DNA from: Photobacterium sp. GJ3
Lineage (GTDB): Bacteria; Pseudomonadota; Gammaproteobacteria; Enterobacterales; Vibrionaceae
Reading direction: 5' to 3'
DNA length: 64,000 bases
Assembly (NCBI RefSeq): GCF_018199995.1
Contig: NZ_CP073579.1
Location: 682,001 to 746,000 of the forward strand
Part shown: in pieces, positions 1 through 64,000 of the stretch
How positions within the stretch are numbered: position 1 is the first letter of the stretch
Layout of the letters: each line of letters begins with the position of its first letter
The notes under the pieces: model-generated
The model's input: only the letters and a program-made list of their open reading frames with translations
The model's database searches: none
What the model was told of the DNA's origin: nothing
Made by a program: the position numbers and the translations under genes

Positions 1-322
1 TAAGATAGTAGACATGAAAGCCTTTCGCGATGAGCTCATCCAACAACGCTTTTGTCTCTTCGATGAGGTGCAAACTGTTTTGGATATGATGAATAAAGTC
101 TTCCATACGAGCTTCAGGAAAACCGGTTCGGGCAGCAAACTTAGGGATGACTTCCGCCATGAACATCGTGCCACGATCCAGATCGAGCCAGTCGGTATGC
201 TTTAACACATTGTTTAGCAACAGATCTTGCTCGTAGCTGGATTGAGTGAATGTCTCCGCAATCTTTCGCGGGTTCCACTCGAACAGCACACCACCAAAGT
301 CAAAAATTACGTTACGAATCAT
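1..322 (-). CDS. HAD-IA family hydrolase (partial, 3' end outside window)
   Basis: Reading the minus strand from ATG at 322 gives a 107-codon open stretch running off the left edge. It begins MIRNVIFDFGGVLFEWNPRK, the haloacid dehalogenase motif I (DxG of the DFGGVL type) at residues 8-13. A helical cap region follows that ends in LLDELIAKGFHVYYL, where motif II would come next. This layout matches the HAD-IA subfamily that includes E. coli YihX (sugar-phosphate phosphatase). Substrate cannot be told from this part. The gene is divergent from yciH, with a 119-base gap. The nucleophile aspartate is present, so nothing suggests it is broken. Confidence 0.85.
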   Translation of the reverse strand, partial: MIRNVIFDFGGVLFEWNPRKIAETFTQSSYEQDLLLNNVLKHTDWLDLDRGTMFMAEVIPKFAARTGFPEARMEDFIHHIQNSLHLIEETKALLDELIAKGFHVYYL

Positions 323-441
323 ATGCGTTTCCGTTAGGTACCTATTTATTGATATTATTCTGGCTCAGCCTGGTCGCAAACATCTATATTCATCCTGAAG
401 ACCAGGTCACATTTTTTATCAGGCCAGTAGGACATTTTGCA

Positions 442-765
442 ATGAGTGATAGCAGCCGTTTAGTTTTTTCCACAGAAACGGGTCGAATCAAAGAAGAGAA
501 AGCAGCACCAGAGCGCCCCAAAGGAGATGGTGTCGTTCGTATCCAGCGACAGACGAAAGGCCGTAAAGGGAAGGGCGTGTGTATTGTCACCGGGCTTGAT
601 ATGAATGATACCGAACTCAAACTTTTGGCCGCAGAACTCAAAAAGGTTTGTGGTTGCGGTGGTTCCGTGAAAGACGGAAGCATTGAGATTCAGGGCGACA
701 AGCGCGACCTGCTGAAAACGACACTTGAGAAAAAAGGCCATACCGTAAAACTCGCAGGCGGTTAA
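442..765 (+). CDS. yciH: YciH, SUI1/eIF1-like translation factor
   Basis: The 107-residue product has a basic, charged N-terminal tail and a SUI1 domain from about residue 28 to the end: the segment VRIQRQTKGRKGKGVCIVTG, then KKVCGCGGSVKDGSIEIQGD, then a C-terminal helix with LEKKGHTVKLAGG. This is the bacterial YciH family, homologous to eukaryotic eIF1, which affects start-codon fidelity during initiation. I place the start at ATG 442 because the product then has the usual length of the family and an AGGA-like site lies about 10 bases upstream. The frame stays open back to 250, but that extension has no family similarity. It is followed by a terminator at 796-818. Confidence 0.93.
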   Translation: MSDSSRLVFSTETGRIKEEKAAPERPKGDGVVRIQRQTKGRKGKGVCIVTGLDMNDTELKLLAAELKKVCGCGGSVKDGSIEIQGDKRDLLKTTLEKKGHTVKLAGG

Positions 766-795
766 CTCACGCTCCAATCTGACGCGACAAGTGAT

Positions 796-818
796 GCCCC
801 ATATGATGGGGCTTTAAA
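796..818 (+). terminator. Rho-independent terminator after yciH
   Basis: Stem GCCCCA (796-801) and TGGGGC (807-812) with a 5-base loop, followed by TTTAAAA. It lies 31 bases after the yciH stop. Confidence 0.7.
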
Positions 819-905
819 ACACAGGTTTAGTTTGTTACATCAAGCGCTGCTGTTGATGGATTCTGCGAAATCCATCGGTCATACAATGGAATACTTCAGG
901 ACTGA

Positions 906-1145
906 TGGACCATCAATGCTGATGGTTCATTCACGATTAACGGTATTTGTACTATTTTAGGTAACTTGATCAGGCAAAACAGTTATTATTCTGTGGTTTC
1001 AGCGGAAGCAGTTCAGTACTCAGACCAAGCTTTGAATGGCACGCATCTTATGAACGGTTCGCCTGCTGGCCAGACCTATAATGCTAGCATCATCGGGCTG
1101 TACACCAATTACCTAAACCAATACAGCCTGAAATTTACATTGTGA
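906..1145 (+). pseudogene. Possible 3' remnant of a lost gene
   Basis: An open stretch of 79 codons runs from just after a TGA at 903-905 to TGA at 1143-1145. It has no start codon in a sensible position. Its translation looks protein-like (contains SVVSAEAVQYSDQALNGTHL and ends YLNQYSLKFTL) but I do not recognise a family. It lies between yciH and the insertion sequence, so it may be the tail of a gene destroyed when the element arrived. The 766-1530 stretch otherwise holds the yciH terminator and a small hairpin (GATGGATT 855-862 with AATCCATC 869-876). Chance is a fair alternative. Confidence 0.25.
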
Positions 1146-1429
1146 ACGAATAAAATATGAAGACAAACGAACATTTTGCCGTTCGTTTGTTCCAGGTAAT
1201 TACACTGTCTTTGAAGAACAAGGCAAACTGACCATTTGCAGCAGAACTTCAATAAAGTGTTAATTACCTATTTTATGGTAAATCAGCGTTATGGTTAAAT
1301 GGCTCGTTTTTCAACGACGTCATGCTTAAAAAGAGCAAGTGCGGGGTTCCCAAAGACGGTTGATAATGGAGCTACCGGACACTACATTTAACATAATCTA
1401 TGTTATGCGTACTGAATCTGTAAGATCTA

Positions 1430-2943
1430 GTTAGAAATGTCAGGTTTGAGCCAGATTGAAATGTCATGTTGTTCTAGCTTCAAAACACGCTTTCTTTAAC
1501 AGTGTTTGGAGCCCGTGGATGCTATTAACCATGACTGACAGTGAATTACTGAGAATCAAGCTCATCCAAGACATCTGTGACAAACGGCTCACCGGTGTTG
1601 AGGCTGCCCGCTTACTTAAACTGAGCCCGCGCCAAGTTTATCGTTTGGTCAAACGCTTCATTGAATTAGGCGCTGCTGGTTTGGTTTCATTAAAATGTGG
1701 CCAACCAGGCAATCATCGCCATGATGATAAATTAAAATTACAGACATTGGCTTTGCTCCATCAGCGATACAGCGACTTCGGTCCGACATTGGCTCATGAA
1801 AAACTCTCCGAGGATCATGACATCCATGTTTCCGTTGAAACCCTGCGCCAATGGATGATCGCTGACGGTCTTTGGGTTCCCCATGCCAAACGCAAGCCAC
1901 GCGTCTACCAGCCTCGTCATCGTCGTGATTGCCTGGGTGAATTGGTTCAAATTGACGGCTCCCACCATGACTGGTTCGAAGGCCGCAGCCCTAAATGTTG
2001 TTTACTGGTTTACATCGATGATGCCACTGGCCGCCTGATGAACCTGCGCTTCAGTGACACTGAGTCGGCTTTCGATTATATGGCGGCTACCCGTGAATAT
2101 CTCGAACAACACGGTAAACCGACCGCGTTCTATAGCGACCGGCATGCAGTTTTCCATGTTGGCAAGCGCGATGCCCACACTGAGCGTTTGACCCAATTTG
2201 GCCGGGTGCTGAAGGATCTCAATATCGAGCTGATCTGCGCCAACAGTTCGCAAGCCAAGGGCCGCGTTGAGCGGGCGAATAAAACGTTACAGGATCGCTT
2301 AGTCAAAGAAATGCGTCTGCAAAGCATTGATACGATTGAGCAAGCCAACGCATGGCTCCCCGACTTCATTGCAGATTTCAACCGTCGTTTTGCCAAGCCT
2401 CCACGGTATCCAAAGGACATGCACCGGCCTTTGCGGGAATCGCCTGAAGAGCTCAATGACATTTTTGCCTGGCAAGAGCTACGTAAGCTCTCAAAATCAC
2501 TGACATTTCAGTATGACAAGGTTGTCTATCTTATTGACCCAACAGAAGAAAACCAGCGCTTGGTTAACCAGGTGGTCAAGGTGCTCGACCGTCCTGACGG
2601 CACCATTGCCATCCAGTATGGCCACCGGAAGTTAGAATTCAGAATCTTCGATAAACTGGCCGACGTAGACCAGGGGCAAGTCGTCGAGAACAAGCGCCTG
2701 GGTGCGGTTTTGAAATTTGCCCAGGCAAAGCAGGAGGAGTTCGAGCAGCAACAGAAACGAAGCCGCAGCAAGAGCGCCCCTAAGCGGACCGCCCAGCACC
2801 GGGCTATCCGGCAGCTGGAAACCCTGAACATTGCCTTGAGGAGTGCGCCAATAGCTCTTTCTCGGGCCTCTTCGCATATCGTCTATCGATTTAAGATCAC
2901 ATCCAGTGAACACACATTAAGATTCCTATCTCCATTTCTGTAA
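1430..2943 (+). mobile_element. Insertion sequence of ISNCY type (right end unclear)
   Basis: A transposase gene fills nearly all of this element. Just left of it, two near-identical motifs TAGAAATGTCAGG (about 1432-1444) and TTGAAATGTCATG (about 1456-1468) stand 24 bases apart, which could be left-end transposase-binding repeats. I found no matching inverted copy on the right between 2830 and 3060, and the transposase C-terminus looks atypical, so the right end may be lost. Boundaries are approximate. No target duplication could be seen. Confidence 0.5.
1531..2943 (+). CDS. ISNCY-family DDE transposase
   Basis: The predicted 470-residue product starts MTDSELLRIKLIQDICDKRL. A helix-turn-helix region follows (GVEAARLLKLSPRQVYRLVKR, about residues 22-42), then a second DNA-binding segment, then an integrase-like DDE core. 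Candidate catalytic residues are the Asp in LVQIDGSHHDWFEG, the Asp in PTAFYSDRHAVF, and the Glu in QAKGRVERANKTLQDRLVKE. This order is typical of ISNCY (IS1202-like) transposases. I chose ATG 1531 rather than the open frame from 1456, because the HTH then sits at the expected distance from the start. After about residue 430 a basic, Gln-rich tail leads into a stretch (about 2840 onward) I do not recognise, so the natural C-terminus may have been replaced at a junction. Confidence 0.85.
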   Translation: MTDSELLRIKLIQDICDKRLTGVEAARLLKLSPRQVYRLVKRFIELGAAGLVSLKCGQPGNHRHDDKLKLQTLALLHQRYSDFGPTLAHEKLSEDHDIHVSVETLRQWMIADGLWVPHAKRKPRVYQPRHRRDCLGELVQIDGSHHDWFEGRSPKCCLLVYIDDATGRLMNLRFSDTESAFDYMAATREYLEQHGKPTAFYSDRHAVFHVGKRDAHTERLTQFGRVLKDLNIELICANSSQAKGRVERANKTLQDRLVKEMRLQSIDTIEQANAWLPDFIADFNRRFAKPPRYPKDMHRPLRESPEELNDIFAWQELRKLSKSLTFQYDKVVYLIDPTEENQRLVNQVVKVLDRPDGTIAIQYGHRKLEFRIFDKLADVDQGQVVENKRLGAVLKFAQAKQEEFEQQQKRSRSKSAPKRTAQHRAIRQLETLNIALRSAPIALSRASSHIVYRFKITSSEHTLRFLSPFL

Positions 2944-3068
2944 ATATGTGCCACATACCGCATATTTTATATTAGAAATTACCAACTCTAATGTATATTG
3001 AACCATTATTGTCGGTGAATCATATTGCAAATTTTTAATATCCAAATTTAACGAATGGAGATTTCATC

Positions 3069-4187
3069 ATGTCGGAATCAAACCCAATCCCCTTGTTACC
3101 ACTTTTTAATACAATGCATCATGAAATCCTATTTACTTGGTTAGTAACTAATTCACTGGGTAATTCCTCCGACTCAGAGCAGGCTTTGTTTTTTTCAAAA
3201 AATGGCTCAGGTGGTCAGCTACTTGAATTTTACATGAAGCTAAATAATGTACAGAATTTAACGTATTATTCTGTACGCCAGTTTCTAGAACACTTCGCAG
3301 ATTTAACAATTATTGTCGATGGTAATGAACTTAAGAATTCTACGGGTGAAGTCAATGTGACCCCGGCATTCAATTCTCCTACAACTAATATTGACACGAA
3401 CTACAAAGTCTCAGTCGTAATTCCTGGGGAAAGTCCGACTCGTGTTTCTCAGCCACACTCAAAAGTGGAGATTCGCTTATGTTCAAAAACAGCGATGTAC
3501 TCTGGTGTTGGAGAAATTTCCATCAAACAGTCAAGGCTCCCGTTTTCTTCATCACTACACACGGAAAGATCTCGCCTTGGTAGAATTCAGAAATACTTCT
3601 ACTGGGATAAAAACAATGTTGGAAATAGTACATTTTCCCTTGAGGAAAGCTTTCTTCTTGATCCTAGTCAAAGTGGTTTTTACAATTTTAGTTTAACGCC
3701 TATGGCGACGAAGATGAATCTATCTGGCACAGTGACGTATGGATTTTCTAATGGAAACCTTCTTGGTCAATTAAGCACAGAAATAACAAATCAATTAACG
3801 ACTGCAACTAAACATCTAGACACAGTCGCCATTTGGCTTAATAAATTTTATGACAGATTGAACAAGAGCAGAGAACAAGTTACATTCAATCCTGCAAATG
3901 TTAATCGGCATCCAGATTTACTGTTCGATTTTAATGAATTAATGCCTGCTGATGCTGCCGCAGAGCGTGATGGACTAATCTCAATTGGTAACAGAATAAT
4001 GACAAATGAAAATAGTTGGATTTGGACACTTGCTCACGAATTTGGTCATATGCTTGGTTTACCTCATCAAGACAGGCACAAAATGAAAAGTTTAATGACC
4101 TACGACAACATAGAGGGGTTTCAGCCTTTAGATGTTTATATCTTAAACGAAATTGAAGCAGAAGATGCGCATCGTTCTTCTTCCTAA
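3069..4187 (+). CDS. Metzincin-type zinc metalloprotease, no signal peptide
   Basis: The 372-residue protein carries a clear metzincin zinc site near the C-terminus: LAHEFGHMLGLPHQD (HExxHxxGxxH, about residues 325-339), followed 11 residues on by the Met-turn SLMTYD. Roughly 300 residues precede it without recognised domains, rich in Asn, Ser and Thr, with beta-strand-like patches. There is no signal peptide or membrane segment, so if it acts outside the cell it must leave by a non-Sec route. A good ribosome site (GGAG) lies 9-12 bases before ATG. The gene and its flanks are visibly richer in A+T than the core genes around it and it sits next to the insertion sequence, both pointing to horizontal acquisition. 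Target unknown. Confidence 0.8.
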   Translation: MSESNPIPLLPLFNTMHHEILFTWLVTNSLGNSSDSEQALFFSKNGSGGQLLEFYMKLNNVQNLTYYSVRQFLEHFADLTIIVDGNELKNSTGEVNVTPAFNSPTTNIDTNYKVSVVIPGESPTRVSQPHSKVEIRLCSKTAMYSGVGEISIKQSRLPFSSSLHTERSRLGRIQKYFYWDKNNVGNSTFSLEESFLLDPSQSGFYNFSLTPMATKMNLSGTVTYGFSNGNLLGQLSTEITNQLTTATKHLDTVAIWLNKFYDRLNKSREQVTFNPANVNRHPDLLFDFNELMPADAAAERDGLISIGNRIMTNENSWIWTLAHEFGHMLGLPHQDRHKMKSLMTYDNIEGFQPLDVYILNEIEAEDAHRSSS

Positions 4188-4366
4188 ATTCCCCAGTGAC
4201 ACTCTGGAATACTCGCTGTTTGTCGCTAAACATCGGTACGTAAACAGAGTATCTATGACTACTCTACTCAATGTTTTCAAAAAACCTAACCGGAGGATTT
4301 TATACAGTTTTATTCTTACCATTGCCTCTGTTGTTGTTTGGATCAAGACCAAAACCTAAAACTTGC

Positions 4367-4389
4367 GAAAGCCCGCCATGCGGGCTTTC
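4367..4389 (-). terminator. Terminator of the small Cys/His protein gene
   Basis: Perfect 10-bp stem GAAAGCCCGC / GCGGGCTTTC with a 3-base loop, directly after the stop at 4395 on the minus strand and followed there by a short T-containing tract. It may also serve the plus-strand side. Confidence 0.75.
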
Positions 4390-4394
4390 ATTCA

Positions 4395-4601
4395 TCAACC
4401 ATTATGGCAAGCGTTACAACAGTAATAACAACCATCAACATGCGCATAGATGTTCCGCGCTTCTTTCAAGGCTTCATCACAATCTGGATAGAGCCCCAGG
4501 TAGGTTCGGTTTTCTAATTTAGGCAGATGGGTACAGCCATCCTGATGCACTTCGTGCTCACCAGAATTTTGTGCATGATCATTCACATAAAAATTCTTCA
4601 T
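4395..4601 (-). CDS. Small conserved Cys/His-rich protein
   Basis: A 68-residue protein starting MKNFYVNDHAQNSGEHEVHQ and ending HVDGCYYCCNACHNG. The layout, an N-terminal NDHAQ..GEHEVH block, a central DGCTHLP, and a C-terminal Cys-pair cluster, matches a small protein family of unknown function that I have seen in Vibrio and other bacteria. The Cys and His positions suggest metal binding, which is inference. It has its own terminator. It lies 124 bases after the umuC stop, on the same strand. Confidence 0.75.
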   Translation of the reverse strand: MKNFYVNDHAQNSGEHEVHQDGCTHLPKLENRTYLGLYPDCDEALKEARNIYAHVDGCYYCCNACHNG

Positions 4602-4725
4602 TGCTTGCTTCCCTATTCTGTTGTCGTATTTAAGGTATGCCTACAACACCACTCAAAAGCTATGTCAGTGGTTCGGAAAACGATAAATTTTCTCCCTGAT
4701 TTGTTGAAACCGATCACTCTCTTTC

Positions 4726-6030
4726 TCAGCATTTTGCGATTTGCAGTTCATCGATTCTTGTTGTCCACCGATTGGAACGAAACGCCTGCCGCATGTGCCA
4801 ATTCGATGTTGCAATCACGGATGCAGGTTTTAGTCCGTTCTTATAGCGGATGTTTAGATTATCGGTGATGCTCATCAGATCCCGACGCTTGGCTTCTGCG
4901 AGCGCTTCTCCGTTAAACATATCCAGCTGAAGTTTGTTTTCGCTCACCGGGCTGAGTTCATCCAACATCACACCTATCTTTTGATAGGAATAGCCCGGCC
5001 GGTAAATCTTTTCAAGTTGTGATTGGGCAGAAATGATCAATTTTTGAGTGTCTTGGGTTGGACAGATTAACGCAGCAGCACTGCTTTTGTTATGTTGTGG
5101 GAGCTGTTTAAAACGGTTCGTCCGAATATATACCCCCACAATTGCCGCCTGACTCCCCTGTTTTCTCAGCTTTTCTCCTGCGCGGTGGCAATGAAAAGCG
5201 AGTGCAGACTGAAGTTCCTGAAGGTCCTTGATCCCAACGCCAAAGCTGCGGGTCGACATGATTTGCTTTCTGACTTCATCAACGTCTCCCGGCTCAATGC
5301 AGGCAGTACCTTGCAGCTCCATCACTGTCCGTGACAGACCAACATTCCATAAACGTCGCATGGCAGCGGAATCCTGGCTGGCAAGTTCCCAGGCAGTGTG
5401 AATTTGGCTTGTTTTTAAACGGGTTGCCAATCGGGCACCAATGCCCCAGATATCCTGAATATCTGTCCTTTCCAGCAGCCAGCGGCGTTGTTGTTCCGTT
5501 TGGATATGAATCACACCATTGACGCGTCTTTCAAACTGCTTCGCAGCATGATTGGCTAATTTCGCCAGTGTCGGAGAGGTCCCGATCCCCACGCGCACTT
5601 TCAGTCCAAGTCGGGTCTGAATCGTATTCACGATATTGTTGCCATAATTCGTGAGGGTTTCAGGTGCCAGTCCATCTAATCGGATGAAGGCTTCATCAAT
5701 CGAATATTGTTCAACCTGAGGTGAAAATTCGGCCAGCTCATCGATGAATCTTTTACTCATGTCTGCATAGAGTGTGTAGTTCGAGCTGCGGACTGCCACA
5801 CCCAGTCGTTTTGCTTCCCGTTCAATTTTATACCAGATCGCGCCGCGCTTGATCCCAAGTGCTTTCGCCTGCTCGTTGATTGCGACGCAGCAGCCATCAT
5901 TGTTAGAGAGAACAACAACGGGTTTGTTTGTTAACTGAGGATCGAAGAGCTGTTCGCAAGCCGTATAAAAACTTTTGGCATCGATCAGTGCCCAGATCTG
6001 GCCCTGTTTTCCCGGTTTGATCGTATCCAT
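4726..6030 (-). CDS. umuC: UmuC, catalytic subunit of DNA polymerase V
   Basis: The 434-residue protein is a Y-family translesion polymerase. The palm begins WALIDAKSFYTACEQLFDPQ, the catalytic SIDEAF motif is at about residues 115-120, and VRVGIGTSPTLAKLANHAAK precedes the helix-hairpin-helix region (DIQDIWGIGARLATRLK). The little-finger domain and a C-terminal UmuC-type tail follow. With activated UmuD it forms Pol V, which copies past DNA lesions during the SOS response. Its ATG shares one base with the umuD stop, so the two are translationally coupled. Length is close to the usual 420-430. No defects seen. Confidence 0.97.
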   Translation of the reverse strand: MDTIKPGKQGQIWALIDAKSFYTACEQLFDPQLTNKPVVVLSNNDGCCVAINEQAKALGIKRGAIWYKIEREAKRLGVAVRSSNYTLYADMSKRFIDELAEFSPQVEQYSIDEAFIRLDGLAPETLTNYGNNIVNTIQTRLGLKVRVGIGTSPTLAKLANHAAKQFERRVNGVIHIQTEQQRRWLLERTDIQDIWGIGARLATRLKTSQIHTAWELASQDSAAMRRLWNVGLSRTVMELQGTACIEPGDVDEVRKQIMSTRSFGVGIKDLQELQSALAFHCHRAGEKLRKQGSQAAIVGVYIRTNRFKQLPQHNKSSAAALICPTQDTQKLIISAQSQLEKIYRPGYSYQKIGVMLDELSPVSENKLQLDMFNGEALAEAKRRDLMSITDNLNIRYKNGLKPASVIATSNWHMRQAFRSNRWTTRIDELQIAKC

Positions 6031-6416
6031 CAGCGCTCCAGAAGATTATGAATATTGCGTGTGACGACACCAAAAATTTCAGAGTCTTCTGGCATTGGAA
6101 ACGGTGCCATACTGGCGTTTTCAGCTTTCAACCACCATGTATTATTTCTTCGGATCAGTCGCTTACAGGTAAATTCATCATGAATTCTGGCGATGACGAT
6201 TCGACCAGGCAATACCGCTTCTGCACGATCGACGATCAATAAATCACCATCATAAATACCAGCGCCTGTCATTGAATCGCCAGCGGCTCTGAGCACAAAG
6301 GTGGCATTAGGGTGCCGAATCAAATACTCAGTCAGTTCCAGTGATTCTTCATGCCCTTCAGCCGGAGACGGAAAGCCACAACGCACCGGTTCGATGAATA
6401 GAGGTAATACTGCCAT
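6030..6416 (-). CDS. umuD: UmuD, SOS-cleavable Pol V subunit
   Basis: A 128-residue S24-type autoprotease. The self-cleavage site Cys13-Gly14 (in VRCGFPSPAEG) is intact, the nucleophile Ser48 lies in AAGDSMTGAGI and the general base Lys85 in EFTCKRL. The Ser-Lys distance of 37 residues equals that of E. coli UmuD (60 and 97). RecA filaments trigger the cleavage that yields UmuD', which then binds UmuC. The protein is slightly shorter at the N-terminus than the E. coli one. A LexA box lies 20 bases upstream of the start. Confidence 0.97.
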   Translation of the reverse strand: MAVLPLFIEPVRCGFPSPAEGHEESLELTEYLIRHPNATFVLRAAGDSMTGAGIYDGDLLIVDRAEAVLPGRIVIARIHDEFTCKRLIRRNNTWWLKAENASMAPFPMPEDSEIFGVVTRNIHNLLER

Positions 6417-6435
6417 TGTGCCTCCCTACCCTTAA

Positions 6436-6455
6436 TACTGTACATGCAAACAGTA
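6436..6455 (-). promoter_or_regulatory. LexA (SOS) box of umuDC
   Basis: The sequence TACTGTACATGCAAACAGTA fits the gammaproteobacterial LexA consensus CTGT-N8-ACAG, with CTG at 6438-6440 and CAG at 6451-6453. It lies 20 bases before the umuD ATG, where it would overlap the promoter. Confidence 0.92.
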
Positions 6456-6548
6456 TAATCTCATCCTCTGCTCAGGAACAGAGAATCGTGGCAAGAAAAG
6501 CCAGAGAAAATGTAATCCGCTGAATACACTTCAAAAGAAACGAATGAA

Positions 6549-7229
6549 CTAAATCAGCAAGGTTGCAATTTGATTGTCAAAGAGACGAAAGTACACATCA
6601 TATTGGGAGCGGAACTGGGTTTGACCGACTGCCCGGGTCATCCGAAGACTAATGATTTGCGCAGCCGTATCGACAGCAATCACTTCTGAATCGAGAAAAT
6701 CCAGATACTGACGAACTTCAGGATAGATGGCTTTGAATAAACTTTCTTTGGCAGAAAATGTCAGCGTCAGTTGAACGGCAACAGGCACATCCAGAACCTC
6801 TAAACGGTGCATCTCTTTTGGGGTCAGCAACATATTCTCTAGTGAACGGCAGTGAGCAGCATCAATTAACTTTTCCATGTCCAGCCCAACGATTTGTCCG
6901 TCTGTTTTAGGTTTGGTCAGCGCGATTGCCATGGTATCGTGATGAGAAATCGCGCCGACCACATGCTGAGGCCAAACGGGCGCACGTTGCTCTCCGATTG
7001 GAATCTGCTTATCCGCTTCAATCCCCATGGCCTGCAGGGCATCTCGCGCAGCAATCCGTCCGGCAAGGAACTCCGCTTGCCGTTTGGGCACTGATCGCTG
7101 GATCGTTTCCGGCATGTGAATTCCGGCATCGGTAAAATCTGATGCTCGATAAAGCTTTTGGTCAAATTCTCGCAAATAAACATATTCAGGACCGATGGCT
7201 AAAAATTTAGCATCAGAGATAAAATCCAT
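6549..7229 (-). CDS. 4'-phosphopantetheinyl transferase (EntD/Sfp type)
   Basis: A 226-residue enzyme that moves phosphopantetheine from CoA to a serine of carrier proteins. Family motifs are in order: RQAEFLAGRIAARDAL (about 51-66), the substrate-binding GAISHHDTMAIAL, the Mg-binding VGLDMEKL with its Asp, and the FSAKESLFKAIYP block with the conserved Lys-Glu and Lys. The layout is that of EntD-like enzymes used in siderophore or polyketide pathways. No carrier protein, NRPS or PKS gene lies in this window, so its partner is elsewhere. It is alone on the minus strand, with a small hairpin (7347-7365) in the upstream gap. Confidence 0.9.
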   Translation of the reverse strand: MDFISDAKFLAIGPEYVYLREFDQKLYRASDFTDAGIHMPETIQRSVPKRQAEFLAGRIAARDALQAMGIEADKQIPIGEQRAPVWPQHVVGAISHHDTMAIALTKPKTDGQIVGLDMEKLIDAAHCRSLENMLLTPKEMHRLEVLDVPVAVQLTLTFSAKESLFKAIYPEVRQYLDFLDSEVIAVDTAAQIISLRMTRAVGQTQFRSQYDVYFRLFDNQIATLLI

Positions 7230-7464
7230 TTACTTTTCCTCAGATGATACGATATGAATCAATTTCTTAACGCGCATCTTGCCATTGACGATTCAGAAAT
7301 ACCATCACCTTGAAATAAAGTCGTTCATTGATTTTCTGATCCATTATTGGTGTAAAAAACACCAAACTCTCCGCTAATTTAGGGTTTTCTCCATTTTCGT
7401 GTTTATCTTCCTGCTAGACTGGCCGCCTGTTGGTGACAGGGACTGGAATTGGAGAAGAATTAGA

Positions 7465-7872
7465 ATGCGAAAAATCATAATGATTTTAGCGTTGTCTGTA
7501 TTGAGTGGTTGTGCGTTACAGCCTGCCCCACAATATCACACCGGGCAATGCGTTGGGAAAATGACCACAGAAGAAGCTTACGGACATTTAGATCCGAATC
7601 GCTATACCATTCAGGTACTGGCTTTAAGCGAAGAGCGTGATATTCGAGGTTATTTACGCGAGATTCCGGGCCAAGACCCTATCTGGGTGAACTGGAAACA
7701 TAGTCTGGGTAAAAGCTGGTATGCCGTAATTTACGGCGATTTTGCGACGAAACAAGAAGCAAAACAGCGAGTTCAGATGCTTTCTCCGCGGATTAAAGCA
7801 CAAGGGCCTTTTGTTCGCAGCTTCGCTGAAGTGCAGAACGATAAGCAAACCGAAGTTTTCCGCATGCGTTAA
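7465..7872 (+). CDS. SPOR-domain lipoprotein
   Basis: The 135-residue product starts MRKIIMILALSVLSGCALQP, a lipoprotein signal with lipobox LSGC, so Cys16 should be the lipidated residue. The rest (about 50-125) resembles a SPOR domain: YTIQVLALSEERDI, then WYAVIYGDFATKQEAKQRVQ. SPOR domains bind denuded peptidoglycan at division sites. I chose ATG 7465, preceded by GGAGAAGAAT, over the open frame from 7399, because it places the signal peptide at the terminus. The gene ends in a strong bidirectional terminator. The exact role is unknown. Confidence 0.85.
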   Translation: MRKIIMILALSVLSGCALQPAPQYHTGQCVGKMTTEEAYGHLDPNRYTIQVLALSEERDIRGYLREIPGQDPIWVNWKHSLGKSWYAVIYGDFATKQEAKQRVQMLSPRIKAQGPFVRSFAEVQNDKQTEVFRMR

Positions 7873-7880
7873 TTGCAAAA

Positions 7881-7915
7881 AGACGCCCGGCTCTGGAAAG
7901 ACCGGGCGTCTTTTA
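7881..7915. terminator. Bidirectional terminator between SPOR gene and etfA
   Basis: Stem AGACGCCCGG / CCGGGCGTCT (7881-7911) flanked by A-run on the left and TTTT on the right. It serves the convergent genes ending at 7872 and 7927. Confidence 0.9.
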
Positions 7916-7926
7916 TGTTGAGGTTA

Positions 7927-8856
7927 TCAGACGGACTCAATCAATTCAGGCAAGATCTCAAATAAATCTCCCACTAATCCATAGTCGGCAATCTCAAAGA
8001 TTGGCGCTTCCGGATCCTGATTAATCGCAACAATGACTTTCGCATCTTTCATGCCGGCTAAATGCTGAATGGCCCCGGAAATACCCACCGCGATATAAAG
8101 CTCCGGCGCAACGATTTTCCCGGTTTGCCCAACCTGAAGATCATTTGAAACAAATCCGGCATCGACTGCAGCACGAGAAGCCCCCACCGCACCACCCAGT
8201 TTGTCCGCCAGTTGCTCAATGAGTGCAAAGTGCGCTTTGTCACCCAACCCCCGGCCTCCGGACACAACCACTCTTGCAACCGGTAGTTCTGGTCGGTCAC
8301 TTTCAGTCACCTCCTGACCGAGATAGTCAGAAAGCGGGCTTTCAATCACTTTGTCGAGAGAGGTGATTTCCGCTGGATGCGTCGCACTCGCAACAGCATC
8401 GAATGCAGACGCGCGAATCGTCATCAATATTTTTGAGTCGGATGATTTCACTTTTGCGAGCGCATTCCCTGCATAAATTGGCCGAATAACCGTGTCGGGT
8501 GACTCAATACTGATCACGTCAGAAAGCACACCCACGCCAAGTAAACCCGCGATCCTGGGGAGAATATTTTTTCCAGAAGTTGTGGCCGCCATCAAGATGT
8601 GAGAATAATCCGCAGAAAGCTCTGCCACTAATTCAGACACATTTTCTGCCAGGCAATGCTGGTAAACCGGGTGATCAACCAGAATGACGTTGTTCACGCC
8701 CTCAAAATGGCTCACGGTATCTGCGACAGACTGACATTGGTGCCCGACCACTAAAACATGGCATTCTCCGGTCATCGCCTGACTGGCCGAAATTACTTTG
8801 GCTGTCTCGGGTGCCAGTATTTGCTGATGATGTTCCGCAATAATCAAAATACTCAT
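7927..8856 (-). CDS. etfA: Electron transfer flavoprotein alpha subunit
   Basis: 309 residues. The C-terminal FAD-binding domain is unmistakable: VVSGGRGLGDKAHFALIEQL, then GAVGASRAAVDAGF, QVGQTGKIVAPELYIAVGIS and INQDPEAPIFEIADYGLVGD. With EtfB it accepts electrons from acyl-CoA and related dehydrogenases and passes them to ETF-ubiquinone oxidoreductase. It overlaps etfB by 4 bases. The partner quinone oxidoreductase is divergent at 9784. Confidence 0.97.
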   Translation of the reverse strand: MSILIIAEHHQQILAPETAKVISASQAMTGECHVLVVGHQCQSVADTVSHFEGVNNVILVDHPVYQHCLAENVSELVAELSADYSHILMAATTSGKNILPRIAGLLGVGVLSDVISIESPDTVIRPIYAGNALAKVKSSDSKILMTIRASAFDAVASATHPAEITSLDKVIESPLSDYLGQEVTESDRPELPVARVVVSGGRGLGDKAHFALIEQLADKLGGAVGASRAAVDAGFVSNDLQVGQTGKIVAPELYIAVGISGAIQHLAGMKDAKVIVAINQDPEAPIFEIADYGLVGDLFEILPELIESV

Positions 8857-9605
8857 GAGATCACCTTCGCTTCATGTTTGAGCTTGTCGACCAGCTCACT
8901 CACAGAACTGACTTTGATTCCCCCTTTTCGGGCAGGTGGTGCGATAACTTCAAGCACTTCATGATGAGGTGACAACGTCACACTTAAATTTTCCAGCGTC
9001 ATTACAGCCATTGGTTTTTGCTTGGCTTTCATGATGTTTGGCAGTGAAGCATAACGTGGTTCATTCAGCCTGAGATCGGTACTGATCACTGCTGGCAATT
9101 TCAGTTTTAACGTTTCAAGACCACCATCGACTTCTCGGACAACTTCTGCATGGCCTTCCGAAATTTTCAGGTTCGACGCAAATGTTCCCTGCGGCAAATG
9201 AGCCAAGCCTGCCAGCATTTGTGCCACCTGATTATTATCTGAATCAATCGACTGTTTTCCCAGTAGCACGAGTTCCGGCGATTCTGTTTTCATGACAGCA
9301 TGAATAATTTTCGCGACATTCAGCGGCTCGATGGAAGCTGGTGCATCAACGTGAATCGCGCGGTCCGCTCCTAGAGCAAGCGCTGTGCGTAACTGTTCCT
9401 GACACACAGCTTCTCCGGCAGACATCACAACAATTTCAGAAACGATTCCCGCTTCCTTCAAGCGAACTGCTTCTTCAACAGCGATTTCACAAAATGGGTT
9501 CATCGCCATTTTTACGTTATTCTGCTCCACACCAGAGCCATCTGATTTCACCCGAATTTTCACATAAGGGTCAATGACCCGTTTAATTGCAACCAAGACC
9601 TTCAC
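8853..9605 (-). CDS. etfB: Electron transfer flavoprotein beta subunit
   Basis: 250 residues starting VKVLVAIKRVIDPYVKIRVK, the standard EtfB N-terminus. I chose GTG 9605 because AAGGAG (9612-9617) stands six bases before it; the ATG at 9626 would place that ribosome site inside the coding region. Later motifs include NPFCEIAVEEAVRLKEAG and LVLLGKQSIDSDNNQVAQM (AMP-binding region). It forms a heterodimer with EtfA and feeds the respiratory chain. Confidence 0.96.
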   Translation of the reverse strand: MKVLVAIKRVIDPYVKIRVKSDGSGVEQNNVKMAMNPFCEIAVEEAVRLKEAGIVSEIVVMSAGEAVCQEQLRTALALGADRAIHVDAPASIEPLNVAKIIHAVMKTESPELVLLGKQSIDSDNNQVAQMLAGLAHLPQGTFASNLKISEGHAEVVREVDGGLETLKLKLPAVISTDLRLNEPRYASLPNIMKAKQKPMAVMTLENLSVTLSPHHEVLEVIAPPARKGGIKVSSVSELVDKLKHEAKVIS

Positions 9606-9722
9606 AAGCAACTCCTTGTAAATCATGATGTTTTAACAAAACCACAACTGAACGCGGATACAAATTCCATCGATCAATCCCGATCAGATCGTTCTCTTCG
9701 TTTCAAATGAGTGTGGTTCGGG

Positions 9723-9738
9723 TTTACGTTTACGTCAA
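9723..9738. promoter_or_regulatory. LiuR-like palindrome between etfBA and ETF-QO
   Basis: TTTACGTTTACGTCAA is an imperfect palindrome of the form TTnACGT-TT-ACGTnAA. This resembles the site of the MerR-family regulator LiuR, which controls branched-chain amino acid and fatty acid degradation in many gammaproteobacteria, with ETF genes among known targets as I recall. It sits in the divergent promoter region, 46 bases before the ETF-QO start. Assignment is by motif only. Confidence 0.5.
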
Positions 9739-9783
9739 CTGGACTACAGTTATTCATAATATTGCGTAAATCAGGGAGTTGGG

Positions 9784-11426
9784 ATGGAACGGGAAAGTAT
9801 GGCATTTGATGTTGTCATTGTCGGTGCAGGACCGGCAGGCTTGGCCTCTGCCTGTAAACTAATGCAGCTGGCCGCAGAACAACAACAGGAAATTTCAGTT
9901 TGTGTGATTGAAAAAGGCGCGGAAGTGGGTTCGCATATTCTGTCTGGCGCATTGTTTGAGCCAAGAGCACTGAACGAACTGTTCCCCGATTGGTCAGAGC
10001 GAGGCGCACCGTTAAATACGGCCGTCTCAGACGATCAGTTTTACTGGCTGACCAACGAATACAACCAGATCAAAATGCCCGCCGCATTCGTTCCCGCTCC
10101 CCTGCATAATCAGGGCAATTATATTATCAGCTTAGGAGAACTCTGCCGCTGGCTGGCGCAACAGGCCGAAGCATTGGGTGTCGCCATTTTTCCCGGATTC
10201 GCTGCAGCCGAGCTTTACTTCAATGAACAGCAGGCTGTCGCAGGTGTGATCACGACAGATATGGGCCGGGATAAACAAGGCCATGAAAAACAGGGATTTC
10301 AACCCGGAATTATTCTTGAAGCAAAATACACCATCTTTGCTGAAGGTGCTCGCGGTCATTTAGGAAAAGCCCTGATCGAGCGTTTCAAGCTGGATGAAAA
10401 CAAACAACCACAACACTATGCAATTGGCTTTAAAGAGCTCTGGCAGATCCCTGCACAGCAACATCAGCCGGGGCTCGTTTTGCATTCAACCGGCTGGCCG
10501 TTAACTCAGACCGGAACATCCGGCGGTGGATTTCTGTACCATTTCGGAGAGAATCTCGTGTCCGTTGGCCTCGTGATTGACCTGAATTACAGCCACCCTT
10601 ACCTCAGCCCTTTTGATGAATTTCAACAGATGAAACACCACCCCCGATTTGCCTCTATCCTTCAGGGGGAGAACGCATTGCGTATGGTGCCAGAGTCATC
10701 ACGAAAGGCGGATATCATTCACTTCCGGAACAGAGTTTTCCTGGCGGGCTGCTGGTAGGATGTGATGCGGGGACTTTAAATGGTGCAAAAATTAAAGGGT
10801 CTCACACCGCTATGAAATCCGGCATGCTGGCCGCTGAAGCCATTTTTGAAGCGCTGATTGCAGGTCATGCCCACTCGGTGCCTGACTACCAAGCCCGGTT
10901 TCAAGCTTCGTGGTTGCAGGAAGAGTTATATCAGGCCCGGAATTTCGGGGCGGCAATCCATAAATTTGGACCAGTACTGGGCGGTGCTTTAGCAACGCTG
11001 GAGTTTAATGTTCTGAAAAAGCCGCTCTGGTCTGTCAAAGATCATCAACCGGATCATCTGCAGTTAAAAACAATCGATCAGGTGAAGCCCCTGAATTACC
11101 CCAAACCCGACGGCCAATTAAGCTTTGACCAAGCTTCATCGGTCTTTTTGTCGACGATCAAACATGAAGAAAATCAGCCCTGTCATTTACTGCTGAAAGA
11201 TGCGCAAATCCCAACGAGCACACATTTATCGCTTTATGATGAACCCAGCCAGCGTTACTGCCCGGCAGGCGTTTATGAGATTGTTCAGAAGAAGGACGGG
11301 CCGTTTTTTCAAATCAACGCCGGGAACTGTATTCACTGCAAAACCTGCGACATTAAAGATCCGTCTCAGAACATACAATGGACGCCGCCGGAAGGTGGTA
11401 GCGGCCCCAACTATTCCTCAATGTAG
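9784..11426 (+). pseudogene. ETF-ubiquinone oxidoreductase, frameshifted
   Basis: The first part (324 codons) starts MERESMAFDVVIVGAGPAGL with an FAD Rossmann motif, then GSHILSGALFEPRALNEL. It ends at TAG 10756-10758. Shifting frame by one base near 10700 restores the family sequence (GGYHSLPEQSFPGGLLVGCD, then KIKGSHTAMKSG), which continues to the 4Fe-4S domain (CPAGVYE, NCIHCKTCDIKDP) and the family-typical end SGPNYSSM at 11426. So the gene is whole apart from one missing base, most simply an A in the short A-run at about 10702-10705. The enzyme passes electrons from ETF to ubiquinone. Because its partners etfBA are intact, a sequencing error is quite possible. Confidence 0.9.
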
Positions 11427-11427
11427 C

Positions 11428-11760
11428 TTATTGACCGCCGGATTGGGTTTCCTGTCGAATCCAATCCAGATAAGCATGATAACCGGCTTCAACCGGTAAG
11501 CAGATGATTTCTGGTGTTTCATAGTGATGATTCGCCAGAATATCTGCTTCAACCGCCGGATACTTCTCGCGGGTTGTTTTGATGACGACCAGCTTTTCCC
11601 GATCGGACTGAACCTGCCCCTTCCAATGGTAAAAACTGTCAATCGACTGAACCTGGATACAGGCAGCCAGCTTCTGATTTAATAAAGAATGAATTAATCG
11701 CTCGCCCACAGTCTCATCTGTAAAAGTCGTCAATACAACACAACAGGATTCTTTCGACAT
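11428..11760 (-). CDS. cutA: CutA1-family protein
   Basis: 110 residues with the CutA1 pattern: VVLTTFTDETVGERLIHSLL, KLAACIQVQSIDSFYHWKGQ and ILANHHYETPEIICLPVEAG. CutA proteins are compact trimers once linked to divalent metal tolerance; their true role is uncertain. I chose ATG 11760, preceded by GGGGGAA at a good distance, over the upstream TTG. It lies between the ETF-QO tail (convergent, one base apart) and a LysE-type gene upstream on the same strand (14 bases). Confidence 0.92.
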   Translation of the reverse strand: MSKESCCVVLTTFTDETVGERLIHSLLNQKLAACIQVQSIDSFYHWKGQVQSDREKLVVIKTTREKYPAVEADILANHHYETPEIICLPVEAGYHAYLDWIRQETQSGGQ

Positions 11761-11774
11761 TACTTCCCCCAATT

Positions 11775-12401
11775 CTAACGTTGCGTCAGCGCAATTTTTG
11801 CACTCAGTGCAACCAGAAGCCCGCCCGATACACCTTCAATCGCTTTGGTATAACCCGACATTTTGGGGTTCCCGAACACAAAACTACCTAACATGGCATA
11901 CAGCAGGTTAATCACAGTGGCCAGTACACTGAATACACACCCTAAAATCATCAATTGCATGGTCACATTACCGGCTTGAACATCAATAAACTGCGGTAAA
12001 AAGGACAAGAAAAATAAACCAACCTTCGGATTTAAAATGCTGACAATCACGCCCTGTTTAAAAACATTCGAACTCTGGCTGATAGATTCCGCAGCAATCA
12101 GGCGGCTTTTTCCATTCAGACTATTTCTTATTGAAGAAATACCCAAATAAAGCAGATACGCCGCACCTAAATATTTCACAACACTAAATAAAAGTGCAGA
12201 ATTCAGAATGAGTGTTGAAAGACCCAGTACAGCAGCAAAGGTGTGCCCCATGTACCCGACTCCCAGCCCAAGCGCGGCTTGAATGCCAGAGCGCATTTTG
12301 CCTCGCATCGCGTTTGAAACAATGTAAATCACATCTGGCCCTGGGACTAAATTTAAGCTGATAGAGGCTAATGCGAATAAGAATAAAGTTTGTAAATCCA
12401 T
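11775..12401 (-). CDS. LysE/RhtB family amino acid exporter
   Basis: 208-residue inner-membrane protein with about six hydrophobic segments. The N-terminus MDLQTLFLFALASISLNLVP leads into GPDVIYIVSNAMRG, the family signature of RhtB/LysE exporters, and LGLGVGYMGHTFAAVLGLS follows. These export amino acids such as homoserine, threonine or leucine; the substrate here cannot be told. I chose ATG 12401 with GAGGA upstream; the longer frame from 12434 adds a non-homologous leader. Probably cotranscribed with cutA. Confidence 0.9.
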   Translation of the reverse strand: MDLQTLFLFALASISLNLVPGPDVIYIVSNAMRGKMRSGIQAALGLGVGYMGHTFAAVLGLSTLILNSALLFSVVKYLGAAYLLYLGISSIRNSLNGKSRLIAAESISQSSNVFKQGVIVSILNPKVGLFFLSFLPQFIDVQAGNVTMQLMILGCVFSVLATVINLLYAMLGSFVFGNPKMSGYTKAIEGVSGGLLVALSAKIALTQR

Positions 12402-12792
12402 TTCATTCCTCACTTTTATGATAAGCATTCTCAATAAGACTGATATTCAGGACTTCCAAAAACATCCCGGATGAAAGCGCGGAGAATCTTAAGAAAACAC
12501 GAGTTATAGAGCATCATTCGCCAGAAAAAATCAAGCAGAAAGCGTCTCATCCTGAAAGCAATCACACACAGCATACTTTTAAGGCTCAAAATTATTCCAT
12601 ATAAGAACCAAACCTGTTTTTTTTGCCCGCACTAATAACAAATAAGTATACCTTTACAGCAACTTTGTACTTCCTGTGAATAGATTGTGTGCGATCTGTG
12701 TGTTAGTGTTTCAAAGTACTGCAACAAGAAGCACCACAACTAACAAACCAACAATTAGTAAACTTGCTCAAATCTTGTAGAGGGGACCCGAT
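12402..12792. other. Intergenic region, promoters of LysE gene and sigma factor
   Basis: This 391-base stretch between divergent genes holds no convincing coding sequence. It is AT-rich in its right half and ends in a strong ribosome site (AGAGGGG) for the sigma factor. I see no clear operator. Confidence 0.5.
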
Positions 12793-13668
12793 ATGGATGT
12801 CAATACACAGGAAGTAAGTAGCTTTGATACTGATGTAATTCATTTGTATTTGCAGGAAATTTCTCACAAATCATTACTGACTAAAGAAGAGGAGATCCAG
12901 TACAGCCGTAAAAGTCTGGCGGGAGACCCAAGTGCGAAAGCAGTCATGATCGAAAGTAATTTGCGCCTTGTCGTTAGTATCGCCAAAAAGTATCGCGGTA
13001 GCACGATGCAACTCAGCGATCTGATTGATGAAGGAAACATTGGCCTCATCACCGCAGTTGAAAAGTTTGATCCGGAAAGAGGGTTCCGTTTCTCAACTTA
13101 TGCCACGTGGTGGATTAAGCAAACCATTGAGCGTGCAATCCATAATCAGGCTCGTACCATTCGCCTGCCGGTGCACGTGTCAAAAGAAATCAATACGATT
13201 CTGAGAACACACAAGCAATTGATGAAAAACAGTAATCAGGAACCCACGCATGAGCAGGTTGCTGAGAAAATGCAGAAATCCGTTGAAGAGATTTCTGAGG
13301 TTCTGTCATACGACACCCCTGTTGTTTCTATTGACCAATCTTTGTCGGATGACAGTAATTCGAATTCAATTGCTTCTTTTATCGCAGATACGAATATCAC
13401 TTCACCTGATACCTCACTGGATCAGTCAGATATTCATGCACTGGCGGTCACCATGCTGAAAACCCTGAACGAAAGAGACAGAGAAATCCTTTGTCGTCGT
13501 TTTGGCCTGCTGGGATACGAGGCTCAAACCCTTCAGGAGGTTGCTGAAGAAGTTGGCCTGACGCGTGAACGGATCCGTCAGTTGCAAGTCAGCTCGCTCA
13601 GCAAGCTGAAGAATGCGCTGCAGCGCGAAAACTACAGCCTGGAAATTTTGTTCTCCGAAACCGCTTAA
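12793..13668 (+). CDS. RpoS-like alternative sigma factor (RpoQ/RpoX type)
   Basis: 291 residues with the sigma-70 regions in order: region 1.2 (VIHLYLQEISHKSLLTKEEE), 2.1-2.2 (ESNLRLVVSIAKKYRG), 2.3-2.4 (FSTYATWWIKQTIERAIHNQ), region 3 (RLPVHVSKEINTI), and 4.2 (TLQEVAEEVGLTRERIRQLQ). It is closest to RpoS but shorter than vibrio RpoS (about 320-330) and divergent in region 3 and the C-terminus, and it does not sit beside nlpD. Vibrios carry such second RpoS-like factors, called RpoQ or RpoX, tied to quorum sensing and stationary phase. It is followed by a terminator at 13693-13720. Confidence 0.88.
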   Translation: MDVNTQEVSSFDTDVIHLYLQEISHKSLLTKEEEIQYSRKSLAGDPSAKAVMIESNLRLVVSIAKKYRGSTMQLSDLIDEGNIGLITAVEKFDPERGFRFSTYATWWIKQTIERAIHNQARTIRLPVHVSKEINTILRTHKQLMKNSNQEPTHEQVAEKMQKSVEEISEVLSYDTPVVSIDQSLSDDSNSNSIASFIADTNITSPDTSLDQSDIHALAVTMLKTLNERDREILCRRFGLLGYEAQTLQEVAEEVGLTRERIRQLQVSSLSKLKNALQRENYSLEILFSETA

Positions 13669-13692
13669 CGCGCGATTCGCCGTAAGATCCCG

Positions 13693-13720
13693 AAAGCCTG
13701 GCAAATTTTGTCAGGCTTTT
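13693..13720 (+). terminator. Terminator of the sigma factor gene
   Basis: Stem AAAGCCTG / CAGGCTTT around a loop that can pair further (CAAA with TTTG), ending in a T-tract. Confidence 0.75.
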
Positions 13721-13841
13721 CTTTGCGCTTTTCACGCAGTGCTGACATCCTATCAACGCGTCGTTTTAAGATGCTTGGCAGGCCCCTTTATCTTACCCAT
13801 AATTTGGGGTATCCCTTTTGTATTACAGCAGTGAAGTAAAC

Positions 13842-14387
13842 ATGATTCTCAGAAAACTTTTATTGATAACTTCTGTCGTCTTACTGTCCTCTTGTGCCAG
13901 TTACAGCATTACAGAGCAAGAAGTCCAAAACTACCTGGATAAAAACGCCAGAGTGGAACAAAAAGTTGGCTTCGGTGGCTTTGCACAAGCCCATGTTCTC
14001 TTCAACGACATCAAAGTTGGTATTGGTCGTGCAGACACGGATCGCATCAACCTGGAAGCAAAATCCAAAGCAGATATCAGTATCAAAGGACAGCCTCAGC
14101 AGAAAGTTGCCATTCACGTCAACTTTAGTGCGATCCCCTATTACGACAAAAGTGAAGGTGCTGTTTACCTGAACAACCTGAAGGTTGAATCTCTGGACAT
14201 TTCCCCCAACACACTGGGCCCTTTCTCCAGCAGCCAGGTACTTGCCCCACTCATTGAGATCGTTGGCCAGTACTTATTAAAAATTCCTGTCTACAAACTT
14301 CAGGAAGATGACTTGAAACAATCTCTGTTGAAGACAGCCCGTCCTGAGCTCAAAATCAAGAACCATGCATTGGTGATTCAAATCTGA
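13842..14387 (+). CDS. DUF1439 (YceB-like) lipoprotein
   Basis: 181 residues beginning MILRKLLLITSVVLLSSCAS, a lipoprotein signal with lipobox LSSC. The mature part follows the DUF1439/YceB pattern: ITEQEVQNYLDKNARVEQKV at the front and APLIEIVGQYLLKIPVYKLQ near the end. These are outer-membrane lipoproteins of a lipid-binding SYLF/LEA-like fold; function is unknown. I chose ATG 13842 so the signal peptide is terminal; the frame is open from 13818. It stands alone between the sigma factor and a LysR gene. Confidence 0.87.
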   Translation: MILRKLLLITSVVLLSSCASYSITEQEVQNYLDKNARVEQKVGFGGFAQAHVLFNDIKVGIGRADTDRINLEAKSKADISIKGQPQQKVAIHVNFSAIPYYDKSEGAVYLNNLKVESLDISPNTLGPFSSSQVLAPLIEIVGQYLLKIPVYKLQEDDLKQSLLKTARPELKIKNHALVIQI

Positions 14388-14565
14388 TCTGCTGATGTTT
14401 GAGGAGATGGTGTTGTGTTTGTTTATCCCTGCACAACACTATTTTTTAGGGTCCATACGAATAAAGTTATAGTGCGTTAAAGGCTTCTTCTTTTGCTTTC
14501 TCGTATTTCATCCTTATCAAAACTTCATCACGTGATTCAACAAGGAAGAGCGAAGTATTGCTACC

Positions 14566-14613
14566 GAAAATTGACTTGATTGTTTACACTAGAAAACAAT
14601 CAAGTCAATTTTC
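14566..14613. repeat. Perfect 20-bp inverted repeat upstream of LysR gene
   Basis: Left arm 14566-14585 (GAAAATTGACTTGATTGTTT) and right arm 14594-14613 are exact reverse complements, with an 8-base spacer. It lies 53 bases before the LysR ATG. It is AT-rich with no terminal T-run, so it is more like a regulatory dyad or an mRNA leader hairpin than a terminator. Within it GTTT..AAAC and the TTGACTTGA element are candidate regulator contacts. Confidence 0.9.
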
Positions 14614-14666
14614 ACAAGCGCACCCCTCATTTGAATGCGCATGAGTCCATTTTCAGGATCGTTTTC

Positions 14667-15599
14667 ATGCTGGATAACTTACAACAAATGGTCATTCTGG
14701 CCTCCGTCAGCCACGAGCAAAACTTTACCCGAGCAGCAGAACGCCTGGGAATCTCCAAGTCCCAGGTCAGCAAACAGATTCGCTTCCTCGAAGAAAGACT
14801 GGGCTGTCAGCTCGTTCAGCGTAGTACACGGACTGTCGCCCTCACCGACATCGGCCAGCAATATGCCGAGTTTGGCCAGCAACTGCTCGACACAGTCAAA
14901 GAAGCTGAGGCCATGGTGGCAGGTTACCGCAATGAAATCAAAGGGGTATTACGCGTTGGCGTTGCACAATCCTTTGGCAATACCAATATCACACCCGCCA
15001 TGGTCGCATTTCAGAAAGCAAATCCGGATCTTGAACTGGAAATCAGTCTGTTCGATCACCGTCCTAACTTGCTTGAAGAAGGGTTTGATTGCTGGTTGGC
15101 GATTCACGAGCATCCGCCGGAAGGCATGGTTGCCAAAAAACTAGTGGACTGTGAGTTCATGGTTGTTGCTTCCCCGGACTACATTGCGCGCTACGGTCAT
15201 CCCGAATCGCCGGCAGATCTGCGCAAGCACAACTGTATCACCTATGAAAGCCGTGAACGAAAATATGTTCAGTGGGATTTTATGAAAGACGGTGGGCGTG
15301 AATCGGTCCGTGTTGCGGGCAGTTATCGCATCAACAACGCGCCGGCTGTGCTGGAAGCCACAAAGGCTGGCGCCGGCATTGCCTATCTGGCCACCTATCT
15401 CATTCATGATGAGCTCGATACAGATCAACTGATTCAGCTCATGCCGGACTGGAAACCTGAGCTCGCCTTGCCGATGTATGCCGTTTACCCACGTCACAAA
15501 TATCTGGCGCCCAAGGTCCGCGCATTTATAGACTTCATGGCAAACTGGATGTCGAGCCATCCTTTTCAACCAAGCACTAAAGCATCTGTTGCGTCTTAG
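14667..15599 (+). CDS. LysR-family transcriptional regulator
   Basis: 310 residues. The N-terminal winged HTH reads ILASVSHEQNFTRAAERLGI then SKSQVSKQIRFLEERLGCQL (residues 9-48), followed by the periplasmic-binding-like effector domain from about residue 90 (GVLRVGVAQSFGNTNITPAM). The pattern, including PEGMVAKKL and the C-terminal LPMYAVYPRHKYLAPKVRAF, is the CrgA-like subgroup that controls oxidoreductases or quinone stress. I chose ATG 14667 by family alignment. The frame is open from 14580 but that leader covers half of a perfect hairpin. Target unknown; the next gene is 65 bases downstream. Confidence 0.92.
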   Translation: MLDNLQQMVILASVSHEQNFTRAAERLGISKSQVSKQIRFLEERLGCQLVQRSTRTVALTDIGQQYAEFGQQLLDTVKEAEAMVAGYRNEIKGVLRVGVAQSFGNTNITPAMVAFQKANPDLELEISLFDHRPNLLEEGFDCWLAIHEHPPEGMVAKKLVDCEFMVVASPDYIARYGHPESPADLRKHNCITYESRERKYVQWDFMKDGGRESVRVAGSYRINNAPAVLEATKAGAGIAYLATYLIHDELDTDQLIQLMPDWKPELALPMYAVYPRHKYLAPKVRAFIDFMANWMSSHPFQPSTKASVAS

Positions 15600-15664
15600 T
15601 TCTGCAGTTGTGGATTCGGGCGGACTGTTCTACACCTATAGGAAGTTCAGTCAGGTGCCCGACC

Positions 15665-16216
15665 ATGTTTTCAGATCGTTGTCGATTACAAACATTGCTC
15701 CGCAACATCTTCATCATGATGATGCTGCTCCTTTTCATCGGCTGTGCAACACAGCAGGAAGAAGCGCCACCTGAAGCAGAAGCGACCACACCAGCCGCAG
15801 AAGTTGGAACAACAGAACCACCACCGCCACCTCAGGTCATCCTGGCAGAAATCCCCGAAGTTCGGGAGACCATCTACTTCGACTCAGGCAGTTTTGAGAT
15901 TACCCAGTCTGAACAGTTAAAAATCGATCCGATCGCAGTCCGGCTGAGACGCCATCCAGACAGTAATGTCATCATCATCGGGCACAGTTCTGAAAGTGAT
16001 AACGAAGAAGACAATATGGCATTGTCTTATGAACGTGCGTTCTCCGTCGCCATCTACATCGCTTCAGTATTTGGCATTGAAGAAGAAAGAATACAAGTTG
16101 TCGCGCAGGGACAGGGCGACCCGGCTTCCTCGGGATCGAACAGCCGCGTTGAGTTGATTTCGCCGGAGACTGTGGTCAGAACTCTGGATGCATCGACAGA
16201 TAGCAATCCGTTCTGA
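15665..16216 (+). CDS. OmpA-family lipoprotein
   Basis: 183 residues. A long charged start (MFSDRCRLQTLLRNI) leads to a hydrophobic segment and lipobox FIGC (about residue 30), then a Pro/Glu/Ala linker (about 35-60), then an OmpA-C peptidoglycan-binding domain: IYFDSGSFEITQSEQLKIDP, NVIIIGHSSESDNEEDN, ALSYERAFSVAIYI and VVAQGQGDPASSGSNSRVEL. Such Pal-like proteins anchor the outer membrane to the wall. It follows the LysR gene on the same strand and is convergent with the acyltransferase. Confidence 0.87.
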   Translation: MFSDRCRLQTLLRNIFIMMMLLLFIGCATQQEEAPPEAEATTPAAEVGTTEPPPPPQVILAEIPEVRETIYFDSGSFEITQSEQLKIDPIAVRLRRHPDSNVIIIGHSSESDNEEDNMALSYERAFSVAIYIASVFGIEEERIQVVAQGQGDPASSGSNSRVELISPETVVRTLDASTDSNPF

Positions 16217-16254
16217 CCACAAAGCAATACGTTGATTGTCTGAGCAACAACCAA

Positions 16255-17367
16255 TCAGGATTGTGACTTTTTCAACGCTGGGAATGCGTACATCTGGCGA
16301 ATAATGTCAGCGACACCCTCAGGTTGAGAGGCCAGTTTCGCGTTAAATCTATCTTTTTCATCCGCAGACACAGAATCATCAGCCACACCGGCAGCAATCA
16401 AGTTGGCCGGGAAAAGATGGTAAATATCCGTAATCTGACGATCAATTTCTTCAGACAATTCTTCTGGGGACTCAAACGGCTGGGTAATCACATCACCAAA
16501 ACTGACGTGGACTCTGCGTTTCTCGCCTACGATCCCTTGAACGATACTTTCAATGTCCTCGAACTCACCTTTTTCATACATGCCCGTGGTGCGTTTCGCA
16601 TCCAGCTCTTTGGCTTTCGCCAAATCACAGGGATCATTCTCGTAAGAAATCGCCACCGGCACAATATGCAGTTGGCTCATGAATTCTCCGAAAGACTGCT
16701 TCCGCTTCCGGCCTTCCATGTAAAACATTTTCAGCAATGCCGGATCTGTTTTATCGTTGCCATCTTTCGCACGTCCTTCTTTCTGAGCAATCCAGATTGA
16801 ATGGCCGGTTTCAATGGAATTTGCAATGTAGTCCGACAGCAAGCCGAGCGCTTTCATCATTTCACGAGGCGCTTTTACAGAACGTTTGACAATAAAGCTC
16901 TTGTTCAGGCGCATCAGCTCAGTCGCACAAGGCTTCTTCAGCAAATTGTCACCAATCGCGATACGAACTGTATTCATCCCATTGTGGTACAGACACCAGT
17001 TCACCATAGCCGGATCCATCGCAATATCACGATGGTTTGAAATGAACAGATAAGCCTGATTTGGGTCCAGTTTATCCAGACCAGAATGTGTGACACCGTC
17101 ACAGGAGTGTTCGATGGTCGCCGCCATATACTTCGCAACCTGTAACTGAACATCTTCAACCGTCTTGACACTTGACCATTTCCGGACAAGAAAACGCTGA
17201 ATCAGTGGACGCAACAGCCAACCAAACACGCCCGACAACTGCGGAAAACGGTAGTTCAGAATGGCGTTAATGAACTCATCATCATTGATCAATCGCTGAA
17301 TCGCCTCACTGACTTCATCATCATTGTACGGGCGAATGTCTTTATAAATATCGTTATTTGTTTGCAC
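16255..17367 (-). CDS. PlsC-like acyltransferase
   Basis: 370 residues, no signal peptide. Acyltransferase block I reads YLFISNHRDIAMDPAMVNW (an H-x5-D variant of the usual H-x4-D). Block II is near NKSFIVKRSVKAPREMM, and block III is IWIAQKEGRAKDGNDKTDP. This is the layout of 1-acyl-glycerol-3-phosphate acyltransferase relatives of larger size. It probably acylates a glycerophospholipid or related acceptor at the inner membrane, but the substrate is not evident. Convergent with the OmpA-like gene, 38 bases apart. Confidence 0.82.
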   Translation of the reverse strand: MQTNNDIYKDIRPYNDDEVSEAIQRLINDDEFINAILNYRFPQLSGVFGWLLRPLIQRFLVRKWSSVKTVEDVQLQVAKYMAATIEHSCDGVTHSGLDKLDPNQAYLFISNHRDIAMDPAMVNWCLYHNGMNTVRIAIGDNLLKKPCATELMRLNKSFIVKRSVKAPREMMKALGLLSDYIANSIETGHSIWIAQKEGRAKDGNDKTDPALLKMFYMEGRKRKQSFGEFMSQLHIVPVAISYENDPCDLAKAKELDAKRTTGMYEKGEFEDIESIVQGIVGEKRRVHVSFGDVITQPFESPEELSEEIDRQITDIYHLFPANLIAAGVADDSVSADEKDRFNAKLASQPEGVADIIRQMYAFPALKKSQS

Positions 17368-17559
17368 TATTTTGCTTCATCTAGTTTAAAACCGCGCTAT
17401 TCTACGCAGAATTGTTGGTTTACCCAATGATCAGCCACAAACACTCAGATGGTTGGAGGTCTGACCAATCGAAATCTCTCTCGCCTGCAGTCCGTCACTG
17501 GTTCTTGACCCGAAAGATAAAACCGAAGACTATGTGCAGGCTTTTATCAGAGGTACCCC

Positions 17560-18240
17560 ATGAATCAGGCTATTGAATATACACAGCACGAACCTTCTCA
17601 GCTGTTTGTCGGCGCTCGGAAAAAAAATGTCACAGCTTATCTGATCGCCATCCAACACGGTGTTGCACTGTTACGCCTCGGTAAACATGAATTTGCCCTC
17701 ACACAAGGCACTGGCTTCTGGCTTCCGTTTGATTGCCTGCATGCCCTGACTGTCCTGCCGGGGTGTCGCTACCACAGAATTGACTTCTCAGCCAGACTGA
17801 CACTGCCCTACCCGGAACAAGCCGGTTTTATCACCGTGAGCCCGCTTCTTCAGGCGTTGCTTGATGAGTTAAACCGACTCTCAACACTGCCTGTTCAAAG
17901 CAAGCATAGTTCTGAAAGCCACGTTTTGGCGGTCGTCGCAGATCAGTTGGCTGTTTTCAAGCCGTCGACACAGCAAATTTGCCCGGCATTAACACGCCAG
18001 CAGCAATCGTCACTCGCCGCATTGCTGGAAAGCACGCAGCCGTCCAGCAAGGATTCACTGTCTGCCATTGAGTCTGTACTGGGAATCAGTGTGAATGAAC
18101 TGGAAGCTTGTCTGTTGGTCCGGGAAGCCCTGAAACTTTCCCGCTCAGGCAGAAAAGCAGAGCAAATTGCCAAAACACTGCACTGCCAATTAGACCATCT
18201 TCAGGCGTTAGGCCAAACCCTGACAGGCAAGCATTTCTGA
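17560..18240 (+). CDS. AraC-like cupin regulator with degenerate C-terminus
   Basis: 226 residues. The N-terminal half (about 20-85) is like the sensor cupin of AraC regulators: YLIAIQHGVALLRLGKHEFA, then GTGFWLPFDCLHALTVLPGC. The C-terminal half (150-226) is helical and contains SAIESVLGISVNELEACLLV and RKAEQIAKTLHCQLDHLQAL, where the two AraC HTH motifs should be. They are only weakly recognisable and the FSRxFK-type signature is absent. It is divergent from the acyltransferase and ends in a strong terminator. Confidence 0.7.
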   Translation: MNQAIEYTQHEPSQLFVGARKKNVTAYLIAIQHGVALLRLGKHEFALTQGTGFWLPFDCLHALTVLPGCRYHRIDFSARLTLPYPEQAGFITVSPLLQALLDELNRLSTLPVQSKHSSESHVLAVVADQLAVFKPSTQQICPALTRQQQSSLAALLESTQPSSKDSLSAIESVLGISVNELEACLLVREALKLSRSGRKAEQIAKTLHCQLDHLQALGQTLTGKHF

Positions 18241-18259
18241 TTTTTTTGCTCCATATCGC

Positions 18260-18297
18260 GAAAGCCCCCGACTTTCTTACTGAACTCGGGGGCTTTC
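18260..18297. terminator. Bidirectional terminator
   Basis: Stem GAAAGCCCCCGA (18260-18271) with TCGGGGGCTTTC (18286-18297) and a 14-base loop, between the convergent genes ending at 18240 and 18313. Confidence 0.88.
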
Positions 18298-18312
18298 TGT
18301 CAAAAATGGTGT

Positions 18313-18855
18313 TTACTGTATCGGAATTTCAATCTGAAACATCACACCATCCTGCTCATCTTCATGCCACATGTAATCCAGACGATACTTCGCTGAAGCC
18401 CCATCATTTGCCCCCAAACCAACACTCATCAGAAGGCCATGTTTTCTGACCCACTCTTTAGCATCTTCAAAGGTCAGAATATCCAGATCTTCATACTTCT
18501 TCGGCATCCACAGCCCCAGGCCATAAAAAGCCGAGGACGAATTGTCTTTCAGCAACGGGTCACCGTTTTGTGCTTGCCAGTCATCCCAGAAGGACCGCTG
18601 AATCACCTCATGTTCAATGTCCCAACGCATGCGATCTGCACCAGCCATTCTTGCCTGCGTTGACGCAGCAGCACCTTTGCCTGCGTCCATCGGATGAACA
18701 CACGTCAGTAAATAGGCACCGCGCTCATCTTCGGGCATCGATTTTAACTGATTCTGACTGTAATAATGGCAAGGTAACGCATTTGCAGAAAACGAAAAAA
18801 ACAGTAGCCCTATATGCAATAGAGCGTCATGAAATTTCCGACGATAAGCGGCCAC
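18313..18855 (-). CDS. Exported protein of unknown function
   Basis: 180 residues starting MAAYRRKFHDALLHIGLLFF with a signal peptide probably cut after SANA (about residue 26). The mature part has two Cys (PCHYYSQNQ and LLTCVHPMD) that could form a disulfide, then a region rich in Trp, Asp and charged residues with FEDAKEWVRKHGLLMSVGLG. I do not recognise a domain. It is alone between terminators, so it is likely a single-gene unit. Confidence 0.7.
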   Translation of the reverse strand: MAAYRRKFHDALLHIGLLFFSFSANALPCHYYSQNQLKSMPEDERGAYLLTCVHPMDAGKGAAASTQARMAGADRMRWDIEHEVIQRSFWDDWQAQNGDPLLKDNSSSAFYGLGLWMPKKYEDLDILTFEDAKEWVRKHGLLMSVGLGANDGASAKYRLDYMWHEDEQDGVMFQIEIPIQ

Positions 18856-18932
18856 AAATCACCCTCAATATTGTTGTCTAACCCAGAATGTGAAGGCGAC
18901 AGAAAAAATAAATTGATTTATTTTTAACCAAA

Positions 18933-19454
18933 TTAATGCGCATAAAAACGCTCGCAGTGAATTATTTTAACGACACCTGGCGTTGTTAAGTGTGAAATTG
19001 GCCTATTTTTGACAATATTATCACGAATCGTTGTACTTCGAATCGGCACCGTTTCGGGACATGCCAATACCTGCCATTTCGCCAGGATTTCATTCGCCCG
19101 GTAAAACTTTGAAAAACTGAGAAAATTATCCGGGCCAATGACAAAAGTCAGCTCCACTTCAGGATCTATCTTTTGCAGCGTATTCAACACATCATAGGTT
19201 GTGACGGGTTGATCTTTTAAAGCAATCTCTTCTTCCAGACGGCTCAGCGATAAATTAGGTAAAGATAAATCAGAGATAAAAGCATGCACCATATTGCAAC
19301 GAGACTCATAATCGAGCATATTTTTACCCCACGCATGCGCATAACTGGGTAATAATAAAACCTGATCAAAATGCGATAATCGTTCCAAAATGGATTGGTG
19401 GCCTAAACTGGGCGGATTAAATGCACTGCCAAACACCGCAATCTTTTTTGCCAT
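18933..19454 (-). CDS. NadD-like nucleotidyltransferase
   Basis: 173 residues. It starts MAKKIAVFGSAFNPPSLGHQ, the (H/T)xGH-type nucleotidyltransferase loop, then QVLLLPSYAHAWGKNML and ELTFVIGPDNFLSFSKFYRA. The end carries VPIRSTTIRDNIVKNRPISH, equivalent to the ISSTxIR motif of NadD. The usual NadD is about 210 residues, so this is a shorter relative. It should adenylylate nicotinate (or a related) mononucleotide. It is divergent from nadE, 183 bases apart, which supports a role in NAD synthesis or salvage. I chose ATG 19454; the frame upstream is open but unlike the family. Confidence 0.87.
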   Translation of the reverse strand: MAKKIAVFGSAFNPPSLGHQSILERLSHFDQVLLLPSYAHAWGKNMLDYESRCNMVHAFISDLSLPNLSLSRLEEEIALKDQPVTTYDVLNTLQKIDPEVELTFVIGPDNFLSFSKFYRANEILAKWQVLACPETVPIRSTTIRDNIVKNRPISHLTTPGVVKIIHCERFYAH

Positions 19455-19637
19455 ATCTCGATTACCTCTTTTACCTCGGTGAATGAAAGAAAAAATACCA
19501 TTTTCTTCACGATTCATCATTGATCCAACGCTAGAGTTATCGCATGATTTCATCAAAGGGTTAATATAATTTTACGCTCTCACCACTTTTTTACACTGAC
19601 TGTTCAGAAAGTGGCCGAAGCGAAGAGGATTCATGTC

Positions 19638-20483
19638 ATGGAACAGCTTATCCGTGCAGAAATGCAGGTTCTACCGGTCATTGATGCCGAGTTTGAGGTT
19701 CAGCGCCGCGTTGCATTCATTCAACAGAAACTGAAGCAAGCCAGATGCAAGAACCTGGTCCTGGGGATTAGTGGCGGCGTCGACTCCACAACCTGCGGTC
19801 GTCTTGCGCAGCTCGCCATCAATGGTCTGAACGAAGAAACACAAAGCAAAGATTACCAGTTCATTGCGGTCCGCTTGCCTTATGGTGTTCAGCAAGATGA
19901 AGAAGAAGCGCAACTCGCCCTTCGTTTCATCCAGCCAACACATTCCGTTTCCGTCAATATCAAGCCAGGTGCAGACGGCACACATGCAGAAACACTGGAC
20001 GCTTTAGCCCATACTGCTCTGATTCCTGCAGACGACAGTAAAGTGGATTTCGTGAAAGGCAATGTCAAAGCACGGACACGAATGATTGCCCAGTACGAGA
20101 TCGCAGGGCTAGTCAACGGTTTGGTGTTAGGGACAGACCATTCCGCTGAAAATATCACAGGTTTCTATACCAAATGGGGAGATGGCGCTTGCGACCTCGC
20201 ACCACTCTTTGGCCTGAGCAAGCGCCAGGTTCGTCAGTTAGCGGATTATCTGGGCGCGCCAGAGTCACTGGTTCACAAGGTTCCGACGGCGGACCTGGAA
20301 TGTCTGACGCCACAGAAAACAGACGAAGAAGCCTTACAGCTGACTTACGACGAGATCGATGATTTTCTTGAAGGGAAGCCGGTCAGTGACCATGTGACAG
20401 AAAAACTGATTGGGATTTATCAGGCGACACAACACAAGCGTCGTCCAATCCCAACGATTTACGATGAAGATCTGTCACACTGA
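19638..20483 (+). CDS. nadE: NH3-dependent NAD synthetase
   Basis: 281 residues. It contains the PP-loop [20 protein letters not shown] (residues about 40-60), [40 protein letters not shown] and the C-terminal [11 protein letters not shown]. It amidates nicotinate adenine dinucleotide to NAD using ammonia, and it lacks the glutaminase domain. I chose ATG 19638 ([13 protein letters not shown]), which matches E. coli NadE and has AGAGGA upstream, over GTG 19611. It ends in a terminator shared with yoaH. Confidence 0.97.
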
Positions 20484-20515
20484 CCGTTAGCAGTGCCAAT
20501 AAACACCAAGATCAA

Positions 20516-20541
20516 AAAGGGCTTGTATTCAAGCCCTTTCT
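20516..20541. terminator. Bidirectional terminator nadE/yoaH
   Basis: Stem AAAGGGCTTG / CAAGCCCTTT with loop TATT; A-rich on the left and T-rich on the right. It lies between the nadE stop and the convergent small gene. Confidence 0.88.
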
Positions 20542-20545
20542 TTGA

Positions 20546-20707
20546 TCATTCAGCGTCTTTGTCGCCACTCTTTTCCTGACGAATCTGTTCTGCAATCACC
20601 CGGATTGCTTCACCGCTGCTGATGCCCTGTGCCATCAGCTCATGAATTCGTTCTGCCGCTTTTTGCTGTTCTTCGTGGGTCAGAGAAATAGATGAGTCAC
20701 CAAACAT
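20546..20707 (-). CDS. YoaH family (UPF0181) small protein
   Basis: A 53-residue protein read on the minus strand: [20 protein letters not shown], then [20 protein letters not shown], then a charged tail. The central [19 protein letters not shown] and SSGEAI blocks match the UPF0181/YoaH family, whose function is unknown. A CAGGAG site lies just upstream of the ATG. It is convergent with nadE across a shared terminator. Confidence 0.9.
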
Positions 20708-20787
20708 TACGGCTCCTGTCGCTCACATTGAAAGGAGCGACATTCTATCGACTCTGGCAGAGACTGTCATCGACAATCTGTGTCCTG

Positions 20788-21984
20788 CTAGCCAGGATTT
20801 CCGTCCGGACGGGCCCGGGTTAAGACACGCCAGAAACAAAGCACGAATATTCCATAAGCCACAGCCCATAAAATCGCGGAAAGAACAAAGGCATGTATCA
20901 TCATGCCAGGCATGAAGATAATCACGATCGTTCTGAAACACATCGCGATGATCAGCGTGAAAAATGCAACGCGGATCATCAACCCGGTCTGGAGTTTTCG
21001 TCCCGTATGCCCCAGAGACACCCGGACAATCATCGCCAGAATCATGCCGCCGATACCGCCAACGGTCAAAACATGTAAGGCAACACTATCACTGGCATGT
21101 TGCGGCTCAACTGATGACAGCCCTATCAGAAAAAGTCCGAGAATCGTGCTGTAATACGCGAAGTGAAGCAACCAGAGCAAGGGCTCTTTGTAAGTCTGAA
21201 GCGTGCGCCAACGAATCACCCGCGGTATCTGTGCAATGGCAGCCACCATGCAGATCCAGCCAAACCATGCAGGCGGTACCACAGACTGGCCAACAAGACC
21301 TGCAATGAGCGCTCCCCAGGCCGGGATTAATGCCAGAAGTTCACGCCAGGGAACACGTGATATCGGTTCTGTCTGTGTTCCTCTTGCGGTAAAAAACGGA
21401 ATGACCCGCCCACCCATAACAATCATGATCACAGCGATCAGCAGTGTTAACTGTCGCGAAACCACGCTGAATTCTGTGGAACTCCAACCCAAAACTGCAA
21501 AATGCATCATGAGATTCAGGGCAATCAACAAGGCCAGCAGAGGGACGAAAAAGAGGTTCCGCCATTGCTTTTGCTTCAGAATCGGAACGGCCAAAAACAC
21601 GATCGCCAGCACGATCCAAAGTTGGTCGGCAATCATCCAGAGCCAATGTGGATGAGACAGCAGCAGCATCACTCTCGCAATCAACCAGCAGCTGAAAACA
21701 GACGCCAGTTTCCACCCATTCACCCCGGGGATCCCCGTCCAGTTTTGAACGGCCGTCAGCAGAAACCCAACAATAATTGCGCCGGTAAATCCGATCAGCA
21801 TTTCATGGGCATGCCACCACACCGGATTCCCATAGAGGGGGACGAATGTCTTGCCCAACCAGAATGCAGCCCACACCACCATCGCAAGGACAGAAAAGAG
21901 ACTGGCAGAAAGGAAAAATGGTCGAAAGGCTAACCGAAAGAATGGCGGGACCCGAAGGGCCGCAGTTTTGTCGATGATTTGCAT
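20788..21984 (-). CDS. nnrS: NnrS family membrane protein
   Basis: About 398 residues with roughly 12 membrane segments. Family features are PPFFRLAFRPFFLSASLFSV at the N-terminus, WWHAHEMLIGFTGAIIVGFL then TAVQNWTG, GGRVIPFFTARG, and VGGIGGMILAMIVRVSLGHT. NnrS proteins are haem- and copper-containing membrane proteins that relieve nitric oxide stress, as shown in V. cholerae and Rhodobacter. I chose ATG 21984 (MQIIDKTAALRVPPFF) by family length; in-frame ATGs also exist at 22017 and 22053. It lies downstream of vxrC, beyond a terminator, so it probably has its own promoter. Confidence 0.92.
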   Translation of the reverse strand: MQIIDKTAALRVPPFFRLAFRPFFLSASLFSVLAMVVWAAFWLGKTFVPLYGNPVWWHAHEMLIGFTGAIIVGFLLTAVQNWTGIPGVNGWKLASVFSCWLIARVMLLLSHPHWLWMIADQLWIVLAIVFLAVPILKQKQWRNLFFVPLLALLIALNLMMHFAVLGWSSTEFSVVSRQLTLLIAVIMIVMGGRVIPFFTARGTQTEPISRVPWRELLALIPAWGALIAGLVGQSVVPPAWFGWICMVAAIAQIPRVIRWRTLQTYKEPLLWLLHFAYYSTILGLFLIGLSSVEPQHASDSVALHVLTVGGIGGMILAMIVRVSLGHTGRKLQTGLMIRVAFFTLIIAMCFRTIVIIFMPGMMIHAFVLSAILWAVAYGIFVLCFWRVLTRARPDGNPG

Positions 21985-22058
21985 AAAGCCACACTGACTT
22001 AGATGTGAAATCATCATGATAGGAAAACAATGCTTCGCGGGTTTTGATATCAAACAAA

Positions 22059-22082
22059 AATCAGGACAATATTGTCCTGATT
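22059..22082 (-). terminator. Terminator of the vxr operon (perfect 24-bp palindrome)
   Basis: AATCAGGACAAT / ATTGTCCTGATT is an exact palindrome starting 25 bases beyond the vxrC stop. Read on the minus strand it is followed by TTTTTG, so it fits a terminator, but a protein-binding palindrome upstream of nnrS is possible too. Confidence 0.65.
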
Positions 22083-22106
22083 CTTCATCAAAAGAGCTGT
22101 GTCGCG

Positions 22107-22970
22107 CTAATAATCAGGGTAATCCACGGGACGAGTGATCCGCTGAATATCCAAGATCGAGATGTCGCCTTGCCAACGACTTTCAACCAGACCGACGCTG
22201 AGCCAGTAACGGCCATCAGGCACATCAATAGAAGGAAGGCTTGTCGGCAGTTTGCCATCGACATCCTGCGTCCAGATCGGCGTCCAGGTGGTATCGTTCA
22301 GATCAAACAAACTCATCGACAATACGGGCGAAGGGCAGGCTGTATTCGGTAAAACCTCGCGTTCTATCCGCCAATTTTTACTGTCTTTCCAGCCAATTTT
22401 CTGTTTCGGATCCGGTTTGGTCAGAATCACCCAGGAACTCCAGCTTTTCTCCTGATCGGCAGAAATTTTCAACTGATACAGACCAGCCGCTAAAGGTTCA
22501 TCCAGACGGCGCGATTCAGAAACAAACATCCCGTTGTCAGACATAACAGGGGCCGGCAGATTGAAACCGCTATCCGGCCAGCGGGTGAACTCAATATTCA
22601 CCTGCTTTTCCTGCGTCATCCCTGTCACAGACAGCCGAAGCAATACCTGATTCAGGTTCTGAATGACTTCCCGGCGAATCGCAACCTTTGACAACCATTC
22701 AGGCAGGCTCCGTTGCTTGAGGCTGAACCCGCAGTCTTCCGTAATCGCGAGTTCCAGCAGCTCATTCAAATTCGCTTGTTGTTCATCTGTCGCACCTTGC
22801 TGCCAGGCTTGAACCATAGTTTCAAAACTGGCGGTTGTATTCCCTTCCAGCAGCCGTTGATGAGCAACCGTATATAAGTCTTTGCCCACGAACCACTTTG
22901 CAGCGGCCTGTGGGGTCATCAACATCCAGGCGACAGCACCGACAACGGAGGAATACCACAACGACTTCAT
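22107..22970 (-). CDS. vxrC: VxrC-like DUF2861 exported protein
   Basis: 287 residues. It begins MKSLWYSSVVGAVAWMLMTP then QAAAKWF, a Sec signal cut near residue 24. The mature protein starts with a helical part (LYTVAHQRLLEGNTTASFET) with one Cys (EDCGFSLKQRSLPEWL) and continues as beta-rich sequence (QVLLRLSVTGMTQEKQVNIE; DGRYWLSVGLVESRWQGDIS). This matches the DUF2861 family found beside VxrB in vibrios. It overlaps vxrB by 4 bases, so it is part of the same operon. The periplasmic role is not established; a link to cell-wall stress sensing is inference from context. Confidence 0.82.
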   Translation of the reverse strand: MKSLWYSSVVGAVAWMLMTPQAAAKWFVGKDLYTVAHQRLLEGNTTASFETMVQAWQQGATDEQQANLNELLELAITEDCGFSLKQRSLPEWLSKVAIRREVIQNLNQVLLRLSVTGMTQEKQVNIEFTRWPDSGFNLPAPVMSDNGMFVSESRRLDEPLAAGLYQLKISADQEKSWSSWVILTKPDPKQKIGWKDSKNWRIEREVLPNTACPSPVLSMSLFDLNDTTWTPIWTQDVDGKLPTSLPSIDVPDGRYWLSVGLVESRWQGDISILDIQRITRPVDYPDY

Positions 22971-23635
22971 TCTTGCGGCGCTTTCATCCGGTAGCCCACG
23001 CCACGGAGCGTTTCGATTTCAATGCCCGGCAGTTTCTGACGTAACTGCAGAATATGCGTATCCACCGTCCGGGTCGTCGGGTAATGGTTATAGCCCCAGA
23101 CCTGGTCCAGCAGCTCATCACGGGTAAACACACGTCCTGAGTTTTTGGCCAGGAAGACGAGCAATTCAAACTCAGTTCTAGTGAGCGTGACGGACTCTCC
23201 CTTTTGCTTTACTTCACGGCTTTCAAGGTTGATCAGTGTTTCACCAATCGAAATGATGTTTGCATTTTGCGGTTCAGACTCACCATTGCGCAAATGTACG
23301 CGGATACGCGCGAGCAGTTCTTCTTCCGCAAATGGTTTGGTCAGGTAGTCTTTCGCACCTGAGTCCAATCCAATCACCTTGTCATTCACAGAAACCATCG
23401 CAGTCAGCAAAATCACAGGAACCGATTTCAGCTTGAGCCAGTTGTCCAGATAAGTCAGCGAGTCACCCTCGGGAAGCTGGCGATCCAAAACAACAAGATC
23501 AGCATTTGGCCAGAGTGGCGCGACATTGGTTGCACAGTCAGCGTACAGACATTCGTAGCCTGCTTCTTTCAAACATTCGAGCAAACCATCAGCAAGGTTG
23601 CGGTCATCTTCAACCAGTAGCAGAGTTTGATTCAC
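22967..23635 (-). CDS. vxrB: VxrB (WigR) OmpR-type response regulator
   Basis: 222 residues. The receiver domain has the acidic pair in LLLVEDDRN, the phosphoacceptor Asp in LVVLDRQLPEGDSL (about residue 50), Thr in VILLTAMV and Lys in YLTKPFAEEELL. The C-terminal winged helix reads LTRTEFELLVFLAKNSGRVF and YNHYPTTRTVDTHILQLRQK. In V. cholerae VxrB activates type VI secretion, biofilm and cell-wall repair genes. GTG 23635 starts inside the vxrA end (26-base overlap), which ties their translation together. Symbol assigned by neighbourhood and domain content. Confidence 0.9.
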   Translation of the reverse strand: MNQTLLLVEDDRNLADGLLECLKEAGYECLYADCATNVAPLWPNADLVVLDRQLPEGDSLTYLDNWLKLKSVPVILLTAMVSVNDKVIGLDSGAKDYLTKPFAEEELLARIRVHLRNGESEPQNANIISIGETLINLESREVKQKGESVTLTRTEFELLVFLAKNSGRVFTRDELLDQVWGYNHYPTTRTVDTHILQLRQKLPGIEIETLRGVGYRMKAPQE

Positions 23636-25049
23636 ACGGTATCTCCAAAATAAAAGTGGTTGGCGGACCTATCAATTTCATCCGCCCACCCATTCGACGG
23701 ATCATCGATTCAACGATTGTCAGTCCTAATCCGAGTCCCTTTTCACTGACGAAAGGTTTCCTCAGTCGAGCCCAATCTTTACTACCTAAATTTCCCTGGT
23801 CCTTCACGGTGACAATCAGTTTTCCATCATTGAACGATGAAGTTAATTCAATCGGTGCTTTGCCGTATTTATGAGCGTTGGACAGCAGGTTATCAATACA
23901 GGTTCCAAGCCAGTACATGTTCACATTGACCACACGATCTTCAGGGAGTGTCAATGAAACATCATAGGGCTCAGCGATAAACTCAATCCATTCATTATAG
24001 GATTCAACCTCTTGGATACTGAGTTCCTGATGATTCGCCTGTAAATAATCCTTACTCGCTTCTGCCAGTTGTCTCAGGCGTCGGGAATCTTCCGTGAGTC
24101 GTCTGAACTCATCATATAGGGTTTCTGGCAAAGCATCAAAGTGACGACGAAATCCTTCGACCGTCATGCTCAAGCTCGCGATTGGTGTGCGAAGCTCATG
24201 CGTCAGAATTTGTAAAACCAGCATTCGTTCCTGCATCGCGCGGCGGCGGATCCGCCAGCGATACATCACCCAGCCCATCAGCAACCCGATATTCACCACC
24301 AACAAGCCTGCCAGCAGGTAAGTTGTCAGATGAGATTTATCTTCTTCTTGCCAGCAAATATTACCACTTTTCACCAGACAAAATTCTGTCGCAATCAAAC
24401 GTGTAAAGTGTAAATCATGTTGAGCAAGCGCCTGAGCCCAGGTCGGCTGATCATAAATAAAGTATTCGTTGCCATTGCGAACCCAGAGCTCCCCGTTCGA
24501 AATGAACGCCTCTGCGCCTGCAATGAATACCCGGATTTCCTCACTGCTCATTCGCTGTAAGCGCCCAAGCACAGTATCTGTTGCTGCCAGCTCCCTTTCC
24601 TGAATATGCAGATAATTGGACAACTCATTCTTCCGGTTTGGAAACTTCTCCAGATACCGGGCCGCATAACTCCCACCGCCCGGATGAATATAACCGGAAC
24701 GCACAAACCAACCTCTTGGCAACACAGTGCTGTTACACATTGCCCGCGTAAAAACAACGGGATGTGTCACCAGCGGACTCACTGGCCAGGGCCCCTTACA
24801 GGTCTCAGCATTCTGATACAAACGGCGCAAAGCAGCCAAAGGATATTTCGCCGACTGCGGCAAAAGACTGGAAGGTAGTAAGAGTGGTGTTGGATACCGG
24901 CTTTGTAGTTGTCGGAAATCGTACGTGGCTAATGGTTGGCTGGAAAGCAGTTCCGCCCGGGCAGCTGCCATACGATCAGGCAAGCTGTCCGACTCCGCAT
25001 GGAGGCAGCCAGAAAACAAAAGAGAAATCATCAGCACATACTTTTTCAT
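23610..25049 (-). CDS. vxrA: VxrA (WigK) sensor histidine kinase
   Basis: 479 residues. It has a signal-like N-terminus (MKKYVLMISLLFSGCLHAES) and a periplasmic sensor of about 240 residues with Cys pairs, of the DUF3404 kind. One membrane helix follows (TTYLLAGLLVVNIGLLMGWV, about 262-281), then HisKA with H-box LQILTHELRTPIASLSMTVE, and HATPase with N-box DNLLSNAHKYGK and G-box KGLGLGLTIVESMIRRMGG. In V. cholerae this kinase responds to cell-wall damage such as beta-lactams. Start at ATG 25049. The gene follows pntB on the same strand but a terminator separates them. Confidence 0.9.
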   Translation of the reverse strand: MKKYVLMISLLFSGCLHAESDSLPDRMAAARAELLSSQPLATYDFRQLQSRYPTPLLLPSSLLPQSAKYPLAALRRLYQNAETCKGPWPVSPLVTHPVVFTRAMCNSTVLPRGWFVRSGYIHPGGGSYAARYLEKFPNRKNELSNYLHIQERELAATDTVLGRLQRMSSEEIRVFIAGAEAFISNGELWVRNGNEYFIYDQPTWAQALAQHDLHFTRLIATEFCLVKSGNICWQEEDKSHLTTYLLAGLLVVNIGLLMGWVMYRWRIRRRAMQERMLVLQILTHELRTPIASLSMTVEGFRRHFDALPETLYDEFRRLTEDSRRLRQLAEASKDYLQANHQELSIQEVESYNEWIEFIAEPYDVSLTLPEDRVVNVNMYWLGTCIDNLLSNAHKYGKAPIELTSSFNDGKLIVTVKDQGNLGSKDWARLRKPFVSEKGLGLGLTIVESMIRRMGGRMKLIGPPTTFILEIPCESNSATG

Positions 25050-25201
25050 AGCGCGAAAGTTTACCACCGAGCGGTTCAGGTTTGTCAGAAAATTGTCATG
25101 AGATCAGCTAACTATAAGATCAGAACCCCTGAACGTCATTTCCTGTTGTCGTTTTCCTGCCGGGCTGCACGAATCCTCACCATTTTCAGACAAACCATAA
25201 A

Positions 25202-25229
25202 GAAGCGCCGCTCATTCGAGCGGCGCTTC
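25202..25229 (-). terminator. Terminator of pntAB
   Basis: 12-bp stem GAAGCGCCGCTC / GAGCGGCGCTTC with loop ATTC, 22 bases after the pntB stop on the minus strand, followed by TTTATGG. Confidence 0.9.
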
Positions 25230-25250
25230 ATCACAACACAATTGAGGAAA

Positions 25251-26630
25251 TCACAGGAATCGTGCGATATTCTCGACACTTTCCTTCGCATCACCAAATA
25301 ACATCTGGGTATTATTCTTAAAGAACAGCGGGTTCTGAACCCCGGCATAGCCTGTATTCATGGAGCGCTTGAACACAATCACGTGCTTTGCATGCCAGAC
25401 TTCGAGGACCGGCATTCCCGCAATCGGACTGGTTGGATCTTCAGTCGCCGCCGGGTTCACCGTATCATTCGCACCAATGACCAAGACAACATCCGTCTCG
25501 GGGAAGTCATCATTGATTTCGTCCATTTCCAGAACGATGTCATAAGGGACTCTCGCTTCAGCAAGCAATACATTCATATGTCCTGGCAGACGCCCCGCAA
25601 CCGGGTGAATCCCGAACCGGACATCAACACCTTTTGCGCGCAGTTTCTCTGTGATTTCATGCACCGGATATTGCGCTTGTGCCACAGCCATACCGTACCC
25701 CGGGGTAATAATCACAGAGCGGGCATCTTTCAGCATTTCCGCCACTTCTTCTGCAGACGCTTCATGATATTCACCCTCTTCTTCATCCCCCGTCGAGACT
25801 GCACCATCTGTGCCGAAACCACCGGCAATCACGCTGATGAAAGAGCGGTTCATTGCCTTACACATGATATAAGACAGAATCGCACCGGATGAACCCACCA
25901 GAGCCCCCGTGACAATCAACAGATTGTTTGCCAGCATAAAGCCCGCAGCCGCAGCCGCCCAGCCTGAGTATGAGTTCAGCATGGACACAACAACCGGCAT
26001 GTCCGCACCACCAATGGACGCAACCAGATGATAGCCGAATGCAAAAGCAATCAGTGCGACCAGAATCAGCGGGAAAACCGAAGGATCCGGATCCACAAAA
26101 ATCACCAGAAGCAGCAGCGAAACAACAACAGCAGCCAGATTCAGCTTGTGACGATGCGGCAGCATTAACGGCTTGGATGACATTGTGCCACGGAGTTTCC
26201 CGAATGCGACAACAGAGCCGGTAAAGGTTACCGCACCTATGAACACACCCAGGAAGATTTCAATCAAATGAATGGTTTGCATCGCCCCGACCAGTGGCTC
26301 ACCATGATCCAGAAAAGTATTAAAACCAACGAGAACAGCCGCCATCCCCACAAAGCTGTGCAGAATCGCCACTAATTCAGGCATTTGGGTCATTTCAACT
26401 TTCTTGGCATAGTGAATCCCGATGGCACCACCCATGATCATGGCCAGAATAATCCAGCCGGTTCCAGCAGATTCAGGACCAAAGATCGTGGCAATCAGTG
26501 CGATGGCCATCCCGACCATCCCAAAGTAGTTCCCCGACTTTGCAGATTCCTGTTTCGACAAGCCAGCGAGTGACAGAATAAATAGAACGGCCGCGACGAT
26601 ATAAGCCGCTTGTACAATTCCAGCAGACAT
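25251..26630 (-). CDS. pntB: NAD(P) transhydrogenase beta subunit
   Basis: 459 residues. About nine membrane helices (residues 1-260) are followed by the NADP-binding domain [63 protein letters not shown] and the closing [20 protein letters not shown]. With PntA it couples hydride transfer from NADH to NADP+ to inward proton flow, supplying NADPH. A strong GGGAG site precedes ATG. It lies 14 bases after pntA. Confidence 0.97.
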
Positions 26631-26644
26631 TGAAAACGACTCCC

Positions 26645-28186
26645 TTACTTATCTTTACGGAACATTTCGAGCATACGTTTGGTCACCGTAAAGCCACCAA
26701 AAATATTGATACTCGCAATTAAGACAGCAATAAAAGCAAGGAAGGAAACAAAGCCAACTCCCTGGCCAATTTGCAACAATGCCCCCACGATGATGATGCC
26801 GGAAATTGCATTCGTCACAGACATCAGCGGGGTGTGCAGCGCATGGGTGACGTTCCAGACCACGTAATAACCCACGACGCATGCCAGAACAAACACCGTA
26901 AAATGAGTCAGGAATTCAGCCGGTGCGGCGTCCGCAACCCAGCCAAACAGCGCTACACCCACAGCCATCAGACCATATTTCTTCGCAGGTGCCATGGGTG
27001 GTTTTTCTGGTTTCGCGAGCGGCTTCGCTTTTGCAACTTCCGGCTGCTTCGCGACAGCAGACACCTGAATTGGTGGTGCCGGCCAGGTGACCTCACCGTC
27101 TTTCACGACTGTCAGGCCGCGAAGGACTTCATCTTCAAAGTTGATATCGATGGTGCCGTCTTTCTCTTTGCAGAGCAATTTCATCAGGTTAACGAGGTTT
27201 GTCGCATACAACTGAGACGACTGATTCGGCAAACGGCTCACCATGTCGGTATAACCAATCACTTTCACCCCATTCGGTGTTGTGACGATTTTATCCGCTT
27301 CAGTGTAAGCACAGTTCCCGCCGTTGGCCGCAGCAAGATCGACAATCACACTACCCGGTTTCATCGAATCCACCATTTCCTGAGTAATCAGGCGTGGTGC
27401 CGGGCGACCCGGGATCAATGCCGTGGTGATAATAATATCGACATCTTTCGCCTGTTCTGCGTATAAACGCTCTGCTGCCCGGTTGAAATCATCCGACATT
27501 TCTTTGGCATAGCCATCACCGGTGCTGGTGTCCTCTTTGAAATCAACTTCAAGAAACTCAGCCCCCATGGACTCAACCTGCTCTTTGACTTCAGGCCGGA
27601 CATCAAACGCACGGACGATCGCGCCGAGGCTGCCCGCAGCACCAATTGCAGCCAAACCTGCAACACCAGCACCGGCAATGAGGACTTTTGCAGGCGGGAC
27701 TTTACCGGCAGCGGTAATTTGTCCGGTAAAGAAACGGCCGAATTCGTGTGCCGCCTCCACAACCGCACGATAACCGGCAATATTCGCCATGGAACTCAGC
27801 GCGTCGAGTGCCTGTGCACGCGAAATACGCGGCACGGAATCCATCGCCATCACACTGATATTTTTAGCGGAAAGCTTTTCCATCAATTCAGGATTTTGAG
27901 CGGGCCAGATAAAACTGACCAGGCTTGCACCTTCCTTGATGCGGCCAATTTCTTCATCGGTTGGGGCGTTGACCTTAAAAATCAGATCTGATTGCCAAAC
28001 CTCATCTTTGGCTGCAACGCTGGCACCGGCAGCTTCATAAGCTGCATCATCAAAACTTGCATGGATACCAGCATCATGCTCAACCGCGACGCTGAACCCC
28101 ATTTTTAATAACTGCTCGACCGTTTTTGGCGTCGCAGCCACTCGCGTTTCATTCGCAAGTATCTCTTTAGGCACACCTATCTGCAT
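26645..28186 (-). CDS. pntA: NAD(P) transhydrogenase alpha subunit
   Basis: 513 residues starting [20 protein letters not shown]. The soluble NAD-binding domain I includes [20 protein letters not shown] and [21 protein letters not shown] Pro/Lys/Ala linker at about 380-415 leads to four membrane helices ([20 protein letters not shown] and onward). I chose ATG 28186, preceded by AGGGAA, because it begins at the family N-terminus; the open frame to 28279 is not homologous. First gene of pntAB. Confidence 0.97.
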
Positions 28187-28604
28187 CGTTATTCCCTGAA
28201 CAGTAGCAAAAATGTACACATTTAGTTCCTTCCCTGACTTTAAGGCAACGGAGAAAGGAACAAATACAACACTCTTCACTTGAGATTAAAAAACGGATAT
28301 GAGGGCTTACAGAAAGCCGGACATATCAATGATCAGATGTAATTCACTTGCCAGACATCATCAGCAAAGTCAGTTACATCTATGGGCAGAACTTCAGTTC
28401 TGAGCTCACCTGAGCGTCTGATAAAATTCAGATCGCTGCTTTGATCAGCATCACCACTATCTACCGTTTTCTCCCAACCAGATTCAGAACAATCTCCCTC
28501 GGGTTAACTGTGAACCCAAAGGCCCGGCTGTTCTGAAAAAAAGTGCCGGATAAATCCTGACTTGTGTTCGTTGAGATACGCCTTTCAACAACGACACAGA
28601 GTCT
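28187..28604. other. Intergenic region between pntA and hlyU-like gene
   Basis: 418 bases without a convincing gene. It should hold the pntA promoter. Only weak hairpins are visible, such as GGGTT/AACCC near 28502-28518. I see no clear operator. Confidence 0.5.
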
Positions 28605-28886
28605 TTACCGAAACATTGCCTCACCGGTTTGATCAATGAACATTTTGGCTTTATTGATCATGAAAGTTTTGGCATCCGCCTGACTTGCAAGTAAGTCAGA
28701 CCGGATAAAAGTATGCGTTTTTAATTCACCCTCGATATTTTTGCAGATTCTGCCCGCAATGCGATATTGGCCGCCCTCGGAAATTGGCTCAGGGTATATC
28801 AGGTAACCCTGATATTCTTCCGGCTCTACAACGGCAGTACTCGCCTGACTCGCTTCTTTACCAAAAAGCTTCGACCAAAAACCCAC
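28605..28886 (-). CDS. HlyU family protein
   Basis: 93 residues from GTG 28886, with GAGG about 9 bases upstream. The family pattern is present: GFWSKLFG at the start, EYQGYLIYPEPISEGGQYRI, AGRICK and the C-terminal MINKAKMFIDQTGEAMFR. This is the small HlyU-like family of Pfam HlyU, distinct from the ArsR-type regulator of the same name in Vibrio. No DNA-binding motif can be seen and its role is unknown. Confidence 0.87.
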   Translation of the reverse strand: MGFWSKLFGKEASQASTAVVEPEEYQGYLIYPEPISEGGQYRIAGRICKNIEGELKTHTFIRSDLLASQADAKTFMINKAKMFIDQTGEAMFR

Positions 28887-29048
28887 TCAGCAACCCTCAA
28901 TTCATGTAAGCAAAACACTATCATGCCATATGCTTCTGTAAAATAAACCCAACCAGATGAAAATCTGATAATAATGATGAAAATGTTATAACTCAGTGGG
29001 ATACATGCCATCCCTAGAAAGAATTTGGATAAGAAAAAATAACGAAAA

Positions 29049-29073
29049 AAACGCCGACCCAAGGTCGGCGTTT
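29049..29073 (-). terminator. Terminator of the 67-residue protein gene
   Basis: 11-bp stem AAACGCCGACC / GGTCGGCGTTT with loop CAA; on the minus strand followed by TTTTTTCG. Confidence 0.9.
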
Positions 29074-29100
29074 CAAATGATACTTTTTCAGCATGCTTGA

Positions 29101-29304
29101 TTAGCGAATCAAGCCGATATCTTTTTGCAGGTGAACCGGAAGATGAGAAACCTGATAGGTTTTCCCCGCTCCCTGAACGGACTCCTGACGTGTAAAAAGT
29201 ACATCGAACGCGTGTGCAATCAATCCTTTGATATTCAGCGTGTAGGCTTTCTTTTCCATTGCGTCCTGTGTTGCGATGGTGTCGAAATCAATTGCCTGTG
29301 CCAT
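29101..29304 (-). CDS. Small protein with DUF1127-like C-terminus
   Basis: 67 residues, starting MAQAIDFDTIATQDAMEKKA and ending VSHLPVHLQKDIGLIR. The closing LPxHLxKDIGL is the hallmark of DUF1127-type small proteins, which bind RNA or act in phosphate and carbon metabolism in alphaproteobacteria. The N-terminal half also resembles the short helical lead of that family. A good site (GAAGAGG) stands 6 bases before ATG and a strong terminator follows the stop, so it is a complete single-gene unit. Confidence 0.72.
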   Translation of the reverse strand: MAQAIDFDTIATQDAMEKKAYTLNIKGLIAHAFDVLFTRQESVQGAGKTYQVSHLPVHLQKDIGLIR

Positions 29305-29578
29305 GATTGCCTCTTCGAGAAAGTAAGTGATTCGTTGTTCTACAGGGCAAATAGTAAACGGTTGATTTTTGAACTAAAAATGACATTTTTTCTTTTCATG
29401 GATAAAAAAATCTAATCTGTTAAGCAAAAGTTTCACCTAAACAACCTCACCAAAATAAAAATCACACCATCAGTGCATAATATCCCGAAAAATGGTATCA
29501 ATTGATGCGTAATTAACGCATCACCTCCCTACAAAACACGAAACATCACAAGATTTTAACAAGAAAAAAGGATTGAAT

Positions 29579-30520
29579 ATGCTTGCGCTGCTTGCGAGAC
29601 ACTCATCAATTTTATTAATACTTGCTGCCCTGACAGGTTTTACTTTTCCTGAGGTTTCATCTGTTGTTTTCCCCTATTTACCTTACATTCTTTTCTTTCT
29701 GATGCTATTTACATTAATTGGCATCAGACAAAATGAATTAATCAGACTTTTATTCCAGAGAAAGACTTGGGTATATGCCCTGTATCATGCCGGATTACTC
29801 ACTGCAATCACGACAGGCATTGCCATCCTGTTCGGTGCTTCAGAGTCTTTAACGCTGGCTTTTGCCGCTGTCGCAGCGACAGGTTCATTATTTGCCACCC
29901 CAGCCATTGCACGTTCCGTCGGTCTTGATGTCATGAAAGCCATGGCGATGACCATCGCGACCACCTTACTGATGCCGGTTGTACTTTATATCAATCTGTC
30001 CCTCTTCCAGTCTCAACAGGTCCAGCTTGATCTGTCTGGTTACCTCGCACGCCTGATCATTTTTATTTTCGGCCCCATGTTCCTTTCTGCACTTTGTCAT
30101 CGCTATATTCCGGCCCAACGACTGCAACGGACACACAGTAAAATTGCGCAACTGACAATCTTGCTGGTTCCGGCATTTCCACTGGGGCTGGTTTCAGAAT
30201 TCCGGGCACTGGTCGATCAGTCCTGGCAGCAAGGGCTCATCTATTTCGGGTATGGTGTCGGCATGAGTCTGTTGTTTTTTCTGACGGGCATGGTGCTCTA
30301 TATGCGGCACAGTCTCAGCGATGCCCTGCTGGCGGGCATCACCTCAACGAACAGAAATGTACTGCTAACGTACACGGTTGCCGGAACTGCACTGGGGCCG
30401 GATTATCTGGTCCTGATTGGTGCGCTGCAACTACCAATTTACGCAATGCCGATGGTCGTGCAATGGCTCGACCGCAAGCTTCAATCCGACTCAAACCCGC
30501 TGTCACCCACAACAGGCTAA
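29579..30520 (+). CDS. SBF-like (bile acid:Na+ symporter family) transporter
   Basis: 313 residues with about nine or ten membrane helices. Segments such as YLPYILFFLMLFTLIGIRQN, AAVAATGSLFATPAIARSVG and AGITSTNRNVLLTYTVAGTA follow the BASS/SBF superfamily, including the crossover near the middle and the second-half Asn-rich GITSTNRN. The substrate is unknown. ATG 29579 has AAGGAT upstream. The FMN riboswitch begins about 100 bases after its stop. Confidence 0.75.
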   Translation: MLALLARHSSILLILAALTGFTFPEVSSVVFPYLPYILFFLMLFTLIGIRQNELIRLLFQRKTWVYALYHAGLLTAITTGIAILFGASESLTLAFAAVAATGSLFATPAIARSVGLDVMKAMAMTIATTLLMPVVLYINLSLFQSQQVQLDLSGYLARLIIFIFGPMFLSALCHRYIPAQRLQRTHSKIAQLTILLVPAFPLGLVSEFRALVDQSWQQGLIYFGYGVGMSLLFFLTGMVLYMRHSLSDALLAGITSTNRNVLLTYTVAGTALGPDYLVLIGALQLPIYAMPMVVQWLDRKLQSDSNPLSPTTG

Positions 30521-30623
30521 TCAAAAGAAAACTGCCTGTATTTTCAGCATCAACAGGCTCAATTGCGCAACGTGTGAGAGTTCGCTTGCATCTCTGGTTA
30601 AAATTTCATTATTATCAGCAAGT

Positions 30624-30815
30624 ATTCTCAGGGCGGGGTGAAATTCCCCACCGGCGGTAACTGAACTGACCTGCACAGGTAGTGATGTTCAGAAGCCCGC
30701 GAGCGCTTCATCGCGGTTGTACTCAGGTACAGATGAAGGTCAGCAGATCTGGTGTAATGCCATCCTTGGCGTGAGTCCAGAGCCGACGGTTATAGTCCGG
30801 ATGGAAGAGGATCAG
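30624..30815 (+). promoter_or_regulatory. FMN riboswitch (RFN element) of ribB
   Basis: It opens with CTCAGGGCGGGGTGAAATTC and CCCACCGGCGGTAA, continues with the GTGATGTTCAGAAGCCCGCG arm, the CAGATCTGGTGTAATGCCA segment, and closes with GAGCCGACGGTTATAGTCCG and GATGGAAGAGGA. These are the conserved elements of the FMN aptamer. The following leader (to 30966) has hairpins at about 30847-30873 and 30890-30912 (TTTCAGCCA / TGGcCTGAAA) that could form the expression platform. FMN binding should reduce ribB expression. Confidence 0.97.
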
Positions 30816-30966
30816 CGGAGTTATCTCTCGCGTTTACAATCGTTCAGCGAGCCACAGGCTTGCCTGTACGCTCATTGATGTAAAACGAATTTCAGCCATC
30901 ACTGGCCTGAAACGCTGTCTTATTGCGCCCTGATTCTGGTAACAAAATCATATTGGAGTTCATACC

Positions 30967-31650
30967 ATGAATCAGTCTCTACTTTCCCCTTATGGCACCG
31001 CATTTGAGCGTGTCAAAGCTGGCATCCTTGCGATTCAGGAAGGTCGCGGTGTCCTTGTTGTTGACGATGAAGATCGCGAAAATGAAGGCGATATTATTTA
31101 TGCCGCCGAAACGCTGACTGCCGAACAGATGGCACTGATGATCCGTGAATGCTCGGGGATTGTCTGTCTGTGCCTGACCGAAGAACGCGTCGCACAACTT
31201 GCGTTGCCAATGATGGTGGACAACAACACCAGCGCCAATCAAACCGGATTTACGGTCACCATTGAAGCTGCTCGGGGCGTGACCACAGGCGTCTCTGCTG
31301 CCGATCGCGTCACAACCATTCAGGCAGCCATTGCTGAGGATGCAAAACCTGGCGATCTCAACCGTCCGGGTCATATCTTCCCGCTGAAAGCAAATGCTGA
31401 AGGTGTATTAGGCCGTCGTGGCCATACGGAAGCAACCATCGATCTGATGCGATTGGCGGGTCGTCAGCCTTATGGTGTTTTATGTGAGCTGACCAACCCG
31501 GACGGCACCATGTCACGCTTACCTGAAGTGATTGCATTTGGTGAAAAACACCAGATGCCTGTGCTGACCATTGAAGATCTGGCTGCATACAGGCTGGCGC
31601 TGATTGCTGAACAGACGAACAATGAAGCCCATCATTTAGTGACAGCGTAA
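30967..31650 (+). CDS. ribB: 3,4-dihydroxy-2-butanone-4-phosphate synthase
   Basis: 227 residues. Motifs include [20 protein letters not shown] (Mg and ribulose phosphate binding), [53 protein letters not shown] and [16 protein letters not shown]. It makes the four-carbon precursor of riboflavin from ribulose 5-phosphate. It lacks a fused GTP cyclohydrolase domain, as in E. coli RibB. TGGAG stands 8 bases before ATG. Controlled by the upstream FMN riboswitch. Confidence 0.98.
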
Positions 31651-31661
31651 CTAACATATCT

Positions 31662-31685
31662 AAGAGGCACAGTCAGGTGCCTCTT
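31662..31685. terminator. Bidirectional terminator after ribB
   Basis: Stem AAGAGGCAC / GTGCCTCTT with a 6-base loop, then TTTTCAG. It also lies directly beyond the stop of a small minus-strand ORF. Confidence 0.88.
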
Positions 31686-31687
31686 TT

Positions 31688-31780
31688 TCAGATCCCGGTC
31701 ACCGGTATCCAGTAAACGAGCGCGCTCCAGGCTGCGACCCAAACCCCAATCAAAACCGCATCAAGCCAATCCCGATTCAT
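31688..31780 (-). CDS. Candidate 30-residue membrane protein
   Basis: On the minus strand ATG 31780 begins MNRDWLDAVLIGVWVAAWSA and ends LVYWIPVTGI. A strong ribosome site (AGGGGGGC) lies about 5 bases upstream. The sequence is a charged N-terminus plus one hydrophobic helix. The stop sits right beside the ribB terminator, which can serve both strands. I do not recognise a family. Too small for usual gene finding; support is from RBS, composition and terminator placement. Confidence 0.5.
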   Translation of the reverse strand: MNRDWLDAVLIGVWVAAWSALVYWIPVTGI

Positions 31781-31874
31781 ATTGCCCCCCTGATGAATTC
31801 CCTCATCAGTAATGAATCGACCAATGCATGATTGGCATTAAGTTGTGATCTTCATTCTTCCAGAGCACAAAAAA

Positions 31875-31898
31875 AACCAGCAGAGGTTCCTGCTGGCT
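31875..31898 (-). terminator. Terminator of the 5'-nucleotidase gene
   Basis: Stem CCAGCAG / CTGCTGG flanked by A-run and TTTTC; on the minus strand the hairpin is followed by eight T residues. Confidence 0.82.
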
Positions 31899-31935
31899 TT
31901 TCAATGATTTTCAGATGAATAAAACCCAGAAAATT

Positions 31936-33726
31936 TTACGCAGCGCCTTTTTCACACTCACATGGGATGTAGGTGATGAGATCCATTCTGGGCGCAGATA
32001 ATGTCTTCTGTTCAGCAGCATACCCTTCAAAGGCTTCTGCCATGGTGCAGTCCAGCGACACAGGTGCCATTTCATAGTCGAGCAGTGCCTGATAGCCCTC
32101 TTTCCCTGTCGCCGTATAGCCGGATGAAACCGAGGTGTATACATCATCATCCACCAGCGGTTGCCAGACACCCTGTTTCCGAAACTCGATGGCTTCGATG
32201 CGATGCCCGCTTGGTGCACAACACCGGTAAGTAAAACGAAGATCCGCCGTGTAAGGGAAACTGCCGGTCCCTGTCCCTTCAACACCATTGTCCACGGCAT
32301 TGTCGATCGCCCCTTCCAGTGCTTCACGGATTCTGATTCCCCGGACTTTATACACCATCAGGCCAATCGCAAACGGTAAGAGCCGTCCGGCAATATCGGC
32401 TGTGGAGATCGGCCCCGGATTCAACGAGGTTCTGACACCCCCGGCATTGTGAATCCCAAAGTCGACATCATAGCCCATACTTCTTCCCTGCCACACAAAG
32501 CTTTCTACGACGAGCGGTGCAATGGCGCTGCCTCCCCGGCTATCGGGGACACGGACATGCCGCAGCGTTTCTGTGATATCTGCAACATGGTTGGTCTGTC
32601 GTTCACGAACAGCCGGGCGGTAATCCAGATTCAGGATGTGCTCAATCACAGGGTCTTTGGCACACATATTGATGTTGGATTGATTTTTCAGATACCGCTT
32701 CACCGCTTCATGACAATCCGGATCCAGATGCTCATTGCGCGTTGCATCCAGCGTAAACTGACGCCCGAGTAACAGCTGGTTTCCGCCACTCACTTGTTCC
32801 AGTGAGCCATCTTCAGCAAAATCGAGATGAATCTGGCCCATCGACAGTGCATTACAGCCTGCCTGCACCACACAGGTTTCATTCACCTGAATGGCATAGA
32901 CATCTTTCTTGCCGTAACCAACATTGGTGAAATCACCCTGCATGGTATGCGTATGGCCACCGATGATCACCCCCAGACCCGAGACCTGTTCCGCCAGCTC
33001 TAAATCACGCTCATAGCCTAAATGACTCAGCAAGATGATTTTATTGATCCCTTTCGCATGGAGTGCCGCAATGGTATTTTCAGCAACCGTCACAACATTT
33101 CTGAAGGATGTATCCGGATCTGGGTTGGCAATTTTATCCATGTTTTCAATGGTCAAGCCAAATATTGCGACGGGCTCACCCTGAACATCTTTCACCAGAT
33201 AGCGTGCGCATTCTGTTTCAGGATCATACGCATACAGATTGGGTTTCGAACGCAGCGGGTTTCGCTTGCTTTGATCTTCCTGGCTCAGATCCCAGTTGCC
33301 TGCCAGCATCGGGAAATTTACCTGATCAAGAAAGTCAGCCACCAGGGTGTTCCCCATATCCAGCTCATGGTTGCCCAGAGCCATCATTTCAACCCCCACA
33401 GCACTGAGCAGTCGTGCATTGGCTTCGCCTTTAAACAACGAAAAGTACAAGGTGCCCTGAAAACAGTCACCGGCATGCACGAACAAGAATTCCCGGCCTT
33501 TCAGATAAGCTTGCTTTCTGGCCTCTTTCATGGCCGTTGATACCCGCGCAAAACCACCGCAACTGGCGTACACAGTCGTGTTCCCGTGCGAACCATCAGA
33601 AGACAAATGCTGTGTCCCTTCGAGCGCATGCTCTGGCAGGGTCAGTTGGATGGCAGAGGGTTCGAAATGCGAGTGTGTATCGTTGATATGAGCGATGGTA
33701 ATTTGTGCTTTTTTGTTTTGGGTCAT
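31936..33726 (-). CDS. 5'-nucleotidase family metallophosphatase, no signal peptide
   Basis: 596 residues. The N-terminal calcineurin-like domain has its metal motifs in order: TIAHINDTHSHFE (10-22), FVHAGDCFQGTLY, MALGNHELDMG, IILLSHLGYERD and VIIGGHTHTMQGDF. The C-terminal 5'-nucleotidase domain (about 380-575) has GIHNAGGVRTSLNPGPISTA and SVSSGYTATGKEGYQALLDY. Relatives hydrolyse nucleotides or UDP-sugars (UshA, NadN). No signal peptide is visible, so it is predicted cytosolic, unlike the second 5'-nucleotidase at 58113. A terminator follows. Confidence 0.9.
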   Translation of the reverse strand: MTQNKKAQITIAHINDTHSHFEPSAIQLTLPEHALEGTQHLSSDGSHGNTTVYASCGGFARVSTAMKEARKQAYLKGREFLFVHAGDCFQGTLYFSLFKGEANARLLSAVGVEMMALGNHELDMGNTLVADFLDQVNFPMLAGNWDLSQEDQSKRNPLRSKPNLYAYDPETECARYLVKDVQGEPVAIFGLTIENMDKIANPDPDTSFRNVVTVAENTIAALHAKGINKIILLSHLGYERDLELAEQVSGLGVIIGGHTHTMQGDFTNVGYGKKDVYAIQVNETCVVQAGCNALSMGQIHLDFAEDGSLEQVSGGNQLLLGRQFTLDATRNEHLDPDCHEAVKRYLKNQSNINMCAKDPVIEHILNLDYRPAVRERQTNHVADITETLRHVRVPDSRGGSAIAPLVVESFVWQGRSMGYDVDFGIHNAGGVRTSLNPGPISTADIAGRLLPFAIGLMVYKVRGIRIREALEGAIDNAVDNGVEGTGTGSFPYTADLRFTYRCCAPSGHRIEAIEFRKQGVWQPLVDDDVYTSVSSGYTATGKEGYQALLDYEMAPVSLDCTMAEAFEGYAAEQKTLSAPRMDLITYIPCECEKGAA

Positions 33727-33873
33727 AAAGGCCTGATGTACTCCGTGAAAATTTTCAATCAGATATGATAGTTATCACATAATTGCTGGCATGATACAGC
33801 AAAGCGGGTGAACAAGGGATGAATATCTCATCTGTCACCAAAAGATCATCATTTTTGTTGGCACAAATGCAAA

Positions 33874-33897
33874 AAAGGCAGCGAATCTGCTGCCTTT
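33874..33897 (-). terminator. Terminator of the glyoxalase-like gene
   Basis: Stem AAAGGCAGC / GCTGCCTTT with loop GAATCT, followed on the minus strand by TTTGCAT. Confidence 0.88.
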
Positions 33898-33912
33898 CCG
33901 ATATCGAATTGA

Positions 33913-34305
33913 TTACTGATAATGGCCGTGACGCTGAAGCACTTCAATTTTATAGCCGTCCGGATCCAGCACAAAAAAGAACCGTGCAATCAACTGACCG
34001 TCCCGTGAGAATTCTTTGATGTCCAGCGGCGCATAACCCAGTGACTGAAAACGCGCATGTTCTTCATCCAGGTTATCGACGGCCACCGCGATATGGCCAT
34101 AACCGCTGCCATGCGTATAAGGTTCAGCACCTTTGTTCCAGGTCAGCTCGATTTCCATATCGTTTTCATCATTTCGCAGGTACACCAGGCTGAAGTCTTC
34201 GAAATCCAAACGCTTTGAAATGTCTAAATCCAGTGCCTGCTTATAAAAATCCAGTGATTTTTCCAGATCGCGCACACGCACCATGGTGTGAATAATTTTT
34301 GCCAT
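33913..34305 (-). CDS. Glyoxalase I-like VOC protein
   Basis: 130 residues with two VOC half-folds. Likely metal ligands are His6 (KIIHTMVRVRDLEKSLDFY), Glu in MEIELTWNKG, His in SGYGHIAVAVDNL and Glu in GYKIEVLQRHGH. This spacing fits lactoylglutathione lyase (GloA), which converts the methylglyoxal-glutathione adduct to lactoylglutathione. It is shorter and somewhat divergent from the main vibrio GloA, so it may be a second copy or a related enzyme. Confidence 0.83.
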   Translation of the reverse strand: MAKIIHTMVRVRDLEKSLDFYKQALDLDISKRLDFEDFSLVYLRNDENDMEIELTWNKGAEPYTHGSGYGHIAVAVDNLDEEHARFQSLGYAPLDIKEFSRDGQLIARFFFVLDPDGYKIEVLQRHGHYQ

Positions 34306-34562
34306 CAGCCAACTCCAGTCGTTTCATTGTTCTTCATTTTCAAGCCTTGCTCAGGCTTTCATATCAGGCGCGACTATAACAATCCCGATCGCTCACGACA
34401 AGCAGTATCCCGGCCTGGTCACAGAGAGACCAATGCAAATCAGAAAACAGCTGTTACCATGAAAAATCAACAGCTTCAGCAAAAATTGTGAGCATTTCCA
34501 TGAACACACCGACACCAGATGCTATAGGCTTAAGAAGAGAAAAATAAAAAGGCTGATGAACT

Positions 34563-36221
34563 ATGCATTTAAGCAGAATCGAAATTTCAGGATTCAGAGG
34601 GATCAAACGTTTGTCACTGTCCTTCAACCAGCTGACAGTATTGATTGGTGAAAACACCTGGGGTAAATCTTCACTGTTAGATGCGCTCAGTATCGCGCTC
34701 TCACCGGATGCCAAGTTCCATAACTTTCATTTTTCAGATTTTCATGTGGATTACTCTTTAGGGCACACGCAGGTTTCTCAGTTACAAATCATTCTGAAAT
34801 GGGTCGAAGATTATCCGGGAGAACATAAAGCCCGGCGATACAGAGCATTTCAGCCTGTGTGGGTTAATCGTGGTAAAGAAGATAAAGAACTTTATTACCA
34901 GATCAGCAGTCTCCGTGACGAAGACAAAGTCACAACAGAGCGCAATTTTCTGGATACCAGCGGCAACATCATCGGCTGTAAAGAGACCACCAAACTGGTC
35001 AAGCAGCTCATGGTACTGCATCCCATTGTACGTATCCGCGATGCCCGCCAGCTTCGGATTGACGGAGAAGATAAGTTTGAAGATGTTGATCCGGCTTTGC
35101 GCAGTGATATCAACGCACGTATCCAAAGACGACTGGATAACACTTGCCGGCGATTGATGACCCGTCCGGGTCACGTGAGCAGTGAAGAAATCAAAAGCAG
35201 CATTCGGGCTTTGCGGACACTGGTTGATCATTACTTTGCATTTACGCCGCATCACAAAGCATCGCAGCACGAGTACCGTCATGCGCCGGTGCATACCCAG
35301 TATTCACCTAACCCGTTAGAAATGCTGGCTCGTCCGGAGATGACCAAGCAAAACAAACTGGTGCTGATGGGGCTGATCAACGCTTACATCCGTGCCCGCG
35401 GCCCCGTGGAACTGAAACGGATTTCCCGGCCGATTATGACGCTGGAAGATCCGGAAGGCCGGCTCCACCCGATTATCCTGCATCAGGCCTGGGCATTCGT
35501 CGCCAATATGCCGATGCAAAAAATTCTGACCACCAACAGTCCGGAGCTGGCTTCCGTGGTCCCCCTCAAAAGCATTAAAAAACTCAATCGTGAACCGGAC
35601 CAAACGCGCGTATACAGTTTGGATCAGCACAGCCTGAGCCGGGATGAACTGCGGCGGGTTGGCTTTCATGTCCGCCTGCACCGGCCAGGCGCGCTCTATG
35701 CCCGGGCATGGCTGTTGGTTGAAGGGGAAACAGAAGTCTGGCTGCTCAATGAGTTTGCTTATCGCTGCGGCTACAATTTTGCCGCCGAAGGGGTCCAGAT
35801 TATCGAATTTGCACAAAGCGGACTCAAACCCATCATTAAGATTGCAAAGCTGATGGGGATTGAGTGGCATGTGGTGACCGATGGTGACGCTGCGGGTAAA
35901 AAGTATGCTGAAACCGTCCGGCATATGCTGGGCAGTGAATCGGATAAACACCGCTTAACTGTCCTGCCGGATCTGGATATCGAACATTTTCTTTTTAACC
36001 ATGGGTATGAGCCACTCTTCCGCAAGCTTGCGAAAGTGTCCACCGATAACCCTGCGCCGCCGAAGAAAATTATACAGAAGGCGTTAAAGCATCATGCCAA
36101 GCCCGATGTCGCGCTGGCTATGGTCGAATTTACGGACAGCAGTGAAATCGACCATATTCCAACTCTGCTCCGCTGGTTGTTAAAGCGTATGATCGCTTTA
36201 GCGCGTGCTGCAACAGCCTGA
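34563..36221 (+). CDS. ybjD: YbjD, OLD-family ATPase/Toprim nuclease-like protein
   Basis: 552 residues, the same length as E. coli YbjD as I remember it. The N-terminus HLSRIEISGFRGIKRLSLSF leads into Walker A LIGENTWGKSSLLDALS (about 29-45). The ABC-type second half includes PIMTLEDPEGRLHPIIL (Walker B-like) and ILTTNSPEL. The C-terminal Toprim domain has WLLVEGETEVWLLNEFA with Glu and VVTDGDAAGKKYAE with the DxD. OLD proteins act as ATP-dependent nucleases, some in phage defence; YbjD itself has no settled role. It stands alone, with no defence partner next to it. Confidence 0.93.
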   Translation: MHLSRIEISGFRGIKRLSLSFNQLTVLIGENTWGKSSLLDALSIALSPDAKFHNFHFSDFHVDYSLGHTQVSQLQIILKWVEDYPGEHKARRYRAFQPVWVNRGKEDKELYYQISSLRDEDKVTTERNFLDTSGNIIGCKETTKLVKQLMVLHPIVRIRDARQLRIDGEDKFEDVDPALRSDINARIQRRLDNTCRRLMTRPGHVSSEEIKSSIRALRTLVDHYFAFTPHHKASQHEYRHAPVHTQYSPNPLEMLARPEMTKQNKLVLMGLINAYIRARGPVELKRISRPIMTLEDPEGRLHPIILHQAWAFVANMPMQKILTTNSPELASVVPLKSIKKLNREPDQTRVYSLDQHSLSRDELRRVGFHVRLHRPGALYARAWLLVEGETEVWLLNEFAYRCGYNFAAEGVQIIEFAQSGLKPIIKIAKLMGIEWHVVTDGDAAGKKYAETVRHMLGSESDKHRLTVLPDLDIEHFLFNHGYEPLFRKLAKVSTDNPAPPKKIIQKALKHHAKPDVALAMVEFTDSSEIDHIPTLLRWLLKRMIALARAATA

Positions 36222-36250
36222 CAGGCGATTTTGATGCCCGTCTGGCGAGA

Positions 36251-36805
36251 TTACTGCTTTTCAAAAAACAGGGTGACGGTTCCGACATGAAATCCCCATT
36301 TGCTCATGGTTGCGACATTGAACATCCGGACGTCATCCTGCAGGAACATCCAGTCATCAAAGGCAATCTCATAAGTTGTATCACCCACCGGAACGCGCAG
36401 GGTATATTGCCAGTTCAGTGCATTCCCTGCGGTTTTCCCGGTCGCTTCCCCAACAACATCGCCTGCCGTTCCCGAATAACGCCCGTCTGAATGACGCGTG
36501 ATCGTCCAGATCCGTTGTTGCTTTTCGCCATCATCAAACACAAAGTCCTCATTCAGCGTTAGCGTATTCCCTTTGACGGTGCCGAGAATATCAACCGAAA
36601 AGCGCCGGGTTTGTTTGCCACTTCTGTCCTGCAACATCCCCCAGGCTTTCACTTCTCCGTCAAAATAGCTGAACAGATTCAGTGCCGGCCGATGATACTT
36701 GTGGTCGTCAACAGACGTCGAGCAACCGGTCACCAGCAAAGCAACACAAAGCAACATCAATCGCTTCAGATCACGAACAGTCTGAGATCCTGAAATGATA
36801 ATCAT
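36251..36805 (-). CDS. DUF3833 lipoprotein
   Basis: 184 residues. The signal region includes LMLLCVALLVTGCSTS with lipobox VTGC (about residue 28). The mature part has the DUF3833 pattern: NLFSYFDGEVKAWGMLQDRS, RRFSVDILGTVKGNTLTLNE, WTITRHSDGRYSGTAGDVVG and YEIAFDDWMFLQDDVRMFNV. The fold resembles lipocalin-like lipid carriers. A GGAGGAG site precedes ATG 36805. It is the last gene of the eleven-gene operon, so a role in moving or handling modified lipids at the outer membrane is a fair inference. Confidence 0.85.
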   Translation of the reverse strand: MIIISGSQTVRDLKRLMLLCVALLVTGCSTSVDDHKYHRPALNLFSYFDGEVKAWGMLQDRSGKQTRRFSVDILGTVKGNTLTLNEDFVFDDGEKQQRIWTITRHSDGRYSGTAGDVVGEATGKTAGNALNWQYTLRVPVGDTTYEIAFDDWMFLQDDVRMFNVATMSKWGFHVGTVTLFFEKQ

Positions 36806-36832
36806 CGTGGTTATCTCCTCCAGAGAGATGAA

Positions 36833-37351
36833 TTAAACATCCCCAATCAAACGCCTTCTCAGTTCAGGGTATTCGGTTCTGGGTGACAGCCAGATTGAAA
36901 TGAATGCTTTTGCCATTTCCTCATCAGCAACTTCACCAATCACGCGATTGTCACGATAGAAAGTGCCGCCCTCAGCATGCGTGACAAAAATCAGCCGATC
37001 CCCTTTCCTGACATCTGGCCAGATTCCTGCCAACTGACGTAGCCAGCGCTGCCTTTTTCCGGATGAAAAACCCAGTTTCTGCCATTGTTCATCTGTGGCT
37101 TCCAGTAAATCGTCTTTATCGATGTCACGGCGGTACCGAATCACCAGAGCCAGTGGCGTTTGAGCTTCAGACACCTGAACCTCATATCGCCCCGACGGCG
37201 AACGCAGTTGCGAATCATAAATCACCCAAGGCCCCCATTTCAGGGTCGCTTCCCCGACCGTTGGCCACGCCTGCCAGGTTCCGGAAGCGCTGACTTGAGA
37301 AACAATTGCCAGCAGCCCCCCTGCCACAATAGATTTGAACTGACGCATCAT
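36833..37351 (-). CDS. Chalcone-isomerase-like exported protein
   Basis: 172 residues with a signal peptide (MMRQFKSIVAGGLLAIVSQV then SAS). The mature part has the bacterial chalcone-isomerase-like pattern: VGEATLKWGPWVIYDSQLRS, ALVIRYRRDIDKDDLLEATD, DRLIFVTHAEGGTFYRDNRV and IWLSPRTEYPELRRRLIG. Plant relatives of this fold (FAP) bind fatty acids, so a lipid-binding role is plausible. GGAGG precedes the start. Operon member, 27 bases before the DUF3833 gene. Confidence 0.85.
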   Translation of the reverse strand: MMRQFKSIVAGGLLAIVSQVSASGTWQAWPTVGEATLKWGPWVIYDSQLRSPSGRYEVQVSEAQTPLALVIRYRRDIDKDDLLEATDEQWQKLGFSSGKRQRWLRQLAGIWPDVRKGDRLIFVTHAEGGTFYRDNRVIGEVADEEMAKAFISIWLSPRTEYPELRRRLIGDV

Positions 37352-37361
37352 GATTCCTCCC

Positions 37362-37877
37362 TTATGGAAGACGACGAATCCACATCAGTACCACGCCGGA
37401 GAACAGTAACCAGCAGGTACTGACAATCAAAAAAGTCAGCCATTTCCCCAACGGCCACACCACAACCCCCAACTGCAATCCGGCCAGATAACTGCTCGCG
37501 CCCCCCAGACTTCCGGCAATACACAGCACAAGCGGTGACATGCGGCGCAGATTCATCCGTAAAAACCAGAGAAAGCTGCCAAACCCGAACCAGAGCACAA
37601 TAAGCCAGATTGGCAGACTTCCGGCTTCAAACCGGTAAATGCCCGTCCACATCAGCGTTAAGTCCATCAGGCTTCCGGCAATCGCGACCGGAATCACGAA
37701 CTTCAGGCAAGAGGGATACCGCCACCAGCAAACCAGCAGCGCCATCATCAACAGCCACAGTCCGTCGTTTTGTCCCAGCACAGCCAACAGCCAGAACAGG
37801 TTGAATATCAGACCTGCCGCGACCAGCGCTTTCGTTGACAGCGGTGGTGTGAAGAATTGAGGTTTCAAGACGTCCAT
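37362..37877 (-). CDS. DUF2878 inner-membrane protein
   Basis: 171 residues, about five hydrophobic helices, such as ALVAAGLIFNLFWLLAVLGQ and LPIWLIVLWFGFGSFLWFLR. The FNLFWLLAVLGQN and SLGGASSYLAGLQLG segments match DUF2878, a membrane family usually found beside cyclopropane-synthase-like and DUF1365 genes. Biochemical role unknown. It lies 10 bases before the chalcone-isomerase-like gene and 20 after the methyltransferase. Confidence 0.83.
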   Translation of the reverse strand: MDVLKPQFFTPPLSTKALVAAGLIFNLFWLLAVLGQNDGLWLLMMALLVCWWRYPSCLKFVIPVAIAGSLMDLTLMWTGIYRFEAGSLPIWLIVLWFGFGSFLWFLRMNLRRMSPLVLCIAGSLGGASSYLAGLQLGVVVWPLGKWLTFLIVSTCWLLFSGVVLMWIRRLP

Positions 37878-37897
37878 CTCATGTCACTCCATGAAGA

Positions 37898-39133
37898 TCA
37901 GGGCCATTGTGGTCTGCTGGCGAGTACTTGTACCGTGCTGATGGTTTTTTCTTTAAACCCGCCTTCGCAGTAGCACAGGTAATACCGCCACATTCGAATG
38001 AATTGCGTATCGAATCCCTGCTTTTGCAATGTTTCAGTGCTGGCGTTAAAGGCCCGGTGCCAGTCAGACAGTGTTCGGGCATAATCCAGGCCGATATCCT
38101 TCAGATCGCGCAGTACAAAGTCGCTGTGTTTGGTCAGGCTTTGTGCCAGATGCGTGACCGAAGGCAGGAAGCCGCCCGGAAAAATATGTTTCTGAATGAA
38201 ATCAACGCCCTTGCTGTATTGTTCAAAGCGTTGATCCGCAATGGTGATGGCCTGAATGGCCAGTAAGCCACCGGCTTTGAGTAAAGACTGGCACTGACGA
38301 ATATAAGTCGGCAGAAAGGCTTTACCGACGGCTTCAATCATCTCGACTGACACCAGCTTGTCGTATTGCCCTTCCAGATCCCGGTAATCCTGTCGCAGCA
38401 AGGTGATCCGGTCTGCCAGTCCGGCTTCATGCACGCGCGCTTTCGCGTACTCGTACTGTGCGTCTGAAATCGTGGTTGTCGTGACCCGGCAGCCATAATG
38501 TCTGGCGGCATGAATTGCCATAGCGCCCCAACCCGTACCGATTTCCAGCAAGTGATCGTCTGGCTGGAGATCCAACTGACGGCACAATCTGTCCATTTTG
38601 AGCCACTGGGCTTGCTCCAGAGAGGTTTCGTCCGTGTCGTAGATCGCACAGGAATACAGCATATGCGGATCGAGAAAGGTGCGGTAAAACGCATTGCCCA
38701 GGTCGTAATGCGCGAGAATATTCTTCTTCGACCCGGCTTTGTCATTCTTACGTGACAAGTGAAGCCAGCCATCCCGCAGTTTCGTCAGCCAGCTGGTGTT
38801 GGCTTCCAGCCGATCCAGCATGGGGAGATTTCGAGCCAGAACCTGAACCACAACGGTCAGATCAGGTGAATCCCACCAGCCATCGATATAAGATTCGCCT
38901 GCTGCAATACTGCCGCCCTGAAGCAGGCGCTGATACACAGCCGGATTTTTGATCAGGACATGTGCCTGACAATCCGATGCCGCATCCCCAAACCTGTGGG
39001 TTTCTCCCTGACTGTCAACCAGAGTCAGGCCGGCATGACGAAGTTGTTTCAGCAGCTTAAACACCAGGTTTCGGGCCATAGAGCCTTCTTTTTCCCCGGT
39101 GTGATACCTGCTTTTGATTTCTGTATTCGACAT
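37898..39133 (-). CDS. Cyclopropane-fatty-acid-synthase-like methyltransferase
   Basis: 411 residues. The N-terminal part (30-130) has the lipid-binding region of CFA synthases (YQRLLQGGSIAAGESYIDGW). The SAM domain follows: HYDLGNAFYRTFLDPHMLYS, DHLLEIGTGWGAMAIHAARH, VSVEMIEAVGKAFLPTYIRQ and FIQKHIFPGGFLPSV. CFA synthases methylate phospholipid double bonds in the membrane. In light and singlet-oxygen regulons such enzymes are linked with methylated or furan fatty acids. It is not in the usual stand-alone cfa context, so it may make a different product. Confidence 0.93.
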   Translation of the reverse strand: MSNTEIKSRYHTGEKEGSMARNLVFKLLKQLRHAGLTLVDSQGETHRFGDAASDCQAHVLIKNPAVYQRLLQGGSIAAGESYIDGWWDSPDLTVVVQVLARNLPMLDRLEANTSWLTKLRDGWLHLSRKNDKAGSKKNILAHYDLGNAFYRTFLDPHMLYSCAIYDTDETSLEQAQWLKMDRLCRQLDLQPDDHLLEIGTGWGAMAIHAARHYGCRVTTTTISDAQYEYAKARVHEAGLADRITLLRQDYRDLEGQYDKLVSVEMIEAVGKAFLPTYIRQCQSLLKAGGLLAIQAITIADQRFEQYSKGVDFIQKHIFPGGFLPSVTHLAQSLTKHSDFVLRDLKDIGLDYARTLSDWHRAFNASTETLQKQGFDTQFIRMWRYYLCYCEGGFKEKTISTVQVLASRPQWP

Positions 39134-39142
39134 TGTCTCACC

Positions 39143-39955
39143 TTAGCGTTCTGGTTGATTGGTTTGTTCTCTATCCTTGTGCACAGGCAAATGGCCTGAA
39201 CCCGGGTGTCCGTAAAAAGGGACTTTCTTGCGCCAGAGCTTCCAGGCCTGGACATAAATGCCCCAGAGCACTTTCACAGTCTGAACTGGCGTCTGACGTA
39301 ACAACTGCCAGAGCACGCTCGTGCTAAACGTCCGTCTGCGCAGCGCCATGGTCGCGTCCATGACGGTGTCCTGCTTTGCTTTTCCCGCAATGTCCAGGTG
39401 CACAAACACTTGCTTTTCAGGCGGCCTCAACCGCCATAAATAATGCTGAGCCATCGGATTGAAGGGCGACACATGAAAAGCTTTGCCCTGTATCCAGTGC
39501 TTTTCATGCCAATCCGAGACAGCAGGCACAGCGTAATAATGACGCTGGTTCCACGGGGTGTTACTGACCTCAGCCAGTAACCAGCGCCATTCCCCCTGTT
39601 CGTTAAAGCAGTAATACAAATTGATTGGGCTGAAGTAGACGCCGAAGTACCTCAACTGACAAAGCTGCATCACTTTACCGGTCAGCCGCTCTCCGGTTAA
39701 CGCCATGATTTTCTCCTGCACTCTGGTTTTCAGCGGGCCATCCCCTTCATTGCGAAGATAATCCTGCCGCCGCCAGCGGGCCGGGTGATACCAGCGACAG
39801 CCAAACCCCCGAACCTGTTCGGCCAGTGCATCCAGCTCATCCAGATCAATCAGCGGCATAAACATCGGATAGGTAAAAGCATGCTGCGCTGGCGAATAGC
39901 GACGATGCCGCACCTGCCCGACAAAAAGTCCGCTCTGTAACCCTGCCGCACTCAT
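39143..39955 (-). CDS. DUF1365 protein
   Basis: 270 residues. Family landmarks: GLFVGQVRHRRYSPAQHAFT, YPMFMPLIDLDELD, MQLCQLRYFGVYFSPINLYY, AVPAVSDWHEKHWIQGKAFH and VSPFNPMAQHYLWRLRPPEK. DUF1365 proteins almost always sit between an FAD-binding oxidoreductase and a CFA-type methyltransferase, as here. The enzyme activity is not established. It overlaps the FAD gene by 4 bases and ends 9 bases before the methyltransferase start. Confidence 0.92.
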   Translation of the reverse strand: MSAAGLQSGLFVGQVRHRRYSPAQHAFTYPMFMPLIDLDELDALAEQVRGFGCRWYHPARWRRQDYLRNEGDGPLKTRVQEKIMALTGERLTGKVMQLCQLRYFGVYFSPINLYYCFNEQGEWRWLLAEVSNTPWNQRHYYAVPAVSDWHEKHWIQGKAFHVSPFNPMAQHYLWRLRPPEKQVFVHLDIAGKAKQDTVMDATMALRRRTFSTSVLWQLLRQTPVQTVKVLWGIYVQAWKLWRKKVPFYGHPGSGHLPVHKDREQTNQPER

Positions 39956-41241
39956 GACACCAGCTCCAGATGCGAACTCGGATGTCCCTGATCAAGTGCA
40001 GCGATCCCAGCCACGACATCCAGTGCACTGCGAACGCCGTCTTCATGAAAACCGTTGTACCAGTAAGCGCCGCAGAACCAGCAACCCGCTTTGCCGTTGA
40101 TCAAGGCTCGCTGCGTTTGCGCAGCAATGGATTCGTCATGAAACACCGGGTGTGCATATTGAAAACGACGCAGGATCTTGCCGGGATCAATATCTCCGGT
40201 GCGATTCAGCGTCACGCAGAAGGTTTCCGGTGCCTGAATCCCCTGAAGCAGATTCATGTTATATGTGACGCTCGCCAGCCGCCGCTCCCGGTTCGACACA
40301 TCAGGCAGATGGTAATTCCAAGCGGCCCAGGCACGCCGCGATTCCGGCAGCATTCGGGTATCCGTATGCAGAACCACTTCGTTCATCTGATACGGCATGT
40401 CACTCAGGATTTGTTGTTCGGCTATGGTTGGATTGGCCAGCATCGCCAGCGCCTGATCGCTGTGGCAGGCAAAGATCACGTGATCAAAAAGCTGTGGCCC
40501 CTGATGTGTGGTCACTTCAACTTTCGGGCCGAATCGCTGAACCTGCAATACCGGCTCATTCAGACGAATGCGATCGTCAAAATCGCGAACCAGACTCCGG
40601 ACATATTCGCGGGAGCCGCCCGGAATCACATACCACTGCGGACGGTTGGTGATTTCCAGTAACCCATGGTGGCGGAAGAAACGGACAAAAAACGGCAAAG
40701 GGAAAGCGCGCATATCTGAGAGTGTGGACGACCAGATTGCTGCGCCCATCGGCAGAATATAGTTCTGACAGAAGTACTCATCGAAGTTGTGTGCAGACAG
40801 AAACTGCCCAAGCGTCTGATCTGCGACGTCCTCAAGATTCACCGCTCTGGCGAGCTGATTAAACCGCAGAATTTCCCGGATGAAACGATAGAACTTTGGA
40901 TTGAGCAGATTACGACGCTGGGCAAACATCGACCAGGCATCATGACCGTTATATTCAAGACCAATGGCCTCGTTTTGCACACTGAAACTCATTTCCGTAG
41001 CCTGACGCCCGATGCCGATTTCATCCAGCAATTGCTCAAAATTCGGATAAGTCCGATCATTGAAAACAATAAAACCGGTATCAATGGTATAACGGCCGCT
41101 CTCCACCGCAACATCCACGGTCGCAGTGTGACCGCCAATATAATTGTTGGCTTCAAATACGGTGATCTCATGGCTTTCATGTAGCTTCCAGGCGCAGGTC
41201 AGACCCGCAATCCCCGTTCCGATAATGGCTATTTTCATCAT
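39952..41241 (-). CDS. FAD-dependent amine-oxidase-like oxidoreductase
   Basis: 429 residues. It starts MMKIAIIGTGIAGLTCAWKL, an FAD dinucleotide-binding motif, followed by ITVFEANNYIGGHTATVDV and DTGFIVFNDRTYPNFEQLLD. The C-terminal FAD contact includes GCWFCGAYWYNGFHEDGVRS. The family is the NAD(P)/FAD protein conserved with DUF1365 and CFA-like methyltransferases; it is a good candidate for oxidising or desaturating a lipid acyl chain. It overlaps both neighbours by 4 bases. Confidence 0.92.
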   Translation of the reverse strand: MMKIAIIGTGIAGLTCAWKLHESHEITVFEANNYIGGHTATVDVAVESGRYTIDTGFIVFNDRTYPNFEQLLDEIGIGRQATEMSFSVQNEAIGLEYNGHDAWSMFAQRRNLLNPKFYRFIREILRFNQLARAVNLEDVADQTLGQFLSAHNFDEYFCQNYILPMGAAIWSSTLSDMRAFPLPFFVRFFRHHGLLEITNRPQWYVIPGGSREYVRSLVRDFDDRIRLNEPVLQVQRFGPKVEVTTHQGPQLFDHVIFACHSDQALAMLANPTIAEQQILSDMPYQMNEVVLHTDTRMLPESRRAWAAWNYHLPDVSNRERRLASVTYNMNLLQGIQAPETFCVTLNRTGDIDPGKILRRFQYAHPVFHDESIAAQTQRALINGKAGCWFCGAYWYNGFHEDGVRSALDVVAGIAALDQGHPSSHLELVS

Positions 41242-41972
41242 GATTTCCCTGTCATTCGTTTGATGATCGCCAGCTGTAATGACACCGGTAACAGCGACAC
41301 CAGTTTAAGAAACCCACTGAATACCGGTGGGAAGTGAACTTCAGATTTTCTTTTCGCAATGCCTTTCCGGATTTTGTCTGAGGCGTAATCGGTCGAAACA
41401 CGCATCGGCATTTCAAAATCGTTTTTATCCGTCAGCGGCGTTTTCACAAAACCAGGAGAAACCAGTGTAAAAGTGACACCGTCGCGCGCCAGATCGAGCT
41501 TGAGCGTATGGATCAGATACCGCACTGCTGCCTTAGATGCGCCATAAGCTTCGGCTCTGGGTAAAGGCACATAAGCGGCTGTGGAGCCAACAATGGCCAC
41601 ATGCGTGGTTTCGGTAAATCTGGGCTGCAGCGCCTCAAGACAATTCAGGACACCAAAGAAATTGACGTCAAACACCCGCCGGAACAGGGCAACATCGACT
41701 TCGCCATGCTCAATGTATTCGCAGGTGCCCGCATTGAGGATAATCAGACTGGGACGTATCGAAGGATCGCCCAAAGCATCCAGCGTGGCCTGATGGTCCG
41801 CCACATCAAATGCCAATGGGGTAATTCTTTCGCTGACCATGGCCAGCTGATGCAGCTTTTCAGGTGATCGTCCGCAGGCAATCACCTGCCAACCGTCTGC
41901 GGCATAGTCTTTTGCAAGCTGAGCGCCAATGCCTGAGCTGGCCCCGGTAATCAATACTGTCGACATCATCAC
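41238..41972 (-). CDS. Short-chain dehydrogenase/reductase
   Basis: 244 residues. It begins MMMSTVLITGASSGIGAQLA with TGxxxGIG; ILNAGTCEYIEH gives the NAG motif; catalytic Ser is in IVGSTAAYVP and YxxxK is in RAEAYGASKAAV. VSPGFVKTPLTDKN follows. A classic NAD(P)-dependent oxidoreductase; the substrate is likely a lipid-derived carbonyl or alcohol in this operon, by inference. It overlaps the genes on both sides by 4 bases. Confidence 0.92.
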   Translation of the reverse strand: MMMSTVLITGASSGIGAQLAKDYAADGWQVIACGRSPEKLHQLAMVSERITPLAFDVADHQATLDALGDPSIRPSLIILNAGTCEYIEHGEVDVALFRRVFDVNFFGVLNCLEALQPRFTETTHVAIVGSTAAYVPLPRAEAYGASKAAVRYLIHTLKLDLARDGVTFTLVSPGFVKTPLTDKNDFEMPMRVSTDYASDKIRKGIAKRKSEVHFPPVFSGFLKLVSLLPVSLQLAIIKRMTGKS

Positions 41973-42439
41973 AGTCCCGCCTTGATTGATTTCACGACGC
42001 GCCCCAACAGTGGGATGGCCTCGTAAAGCATTTCACCTAAATCGAAATAGTCACGGTGATGAATCACCTGGTTGTCCTGAAACGTCAGGTGGGAACACCC
42101 CTGAACTTCCCGGTGCTGACCCCGGTTGAGCTTGGGATGCGCAAACACCATGGTCCAGACAACGTATCCCTGTGCACCATCTGCCATCGACTGATGAATC
42201 CTGAATTCACAGTGCGTGACGTTTTGGAACAATCGCTGAAAGTAATCGTGCAGAGCAGGCCAGCCTTCAACCCGGTGCGCCGAATCTTCAAACACCACTG
42301 CCGGATGATAAAGCGCTTCAAGGCTGCTTAAATCCTGCTGGTCTAATTGGCTGTATATGCGGACAAACTGCGCCATCACCGAATCTGATGCCGGATTTTC
42401 CTGCCCTTCAATCGCTGAACTTGTGCTGAAATCTTGCAT
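41969..42439 (-). CDS. NTF2-like (SnoaL-type) protein
   Basis: 156 residues. The core has the NTF2-like pattern FVRIYSQLDQQDLSSLEALY, HPAVVFEDSAHRVEGWPALH, RIHQSMADGAQGYVVWTMVF and GCSHLTFQDNQVIHHRDYFD. Such folds act as small isomerases, cyclases or binding proteins. It is a standard member of this gene set in vibrios and related bacteria. It overlaps the SDR gene by 4 bases and lies 47 bases after the restored photolyase stop. Confidence 0.87.
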   Translation of the reverse strand: MQDFSTSSAIEGQENPASDSVMAQFVRIYSQLDQQDLSSLEALYHPAVVFEDSAHRVEGWPALHDYFQRLFQNVTHCEFRIHQSMADGAQGYVVWTMVFAHPKLNRGQHREVQGCSHLTFQDNQVIHHRDYFDLGEMLYEAIPLLGRVVKSIKAGL

Positions 42440-42486
42440 GATGTCTGGCTTCCTTTTTCTGCGCTGACAAAGGGTTTCACCGCGGT

Positions 42487-43952
42487 TCAGGCTTGTTCTG
42501 TAAAGGCTTTCGCCTGCTTGAATGCTTCGATGGCTTTTACCCGGGCCGCCTTGTGGTCCACCATGGGCGGCGGATAATCCAGGCTTTTCACATCCGGCCA
42601 GTCATACGGATTGTGGATGTATTTATCCGGCACTTTTGCCAGCTCTTTGACCCATGTACGGATGAATTCGCCATTTGGATCAAACTTTTTCCCTGCGCCG
42701 TCGGATTAAACACACGGAAGTAAGGTTGGGCGTCTGTCCCGGTTGATGCAGCCCATTGCCAGCCACCATTGTTCGAAGCCAGATCCCCGTCAATCAGCTG
42801 TGACATAAACCACTGTTCACCAGCCTGCCAGTGAATCAGCAAGTCTTTGGTCAGAAAACTGGCCGTAATCATGCGAAGCCGGTTGTGCATCCAACCGGTT
42901 GCTTTGAGCTGACGCATCGCGGCATCCACAATCGGGAATCCTGTCTCGCCGTTTTGCCAACGCTCCAGCGCTGATTGATCCCATTGCCAGTCCACCTGTC
43001 GGGTCCAGTTCACAAACGGCTGTGCCCGGCTCACCTGCGGATAGGCATCAATCAGATGACGGTAAAATTCACGCCAGATAATTTCATTGAGCCAGATAAA
43101 CGGGCCTTGCTCCTGCTTTTCAAAAGCCTCCGGAAATTCATGCAAAACGGCCGACAAACACTGCCTTGCAGAAACTGCCCCGATGGCGAGATAAGGCGAT
43201 AAACCGCTGGTGCCATCCACTGCGGGCAGATCGCGGTGCTCACCGTAATCCTGAACTTTCTCAACGCAAAAACGGATCAGACGCGCCCGGATGTCTTCTT
43301 CTCCGACGGGCCAGTCGCTGCTGTCTCTGAGGGCATATCCCATCCAGCGATCAACTTGCTCGTCACTCAGAGGGGTCGCAAATTTCATGTGTTCAGCATC
43401 ATGGGCTTGCGCTGCTGGCGCAGGCTGAGCAAGTGCCGGGCTGAGATGGAACTGATTCAGCCACTCACGCCGAAATGGGGTGTAGACCTTAAACGGATCG
43501 CCTTGCCGGGTGAGCACACTGCCAGCCGGAAGCACACAGGTATCTTCAAACACACTGAATTTAATCTTTTGCTTTTTCAGTGCCTGACCCACAGCCTGAT
43601 CCCGCAATTTTTCGTTCCATTCATACTGCTTGTTACAAAAGACGTGATCGCACGACCATGCCTCGGCCAGTGCAGCGATGGCAGCCGGAAGCGCCTCAAA
43701 ATCAGCAACCTGCTCAATCCGAAGCGGTATATTGCATTCACTTAACTGTGCCTGGAGCGATATCAGGCGGCGGCGGATCAAATCAATTTGAATCGGCGCT
43801 GTGTCATGAGACGCCCATTGTTCCGGCGTGGCAAAAAAGACGGCAAACACGGGGTTTTTCTGTTTGCAGGCCTGAAGCAGCGCGGTGTTATCAACGACCC
43901 TTAAATCGGCCCGGAACCACATCATGCTGTTGGCGGATTCACGCTTCGTCAT
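42487..43952 (-). pseudogene. phrB: Deoxyribodipyrimidine photolyase, frameshifted near 3' end
   Basis: The gene starts at ATG 43952 (MTKRESANSMMWFRADLRVV). It carries the antenna domain and the FAD-binding helical domain: GTSGLSPYLAIGAVSARQCL, FIWLNEIIWREFYRHLIDAY, TGFPIVDAAMRQLKATGWMH and SNNGGWQWAASTGTDAQPYF. After RVFNPTAQGK the frame breaks at a run of five A (minus strand; T-run 42686-42690). Adding one A restores KFDPNGEFIRTWVKELAKVP and a normal C-terminus ending at TGA 42487-42489. As written the frame continues to a stop at 42588-42590 with a wrong tail. CPD photolyase uses blue light to split pyrimidine dimers. Either a real recent mutation or a homopolymer error. Confidence 0.92.
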
Positions 43953-44787
43953 GCTCAGTCTCTCCTGCCAGTTGCTGTAACCAGGAACCATGAATCACCG
44001 CAATACTGCCTTTCAGAATCACAGGGCAATGCAACGCCGTATGCAGCCTCGCCAATTGCTTCAGGATGGCTTGCGGGAGTTTGCTTTCGCCCACCACCAG
44101 TACCTGCGCAAAATCCTGTTGTGATACGGCGGCTTCTAATCCGTGCAATTTGCCCTGAAATGGCAGATTCTCCAGGATAGTGACACTGTCACCATCCAGA
44201 CTCAGCGCCAGCGCCGAGAGCCAGATATGATGTGAGATACCATCCTGTGCCGGCTCAAAACTCAGCAACAGTGCTTTTCGTCCGTTTCTCTTGCGGGCTT
44301 TCGCAACCAGTGCAGCGCAGTGCTCGATTAAAGCGGATTGCCATAATGCGCACTGTATGGGCTTGAGCGGATTCGCACTCTCATTCAATTGCCGGTCGAC
44401 GGGCTCAACCACCTGCTCGATAAACAATGACAGCGGATATTCTTTCATCAGCTGAGTTAACAGTTGTTCCAGCTTTCCGCGTCGGCATTCAGCCAGCGCA
44501 GTCATCACAGGTGTCACCCAGGCCTGCTCGCTTTCCTGCTCTGCGACAGCCTCTGATCCGGTTTCGAGCAACGGACGCACTTTACTGATAGCGACGCCTT
44601 TATCGAGCCAGGACACAATCAGCTGAATCCGCTCAATATCTTCCTGCGTGTACAGTCTGTGCCCTTTTTCGGTCCGCTGCGGTTTGATTAAGCCATACCG
44701 GCGCTGCCAGGCACGCAAGGTCACCGAGTTGACGCCGGTGATTTCAGAGACTTCACGGATTGCAAATAATTTCACTTCAGAGGCCAT
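43939..44787 (-). CDS. MerR-family regulator, class II LitR-like
   Basis: 282 residues. The MerR winged helix is at residues 6-75: LFAIREVSEITGVNSVTLRA, WQRRYGLIKPQRTEKGHRLY, TQEDIERIQLIVSWL. The rest (about 85-275) resembles the helical and Rossmann-like part of B12-dependent LitR/CarH regulators, but the DxHxxG cobalamin loop is not evident (here AQDGISHHIWLSAL). This fits class II LitR and MlrA-like proteins, which lack bound B12 and rely on a partner such as a short LOV photoreceptor. It sits second in the operon and overlaps both neighbours, so it likely controls itself through the palindromic sites upstream of 45721. Confidence 0.88.
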   Translation of the reverse strand: MASEVKLFAIREVSEITGVNSVTLRAWQRRYGLIKPQRTEKGHRLYTQEDIERIQLIVSWLDKGVAISKVRPLLETGSEAVAEQESEQAWVTPVMTALAECRRGKLEQLLTQLMKEYPLSLFIEQVVEPVDRQLNESANPLKPIQCALWQSALIEHCAALVAKARKRNGRKALLLSFEPAQDGISHHIWLSALALSLDGDSVTILENLPFQGKLHGLEAAVSQQDFAQVLVVGESKLPQAILKQLARLHTALHCPVILKGSIAVIHGSWLQQLAGETEHDEA

Positions 44788-45721
44788 AACGTAATTTCAA
44801 CTCCTCCGGATACGGATGAAGGAATGTCTGCAATTGCAGATACGGATCCGGAAATTCTTTCAGGTAATGATTAATCAGTGCCAAAGGCACCAGAATCGGC
44901 TGATGCCCCAATCGGTAACTTTGGATCAGATCCAGCAGTTCCTGCTTTTGCGCCTTGGTCAGATTGCGTTTGAAATATCCCTGCAGGTGCATCAGCACAT
45001 TGGTATTGTTTTTGCGGTTGGCCCGGTGACTCAGTGCCGCCATAAATTGCTGACGGTACGTGGCAAAGAATTCATTCAGATCCCAGTGTTTAATCCCGGC
45101 CACCAGAGGCCCCATCGACTTGTAAGCCGCGGGACAATGTGCCATCAGCACGAATTTGTATCGGGAATGAAACTTCACAAAAGCATCGATTGTCGGCTGC
45201 TGACCCACACTCTGATAAAAATCGTGCAGGGCATGAATACGGAATACAAAGTTCTCCCGCAGCACCGGATCATGTAATCGTCCGTCTTCTTCAACAGGCA
45301 ACCAAGGCATGGCTGCCATCAGCTTGCGCGTGAAGACACCAACCGTGCCTCCCGGCACCGTATTACCATTCGGAATGTACAGTTTCACCCGCTCCATTCC
45401 GCAGGTCGGCGATTTAGCACAAACGATGAAACCACACAGATCATTGAGGCCAGCAATATGACGCTCGGCGAAACTCTGCATCGCCGCTGTATAGTCGTTT
45501 TCACCTTGCTTGCTATCGACTAAATGCTCGCCGTCTTCCTGCTGAACCAACCGGATAGTCGGACGGGGCACAGGCAAACCAATCGCCATTTCCGGACAGA
45601 CCGGACGAAACCGAACGTATTGAGCCAGCTCATCGGTCACGAACCGATTCCGCTTATGCCCGCCATCGAATCGTACTTTCTCGCCAAGTACACAGGCACT
45701 GATACCCACCGGAATAGACAT
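44777..45721 (-). CDS. DUF523-DUF1722 protein (YbgA-like)
   Basis: 314 residues. The N-terminal DUF523 part (about 1-140) has conserved Cys: IPVGISACVLGEKVRFDGGH, RPVCPEMAIGLPVPR and VCAKSPTCGMERVKLY, probably metal or Fe-S binding. The C-terminal DUF1722 part (about 190-314) has FHSRYKFVLMAHCPAAYKSM, VLMHLQGYFKRNLTKAQKQE and LIQSYRLGHQPILVPLALIN. E. coli ybgA (DUF1722) also sits next to phr. I chose ATG 45721, which begins at the DUF523 start; the open frame to 45784 runs through the operator. First gene of the operon. Confidence 0.93.
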   Translation of the reverse strand: MSIPVGISACVLGEKVRFDGGHKRNRFVTDELAQYVRFRPVCPEMAIGLPVPRPTIRLVQQEDGEHLVDSKQGENDYTAAMQSFAERHIAGLNDLCGFIVCAKSPTCGMERVKLYIPNGNTVPGGTVGVFTRKLMAAMPWLPVEEDGRLHDPVLRENFVFRIHALHDFYQSVGQQPTIDAFVKFHSRYKFVLMAHCPAAYKSMGPLVAGIKHWDLNEFFATYRQQFMAALSHRANRKNNTNVLMHLQGYFKRNLTKAQKQELLDLIQSYRLGHQPILVPLALINHYLKEFPDPYLQLQTFLHPYPEELKLRYGL

Positions 45722-45726
45722 GTCAC

Positions 45727-45803
45727 ACCTATACAAAAATATTTCTTGTACAAGAATCTTAGATAAGACACCGGAGTTGTACAAGAAAAAAAAATGTATA
45801 GGT
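45727..45803. promoter_or_regulatory. Mirror-symmetric MerR/LitR-type operator with promoter
   Basis: Four half-sites form two inverted modules: TATACA 45730-45735, 11 bases, TGTACA 45747-45752; then TGTACA 45778-45783, 11 bases, TGTATA 45795-45800. Extended, ACCTATACA (45727-45735) matches the reverse complement of TGTATAGGT (45795-45803), and the whole array is symmetric about 45765. On the minus strand TTGTAC, 17 bases, TAAGAT makes a good -35/-10 pair inside it. Class II LitR and MlrA sites are, as I recall, of the form T(G/A)TACA-N12-TGTA(C/T)A. It lies just before the first gene of the operon, whose second gene encodes a MerR protein. Confidence 0.82.
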
Positions 45804-45832
45804 TTGTAACAGCTCTGAGTTCAGGGGAAAAA

Positions 45833-45861
45833 AAAGCTGCCTGAGCGATTCAGGCAGCTTT
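45833..45861 (-). terminator. Terminator after the truncated NYN gene
   Basis: 12-bp stem AAAGCTGCCTGA / TCAGGCAGCTTT with a 5-base loop, followed on the minus strand by TTTTTTTCC. It isolates the operon promoter from upstream reading. Confidence 0.92.
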
Positions 45862-45883
45862 CAAATTTTTCAGCTCAATGAGG

Positions 45884-46171
45884 TCAACCAACCAGCCACG
45901 AGGTTTTGAATGACTTCGTCAGCAAATGTTCATGACCAGGTCGCTTCACGGGTTCTCGCATCTGGTCATCGAATGGCGGCGCATCATAATAATAGATGCG
46001 GTACAAATCGCCTCTTCGCGAAGCCTTTTGATGTTTTCGAACTAAGGTATATAAAACGCTGATGAGATGTTCAGGTTTCAATTCGCAAGCGGAAAAAAAT
46101 TTACGATGGAAATATCGAACCCGATGAACAAAATATCCACCATCAACAAAGAAAGTAATTTTTCGATTCAT
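45884..46171 (-). pseudogene. Truncated NYN-domain (LabA/DUF88-like) protein
   Basis: The 95-residue product starts MNRKITFFVDGGYFVHRVRY and has LYRIYYYDAPPFDDQM, which is the first third of an NYN-domain RNase-like protein with the first catalytic Asp (FFVDGGYF). Full-length relatives are about 250 residues and contain a second acidic core (SGDADF) that is missing here. After about residue 78 the sequence (KRPGHEHLLTKSFKTSWLVG) is not like the family. It ends before a strong terminator, so it looks like an internal deletion that kept the gene ends. Confidence 0.7.
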
Positions 46172-46383
46172 GTTCGCCCAGATGCTAAAAAGCTCGGGAC
46201 TGTTGATATCCGCTAATTATATGGATATGAACTGTACCGAGCTATGTCCGTATCGTAGTCTGATGCAGAGCAGACTGTCAAATCCTTTGATCAAAAAACA
46301 GCCCTGACTGACTGATTTCATCTGAGTGCGAGTCTACAGAAATTTACTGGGTTCACAAGAAGATAACCTCTCCATCCTTGTCT

Positions 46384-46800
46384 TCAGTGATCAGATTGCG
46401 AAGCTTGTTCTTTTTCTGAACGCCAGCGTTCAAAATCCTCCAGATCCTGTTGTACAAGCTTAAGGCAGACGGCCAGAATCAGTGCATCGTCCGTGAGGCC
46501 GAGAAACGGAATCACGTCCGGCAGTACATCCAGCGGATTAAACACATAAAGCAAGGCTGTCACAATGGCGGCGATGGTGAACCAGGGAATTTCCCGGTAT
46601 TCCCCTTTCCAGTAGGCTTTGACCAGACTGTACATTGATTTCACAACATTGAAGTACTGTCGCAGGGACCCATTTTTCTGAACTTTTTCTTCAATGTCCT
46701 GTTCTTTTTCCAGGACCCGCTCAATGTCTTTATCAGTCACCTTTTTCGAAGATTTTTCCAGTTTTGCTGCCGCTTCCTGTTCTGTCATTTTTCCTGCCAT
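46384..46800 (-). CDS. YkvA family (DUF1232) membrane protein
   Basis: 138 residues. A charged, helical N-terminus (about 1-60, including EKEQDIEEKVQKNG) precedes the DUF1232 core WFTIAAIVTALLYVFNPLDV and LPDVIPFLGLTDDALILAVC with its invariant PxDxxPD-type motif. Predicted inner-membrane, one or two helices. Function unknown. It is a single gene between divergent spacing and the HTH-2TM gene. Confidence 0.9.
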   Translation of the reverse strand: MAGKMTEQEAAAKLEKSSKKVTDKDIERVLEKEQDIEEKVQKNGSLRQYFNVVKSMYSLVKAYWKGEYREIPWFTIAAIVTALLYVFNPLDVLPDVIPFLGLTDDALILAVCLKLVQQDLEDFERWRSEKEQASQSDH

Positions 46801-46940
46801 ACTCAGCGCCTCTGATTCACATGACCTCTGCGTTAACTATGGCTTTTCTGAGAAACATTGTCACCTCATTCCAAAGAGATGATGACCGCAAAAAACAAGC
46901 CGGGAGTTCCCGGCCTGCAATTGTGAATGTTCTAAGTGCA

Positions 46941-47411
46941 TCAAAGCTTTCTGCCCAAACGCTTCTCAACCTGTTTCTTCTCCCAGTCCGTACTGAAAAA
47001 ATTGAACCACTCATAGGTACTTGCAGCCTGAATGGCGACGCCAATCCCCCACCCCATTGCTGGCCACCAGGCCCAGATATAAGAGGGATCTGTGACAAAG
47101 TTGATGACAAACAATAAGCCGATCACCAGACAGTAAGTGATCAGATGCGAATAAAATGCCTTAATATCGCGCACATAAGAGAGCGCGCGTTCTTCTTCCG
47201 TGCTCACCGCGTTTTCCTTGTCCATGTCTGGCTCCTGTTTCAGTTCAGTGATATCGATTTCGAAAACAGCCGCAAAGGACTTCAGGGTCTCCAAGCCGGC
47301 ATTCCCACCGCGCTCAATTCGCTGAATGGTCCGGACACTGACGCCACTCAATTGTGCCAATTGTTCCTGAGACCAGCCACGTTGTAACCTGAGTTTCCGA
47401 ATTATCATCAT
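46941..47411 (-). CDS. XRE-type HTH protein with 2TM domain
   Basis: 156 residues. The N-terminal Cro/CI-type HTH is at 4-60: IIRKLRLQRGWSQEQLAQLS, VSVRTIQRIERGGNAGLETL. After a linker, a 2TM domain (about 85-150) reads FYSHLITYCLVIGLLFVINF, WAWWPAMGWGIGVAIQA and a basic end EKKQVEKRLGRKL. It is a membrane-anchored regulator type common in Bacteroidetes and gammaproteobacteria. Likely self-regulating; its targets are unknown. Confidence 0.9.
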   Translation of the reverse strand: MMIIRKLRLQRGWSQEQLAQLSGVSVRTIQRIERGGNAGLETLKSFAAVFEIDITELKQEPDMDKENAVSTEEERALSYVRDIKAFYSHLITYCLVIGLLFVINFVTDPSYIWAWWPAMGWGIGVAIQAASTYEWFNFFSTDWEKKQVEKRLGRKL

Positions 47412-47526
47412 TCAATTCCCTTTTGCTGTTTCAATGCCAAGCCTACTGAACTTTTCACCCGACAGGCCACGACATGGACCCGACACTAAGCCGACAACCT
47501 TTACTTTTCAATCAGTTAGAACGACA

Positions 47527-47769
47527 TTAAAATTCAATCACATCGAAATGCACATTGGGCTGTGTTGCTTCCATGCGCACCAGTTCATCCAGCACAACGA
47601 TTTGCAACCCACGGCTGGTTTGTAATGACAGGCACTCCTGCCTGTCACTGTTCCGGAGGGTATCTTTCGCATGGCCTTCTATCTGCTGACCATTGTTCAG
47701 GGTCAGCCTGACCGGTAATGTGTACAGACAGGCAATTTCGATATAGTCATATTGCTGACATGAGATCAT
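47527..47769 (-). CDS. rof: Rof (YaeO) family Rho-binding protein
   Basis: 80 residues: MISCQQYDYIEIACLYTLPV, RLTLNNGQQIEGHAKDTLRN, then QIVVLDELVRMEATQPNVHF and ends DVIEF. This matches E. coli Rof, an Sm-like protein that binds Rho and inhibits termination. The conserved N-terminal DYIEIACLY region that contacts Rho is present. Single gene, 39 bases from the GNAT gene on the same strand. Confidence 0.92.
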   Translation of the reverse strand: MISCQQYDYIEIACLYTLPVRLTLNNGQQIEGHAKDTLRNSDRQECLSLQTSRGLQIVVLDELVRMEATQPNVHFDVIEF

Positions 47770-47808
47770 CTTTCAATCTCCAATGCGATGGTTCGGACAG
47801 AGGACCGA

Positions 47809-48207
47809 TCATTTTTTCACCCAATACATCCCTTCAGATTTCGGGCGAACCCGTTGAAAACCAAATTTTTCATACAAAGCCGGGACATCCGCCACCAAAG
47901 ACACATAGGAACGCGGAAAGGCTTCCCGATCAATATAGGCCATCATGCATTCCATGATTTGTCGTCCTAGGCCATTTCCCTGATGCGCCGGGTCGACGGC
48001 GACATCGACAATGTCAAAATTAACGGCACCATCGCCAATCACCCGACCCATCCCGACAACCTGACCCTCATGGACAATATGAACACCATACAAGCTGTTC
48101 GGCAGCCCTTTCACAGCCGCTTCATATGATCGAGACGATAAACCTGAAATTTCGCGTAAACGCAAAAAGTCATCCGGACCAACAACTTGTTCAATCACCT
48201 GGTACAT
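47809..48207 (-). CDS. GNAT family N-acetyltransferase
   Basis: 132 residues. The acetyl-CoA site reads IVDVAVDPAHQGNGLGRQIM (Q/RxxGxG/A), preceded by GMGRVIGDGAVNFD and followed by YVSLVADVPALYEKFGFQRV. Substrate unknown. I chose ATG 48207 (MYQVIEQVV), which has AAAGGA upstream; the ATG at 48222 would put that site within the frame. Preceded 30 bases upstream by a small gene fragment. Confidence 0.9.
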   Translation of the reverse strand: MYQVIEQVVGPDDFLRLREISGLSSRSYEAAVKGLPNSLYGVHIVHEGQVVGMGRVIGDGAVNFDIVDVAVDPAHQGNGLGRQIMECMMAYIDREAFPRSYVSLVADVPALYEKFGFQRVRPKSEGMYWVKK

Positions 48208-48236
48208 CAGTTTTCCTTTCATTCATGGCTGTTCAT

Positions 48237-48341
48237 TCAATTTCCGAAAAATCCGTATCGTCTGTTCTCATCCTGATGAAAATACGCTGCCGCAGCTTCA
48301 ATATCTTTTGAATACGCCTGCACGTTGACGATGTCATACAT
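48237..48341 (-). CDS. 34-residue ORF, possible remnant of a GNAT-like gene
   Basis: ATG 48341 with a very good GGAGG site gives MYDIVNVQAYSKDIEAAAAY then FHQDENRRYGFFGN. It resembles the N-terminal ends of some acetyltransferase-like proteins, in which AAAYFHQ would continue into a longer fold, but it stops after 34 codons. It could be a remnant or a true small protein. The strong ribosome site and position just before the GNAT gene argue that it is translated. Confidence 0.45.
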   Translation of the reverse strand: MYDIVNVQAYSKDIEAAAAYFHQDENRRYGFFGN

Positions 48342-48508
48342 CACTGAACCTCCGCAAAAATAAGAGATGAAACAAGACTCAGGAGTAACCCGGATTGCCC
48401 CCGATCCTACCCGGATACTCAATAAAGTTGATATGCAATGAAAGGAATCGTGATCGTCTTCAATGGAAATGCACTGCTGGTGGAACGTTTGAAGTTCATT
48501 CGACGAAA

Positions 48509-48530
48509 AAACCCGCACTACTGCGGGTTT
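48509..48530 (-). terminator. Terminator of the yddG-like gene
   Basis: Stem AAACCCGCA / TGCGGGTTT with loop CTAC, directly after the stop at 48538 on the minus strand, followed by TTTCGTC. Confidence 0.88.
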
Positions 48531-48537
48531 GTGGGGA

Positions 48538-49455
48538 TCAGGCTTGCTCTTCCTGTATCGGAACCGGCTCAGGTTTTTCACGGGTGATCCACCAGCACAG
48601 GATAGATGCGAAAGTCACCATCACAACCCCTTGCCAGAACGTTGCAGTGAGCGTCAGCCCAAGCAGCTGCGCCGATAAAAATGTTGAAAATACCGGAACA
48701 AAGTAAGACAAAGTAGCCAGCAGTACCATATTGCCGCGCAGAATCCCGAGATTCCACAACGCATAACCACCGCCCATCGCCAGACCCGCCAGCAGCAGAT
48801 CCCGGATCACCGGAAGATCAAACGCCATTGGGGGCTCATGAGAAAATAGATATTTCACCCAAAGGGCGACGGCTGTTGCCGCAAAAAACCAAGTGATCGC
48901 ATTTTTGCCATCCGCCATCAGGCGGGTCAGATTACAGTAAATCGCCCAGATAAATGCACCGCTCAACGCCAGCGTATAACTGACCGGGTTACTTTGTACA
49001 TTGGCGATTAACTGGGAAATCGATAAACCGCTGTCGCCGGAAACTGTCCAGGCAACGCCCAAAAAAGATAATAACAACGAGGGATATAACAGCCAGCTGA
49101 CTGAGCGACGAGAAAAGATCACCGCAAACAAAACAGTCAGGCACGGCCAGAGGTAATTGATCAACCCCATCTCAACCGCTTGCAACCGGTCATTGGCCAT
49201 CCCCAGAGACAGCGCCAGACACATCTCATAGCTGACAAACAGCCCCCCACCCAGCACAAGATATTTGTAGGAAAAAGAAGACAATTTGGGCAAACCAACC
49301 GTCAGGATAAGAATGACAGCACTGACACTGTAGATCATGGCGGCCCCACCCACCGGACCCAGTTGCTCGGTCACATTTCGGATCAGGGCAACCACACTGC
49401 TGAAAAGAAAAATTGCGCCACACCCGGCCAGCGTAAATTGATGACTGCGAACCAC
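48538..49455 (-). CDS. yddG: YddG-like DMT exporter (EamA family)
   Basis: 305 residues with ten hydrophobic helices in two EamA repeats. The sequence GCGAIFLFSSVVALIRNVTE, YEMCLALSLGMANDRLQAVE, MGLINYLWPCLTVLFAVIFS and AIYCNLTRLMADGKNAITWF match YddG, an inner-membrane exporter of aromatic amino acids and related compounds. It has its own terminator. Confidence 0.9.
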   Translation of the reverse strand: MVRSHQFTLAGCGAIFLFSSVVALIRNVTEQLGPVGGAAMIYSVSAVILILTVGLPKLSSFSYKYLVLGGGLFVSYEMCLALSLGMANDRLQAVEMGLINYLWPCLTVLFAVIFSRRSVSWLLYPSLLLSFLGVAWTVSGDSGLSISQLIANVQSNPVSYTLALSGAFIWAIYCNLTRLMADGKNAITWFFAATAVALWVKYLFSHEPPMAFDLPVIRDLLLAGLAMGGGYALWNLGILRGNMVLLATLSYFVPVFSTFLSAQLLGLTLTATFWQGVVMVTFASILCWWITREKPEPVPIQEEQA

Positions 49456-49536
49456 GTTTGAACCTTGTTGATGAAAACCTGAGAATCCACAACATTGCCT
49501 GAGAATAAAGGCGAAAACAACCCGAAAGAAAGCCGT

Positions 49537-50091
49537 TTATGGTCCGGATGCATACCTCAGCAACATGACGTCCCGATTCAGCCTTCGGGCTTCCAATAAC
49601 ATCAGTCTTTGCCGTAATTTCACGCCATCCAGAACTTGCTTCCCCTGATTGCTGATAAAGGGCTCCAGTAAAAACTGATATTCATTGATCAAATTTGCAT
49701 CCGCCAGTGATGTGCCCAACGCGGGGCTGCCAAACAGAACAACATTACCGGAGATCCCGGATAAAAATTCTCGTGCCTGATCGATGTCCGGTCCTTTCAG
49801 AATCTCAGTATTCTGCCAGGGATATTCAAGCGGCCGGGTCGTGACAACCCGCTTGGGAATGGACTGTAATTCCATCGCCAGATACTGCATATATTTGGGT
49901 AAGTCCCGCCTTGTTGCGGCTTCAGGCCAAAACGCAGAAAAAAGATCATAAGTGTGACGCCCCAGAATCAAAGCTTCAGATGCATGCAATAATTCAAGGG
50001 CATATTCATGATGTTCCTGATCCACTACAGCATCCGCATGATGGCAGTGACCATTTAATGTCATGTTTAAAGAATAAATCAGATGAGCCAT
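49537..50091 (-). CDS. Dihydrofolate-reductase-like (RibD C-terminal) protein
   Basis: 184 residues. The family pattern is clear: LIYSLNMTLNGHCHHADAVV at the start, ASEALILGRHTYDLFSAFWP, PKRVVTTRPLEYPW and NVVLFGSPALGTSLADANLI. These are NADPH-dependent reductase-like proteins of unknown substrate. I chose ATG 50091 (MAHLIYSLN), the family start; the frame to 50145 is open but not homologous. Confidence 0.88.
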   Translation of the reverse strand: MAHLIYSLNMTLNGHCHHADAVVDQEHHEYALELLHASEALILGRHTYDLFSAFWPEAATRRDLPKYMQYLAMELQSIPKRVVTTRPLEYPWQNTEILKGPDIDQAREFLSGISGNVVLFGSPALGTSLADANLINEYQFLLEPFISNQGKQVLDGVKLRQRLMLLEARRLNRDVMLLRYASGP

Positions 50092-50272
50092 GGCATAACC
50101 CTGTGTCGATAACGCGCGCAGAAACGCTCTGCAAGACTGCCTCATGAGTATTTGCAGAGCACATCAGTTTTGCCAGTTTTCAGGGTCAAAAAGGTGTAAA
50201 AAAGTTTGTTTTTTTGCTGATAAATCAATAACTACTGTTCAGATCGGGCAAGCCTTATCCTGCGACTTTTGA

Positions 50273-50578
50273 TTTGATGATTACAGATCTGTTCACACCG
50301 TAGCCCATGGCTCCCCAGGAACGGAAGAAAAACTACAGGATTGCGGCCAGATCCGGTGCGATCACCAGATTCCCTTTGACAACTTCTTTGTGGAGCTACG
50401 GCCGCCAGATTGGAATGTCATCCAATGCCGCTTTGGTTCTGTGGATCCCTCCTGCACGGTATACCAGCGTTCCAGCTTATCAATCACTGCCAGAGAACTG
50501 TCCTCAATGCCACAACATATTGGGTTGGTTTGTACAAAAAATTCCCCCCTTTGGGATGTAGGACATTTAGATTATTGA
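50273..50578 (+). pseudogene. Possible coding remnant
   Basis: After a TGA at 50270-50272 the plus strand is open for 101 codons to TGA 50576-50578. The translation contains FDNFFVELRPPDWNVIQCRF and ELSSMPQHIGLVCTKN, which look protein-like, but no start codon with a ribosome site is present near its beginning, and I know no homologue. The rest of the 50146-50881 gap is AT-rich, mainly near 50750-50880, and holds the promoter of the next gene. Could be a decayed gene or chance. Confidence 0.28.
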
Positions 50579-50881
50579 CATCATGGCTTTCCATTGTGCA
50601 TGTTTACTAATAAACTCTCGCTTTTGTGAATGAATACCTGTCCCGGCAAGACTAACGAATAGAGCCAAAATGGACCCAATCCCACTTCAATGACGACTTG
50701 AGACTGATGACGAAATCGCCGGTGAATGTAGTGATTTTTTCAAAACGAAGAAAAACTGTATCAAATTTCATAAAATATTTATCATTAAATATAAAAAACA
50801 AAAAAACAAAATTTCCGTTAAATAAAACTGGACAAAAAATTTTATTCCATTAAATTTAAAAAAAACATAAAAGGTCAAATC

Positions 50882-51577
50882 ATGGATATTATATTTAATA
50901 TATTAAAAGTATCTTTTCTTTTCACATTCATTCTGTTTTCTTCATTCTTCCTGGGGCAGAAGCTACCCATTCTTATCAGTGATTACGGTGCAACAAAGAA
51001 AAGAATAACAATGACTCTATCAACCATCTTGATTGGAGTGCTTATGGCATTGGTTTTATATGTTGTTTGCATAGGGTTTTTCTGGAACACTGATGTACTT
51101 ATCTTTTCAATCACAATAACGCTTTTATTGGTAGGCACTTTGATACTATCTATCCTCTTTTCCCAAAAGGAGTATGGATTAATCATGACACAATCTTTTC
51201 CCTTACCCAACGCATTCAAAAACATCCACCTGACTGCGTCAGTAAATAAATTTGTTATCGAACATTCAAAGGGAAAAACAAAACAAGAAAACGATCACCT
51301 CATTAACGGCATCATCTCAGAGGCATTCAAGACCTTGAAAAAGCATAACATCCCATCTGGAAATTATAAGATGGAGTCTCATCTGCTTTGGGATCAAAAA
51401 AGACGAGATAATATCGAGTCGATATTGAAAGAATTAAACGCAATCATCATCGTCAATGAGCGTAGTAGTAAAAGCACTGAACTCATCGGAAATATCACGA
51501 AAACACTATTGACAGGAAAGTACAAACCAAAGCATCACTGGTTTAAAATTGAGTTCAAAATTCAGCATTCCAATTAA
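50882..51577 (+). CDS. Membrane protein of unknown function
   Basis: 231 residues in an AT-rich patch. Three hydrophobic segments lie in the first 110 residues (VSFLFTFILFSSFFLGQKLP; STILIGVLMALVLYVVCIGF; LIFSITITLLLVGTLILSIL). A soluble part of about 120 residues follows, rich in Lys, Asn and His, with SVNKFVIEHSKGKTKQENDH and ESILKELNAIIIVNERSSKS. I do not recognise it. AAAGGT lies about 8 bases before ATG. Base composition differs sharply from flanking genes, suggesting transfer. Confidence 0.65.
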   Translation: MDIIFNILKVSFLFTFILFSSFFLGQKLPILISDYGATKKRITMTLSTILIGVLMALVLYVVCIGFFWNTDVLIFSITITLLLVGTLILSILFSQKEYGLIMTQSFPLPNAFKNIHLTASVNKFVIEHSKGKTKQENDHLINGIISEAFKTLKKHNIPSGNYKMESHLLWDQKRRDNIESILKELNAIIIVNERSSKSTELIGNITKTLLTGKYKPKHHWFKIEFKIQHSN

Positions 51578-51693
51578 ATCCTACAAGAATGTCAATGAGG
51601 TGAGAAAAAACTCACCTCTTTATGAATCCTGTCATATTGATGAACATTGACGTTATCCCTGCCATGAATGCCGGCCCCGGCAAGATATCAAGC

Positions 51694-52008
51694 TCACTCA
51701 TCGGGAAGATTACCTATCTCGACCAGGGATTCGCACGTCTCAAGGTTCTTGCCCACTTCAATCACATAGCGCTGTGTTTTCTCATTTAAAAGTGATGACC
51801 TATTGTAAGAACAGCCACCGCTGTTCGTTTTTTCACCTTGAAGAATCGCACGCTCCAAATCAATCAGTGCCAACCCATGGGGGACATTTCTTTGGGAAAC
51901 GTCTGCCTGATTGAGAAAATCTCTGGCTTCTCCTTCTGTCACGATCCGATAGTTCTTGGCAAATGCATCTACCGATAAGAAAACCATCAACATAAACAGA
52001 TATTTCAT
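51694..52008 (-). CDS. Small exported protein of unknown function
   Basis: 104 residues starting MKYLFMLMVFLSVDAFAKNY, a signal peptide likely cut after AFA. The mature part has two Cys (GGCSYNRSS and LETCESLVE) that could bond, with VTEGEARDFLNQAD near the start. No recognised domain. I chose ATG 52008 because GGGGGC lies just upstream and the signal peptide is then terminal. It is alone on the minus strand, opposite the sulfite dehydrogenase genes. Confidence 0.62.
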   Translation of the reverse strand: MKYLFMLMVFLSVDAFAKNYRIVTEGEARDFLNQADVSQRNVPHGLALIDLERAILQGEKTNSGGCSYNRSSLLNEKTQRYVIEVGKNLETCESLVEIGNLPDE

Positions 52009-52317
52009 GATTGCCCCCGCTTCAAAAACTTCATCAATCATCGTCACTGCATCACTTTTCGGGACAGCATCGGAATTTATTGAGCGTCGGAGCTTCTGTC
52101 ACCAACAGGTTTGAGAGATACCGGGTTGCCAACTACACTCTCAATCAAAGTTGTAACCTTTAAGCATGAAACATACAGTATTTTGCTGGCTTCGTGCTTG
52201 AACATCTGTCTTGAATGGCACCTTGCGTGACTCATCTTGTTGTTCCGGGCGCTCGCCTGTTGACTCAATGCATTGAGCCCGAGGTGTCTGAACATTCATC
52301 AGATATAGGTGTGTACG

Positions 52318-53640
52318 ATGGCCAGAGAGAAGAAAAATCCACCACGAGGTATCTTCGAGTTTTACGAAAAGCACCCAAAGTCTGCAGACCAGAAGATCTT
52401 TGGCCGGGTCAGCTTTCCGGACAGACGCGGTTTTCTGAAAGGCGCCGGTTTAGCCACGATGGCTGCCGTGCTCGGGGGCGCGATTCCATTTCACCGCAAC
52501 ATGCCTGCCGGGATGATTCCGGCTGCATTTGCTGAAGGTCTTGACGATGTCGTGATTGAAGGAAAAGACGGCTTAACCGTTTTGAATGACCGGCCCATGA
52601 ATGCAGAAACACCACCTCATCTGCTGAATGACGATATTACCCCCACTGCGCGTCACTTCATTCGCAATAATGGTGTCCCTCCGGCTGAGGTCAATGCGGA
52701 TGCATGGAAGTTCACGATTGACGGTCTGGTCGATAAACCCATGACATTAACCATTGCTGATCTGAAGAAAAACTTCGAGGTGGTCAAGCAGCAATTGGTT
52801 ATCGAGTGCGGTGGGAACGGACGTGCCTTTTTTGAACCCAAAGCGACAGGGAATCAATGGACATACGGGGCTGTCGCCTGTTCGGAGTGGACTGGTGTTC
52901 GACTGGCTGATGTACTGAAAGCAGCAGGTGTAAAAGACAATGCTGTTTACACGGCTCACTACGGTGCGGACAAGCACCTGTCGGGGCAGGAAGGAAAATT
53001 ACCCATTTCACGGGGTGTCCCCATCGAGAAAGCAATGGGCAGCGACAACCTGATTGCCTTTGCGCAAAACGGTGAGTCACTGCACCCCATGAACGGTGCT
53101 CCATTACGGCTGGTTGTGCCTGGTTGGCCTGGCTCCTGTTCGCAAAAGTGGCTGACACGAATTCAAATCCGGGATCAGATCCATGATGGCCCCAAAATGA
53201 CCGGGACTTCATACCGCGTGCCGAACCGTCCCGTTGCACCCGGTGAAAAAGTAGACGAAAAAGATTTTGAGATTATCGAACGGATGCCGGTGAAATCTCT
53301 GATCACATCGCCACAAACCAATACTCAGGTTTCAGGCAGTGAAGTCGCCGTTCGCGGTCATGCATGGTCTGGCGATCGCAAAGTGGAAAAAGTGCAGGTT
53401 TCCATCGACTTTGGCGCCACCTGGATGGATACAGAACTTGCAGCTCCGGCCAATAAAGGGGCCTGGCAGACCTTCAATCTCAAGGTGAAGTTCCCGCAAC
53501 CCGGCTACTATGAAATTTGGGCAAAAGCCACGGATGATCAAGGGGTCAGCCAACCTTTTGCGATTGCCTGGAATCCCAAAGGTTACCTGAACAACACCTT
53601 CCATCGGGTCGCTGTCGTCGTCAACGGATCACTGACATGA
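52318..53640 (+). CDS. Sulfite dehydrogenase molybdenum subunit (SorA/SoxC-like)
   Basis: 440 residues. The twin-arginine signal PDRRGFLKGAGLATMAAVLG (about 35-54) indicates export folded to the periplasm. The molybdopterin domain has the Cys ligand in VIECGGNGRAFFEPKATG and further contacts in WTYGAVACSEWTGVRLADVL and PGWPGSCSQKWLTRI. The C-terminal dimerisation domain includes VAVRGHAWSGDRKVEKVQVS and ends near NNTFHRVAVVVNGS. It should oxidise sulfite to sulfate and hand electrons to the cytochrome encoded next. I chose ATG 52318; a GTG at 52309 is in frame. Confidence 0.92.
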   Translation: MAREKKNPPRGIFEFYEKHPKSADQKIFGRVSFPDRRGFLKGAGLATMAAVLGGAIPFHRNMPAGMIPAAFAEGLDDVVIEGKDGLTVLNDRPMNAETPPHLLNDDITPTARHFIRNNGVPPAEVNADAWKFTIDGLVDKPMTLTIADLKKNFEVVKQQLVIECGGNGRAFFEPKATGNQWTYGAVACSEWTGVRLADVLKAAGVKDNAVYTAHYGADKHLSGQEGKLPISRGVPIEKAMGSDNLIAFAQNGESLHPMNGAPLRLVVPGWPGSCSQKWLTRIQIRDQIHDGPKMTGTSYRVPNRPVAPGEKVDEKDFEIIERMPVKSLITSPQTNTQVSGSEVAVRGHAWSGDRKVEKVQVSIDFGATWMDTELAAPANKGAWQTFNLKVKFPQPGYYEIWAKATDDQGVSQPFAIAWNPKGYLNNTFHRVAVVVNGSLT

Positions 53641-54296
53641 CCATGGCATCTTTCTGCGAGCGGGTCATCCCACTCTCGTTTCTTCTGAATATTTGGGTCT
53701 GTTTGCCTCTTTCGGCAAACGAATCTCTGATTACTGCTGGTGAAGCACAAGGCTTGGTCTGCAAAGCCTGTCATCAGCTGGAAGCAGAGGGTGTGGTGGT
53801 CGTCGGACCGCCGCTCTGGGGACTGGCTGATCGTCCGATCGCCAGTTTTGACGGCTTTCAATACAGTGACGCCTTAAAACAACAGCAAGGAAAATGGGAC
53901 GCGGACAAGCTGGATGCCTTTATCGCCTCCCCCGAAGACTTCGCCCCCGGTACAAACATGCTTTTCCCGGGCATCAAAGACCCGGGTGCCCGCGCAGCGA
54001 TCATTGCCTGGCTAGCGACTAAAAATCCCTCTCCGCCGGATTGGTCCACCCCTTTTGAAAGTGAGCCGGTCAAATCCCCAGGGGAGGACATTCTGACCCC
54101 AGGAGAAAACATGACGCTGGTGGCAACGGCCTGCTCTGCCTGCCATTCACTCCATCTCGTCACACAGCAGGCACTCAGCCAAGAACGATGGGATGAACTT
54201 TTAGTCTGGATGGTTGAGGAACAGGGAATGGCTGAGCCGGAACCCAGTGATCGGGAGGCGATACTCACCTATCTGTCGACCTATTATGGGAGCTAG
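53637..54296 (+). CDS. Dihaem c-type cytochrome of sulfite dehydrogenase
   Basis: 219 residues. A Sec-type signal (CERVIPLSFLLNIWVCLPLS then ANE) precedes two haem c sites: VCKACHQLE (about residues 42-46) and ACSACHSLH (about 166-170). The first domain resembles cytochrome c with MLFPGIKDP as a likely Met ligand region; the second is more like the haem domain of sulfite dehydrogenase small subunits. It overlaps the Mo subunit by 4 bases (ATGA), which supports a complex. Confidence 0.9.
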   Translation: MTMASFCERVIPLSFLLNIWVCLPLSANESLITAGEAQGLVCKACHQLEAEGVVVVGPPLWGLADRPIASFDGFQYSDALKQQQGKWDADKLDAFIASPEDFAPGTNMLFPGIKDPGARAAIIAWLATKNPSPPDWSTPFESEPVKSPGEDILTPGENMTLVATACSACHSLHLVTQQALSQERWDELLVWMVEEQGMAEPEPSDREAILTYLSTYYGS

Positions 54297-54437
54297 GTCA
54301 TATTTACATATCGTCAATGATCAGAACTATCGATACATCCCAGACACCATTAGATGTTTTTTATCTGACTGAAGTCTCAACTGACAAACTTGATGCATAG
54401 TAAACTCCATGTCCTCACACTGTACATGGAGGTTCAT

Positions 54438-55364
54438 ATGCCTGGTGCTTTTGCTCACATCACAGCGGTCAATGTGGCTTCTGCCAACAATGCGATGCAG
54501 GCGCTAAACATGCCGAACAAAGCTAAAAAAGCTTTAGCGCAAAACAAAAGGTACTTAGAGCTGGGTTGTGTCAGCCCCGACTTCCCTTATCTCGCCATTC
54601 TGAATTCAGCACAAAACAAGTGGGCCGATGAAATGCACTACAACGATGTGGGTACGTTGATCAATGTGCTCATTCAGGAGGTCAAAGCAGTCGAACACGA
54701 ACACTTTGACAAAGCCTTTGCCTGGCTATGCGGCTTTGTTTCACATGTCGCTGCTGATATTACGATTCATCCGGTCGTGGAAATGAAAGTGGGTCCTTAT
54801 GCGGAAAACGCAAAACAACACAGGATCTGTGAGATGAATCAGGATGCTTATATCTGGCCATCCAGAATGCAACTCGGACAGCTCGGTTTGGCCGATCGTG
54901 TCAAAGAGAATATCGGCAGTTGTGTCGACAGTCAGGACGATAGTCGCATCGATCCAATCATCCGGCAAATTTGGTGTAATGCCCTTTCCGTTGTCTATCC
55001 TGCATACGCAAATGAATGTGAGCCGGACATTCACGCCTGGCATCAAGGTTTTCAGACGGTTGTGAATCATGCCGAGGAGTCACACCGATTATTCCCATGG
55101 GCACGTCATGTTGCCGCCAGACACGGGTTAACTTACCCGCTTCAAGAGGAAGTCAATCCAGTTTATATCGAGCATTTAGAAACACCGGATGGCCTGAAAC
55201 ACTATGATGAGATCTTTGATAAAGCCGTTGAAACGATCCAATTATTTTGGGAACAAACTGCGAGTTGTGTATTTGAAAACCAGACGACAGGCTTTTTCAA
55301 AAATTGGAATTTAGATACCGGCTACTGTGAAGATGGTCAGCTGACTGCATGGAGGGCGCTATGA
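54438..55364 (+). CDS. Zinc-dependent phospholipase C-like protein
   Basis: 308 residues. The N-terminus MPGAFAHITAVNVAS and later WLCGFVSHVAADITIHPVVE carry the His and Asp positions of the zinc-dependent phospholipase C family (PF00882); LELGCVSPDFPYL also fits. No signal peptide is visible, unlike secreted clostridial alpha-toxin-type enzymes, so it may act in the cytosol. TGGAGG lies 4 bases before ATG 54438. Its stop overlaps the start of the next gene by 4 bases. Confidence 0.85.
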   Translation: MPGAFAHITAVNVASANNAMQALNMPNKAKKALAQNKRYLELGCVSPDFPYLAILNSAQNKWADEMHYNDVGTLINVLIQEVKAVEHEHFDKAFAWLCGFVSHVAADITIHPVVEMKVGPYAENAKQHRICEMNQDAYIWPSRMQLGQLGLADRVKENIGSCVDSQDDSRIDPIIRQIWCNALSVVYPAYANECEPDIHAWHQGFQTVVNHAEESHRLFPWARHVAARHGLTYPLQEEVNPVYIEHLETPDGLKHYDEIFDKAVETIQLFWEQTASCVFENQTTGFFKNWNLDTGYCEDGQLTAWRAL

Positions 55365-55789
55365 GATTATTCACCACAGTCGCGTTATTTTTAACTGTCA
55401 CTTCTTGTACAACACAAGCCGAATATCCTGAAGAAGTCATGTATGACATCGCTTCAATTTTAAAAGATATCAGTCAAGCTGTTGATGGTGAGCTGAAGTA
55501 TGAAGATACAACAGGGCTCACAAGTGAAGAAGTGATCAAAAACGCAACTGCTTCAATCCCGGATCAACTCGCGAAACTCCCCAAACTGGCTGTCGAAGGG
55601 AACGTCTCTCGTTATCGTATTATTTCAGAATTTCAGGGCAACAATGCTGTCATGCTGATCTGTGATGGCGATATCGCACTGATGGAAGATGTCGGCTGCA
55701 ATACAGAATTTGATAACATTTACTGGCACTCTCCGCAGCCCAACACCTGCACAATCAAACTCGATGCAGCCGCTATTTGCGGTAACTAG
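55361..55789 (+). CDS. Small lipoprotein coupled to phospholipase-like gene
   Basis: 142 residues from ATG 55361 with GGAGG upstream. The signal MRLFTTVALFLTVTSCTTQA has lipobox VTSC. The mature part holds two more Cys pairs (VMLICDGDIALMEDVGCNTE and PNTCTIKLDAAAICGN). No known domain. The 4-base overlap with the phospholipase-like gene indicates coupled translation and perhaps joint function. Confidence 0.75.
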   Translation: MRLFTTVALFLTVTSCTTQAEYPEEVMYDIASILKDISQAVDGELKYEDTTGLTSEEVIKNATASIPDQLAKLPKLAVEGNVSRYRIISEFQGNNAVMLICDGDIALMEDVGCNTEFDNIYWHSPQPNTCTIKLDAAAICGN

Positions 55790-55910
55790 GATCGGGGGGG
55801 CAATCACAGCCTCATGGCAGAACCATACGAGTCTGCCATGAGGTATACGGATTCAGACCTGATCTGGCAGTCAGCCATACCGACGATGCGCTCCCCCTGT
55901 TTAAACCCGG

Positions 55911-56891
55911 TTATTCATGACCGAGACTTTCCCACTCTGTGAGCAACTGCATGATGTTGCATGAGTCTTGCCAGGTTGCACAGGGGCTCACCAGTTCCTT
56001 TCGTCCGGCTTCTACCGCTTCACGTATTTGCCGTACCTGATAAAAGAATGCATCGCCTTGGGCGGTGACTGCGATATCGCGTTTTGAAGTTTCATAGATT
56101 TCAACACTGAAGTGGTTTTCTCGTGCCGGAAGCCACGGATTCGATACCATGGTGATACAACCCTGACTGCCAAGGATCGTAAACTGATGCTTCAAACCAT
56201 GGTCTTCAGCGGTATGGACAAAAGCAGAGTTTTGTTCACCAAAACTCATCAGTAAGCTCGATTCACAAATATTGTTATCCGCTCCCCTTCGGCTCACTGC
56301 CTGCAGAGTACGATTCTCGAAAGCTTGTTCGCCCAGCATCGTTTTCACAACCAGATACACTAAAGACACCGGGTAACACCCCAGATTATATAAAGCGCCT
56401 TTGCTCTCCGGATTGACGAACTGCGCAATCGAAGCGATGTACGATGTATGAATCGAGCGCAGTTCACCGATTTCTCCAGATTCAAGCACCGCAACCAGCT
56501 CACGAATCAATGGATGATGCAGGTACATCAAACCTTCGGCAAAAAACACCTGGTGTTGCCTGACGGCTTGCAGTGCCAGCTCAGTTTTCGCCATATCAAT
56601 CGAAAGCGACTTCTCACACAGAATCGCTTTGCCTTGTTGCGCCGCTTTCAGGATAAAATCATGGTGAAGGTGATTCGGCAAAGCGATGTAAATGATATCG
56701 ACCTGTTCATCACGCAAAAGCATTTCATAATCTGTGTAGGTTTTCTCAACAGCATGCTGCCTGGCAAACGCAGATAAGTTATCCGCTGAACGGCCGGCCA
56801 CGGCATACAGCTCACTTTGATCGTCGCCTTTGATCGCTTCTGCCATCACGCCAGAAATAAAACTTGTTCCAAGAATTCCCCAATTCATCAT
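55911..56891 (-). CDS. Gfo/Idh/MocA family oxidoreductase
   Basis: 326 residues. The Rossmann fold starts NWGILGTSFISGVMAEAIKG and continues with IYIALPNHLHHDFILKAAQQ, GKAILCEKSLSID (EKP-like motif with Ser) and FFAEGLMYLHHPLIRELVAV. Substrate likely a sugar or polyol derivative; not determinable here. Divergent from the LysR gene (123 bases apart), which might regulate it. Confidence 0.9.
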   Translation of the reverse strand: MMNWGILGTSFISGVMAEAIKGDDQSELYAVAGRSADNLSAFARQHAVEKTYTDYEMLLRDEQVDIIYIALPNHLHHDFILKAAQQGKAILCEKSLSIDMAKTELALQAVRQHQVFFAEGLMYLHHPLIRELVAVLESGEIGELRSIHTSYIASIAQFVNPESKGALYNLGCYPVSLVYLVVKTMLGEQAFENRTLQAVSRRGADNNICESSLLMSFGEQNSAFVHTAEDHGLKHQFTILGSQGCITMVSNPWLPARENHFSVEIYETSKRDIAVTAQGDAFFYQVRQIREAVEAGRKELVSPCATWQDSCNIMQLLTEWESLGHE

Positions 56892-57014
56892 GCCTTCTCT
56901 CCGTTTTTGTGTGTTTCAAAGGCCTGAACCTGCTCAGTGAACACCAACTTTAATGAACGCCACTGGATTGATAAACTTGCCTTCAGTCAATTCTTTATCA
57001 ACCTATAGTGTGCA

Positions 57015-57911
57015 ATGGACAAACTGACCAGCATGAGAGTGTTCGCGTATGTTGTCGAACACGGCAGCTTTCGCAACGCAGCTCACCACTTTGATCTTTC
57101 CCCCACCATGATCGGCAAACATGTCCGTTTTTTAGAACAAAGCTTGGGGACACAACTGATTCATCGCACCACAAGAAAACAGTCCCTGACCGAAGCAGGA
57201 AAACTTTACTACCAAGAGTGCCATCGCATTATTGAAGACATTAGCAATGCAGAAAACCTGATCCATACATTAGTGAACAGGCCACGAGGAACAGTAAAAG
57301 TGAACTGCCCGGTGACGTATGGAAAAAGAATTCTTGCCCCGATCGTAGCCGATTTTCTTGCTCAGTACCCTGATATCCATGTGGCGTTAATGCTCGACAA
57401 TCATCTGATCGACCCGTTTCGCTCCGATGCCGACGTGATCATTCGGATCGGTGAACTGGTGGATTCTTCACTGGTCGCAAGAAAATTAGGCAACTACGAG
57501 ATGACCTACTGTGCCGCCCCGAGTTATCTTGAACAGCATGGACAGATCAATTCATTAACTGATCTCAGCCATCACAGCTGCCTTGGCTTTCAATACCATC
57601 AAGGGGAATGCCAGCAAGTCATCAATTTGCCGTCCAATACCTTTCGCCGCAACAACACCCGGCTCACCTCAAATAATGGTGATGTCTTGAAATATGCATC
57701 CATTCAAGGCGCTGGCGTGCTGCTTCAGCCAAAGATATTGGTCGAACAGGAAATCGCATCAGGGCACTTAGTGGAAATACTCAAAGACGCGGTTCCGAAA
57801 GCCAAGCCGATTCACCTTCTGTATCGTTCAAAGCATCTGTCTCTGAAAAACCGCACCTTCATTGATTTTGTACTTGGTGCAGTAAATTTGGGGGACGTGA
57901 TCGTGAGATAA
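57015..57911 (+). CDS. LysR-family regulator
   Basis: 298 residues. The HTH region reads RVFAYVVEHGSFRNAAHHFD, LSPTMIGKHVRFLEQSLGTQ (about 8-47), then LIHRTTRKQSLTEAGKLYYQ. The effector domain starts at about residue 90 (GTVKVNCPVTYGKRILAPIV). CrgA-like subgroup by pattern. Divergent from a Gfo/Idh/MocA enzyme gene, the most likely target. Confidence 0.92.
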   Translation: MDKLTSMRVFAYVVEHGSFRNAAHHFDLSPTMIGKHVRFLEQSLGTQLIHRTTRKQSLTEAGKLYYQECHRIIEDISNAENLIHTLVNRPRGTVKVNCPVTYGKRILAPIVADFLAQYPDIHVALMLDNHLIDPFRSDADVIIRIGELVDSSLVARKLGNYEMTYCAAPSYLEQHGQINSLTDLSHHSCLGFQYHQGECQQVINLPSNTFRRNNTRLTSNNGDVLKYASIQGAGVLLQPKILVEQEIASGHLVEILKDAVPKAKPIHLLYRSKHLSLKNRTFIDFVLGAVNLGDVIVR

Positions 57912-58112
57912 GGCTGGACGTCTAGACTTTATCTTTTATCCATTGTCAGTTCAGGAATCCCCGCCAACACAAAAAGAAACTCCGGGTTTATATATATATT
58001 ATCCACACGAATAATGTGAGCCAACTCAACTGTATGAACCTTCCCCAACCGCATAATCAGCTCGGCTTCATTCAAAAAAGCCTAATTTATTACCTTTCAG
58101 ATGGAACCGAAG

Positions 58113-59675
58113 ATGAAGAAAACCATTCACAGACCAAGCCTGGTGACGCTGGTCGCTGCGCTGTTGGGCACATCCTCCTATGCCGTTGCCGAAGTGCATC
58201 AGGTTACGCTGCTACATACCAACGACATTGAAAGTGTCTATGAGCCCGTTGATGCATTTTGGAACCCAGCGATCACCCGAATCGGAGGTATCCCCTATCT
58301 CGCCACACTCATCAAAGAAACGAGAGCGAAAGAAAAGACAAGTTTCCTCCTTGATGCTGGTGACATTTTCACGGGATCACTGGCAAAAAAATCTAAAGGG
58401 AAGCTCTCTTTCGATTTATACAGCGCCATGGGCTACGACGCAATCACACTGGGAAATCACGAGTTTGAATACGGTTGGGAAACGCTCAAGCAAACGATGC
58501 CCAGAGCCGCTTACCCCGTGTTGAATGCGAATATCAAATTTGAGCAAAATGACGCTCCTTTTGCTCAGCCTTATACCATTCTTGAACAGAATGGTGTTCG
58601 AGTGGGTGTCATTGGCGTGATGGGGATTGATGCCTTCTATAACACGATGTGGAAAGGGAACAGAAAAGGTTTAACCATTGATAACCCCATTGAAGTAACC
58701 CAATACTGGGTGGACAAAATTCGTGATGACGTCGATATGATTGTTGTTCTGACTCACCAGAATAAAACCGCCCCAATGCAAACCGACAAAGAAGCCGATC
58801 CAGAAGTACAACGTGGTTTCGATGAAGACTATGACATGGCGGGCAAATTGAAAGGGGTTGACGTCATTTTTGGTGGCCATTCCGACCATGGTTTGTGGAA
58901 ACCCGTTGTTCATCCTAAAACAGGCACAGTTATCGGCTTAACTTTCGGGCAAGGGAAATACCTTGGCTACACAAAATTTTCCGTCGATACTGATAAACAT
59001 GATGTCAAGCTGCTTGAAGGTAAACTGATTCCGGTTGAATCAGACAAACTGAAGCGCGATGAGAAAACCAGCCAGTTAATTGAAACCGCACGCAACAAAC
59101 ACCCGGAACTGACGCAGACATTAGCGACGCTGAACAAAACCGCTTACCGCAGCTATTACCGGGAATCAAATGTCGGTAACTTGGTTGCCGATATGATGCG
59201 CACTGCTGCAAATGCCGACATCAGTATGATCAGCTCTGGCAGTATACGTGTCGATCTGAACCAAGGCCCGGTGACCATGGAAAATATAATGGATCTCTTC
59301 CCATTCACCGATAAGCTGTCTCTGGTTGAGCTGACAGGAAAACAAGTCAAAGATCTGCTGGAGTACAGTTACACTCTCCCTTACGGATTAGCGCAATTCT
59401 CGGGTATCGAGGCACAATACGATAGTCAGAAACCAGAAGGAAACCGTTTACTGGCACTCAATATCAATGGCAGCGCAGTTGATGACGACCAGGTTTACAA
59501 GGTCGCGACCTATTCTTATGCTGCGAGTGGTGGCGATGGCTATAAAGTGTTTGCTGAGGGTAAAATGCTGTCTGAAACAGGCTCGATCACTCAAGTACTG
59601 ATTGATCAGCTGAAAGCGCAGAAAAACGTTCAGGTGCCCGCTCTAGGCCGTCAAATCGACGTATCCAAACAATAA
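58113..59675 (+). CDS. Periplasmic 5'-nucleotidase family protein
   Basis: 520 residues. A signal peptide (MKKTIHRPSLVTLVAALLGT then SSYAVAE) is followed by the metallophosphatase motifs QVTLLHTNDIESVYEP, LDAGDIFTGS, ITLGNHEFEYG, IVVLTHQNKT and IFGGHSDHG, and the C-terminal domain with MISSGSIRVDLNQGPVTMEN and YSYAASGGDGYKVFAEGK. It should dephosphorylate nucleotides or related compounds in the periplasm. I chose ATG 58113 by signal peptide. The next gene begins 21 bases later on the same strand. Confidence 0.92.
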   Translation: MKKTIHRPSLVTLVAALLGTSSYAVAEVHQVTLLHTNDIESVYEPVDAFWNPAITRIGGIPYLATLIKETRAKEKTSFLLDAGDIFTGSLAKKSKGKLSFDLYSAMGYDAITLGNHEFEYGWETLKQTMPRAAYPVLNANIKFEQNDAPFAQPYTILEQNGVRVGVIGVMGIDAFYNTMWKGNRKGLTIDNPIEVTQYWVDKIRDDVDMIVVLTHQNKTAPMQTDKEADPEVQRGFDEDYDMAGKLKGVDVIFGGHSDHGLWKPVVHPKTGTVIGLTFGQGKYLGYTKFSVDTDKHDVKLLEGKLIPVESDKLKRDEKTSQLIETARNKHPELTQTLATLNKTAYRSYYRESNVGNLVADMMRTAANADISMISSGSIRVDLNQGPVTMENIMDLFPFTDKLSLVELTGKQVKDLLEYSYTLPYGLAQFSGIEAQYDSQKPEGNRLLALNINGSAVDDDQVYKVATYSYAASGGDGYKVFAEGKMLSETGSITQVLIDQLKAQKNVQVPALGRQIDVSKQ

Positions 59676-59696
59676 AGACGCTGTGGAGGGTAAGCC

Positions 59697-61115
59697 GTGC
59701 CTTTCAGAGAAGATTACAATGGGTGCAAGACTTACGGTTGCCCAAATTGTGGCAATCCCGAACCGTCACTCTACTCGCGCTCAGACAGGCTCGGTTACGA
59801 TGCTTGGTATTGCTCTGCATGCGGTGCTTACCCGCCCGTATTATTGAATCAACCGATCATCGCACTGGCGGAGCAAATTCGTTCCCGCCAGTGTGATCAC
59901 TCCCTCTTTCGCAGCTGCGCGTGCCGGCAGCCAACATTCCAGCGCTATGGCTTTACCGCAAGCGGCAGTCAACGCGTACAATGCACGCAATGCCGTCAAG
60001 TGCTCACCTTACCCAATGCCAGAAAGCTGGCGGATCTACTTCAGCCTCTCATGGATGCCTTAATCCATCAGGTTCGGCCCGAAGCGCTCCAAAAGACATG
60101 CAATCTGAGCGGCAAAGCGTTTGCAAAACGTCTGTCTCTCCTCGCCCGGCTACTCGCTCAAGTAAGCCGCAGCTGGGAAAAAAGATACAAATTCGCCTTG
60201 ATTCAAACCCGCACGACACGACAAGTCTGCCGCTCTGGCTTTCAACACGACAATAGCCAGCAATGTGAAACCCACCTTTGGACGCTTTCGAGTGCAGATT
60301 CCCAGTCCGGCTATCTGCTGTTGTTCAACGACAATGCACTATATAAAGACACCCTGCTCGCGCCATCAGTGCTGGCACAGAGCCTTTATCACCTCGATCA
60401 TGTCGAGCCAGTCTTAGAACATTTCATCGATGTATTGAGTAAAGCCGAGAATACATACAGCAAGATATTAGCCCGCAGCCAGTTCGATAAACTGGCATAC
60501 AGCCTCCAACGTCATGCTAAATCAAAAGAGGCACAGATACTTCGCCCAGTCTACGCCGCCCATGCCCATTTCCAAAACCTGTACATGATGACACATAGCG
60601 TGCCGCCATCAGCGATTGCTCTGGAGCATGAAAGCTTCTTGCGTGGCGCTTCTATCACAGCGTTTAGCCACGAAATACAAAAAGGCCAAACCGATCTTTA
60701 CTATTATCATTTAACCGAAAATAATGGCAGAACGCTGTCGCCTTCAATCAGTAAAAATATGAGTTGGTGGAATGAGAAATGGTATCGGTTACCGATTGAA
60801 AACCTCTATGGACGTTGGCAGTCAGGCATTGGCGTGCTAACCAATGAACAAAACAAAATTCATCAGATTTTTCCTTCACATCCTGACTGGAACCAATATT
60901 TCTGGCATGGTTTTAACCAATGGCTTACGCCACAATACGCCCGACGCATTAGCCTGAATCGGCTTCATCAATGGCAAACCATCTATCAGTATTTTTACAA
61001 TATTGTTTTTACCGATCGGATCAACATTGAAACAATGTACAACGTTCAACCAATAAAAATAATCACAATTGTAGATTTTATAAATCAGGACAAATTTGAC
61101 TCACGCCACCTGTAA
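59697..61115 (+). CDS. Zinc-ribbon protein of unknown function (IS1 InsA-like N-terminus)
   Basis: 472 residues from GTG 59697, with GGAGG seven bases upstream. The N-terminus has paired Cys ribbons: YGCPNCGNPEPSLY (CxxC about 15-18), WYCSACGAYPP (CxxC 39-42), CACRQPTFQRYGFTASGSQR and VQCTQCRQVL, like transposase zinc ribbons. The remaining 370 residues have no recognised catalytic core and no obvious DDE triad. I recall vibrio proteins of this kind annotated only as cytoplasmic protein. The tight spacing after the 5'-nucleotidase gene suggests co-expression, but the role is unknown. Confidence 0.75.
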   Translation: MPFREDYNGCKTYGCPNCGNPEPSLYSRSDRLGYDAWYCSACGAYPPVLLNQPIIALAEQIRSRQCDHSLFRSCACRQPTFQRYGFTASGSQRVQCTQCRQVLTLPNARKLADLLQPLMDALIHQVRPEALQKTCNLSGKAFAKRLSLLARLLAQVSRSWEKRYKFALIQTRTTRQVCRSGFQHDNSQQCETHLWTLSSADSQSGYLLLFNDNALYKDTLLAPSVLAQSLYHLDHVEPVLEHFIDVLSKAENTYSKILARSQFDKLAYSLQRHAKSKEAQILRPVYAAHAHFQNLYMMTHSVPPSAIALEHESFLRGASITAFSHEIQKGQTDLYYYHLTENNGRTLSPSISKNMSWWNEKWYRLPIENLYGRWQSGIGVLTNEQNKIHQIFPSHPDWNQYFWHGFNQWLTPQYARRISLNRLHQWQTIYQYFYNIVFTDRINIETMYNVQPIKIITIVDFINQDKFDSRHL

Positions 61116-61232
61116 TTACGAGGATGTCATCAGTAAAAATAAAATCGCCGAAATTGAACGTTTGAATCCATCGTTGGTTATTTCACTTTGACTTCAACGA
61201 ATCAATGATTTAGCTGTTATTTTTCGGGGAAA

Positions 61233-61955
61233 TTACCACCCAAACAAGCTATCAAGCTCCTGTTCGACCCATAAATAGCTCATACCTATAATACGCTCAA
61301 CCTCCGAGAGGTTACCAAAACATAGCAACGTTTGATCTTGACGCCTCGCATATTTGTCTTCAAAAGGATTTGCGAGTGTTTGTTGCTTTATTGTATCCAG
61401 CCAGGGTTTACCTAAGGAGCATGTATTTCCATAAAGAATAATCTTATTAATATTCAACGTGATTAGTAAGTTATAGAGAGATTGGCCAATAATAGTCGCA
61501 GCGCACTCAGCAACACTTAAAGCAATAGGATCTTGTTCTAGATATAACGCAACAAAATCACTAAAACCCATATCCTCTTTGGTGTAGCGATTAAGCGATT
61601 TTTTTTGAGATAAACTCTGCTGACGATATTTTCTACACAACGCTTTAGAACTCGCTTCAGTTTCTAGACAGCCTTCTCGTCCACAGCCACAAACAGTACC
61701 ATTATCAACAGCTTTAATATGTCCAATCTGGCCACTACCAAACATTTTTCCGCGGTAGATTTGATTATTGATTAGGAATGAAGAACCAATACCATAATCA
61801 ATATTCAGGATGCAGAAGTCTTGCTCGCTGCGCCCGTCCATCCACTTTTCTGCCAAAGCCAGCATAACACAATCATTATCGACTAATACGTTCACATTTA
61901 ATCGCTTTTCTAAAATATATTTAATCTCTATTGTCTCTGTCCATGGAGCCTGTGG
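61233..61955 (-). pseudogene. ROK-family protein remnant lacking its N-terminus
   Basis: Homology is visible from codon 61955 (PQAPWTETIEIKYILEKRLN) through NVLVDNDCVMLALAEKWMDG, GIGSSFLINNQIYRGKMFGS, GQIGHIKAVDNGTVCGCGRE and GCLETEASS (zinc motif). This is the sugar-binding half of NagC/Mlc-type regulators. In the same frame a TAG stops the reading at 61956-61958, and the HTH and first part are missing. An ATG at 61895 could give a 220-residue product, but it would start inside the domain. Visibly AT-rich. A decayed or truncated gene is the best reading. Confidence 0.75.
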
Positions 61956-61958
61956 CTA

Positions 61959-62279
61959 TTCAAAAACAGTAAAAAAGGGATGAAACCCGCCTCTAAAAGG
62001 TGATTCTATATGAGAAATCTCTGTTCAGTATGGTAACCCAGCAATAATTTCAACTAGTATACTTTGGGTAACCTTGAACCGCCTCCCCCTCATATAGCTG
62101 CTCCAATACAAAAAATAAAAATCATATTAAACATAGATTTAACCTAATTTATCTCGACCTTCATGGTGGTTACTAAAAGTTAACTAGTTGCACTAGAAAT
62201 GTAGGTAACCATAATAAACCGCAAGACAGCGAAATCATTCTTCGCTCTATTAATATCCAAATATTGAAGGGTTAATATC
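61959..62279. promoter_or_regulatory. Promoter region of the MdaB operon with repeated palindromes
   Basis: No gene is seen here. GGTAACC occurs at 62032-62038, 62067-62073 and 62204-62210, and CTAGT-TGC-ACTAG (62184-62196) forms an exact inverted repeat with a 3-base spacer, preceded by TTAA. These are candidate operator elements for the operon that starts at 62280. The regulator is not in this window. Confidence 0.5.
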
Positions 62280-62864
62280 ATGAGTAACGTTCTAATCATT
62301 AACGCACACGAACCATCTCCATTTTCTGAAGGCAAGCTAAATGCGGCTTTGGTCGAGAAAGCTCGCGCCCAGTTAGAGTCAAAGGATCACGAAGTTCGCG
62401 TGGTGACGATGCAAGATGACATCGTGGTTGATGAACAACTAGCACATTTTGAGTGGGCAGACCGAGTCATTCTTCAGTCGCCAGTCAACTGGATGACGAT
62501 TCCGTGGTCTTTCAAGAAATACATGGATGATGTATTTACCGCTGGAATGGGTGGTGCGCTATGTGCATTTGATGGTCGGACACCAGAGGAGCCAAAGAAA
62601 AATTACGGCACTGGCGGCACCCGCACTGATACTAAATACATGCTGTCTTTCACATTCAACGCGCCTGAAGAATCATTTAATGACGATAGTGAGTACCTAT
62701 TCCAAGGTCGTAGTGTTGATGATTTGATGTTCCACATGCATGCCAACTTCCGCTTCTTTGGCATGTCTGCATTGCCTACTTTCGCTTGCTATGACGTCAT
62801 GAAAAACGCGGACATTGAGAACGACTTCGCTCGCTTTGAAGCCCACCTAGACGCCAATTTTTAA
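62280..62864 (+). CDS. mdaB: MdaB-like NAD(P)H quinone reductase
   Basis: 194 residues: [20 protein letters not shown] (FMN/FAD phosphate loop), [34 protein letters not shown] and [20 protein letters not shown] match MdaB, a flavodoxin-fold enzyme reducing quinones by two electrons. First gene of an operon with an AhpD-like protein (10 bases) and a DsbA-like protein. Confidence 0.93.
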
Positions 62865-62874
62865 GGAGATTGTC

Positions 62875-63441
62875 ATGAGCACTGAATTTACTTACTACAA
62901 TGCAGAAACGGCCCCTGAAGAGTCTAAAGCACTGGTAGAACAGTCACAAAAAGGCTTCGGAATGCTGCCAAACCTGCACGCCGTTCTCGCTGAAGCACCG
63001 GCAACCTACGAAGCATACAACACCGTCTTCGACCTATTTATGAAGAACACGACATTAAGTCCACTAGAGCAGCAAGTGGTCTTTATGACTGCAAACTTTG
63101 AAAATAACTGTCACTACTGCGTTCCTGGTCATACTTGGATGATGAAAGCGGGCAAAATGCCAGATGACGTTATTGAGGCATTGCGTGAAGGTACAACTAT
63201 TCCTGATACGAAGCTGCAAGCACTGCATGATTTTACCAAGGCGCTGCTTGATAACCGTGGTCATATTGGTAATCAAAGACTGCAAGCATTTATAGACGCA
63301 GGCTTTACCAAACGCCAAGCACTGGAAGTTCTGACGGGGTTGTCTGCAAAGCTTATCTCAAACTTCACCAACGCATTGGCACACACTGAACCAGATGCGC
63401 CGTTCCAAAAGTTTGCGTGGACGCACCCTAGCGAGCGTTAA
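62875..63441 (+). CDS. AhpD/carboxymuconolactone-decarboxylase-like protein
   Basis: 188 residues. The family motif is NCHYCVPGHTWMMKAGKMPD, with the redox CxxC and downstream His typical of AhpD-like alkylhydroperoxidases. LSPLEQQVVFMTANFENNCH and FIDAGFTKRQALEVLTGLSA frame it. Likely peroxide or disulfide chemistry. AAGGAG lies six bases before ATG. Second in the operon. Confidence 0.92.
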   Translation: MSTEFTYYNAETAPEESKALVEQSQKGFGMLPNLHAVLAEAPATYEAYNTVFDLFMKNTTLSPLEQQVVFMTANFENNCHYCVPGHTWMMKAGKMPDDVIEALREGTTIPDTKLQALHDFTKALLDNRGHIGNQRLQAFIDAGFTKRQALEVLTGLSAKLISNFTNALAHTEPDAPFQKFAWTHPSER

Positions 63442-63470
63442 TCTGAACACGCAGTACTCAAAAGCCAGTC

Positions 63471-63502
63471 AAAGCACTGTTACCATATGGTTACAGTGCT
63501 TT
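63471..63502. repeat. Near-perfect 32-bp palindrome between operon genes
   Basis: AAAGCACTGT / ACAGTGCTTT arms with ACCATATGGT between them; only one T-T pair is mismatched. It lies 16 bases before the DsbA-like start and has no T-run, so it may act as an operator or processing hairpin rather than a terminator. Confidence 0.85.
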
Positions 63503-63517
63503 GAGTAAGGAGCCATT

Positions 63518-64000
63518 ATGAACAATACAGTTAAAATCGACATCATTAGTGATGTCGTCTGCCCTTGGTGCATCATTGGCTACAACCATTTAAAAGCTGC
63601 GATTAACGAGCTTGGAATTGAGGATCGCATCGATATCGAGTGGCAGCCGTTTGAGCTGAATCCTGATATGCCTGCTGAAGGTGAAAATCTTCGTGAACAC
63701 GTAGCACGCAAATATGGCAGCACAGTAGAAGAAAGTAAAAATGCGCGTATTCGCATCGCTGGCATCGGTGCTGAACATGGCTTCGAGTTTAATTACTTTG
63801 ATGACATGAAGATGGTGAACACGTTTGACGCACACATTCTACTTGATTACGCCAAAGGCTTTGGCAAGCAAAGTGAACTAAAGATACGTCTGTTTACGGC
63901 TTTTTTCAGTGAACAGAAAGACATCTCTGACCGTGAAGTTCTAAAAAAAGAACTTATCTCTGTAGGTCTTGATGCTGAAGAAGGCATGCGTTGGTTAGAT
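63518..64000 (+). CDS. DsbA-family (FrnE-like) oxidoreductase, partial
   Basis: 161 codons are in the window, cut at the right edge. It begins MNNTVKIDIISDVVCPWCII with the redox CPWC (residues 15-18), then DIEWQPFELNPDMPAEGENL and NTFDAHILLDYAKGFGKQSE. This matches FrnE-like DsbA thioredoxins without a signal peptide, so cytosolic. AAGGAG lies six bases before ATG. Third gene of the redox operon. Confidence 0.92.
   Translation, partial: MNNTVKIDIISDVVCPWCIIGYNHLKAAINELGIEDRIDIEWQPFELNPDMPAEGENLREHVARKYGSTVEESKNARIRIAGIGAEHGFEFNYFDDMKMVNTFDAHILLDYAKGFGKQSELKIRLFTAFFSEQKDISDREVLKKELISVGLDAEEGMRWLD

Follow-up and report, generated by a model that had tools for sequence, protein, structure and literature searches.

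The array at 45727..45803 of the window is, with a probability that we put at about 0.8, a two-module operator of the MerR/LitR-type regulator encoded in the adjoining operon, at which two dimers would occlude a sigma70-like promoter in the dark. The window, the whole stretch of DNA that was analyzed, is 64,000 nucleotides long and comes from Photobacterium sp. GJ3. This reading draws on the sequence itself, its recurrence in relatives, the polarity of the dyads, the register of the promoter, the co-occurrence with the MerR gene, and searches that gave no LOV, BLUF, or ChrR matches in this genome; from these observations we infer binding, repression, cooperation between dimers, and a light trigger. 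Each module of the form TRTACA-N11/12-TGTAYA would take one dimer, the upstream dimer lying over the -35 and the downstream dimer over the start point and leader, and both together would shut the promoter by occlusion. Because the regulator gene lies in the operon, this would form an autoregulatory loop. The repressor would be released by light or photo-oxidative stress, and the genes for tRNA de-thiolation, photorepair, and lipids would then be turned on. The features are collected in Table 1, and literature statements throughout follow excerpts of the cited papers.

Table 1. Features of the array and the operon, in window coordinates, with the basis for each.
Feature	Coordinates	Strand	Basis
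Half-site a (outer, upstream), TATACA	45795..45800	-	sequence; variable position obeys dyad polarity in relatives
Half-site b (inner, upstream), TGTACA	45778..45783	-	sequence
Half-site c (inner, downstream), TGTACA	45747..45752	-	sequence and relatives
Half-site d (outer, downstream), TGTATA	45730..45735	-	sequence and relatives
Upstream module a-N11-b, overlapping the -35	45778..45800	-	sequence; geometry in relatives
Downstream module c-N11-d, predicted start point to start codon	45730..45752	-	sequence; geometry in relatives
Predicted -35, TTGTAC	45779..45784	-	read from sequence, scored
Predicted -10, TAAGAT, 17 bp from the -35 and 3 bp before half-site c	45756..45761	-	sequence; register in relatives
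Gene 1, RudS-like (2-thiouracil desulfurase plus DUF1722)	44777..45721	-	PF04463, PF08349; ATG 45721-45719
Gene 2, MerR-family regulator with MlrA-type helical domain	43939..44787	-	domain matches
Gene 3, DNA photolyase	42588..43991	-	domain match; frame broken near 3' end
SnoaL-like protein, presumed operon member	41969..42439	-	domain match
Short-chain dehydrogenase (SDR), presumed operon member	41238..41972	-	domain match
FAD-dependent amine oxidase-like protein, presumed operon member	39952..41241	-	domain match
Presumably a DUF1365 protein	39143..39955	-	NCBIfam gave no match
Cyclopropane-fatty-acid-synthase-like protein	37898..39133	-	profile match

Read on the forward strand, the modules are TATACA-N11-TGTACA (45730-45752) and TGTACA-N11-TGTATA (45778-45800), with half-sites starting at 45730, 45747, 45778, and 45795. 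An earlier sequence-only reading held that they are exact inverses of each other about a single centre at 45765, and the sequence agrees in full. With up to one mismatch allowed, these two are the sole matches to the module pattern in the window (0.23 expected; 3 of 100 shuffles reached two matches), and they are the only exact N11 modules in the whole 5.31 Mb genome. One inverted repeat spans the array, with 30-nt arms (45724-45753 and 45777-45806) that are 80% complementary and 23 nt apart; the same search also gave one unrelated 11-nt pair. The outer flanks, ACC and GGT, match as had been claimed. The gene-side copy is part of the GGTG that adjoins half-site d just ahead of the ATG and is probably the ribosome-binding site, so this flank need not belong to the operator. 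A terminator-like hairpin (45833-45861) separates the array from the upstream ORF at 45884-46171. Further targets in this genome were looked for and rejected, as sites with one mismatch showed no excess over reversed controls (20 versus 15 for N11, 14 versus 23 for N12). The genome contains a single exact N12 site (C1:1969694).

The operon is on the minus strand and reads away from the array, in the order RudS-like, MerR, photolyase, SnoaL-like, SDR, FAD oxidase, probable DUF1365, and CFA-synthase-like. The RudS-like product is predicted by homology to remove 4-thiouridine from tRNA (PMC11417400), and the last product is perhaps UfaM, by analogy with the matching Pseudomonas mendocina cluster, which contains ufaM (PMC9758184). 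The nearest MerR gene is second in the operon, as had been noted, and its co-occurrence with the array makes its product the presumed owner of the operator. No photolyase/cryptochrome FAD domain was found in the genome other than that of the operon photolyase. This domain is split over two frames of the minus strand (42684-43094 and, for the remainder, approximately 42514-42738), which may reflect a frameshift or an assembly error; a frameshifted photolyase counts against the operator reading.

The sequence-only reading had made conservation of the half-sites in related species its touchstone, and they do recur: they precede this operon in other members of the genus, in the wider family, and in Pseudomonas, and they accompany an adjacent MerR gene. 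Homologues of the MerR protein are present in 45 of 52 genus genomes, and four half-sites were found at 27 of the 30 genus loci located via this protein. One of the three exceptions (L011) stops at a contig end, and the fourth half-site has one mismatch in the other two (L017, L025). To sample loci by the first gene of the operon, we searched for RudS, which gave matches at 77 places in 76 of the 81 family genomes and in 110 of 369 genomes of the taxonomic class. The family sample held 63 places besides the window locus (64 stretches, L307 duplicating L235), with 13 places left out. Of these 63 distinct loci, 44 have an adjacent MerR gene and 43 of those carry the module, versus 1 of the 19 others (Fisher p = 1.4e-13, kinship ignored). 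Four exact half-sites were present at 33 of the 43, and 8 more had one mismatch in one half-site. The MerR gene of the exceptional genome with a module and no adjacent MerR (G041) lies farther downstream, behind a tandem RudS copy; the two tandem RudS-like genes ahead of it are at G041:C70:20224-22490. No array was found at the other family loci without adjacent MerR. Photolyase lies beside RudS at 17 of the 19 loci of this kind (L233, L276, L284, and most of L290-L306).

The class sample comprised the window locus and 69 higher-scoring places (G084, G138, G059, and G109 were passed over). Here the module was found at 4 of 8 loci with MerR versus 0 of 62 without (Fisher p = 7.6e-5, kinship ignored), and these four include the window itself (L154) and one locus with an odd N13 spacer and no surrounding array (L202). 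At the other four class loci with MerR no module was found, which counts against its universality and against the operator reading. The adjacency test reached to about 1.5 kb from RudS, so a MerR gene farther away would be missed. A public-genome scan for three half-sites with the inner gap fixed at 24-27 bp returned at least 120 stretches; among the 120 listed, at least 72 contain four half-sites (74 by an alternative counting rule), and 64 of the 72 have a RudS match. Since chance matches in unrelated phyla are expected from the scan pattern and its gap was preset, we judged geometry on the protein-found loci. In the Vibrionaceae arrays found this way the inner gap is 23-27 bp, though 14-54 bp was permitted, and the module spacers are 11 or 12, once 10.

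We examined which half-sites vary in 111 distinct arrays, permitting either variant at any half-site. At left half-sites the sole variant seen is TATACA (a 33, c 4; 37 to 0 for TGTATA) and at right half-sites it is TGTATA (b 7, d 10; 17 to 0 for TATACA), in a set where 65 arrays come from the scan, with three TGTACA preset and only an outer site free, and where related species are non-independent. Such polarised variation indicates that TRTACA half-sites belong together in inverted pairs, a-b and c-d, and suggests that every module is a dyad that takes a single dimer. It also bears on whether the inverted repeat acts as RNA, in the form of an attenuator or leader hairpin, for which its long and largely complementary arms could speak. 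We consider this most improbable: the half-site variants follow DNA-dyad polarity, the upstream module precedes the predicted start and would stay untranscribed, and the lengths of the module spacers and the gap differ among species.

A weightier question within the operator reading is whether the two dimers cooperate. Two independent and redundant sites would fit a family gap that is looser than strict helical phasing, and at the 15 loci with one intact module the fourth half-site is kept at one mismatch in 11 and is worse in 4. Against independence, the gap is held to its narrow range, out of the much wider one allowed, across lineages with different promoter register. We regard independent sites as a possible but less likely arrangement than cooperating dimers.

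The promoter that the sequence-only reading placed within the array, TTGTAC-N17-TAAGAT, is present on the minus strand, in the sense of the operon. It was not listed by a consensus promoter scan of the window, yet the register of its -10 is conserved in the genus. The start point would be expected inside half-site c. A TAnnnT lies 21-23 bp from half-site b in 27 of 27 Photobacterium arrays (21 of them at +22), in 13 of 19 arrays from the further family, and in 5 of 65 scan arrays. The scan arrays, mostly from Pseudomonas, have TAnnnT at b+16 in 56 of 65 and TTGACT ending just before b in 51 of 65; this TTGACT occurs in none of the Photobacterium or further-family arrays. In 500 shuffles of the gaps the largest TAnnnT register values were 9 for Photobacterium, 6 for the family, and 13 for the scan arrays. 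The T at 45784 that precedes half-site b, and turns it into the -35, is present in 27 of 27 Photobacterium, 19 of 19 further-family, and 63 of 65 scan arrays; being so frequent in the scan arrays, this T alone is no proof of use as a -35, and it is the -10 that supplies it. By consensus scoring, the best-scoring promoter falls at these registers in only 11 of 27 Photobacterium arrays, which counts against the operator reading, as well as in 4 of the 19 family arrays and 54 of the 65 from the scan. This low share means that the Vibrionaceae promoter is weak by consensus.

Relative to half-site b, the Pseudomonas promoter TTGACT-N16-TATGAT is 5-6 bp farther upstream than that of the window, with operator geometry nearly unchanged. 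A promoter that shifts while the operator stays nearly fixed suggests that the repressor sets the spacing and works by occlusion, and favours occlusion over MerR-type twisting. Classical MerR activators bind a dyad inside a promoter spacer of 19-20 bp. Activation of this kind, with a dimer between the -35 and the -10 untwisting an over-long spacer, would suit a regulator of the MerR family. The predicted spacer here is 17 bp, the dyads lie to both sides of the promoter core and not in the spacer, and twisting should not tolerate a promoter that moved while the operator spacing was kept. We therefore hold activation to be quite unlikely.

Alignment of the regulators showed that the HTH is their conserved part. 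Median identity to the window MerR is 60% in the HTH versus 20% in the C-terminus at the scan loci (mostly Pseudomonas), 68% versus 21% in other Vibrionaceae, and 78% versus 37% in Photobacterium. This pattern bears on the idea that the half-sites serve another transcription factor and that the neighbouring MerR is incidental. Several regulators could recognize a palindrome as short as TGTACA; nevertheless, the module tracks the MerR gene, the DNA-binding part of the protein is the one conserved, and published LitR footprints match (PMC9758184), all of which leave another factor with little probability. Because the C-terminus shares only about 20% identity with the same part of the LitRs from the scan loci, the input of the regulator, and even its sign, could differ from theirs. 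This counts against the operator reading, as does the statement that the MerR of V. cholerae may act as suppressor or enhancer (PMC5241685).

The window MerR gave no match to B12-binding_2 (PF02607) at E up to 1 or to the B12 Pfam domains. Three of four scan LitRs tested matched B12-binding_2 (L034, L067, and L057, not L042), and none of four Vibrionaceae regulators tested did. Across an alignment of 45 sequences, H43 of the HTH is the single His that comes close to invariance, and beyond the HTH no His is invariant or nearly so. The protein gave no sign of the B12-binding domains with a conserved motif His that define class I LitR/CarH, and it scored 113 bits against the NCBIfam MlrA model, whose cut-off is 417. 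The sequence-only reading had called the array LitR/MlrA-type and compared it with class II LitR and MlrA sites. Its half-sites do fit the consensus published for the class, T(G/A)TACA-N12-TGTA(C/T)A with a two-site promoter, and are the same as those of PmlR2 at P6650 of P. mendocina and of PplR1 of P. putida (PMC9758184). Both spacers are N11 in the window versus N12 in these two species (PMC9758184); relatives of the window array mostly have 11 or 12. By the predicted promoter, the layout is also that of class II: one of the sites overlies the -35 and the other falls between start point and ATG, as in P. mendocina (PMC9758184). The class II label is doubtful since the regulator has no match to B12-binding_2, the four-helix domain of that class, and the short LOV protein that controls class II was not found in the window genome; PmlR2 keeps a B12-binding_2-like domain and has a short LOV protein as antagonist (PMC9758184). 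Class IV is described as LitRs without a B12-binding domain, mainly in Vibrio, with functions unknown, and the excerpts give no binding site for it (PMC9758184). The window MerR, a Vibrionaceae LitR-type protein without this domain, fits that definition, and we infer that it belongs to class IV.

Known light inputs were also searched for. BLUF was found in 0 of 52 genus genomes, with E. coli positive as control. The LOV motif, a pattern that a LOV protein with another motif would escape, was not found in the window genome. A strict LOV pattern, matching in 1 of 52 genus genomes, was dropped because all 8 control genomes, including 5 from Pseudomonas, came out negative. A looser pattern was run on 41 genomes, including 33 of the 52 from Photobacterium; it was positive in 5 of 5 Pseudomonas genomes and 0 of 3 other Vibrionaceae records. 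Judged from translations, 1 of the 33 Photobacterium genomes (G008) has a LOV protein, and the other matches in the genus were rejected because their frames contain stops and are not LOV-like. ChrR is present in 43 of 59 Vibrionaceae genomes tested; no match over the family cut-off was found in the window genome or in the five genomes with the nearest MerR. Without a LOV or ChrR match in the window genome, neither a LOV anti-repressor of the P. mendocina type nor ChrR is a likely input here.

In relatives, ChrR may be linked to the array. The ChrR-sigmaE promoter is given as TGATC-N18-CGTAT, with TGATC as the -35 part (PMC5241685). We found TGATC in the b-c gap of 25 of the 111 distinct arrays versus about 3 expected from shuffled gaps, 22 bp (21 arrays) or 23 bp (4 arrays) before half-site c. 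The loci include L014, L015, L017-L020, L023, and some of L231-L285, and the seven scan loci among the 25 are all from Vibrionaceae. At chrR loci, 30 of 30 fetched have TGATC-N16..18-CGT 600-900 bases before chrR (0.27 expected by shuffling), with spacers of N16 in 7, N17 in 21, and N18 in 2; this element precedes an open stretch of about 200 codons that is presumably the sigma gene. By this spacing half-site c, TGTACA, sits at the would-be -10 with T for C, a deviation from consensus, and may double as a sigma-E -10 in ChrR-bearing relatives. TGATC-N17/18-TGTACA-N11/12-TGTAYA occurs in 47 of 296 family genomes versus 1 for a reversed control.

Among genomes with the array, 24 of 38 that bear ChrR have TGATC in this position, versus 0 of 16 that do not bear it, the window genome included (54 array loci; Fisher p = 8.8e-6, kinship ignored), leaving 14 ChrR-bearing genomes whose array has no TGATC element. 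A quick RudS tree gave 4-5 independent contrasts, in which, on average, TGATC accompanied ChrR in 1.7 and did not differ in 2.3, with no contrast pointing the opposite way. With so few contrasts a sign test could not reach significance, and kinship could explain the association. The window array has no TGATC 17-18 bp before half-site c, in a genome where ChrR was not found. We rejected the idea that sigma-E simply replaces LitR where MerR is lost, as exact sigma-E sites (TGATC-N17-19-CGTA) precede the operon at 0 of 19 family loci without the module; one such site was found in 45 loci with it.

These elements allow a more speculative view, which we consider doubtful but worth stating. A fixed four-half-site LitR clamp would have been re-wired to different promoters and light inputs: to sigma70 through TTGACT in Pseudomonas, to sigma-E through TGATC with half-site c as the -10 in ChrR-bearing Vibrionaceae, and, in the clade of the window, to TTGTAC, where half-site b would also serve as -35. 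In Photobacterium without ChrR, LOV, or BLUF, the MerR itself would then be a new sensor of light or photo-oxidation, through its fast-changing C-terminal domain.

Several characterized systems resemble the one proposed here. P. mendocina has a light-inducible cluster like the window operon, with a hypothetical gene (PME6650), pmlR1, phrB, SDR, FAD oxidase, and ufaM, and its two-site promoter was footprinted with DNase I from -54 to +37 and repressed in vitro (PMC9758184). The array had been described as more elaborate than a single site; this does not set it apart, since four half-sites are the family norm, already footprinted in Pseudomonas. The HTH is also related to CarA/CarH of Myxococcus, Thermus, and others, the best solved-structure match of the window MerR; their TnnACA core is contained in TRTACA, and CarA places two cooperating dimers over the -35 (PMC9304148, PMC8156234). 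CarH binds tandem 11-bp direct repeats (PMC9304148), whereas in the window half-sites 17-18 bp apart form inverted pairs, one on each side of the promoter core. In V. cholerae, the MerR VCA0056 is in a predicted operon with phr, beside ChrR-sigmaE in the blue-light response, and the excerpts show no operator for this MerR (PMC5241685); in the window genome, ChrR gave no match above the family cut-off. Our literature search, with most subscription journals outside its range, found no paper describing this operator in Vibrionaceae. New, as far as we have seen, are the extension to Vibrionaceae LitR-type proteins, the evidence from polarity and register, the absence of known sensor partners in the clade of the window, and the sigma-E-like element embedded in the arrays of relatives.

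The array would thereby provide a concrete candidate operator for the Vibrionaceae LitR class (class IV), described in the excerpts as of unknown function (PMC9758184). It also points to a species group in which the operator and the repressor persist where searches for LOV, BLUF, and ChrR found no known photoreceptor partner. The array pattern is common to many marine bacteria and pseudomonads, and in many relatives the sigma-E-like element suggests that MerR and ChrR-sigmaE, both blue-light regulators, converge on a single promoter.
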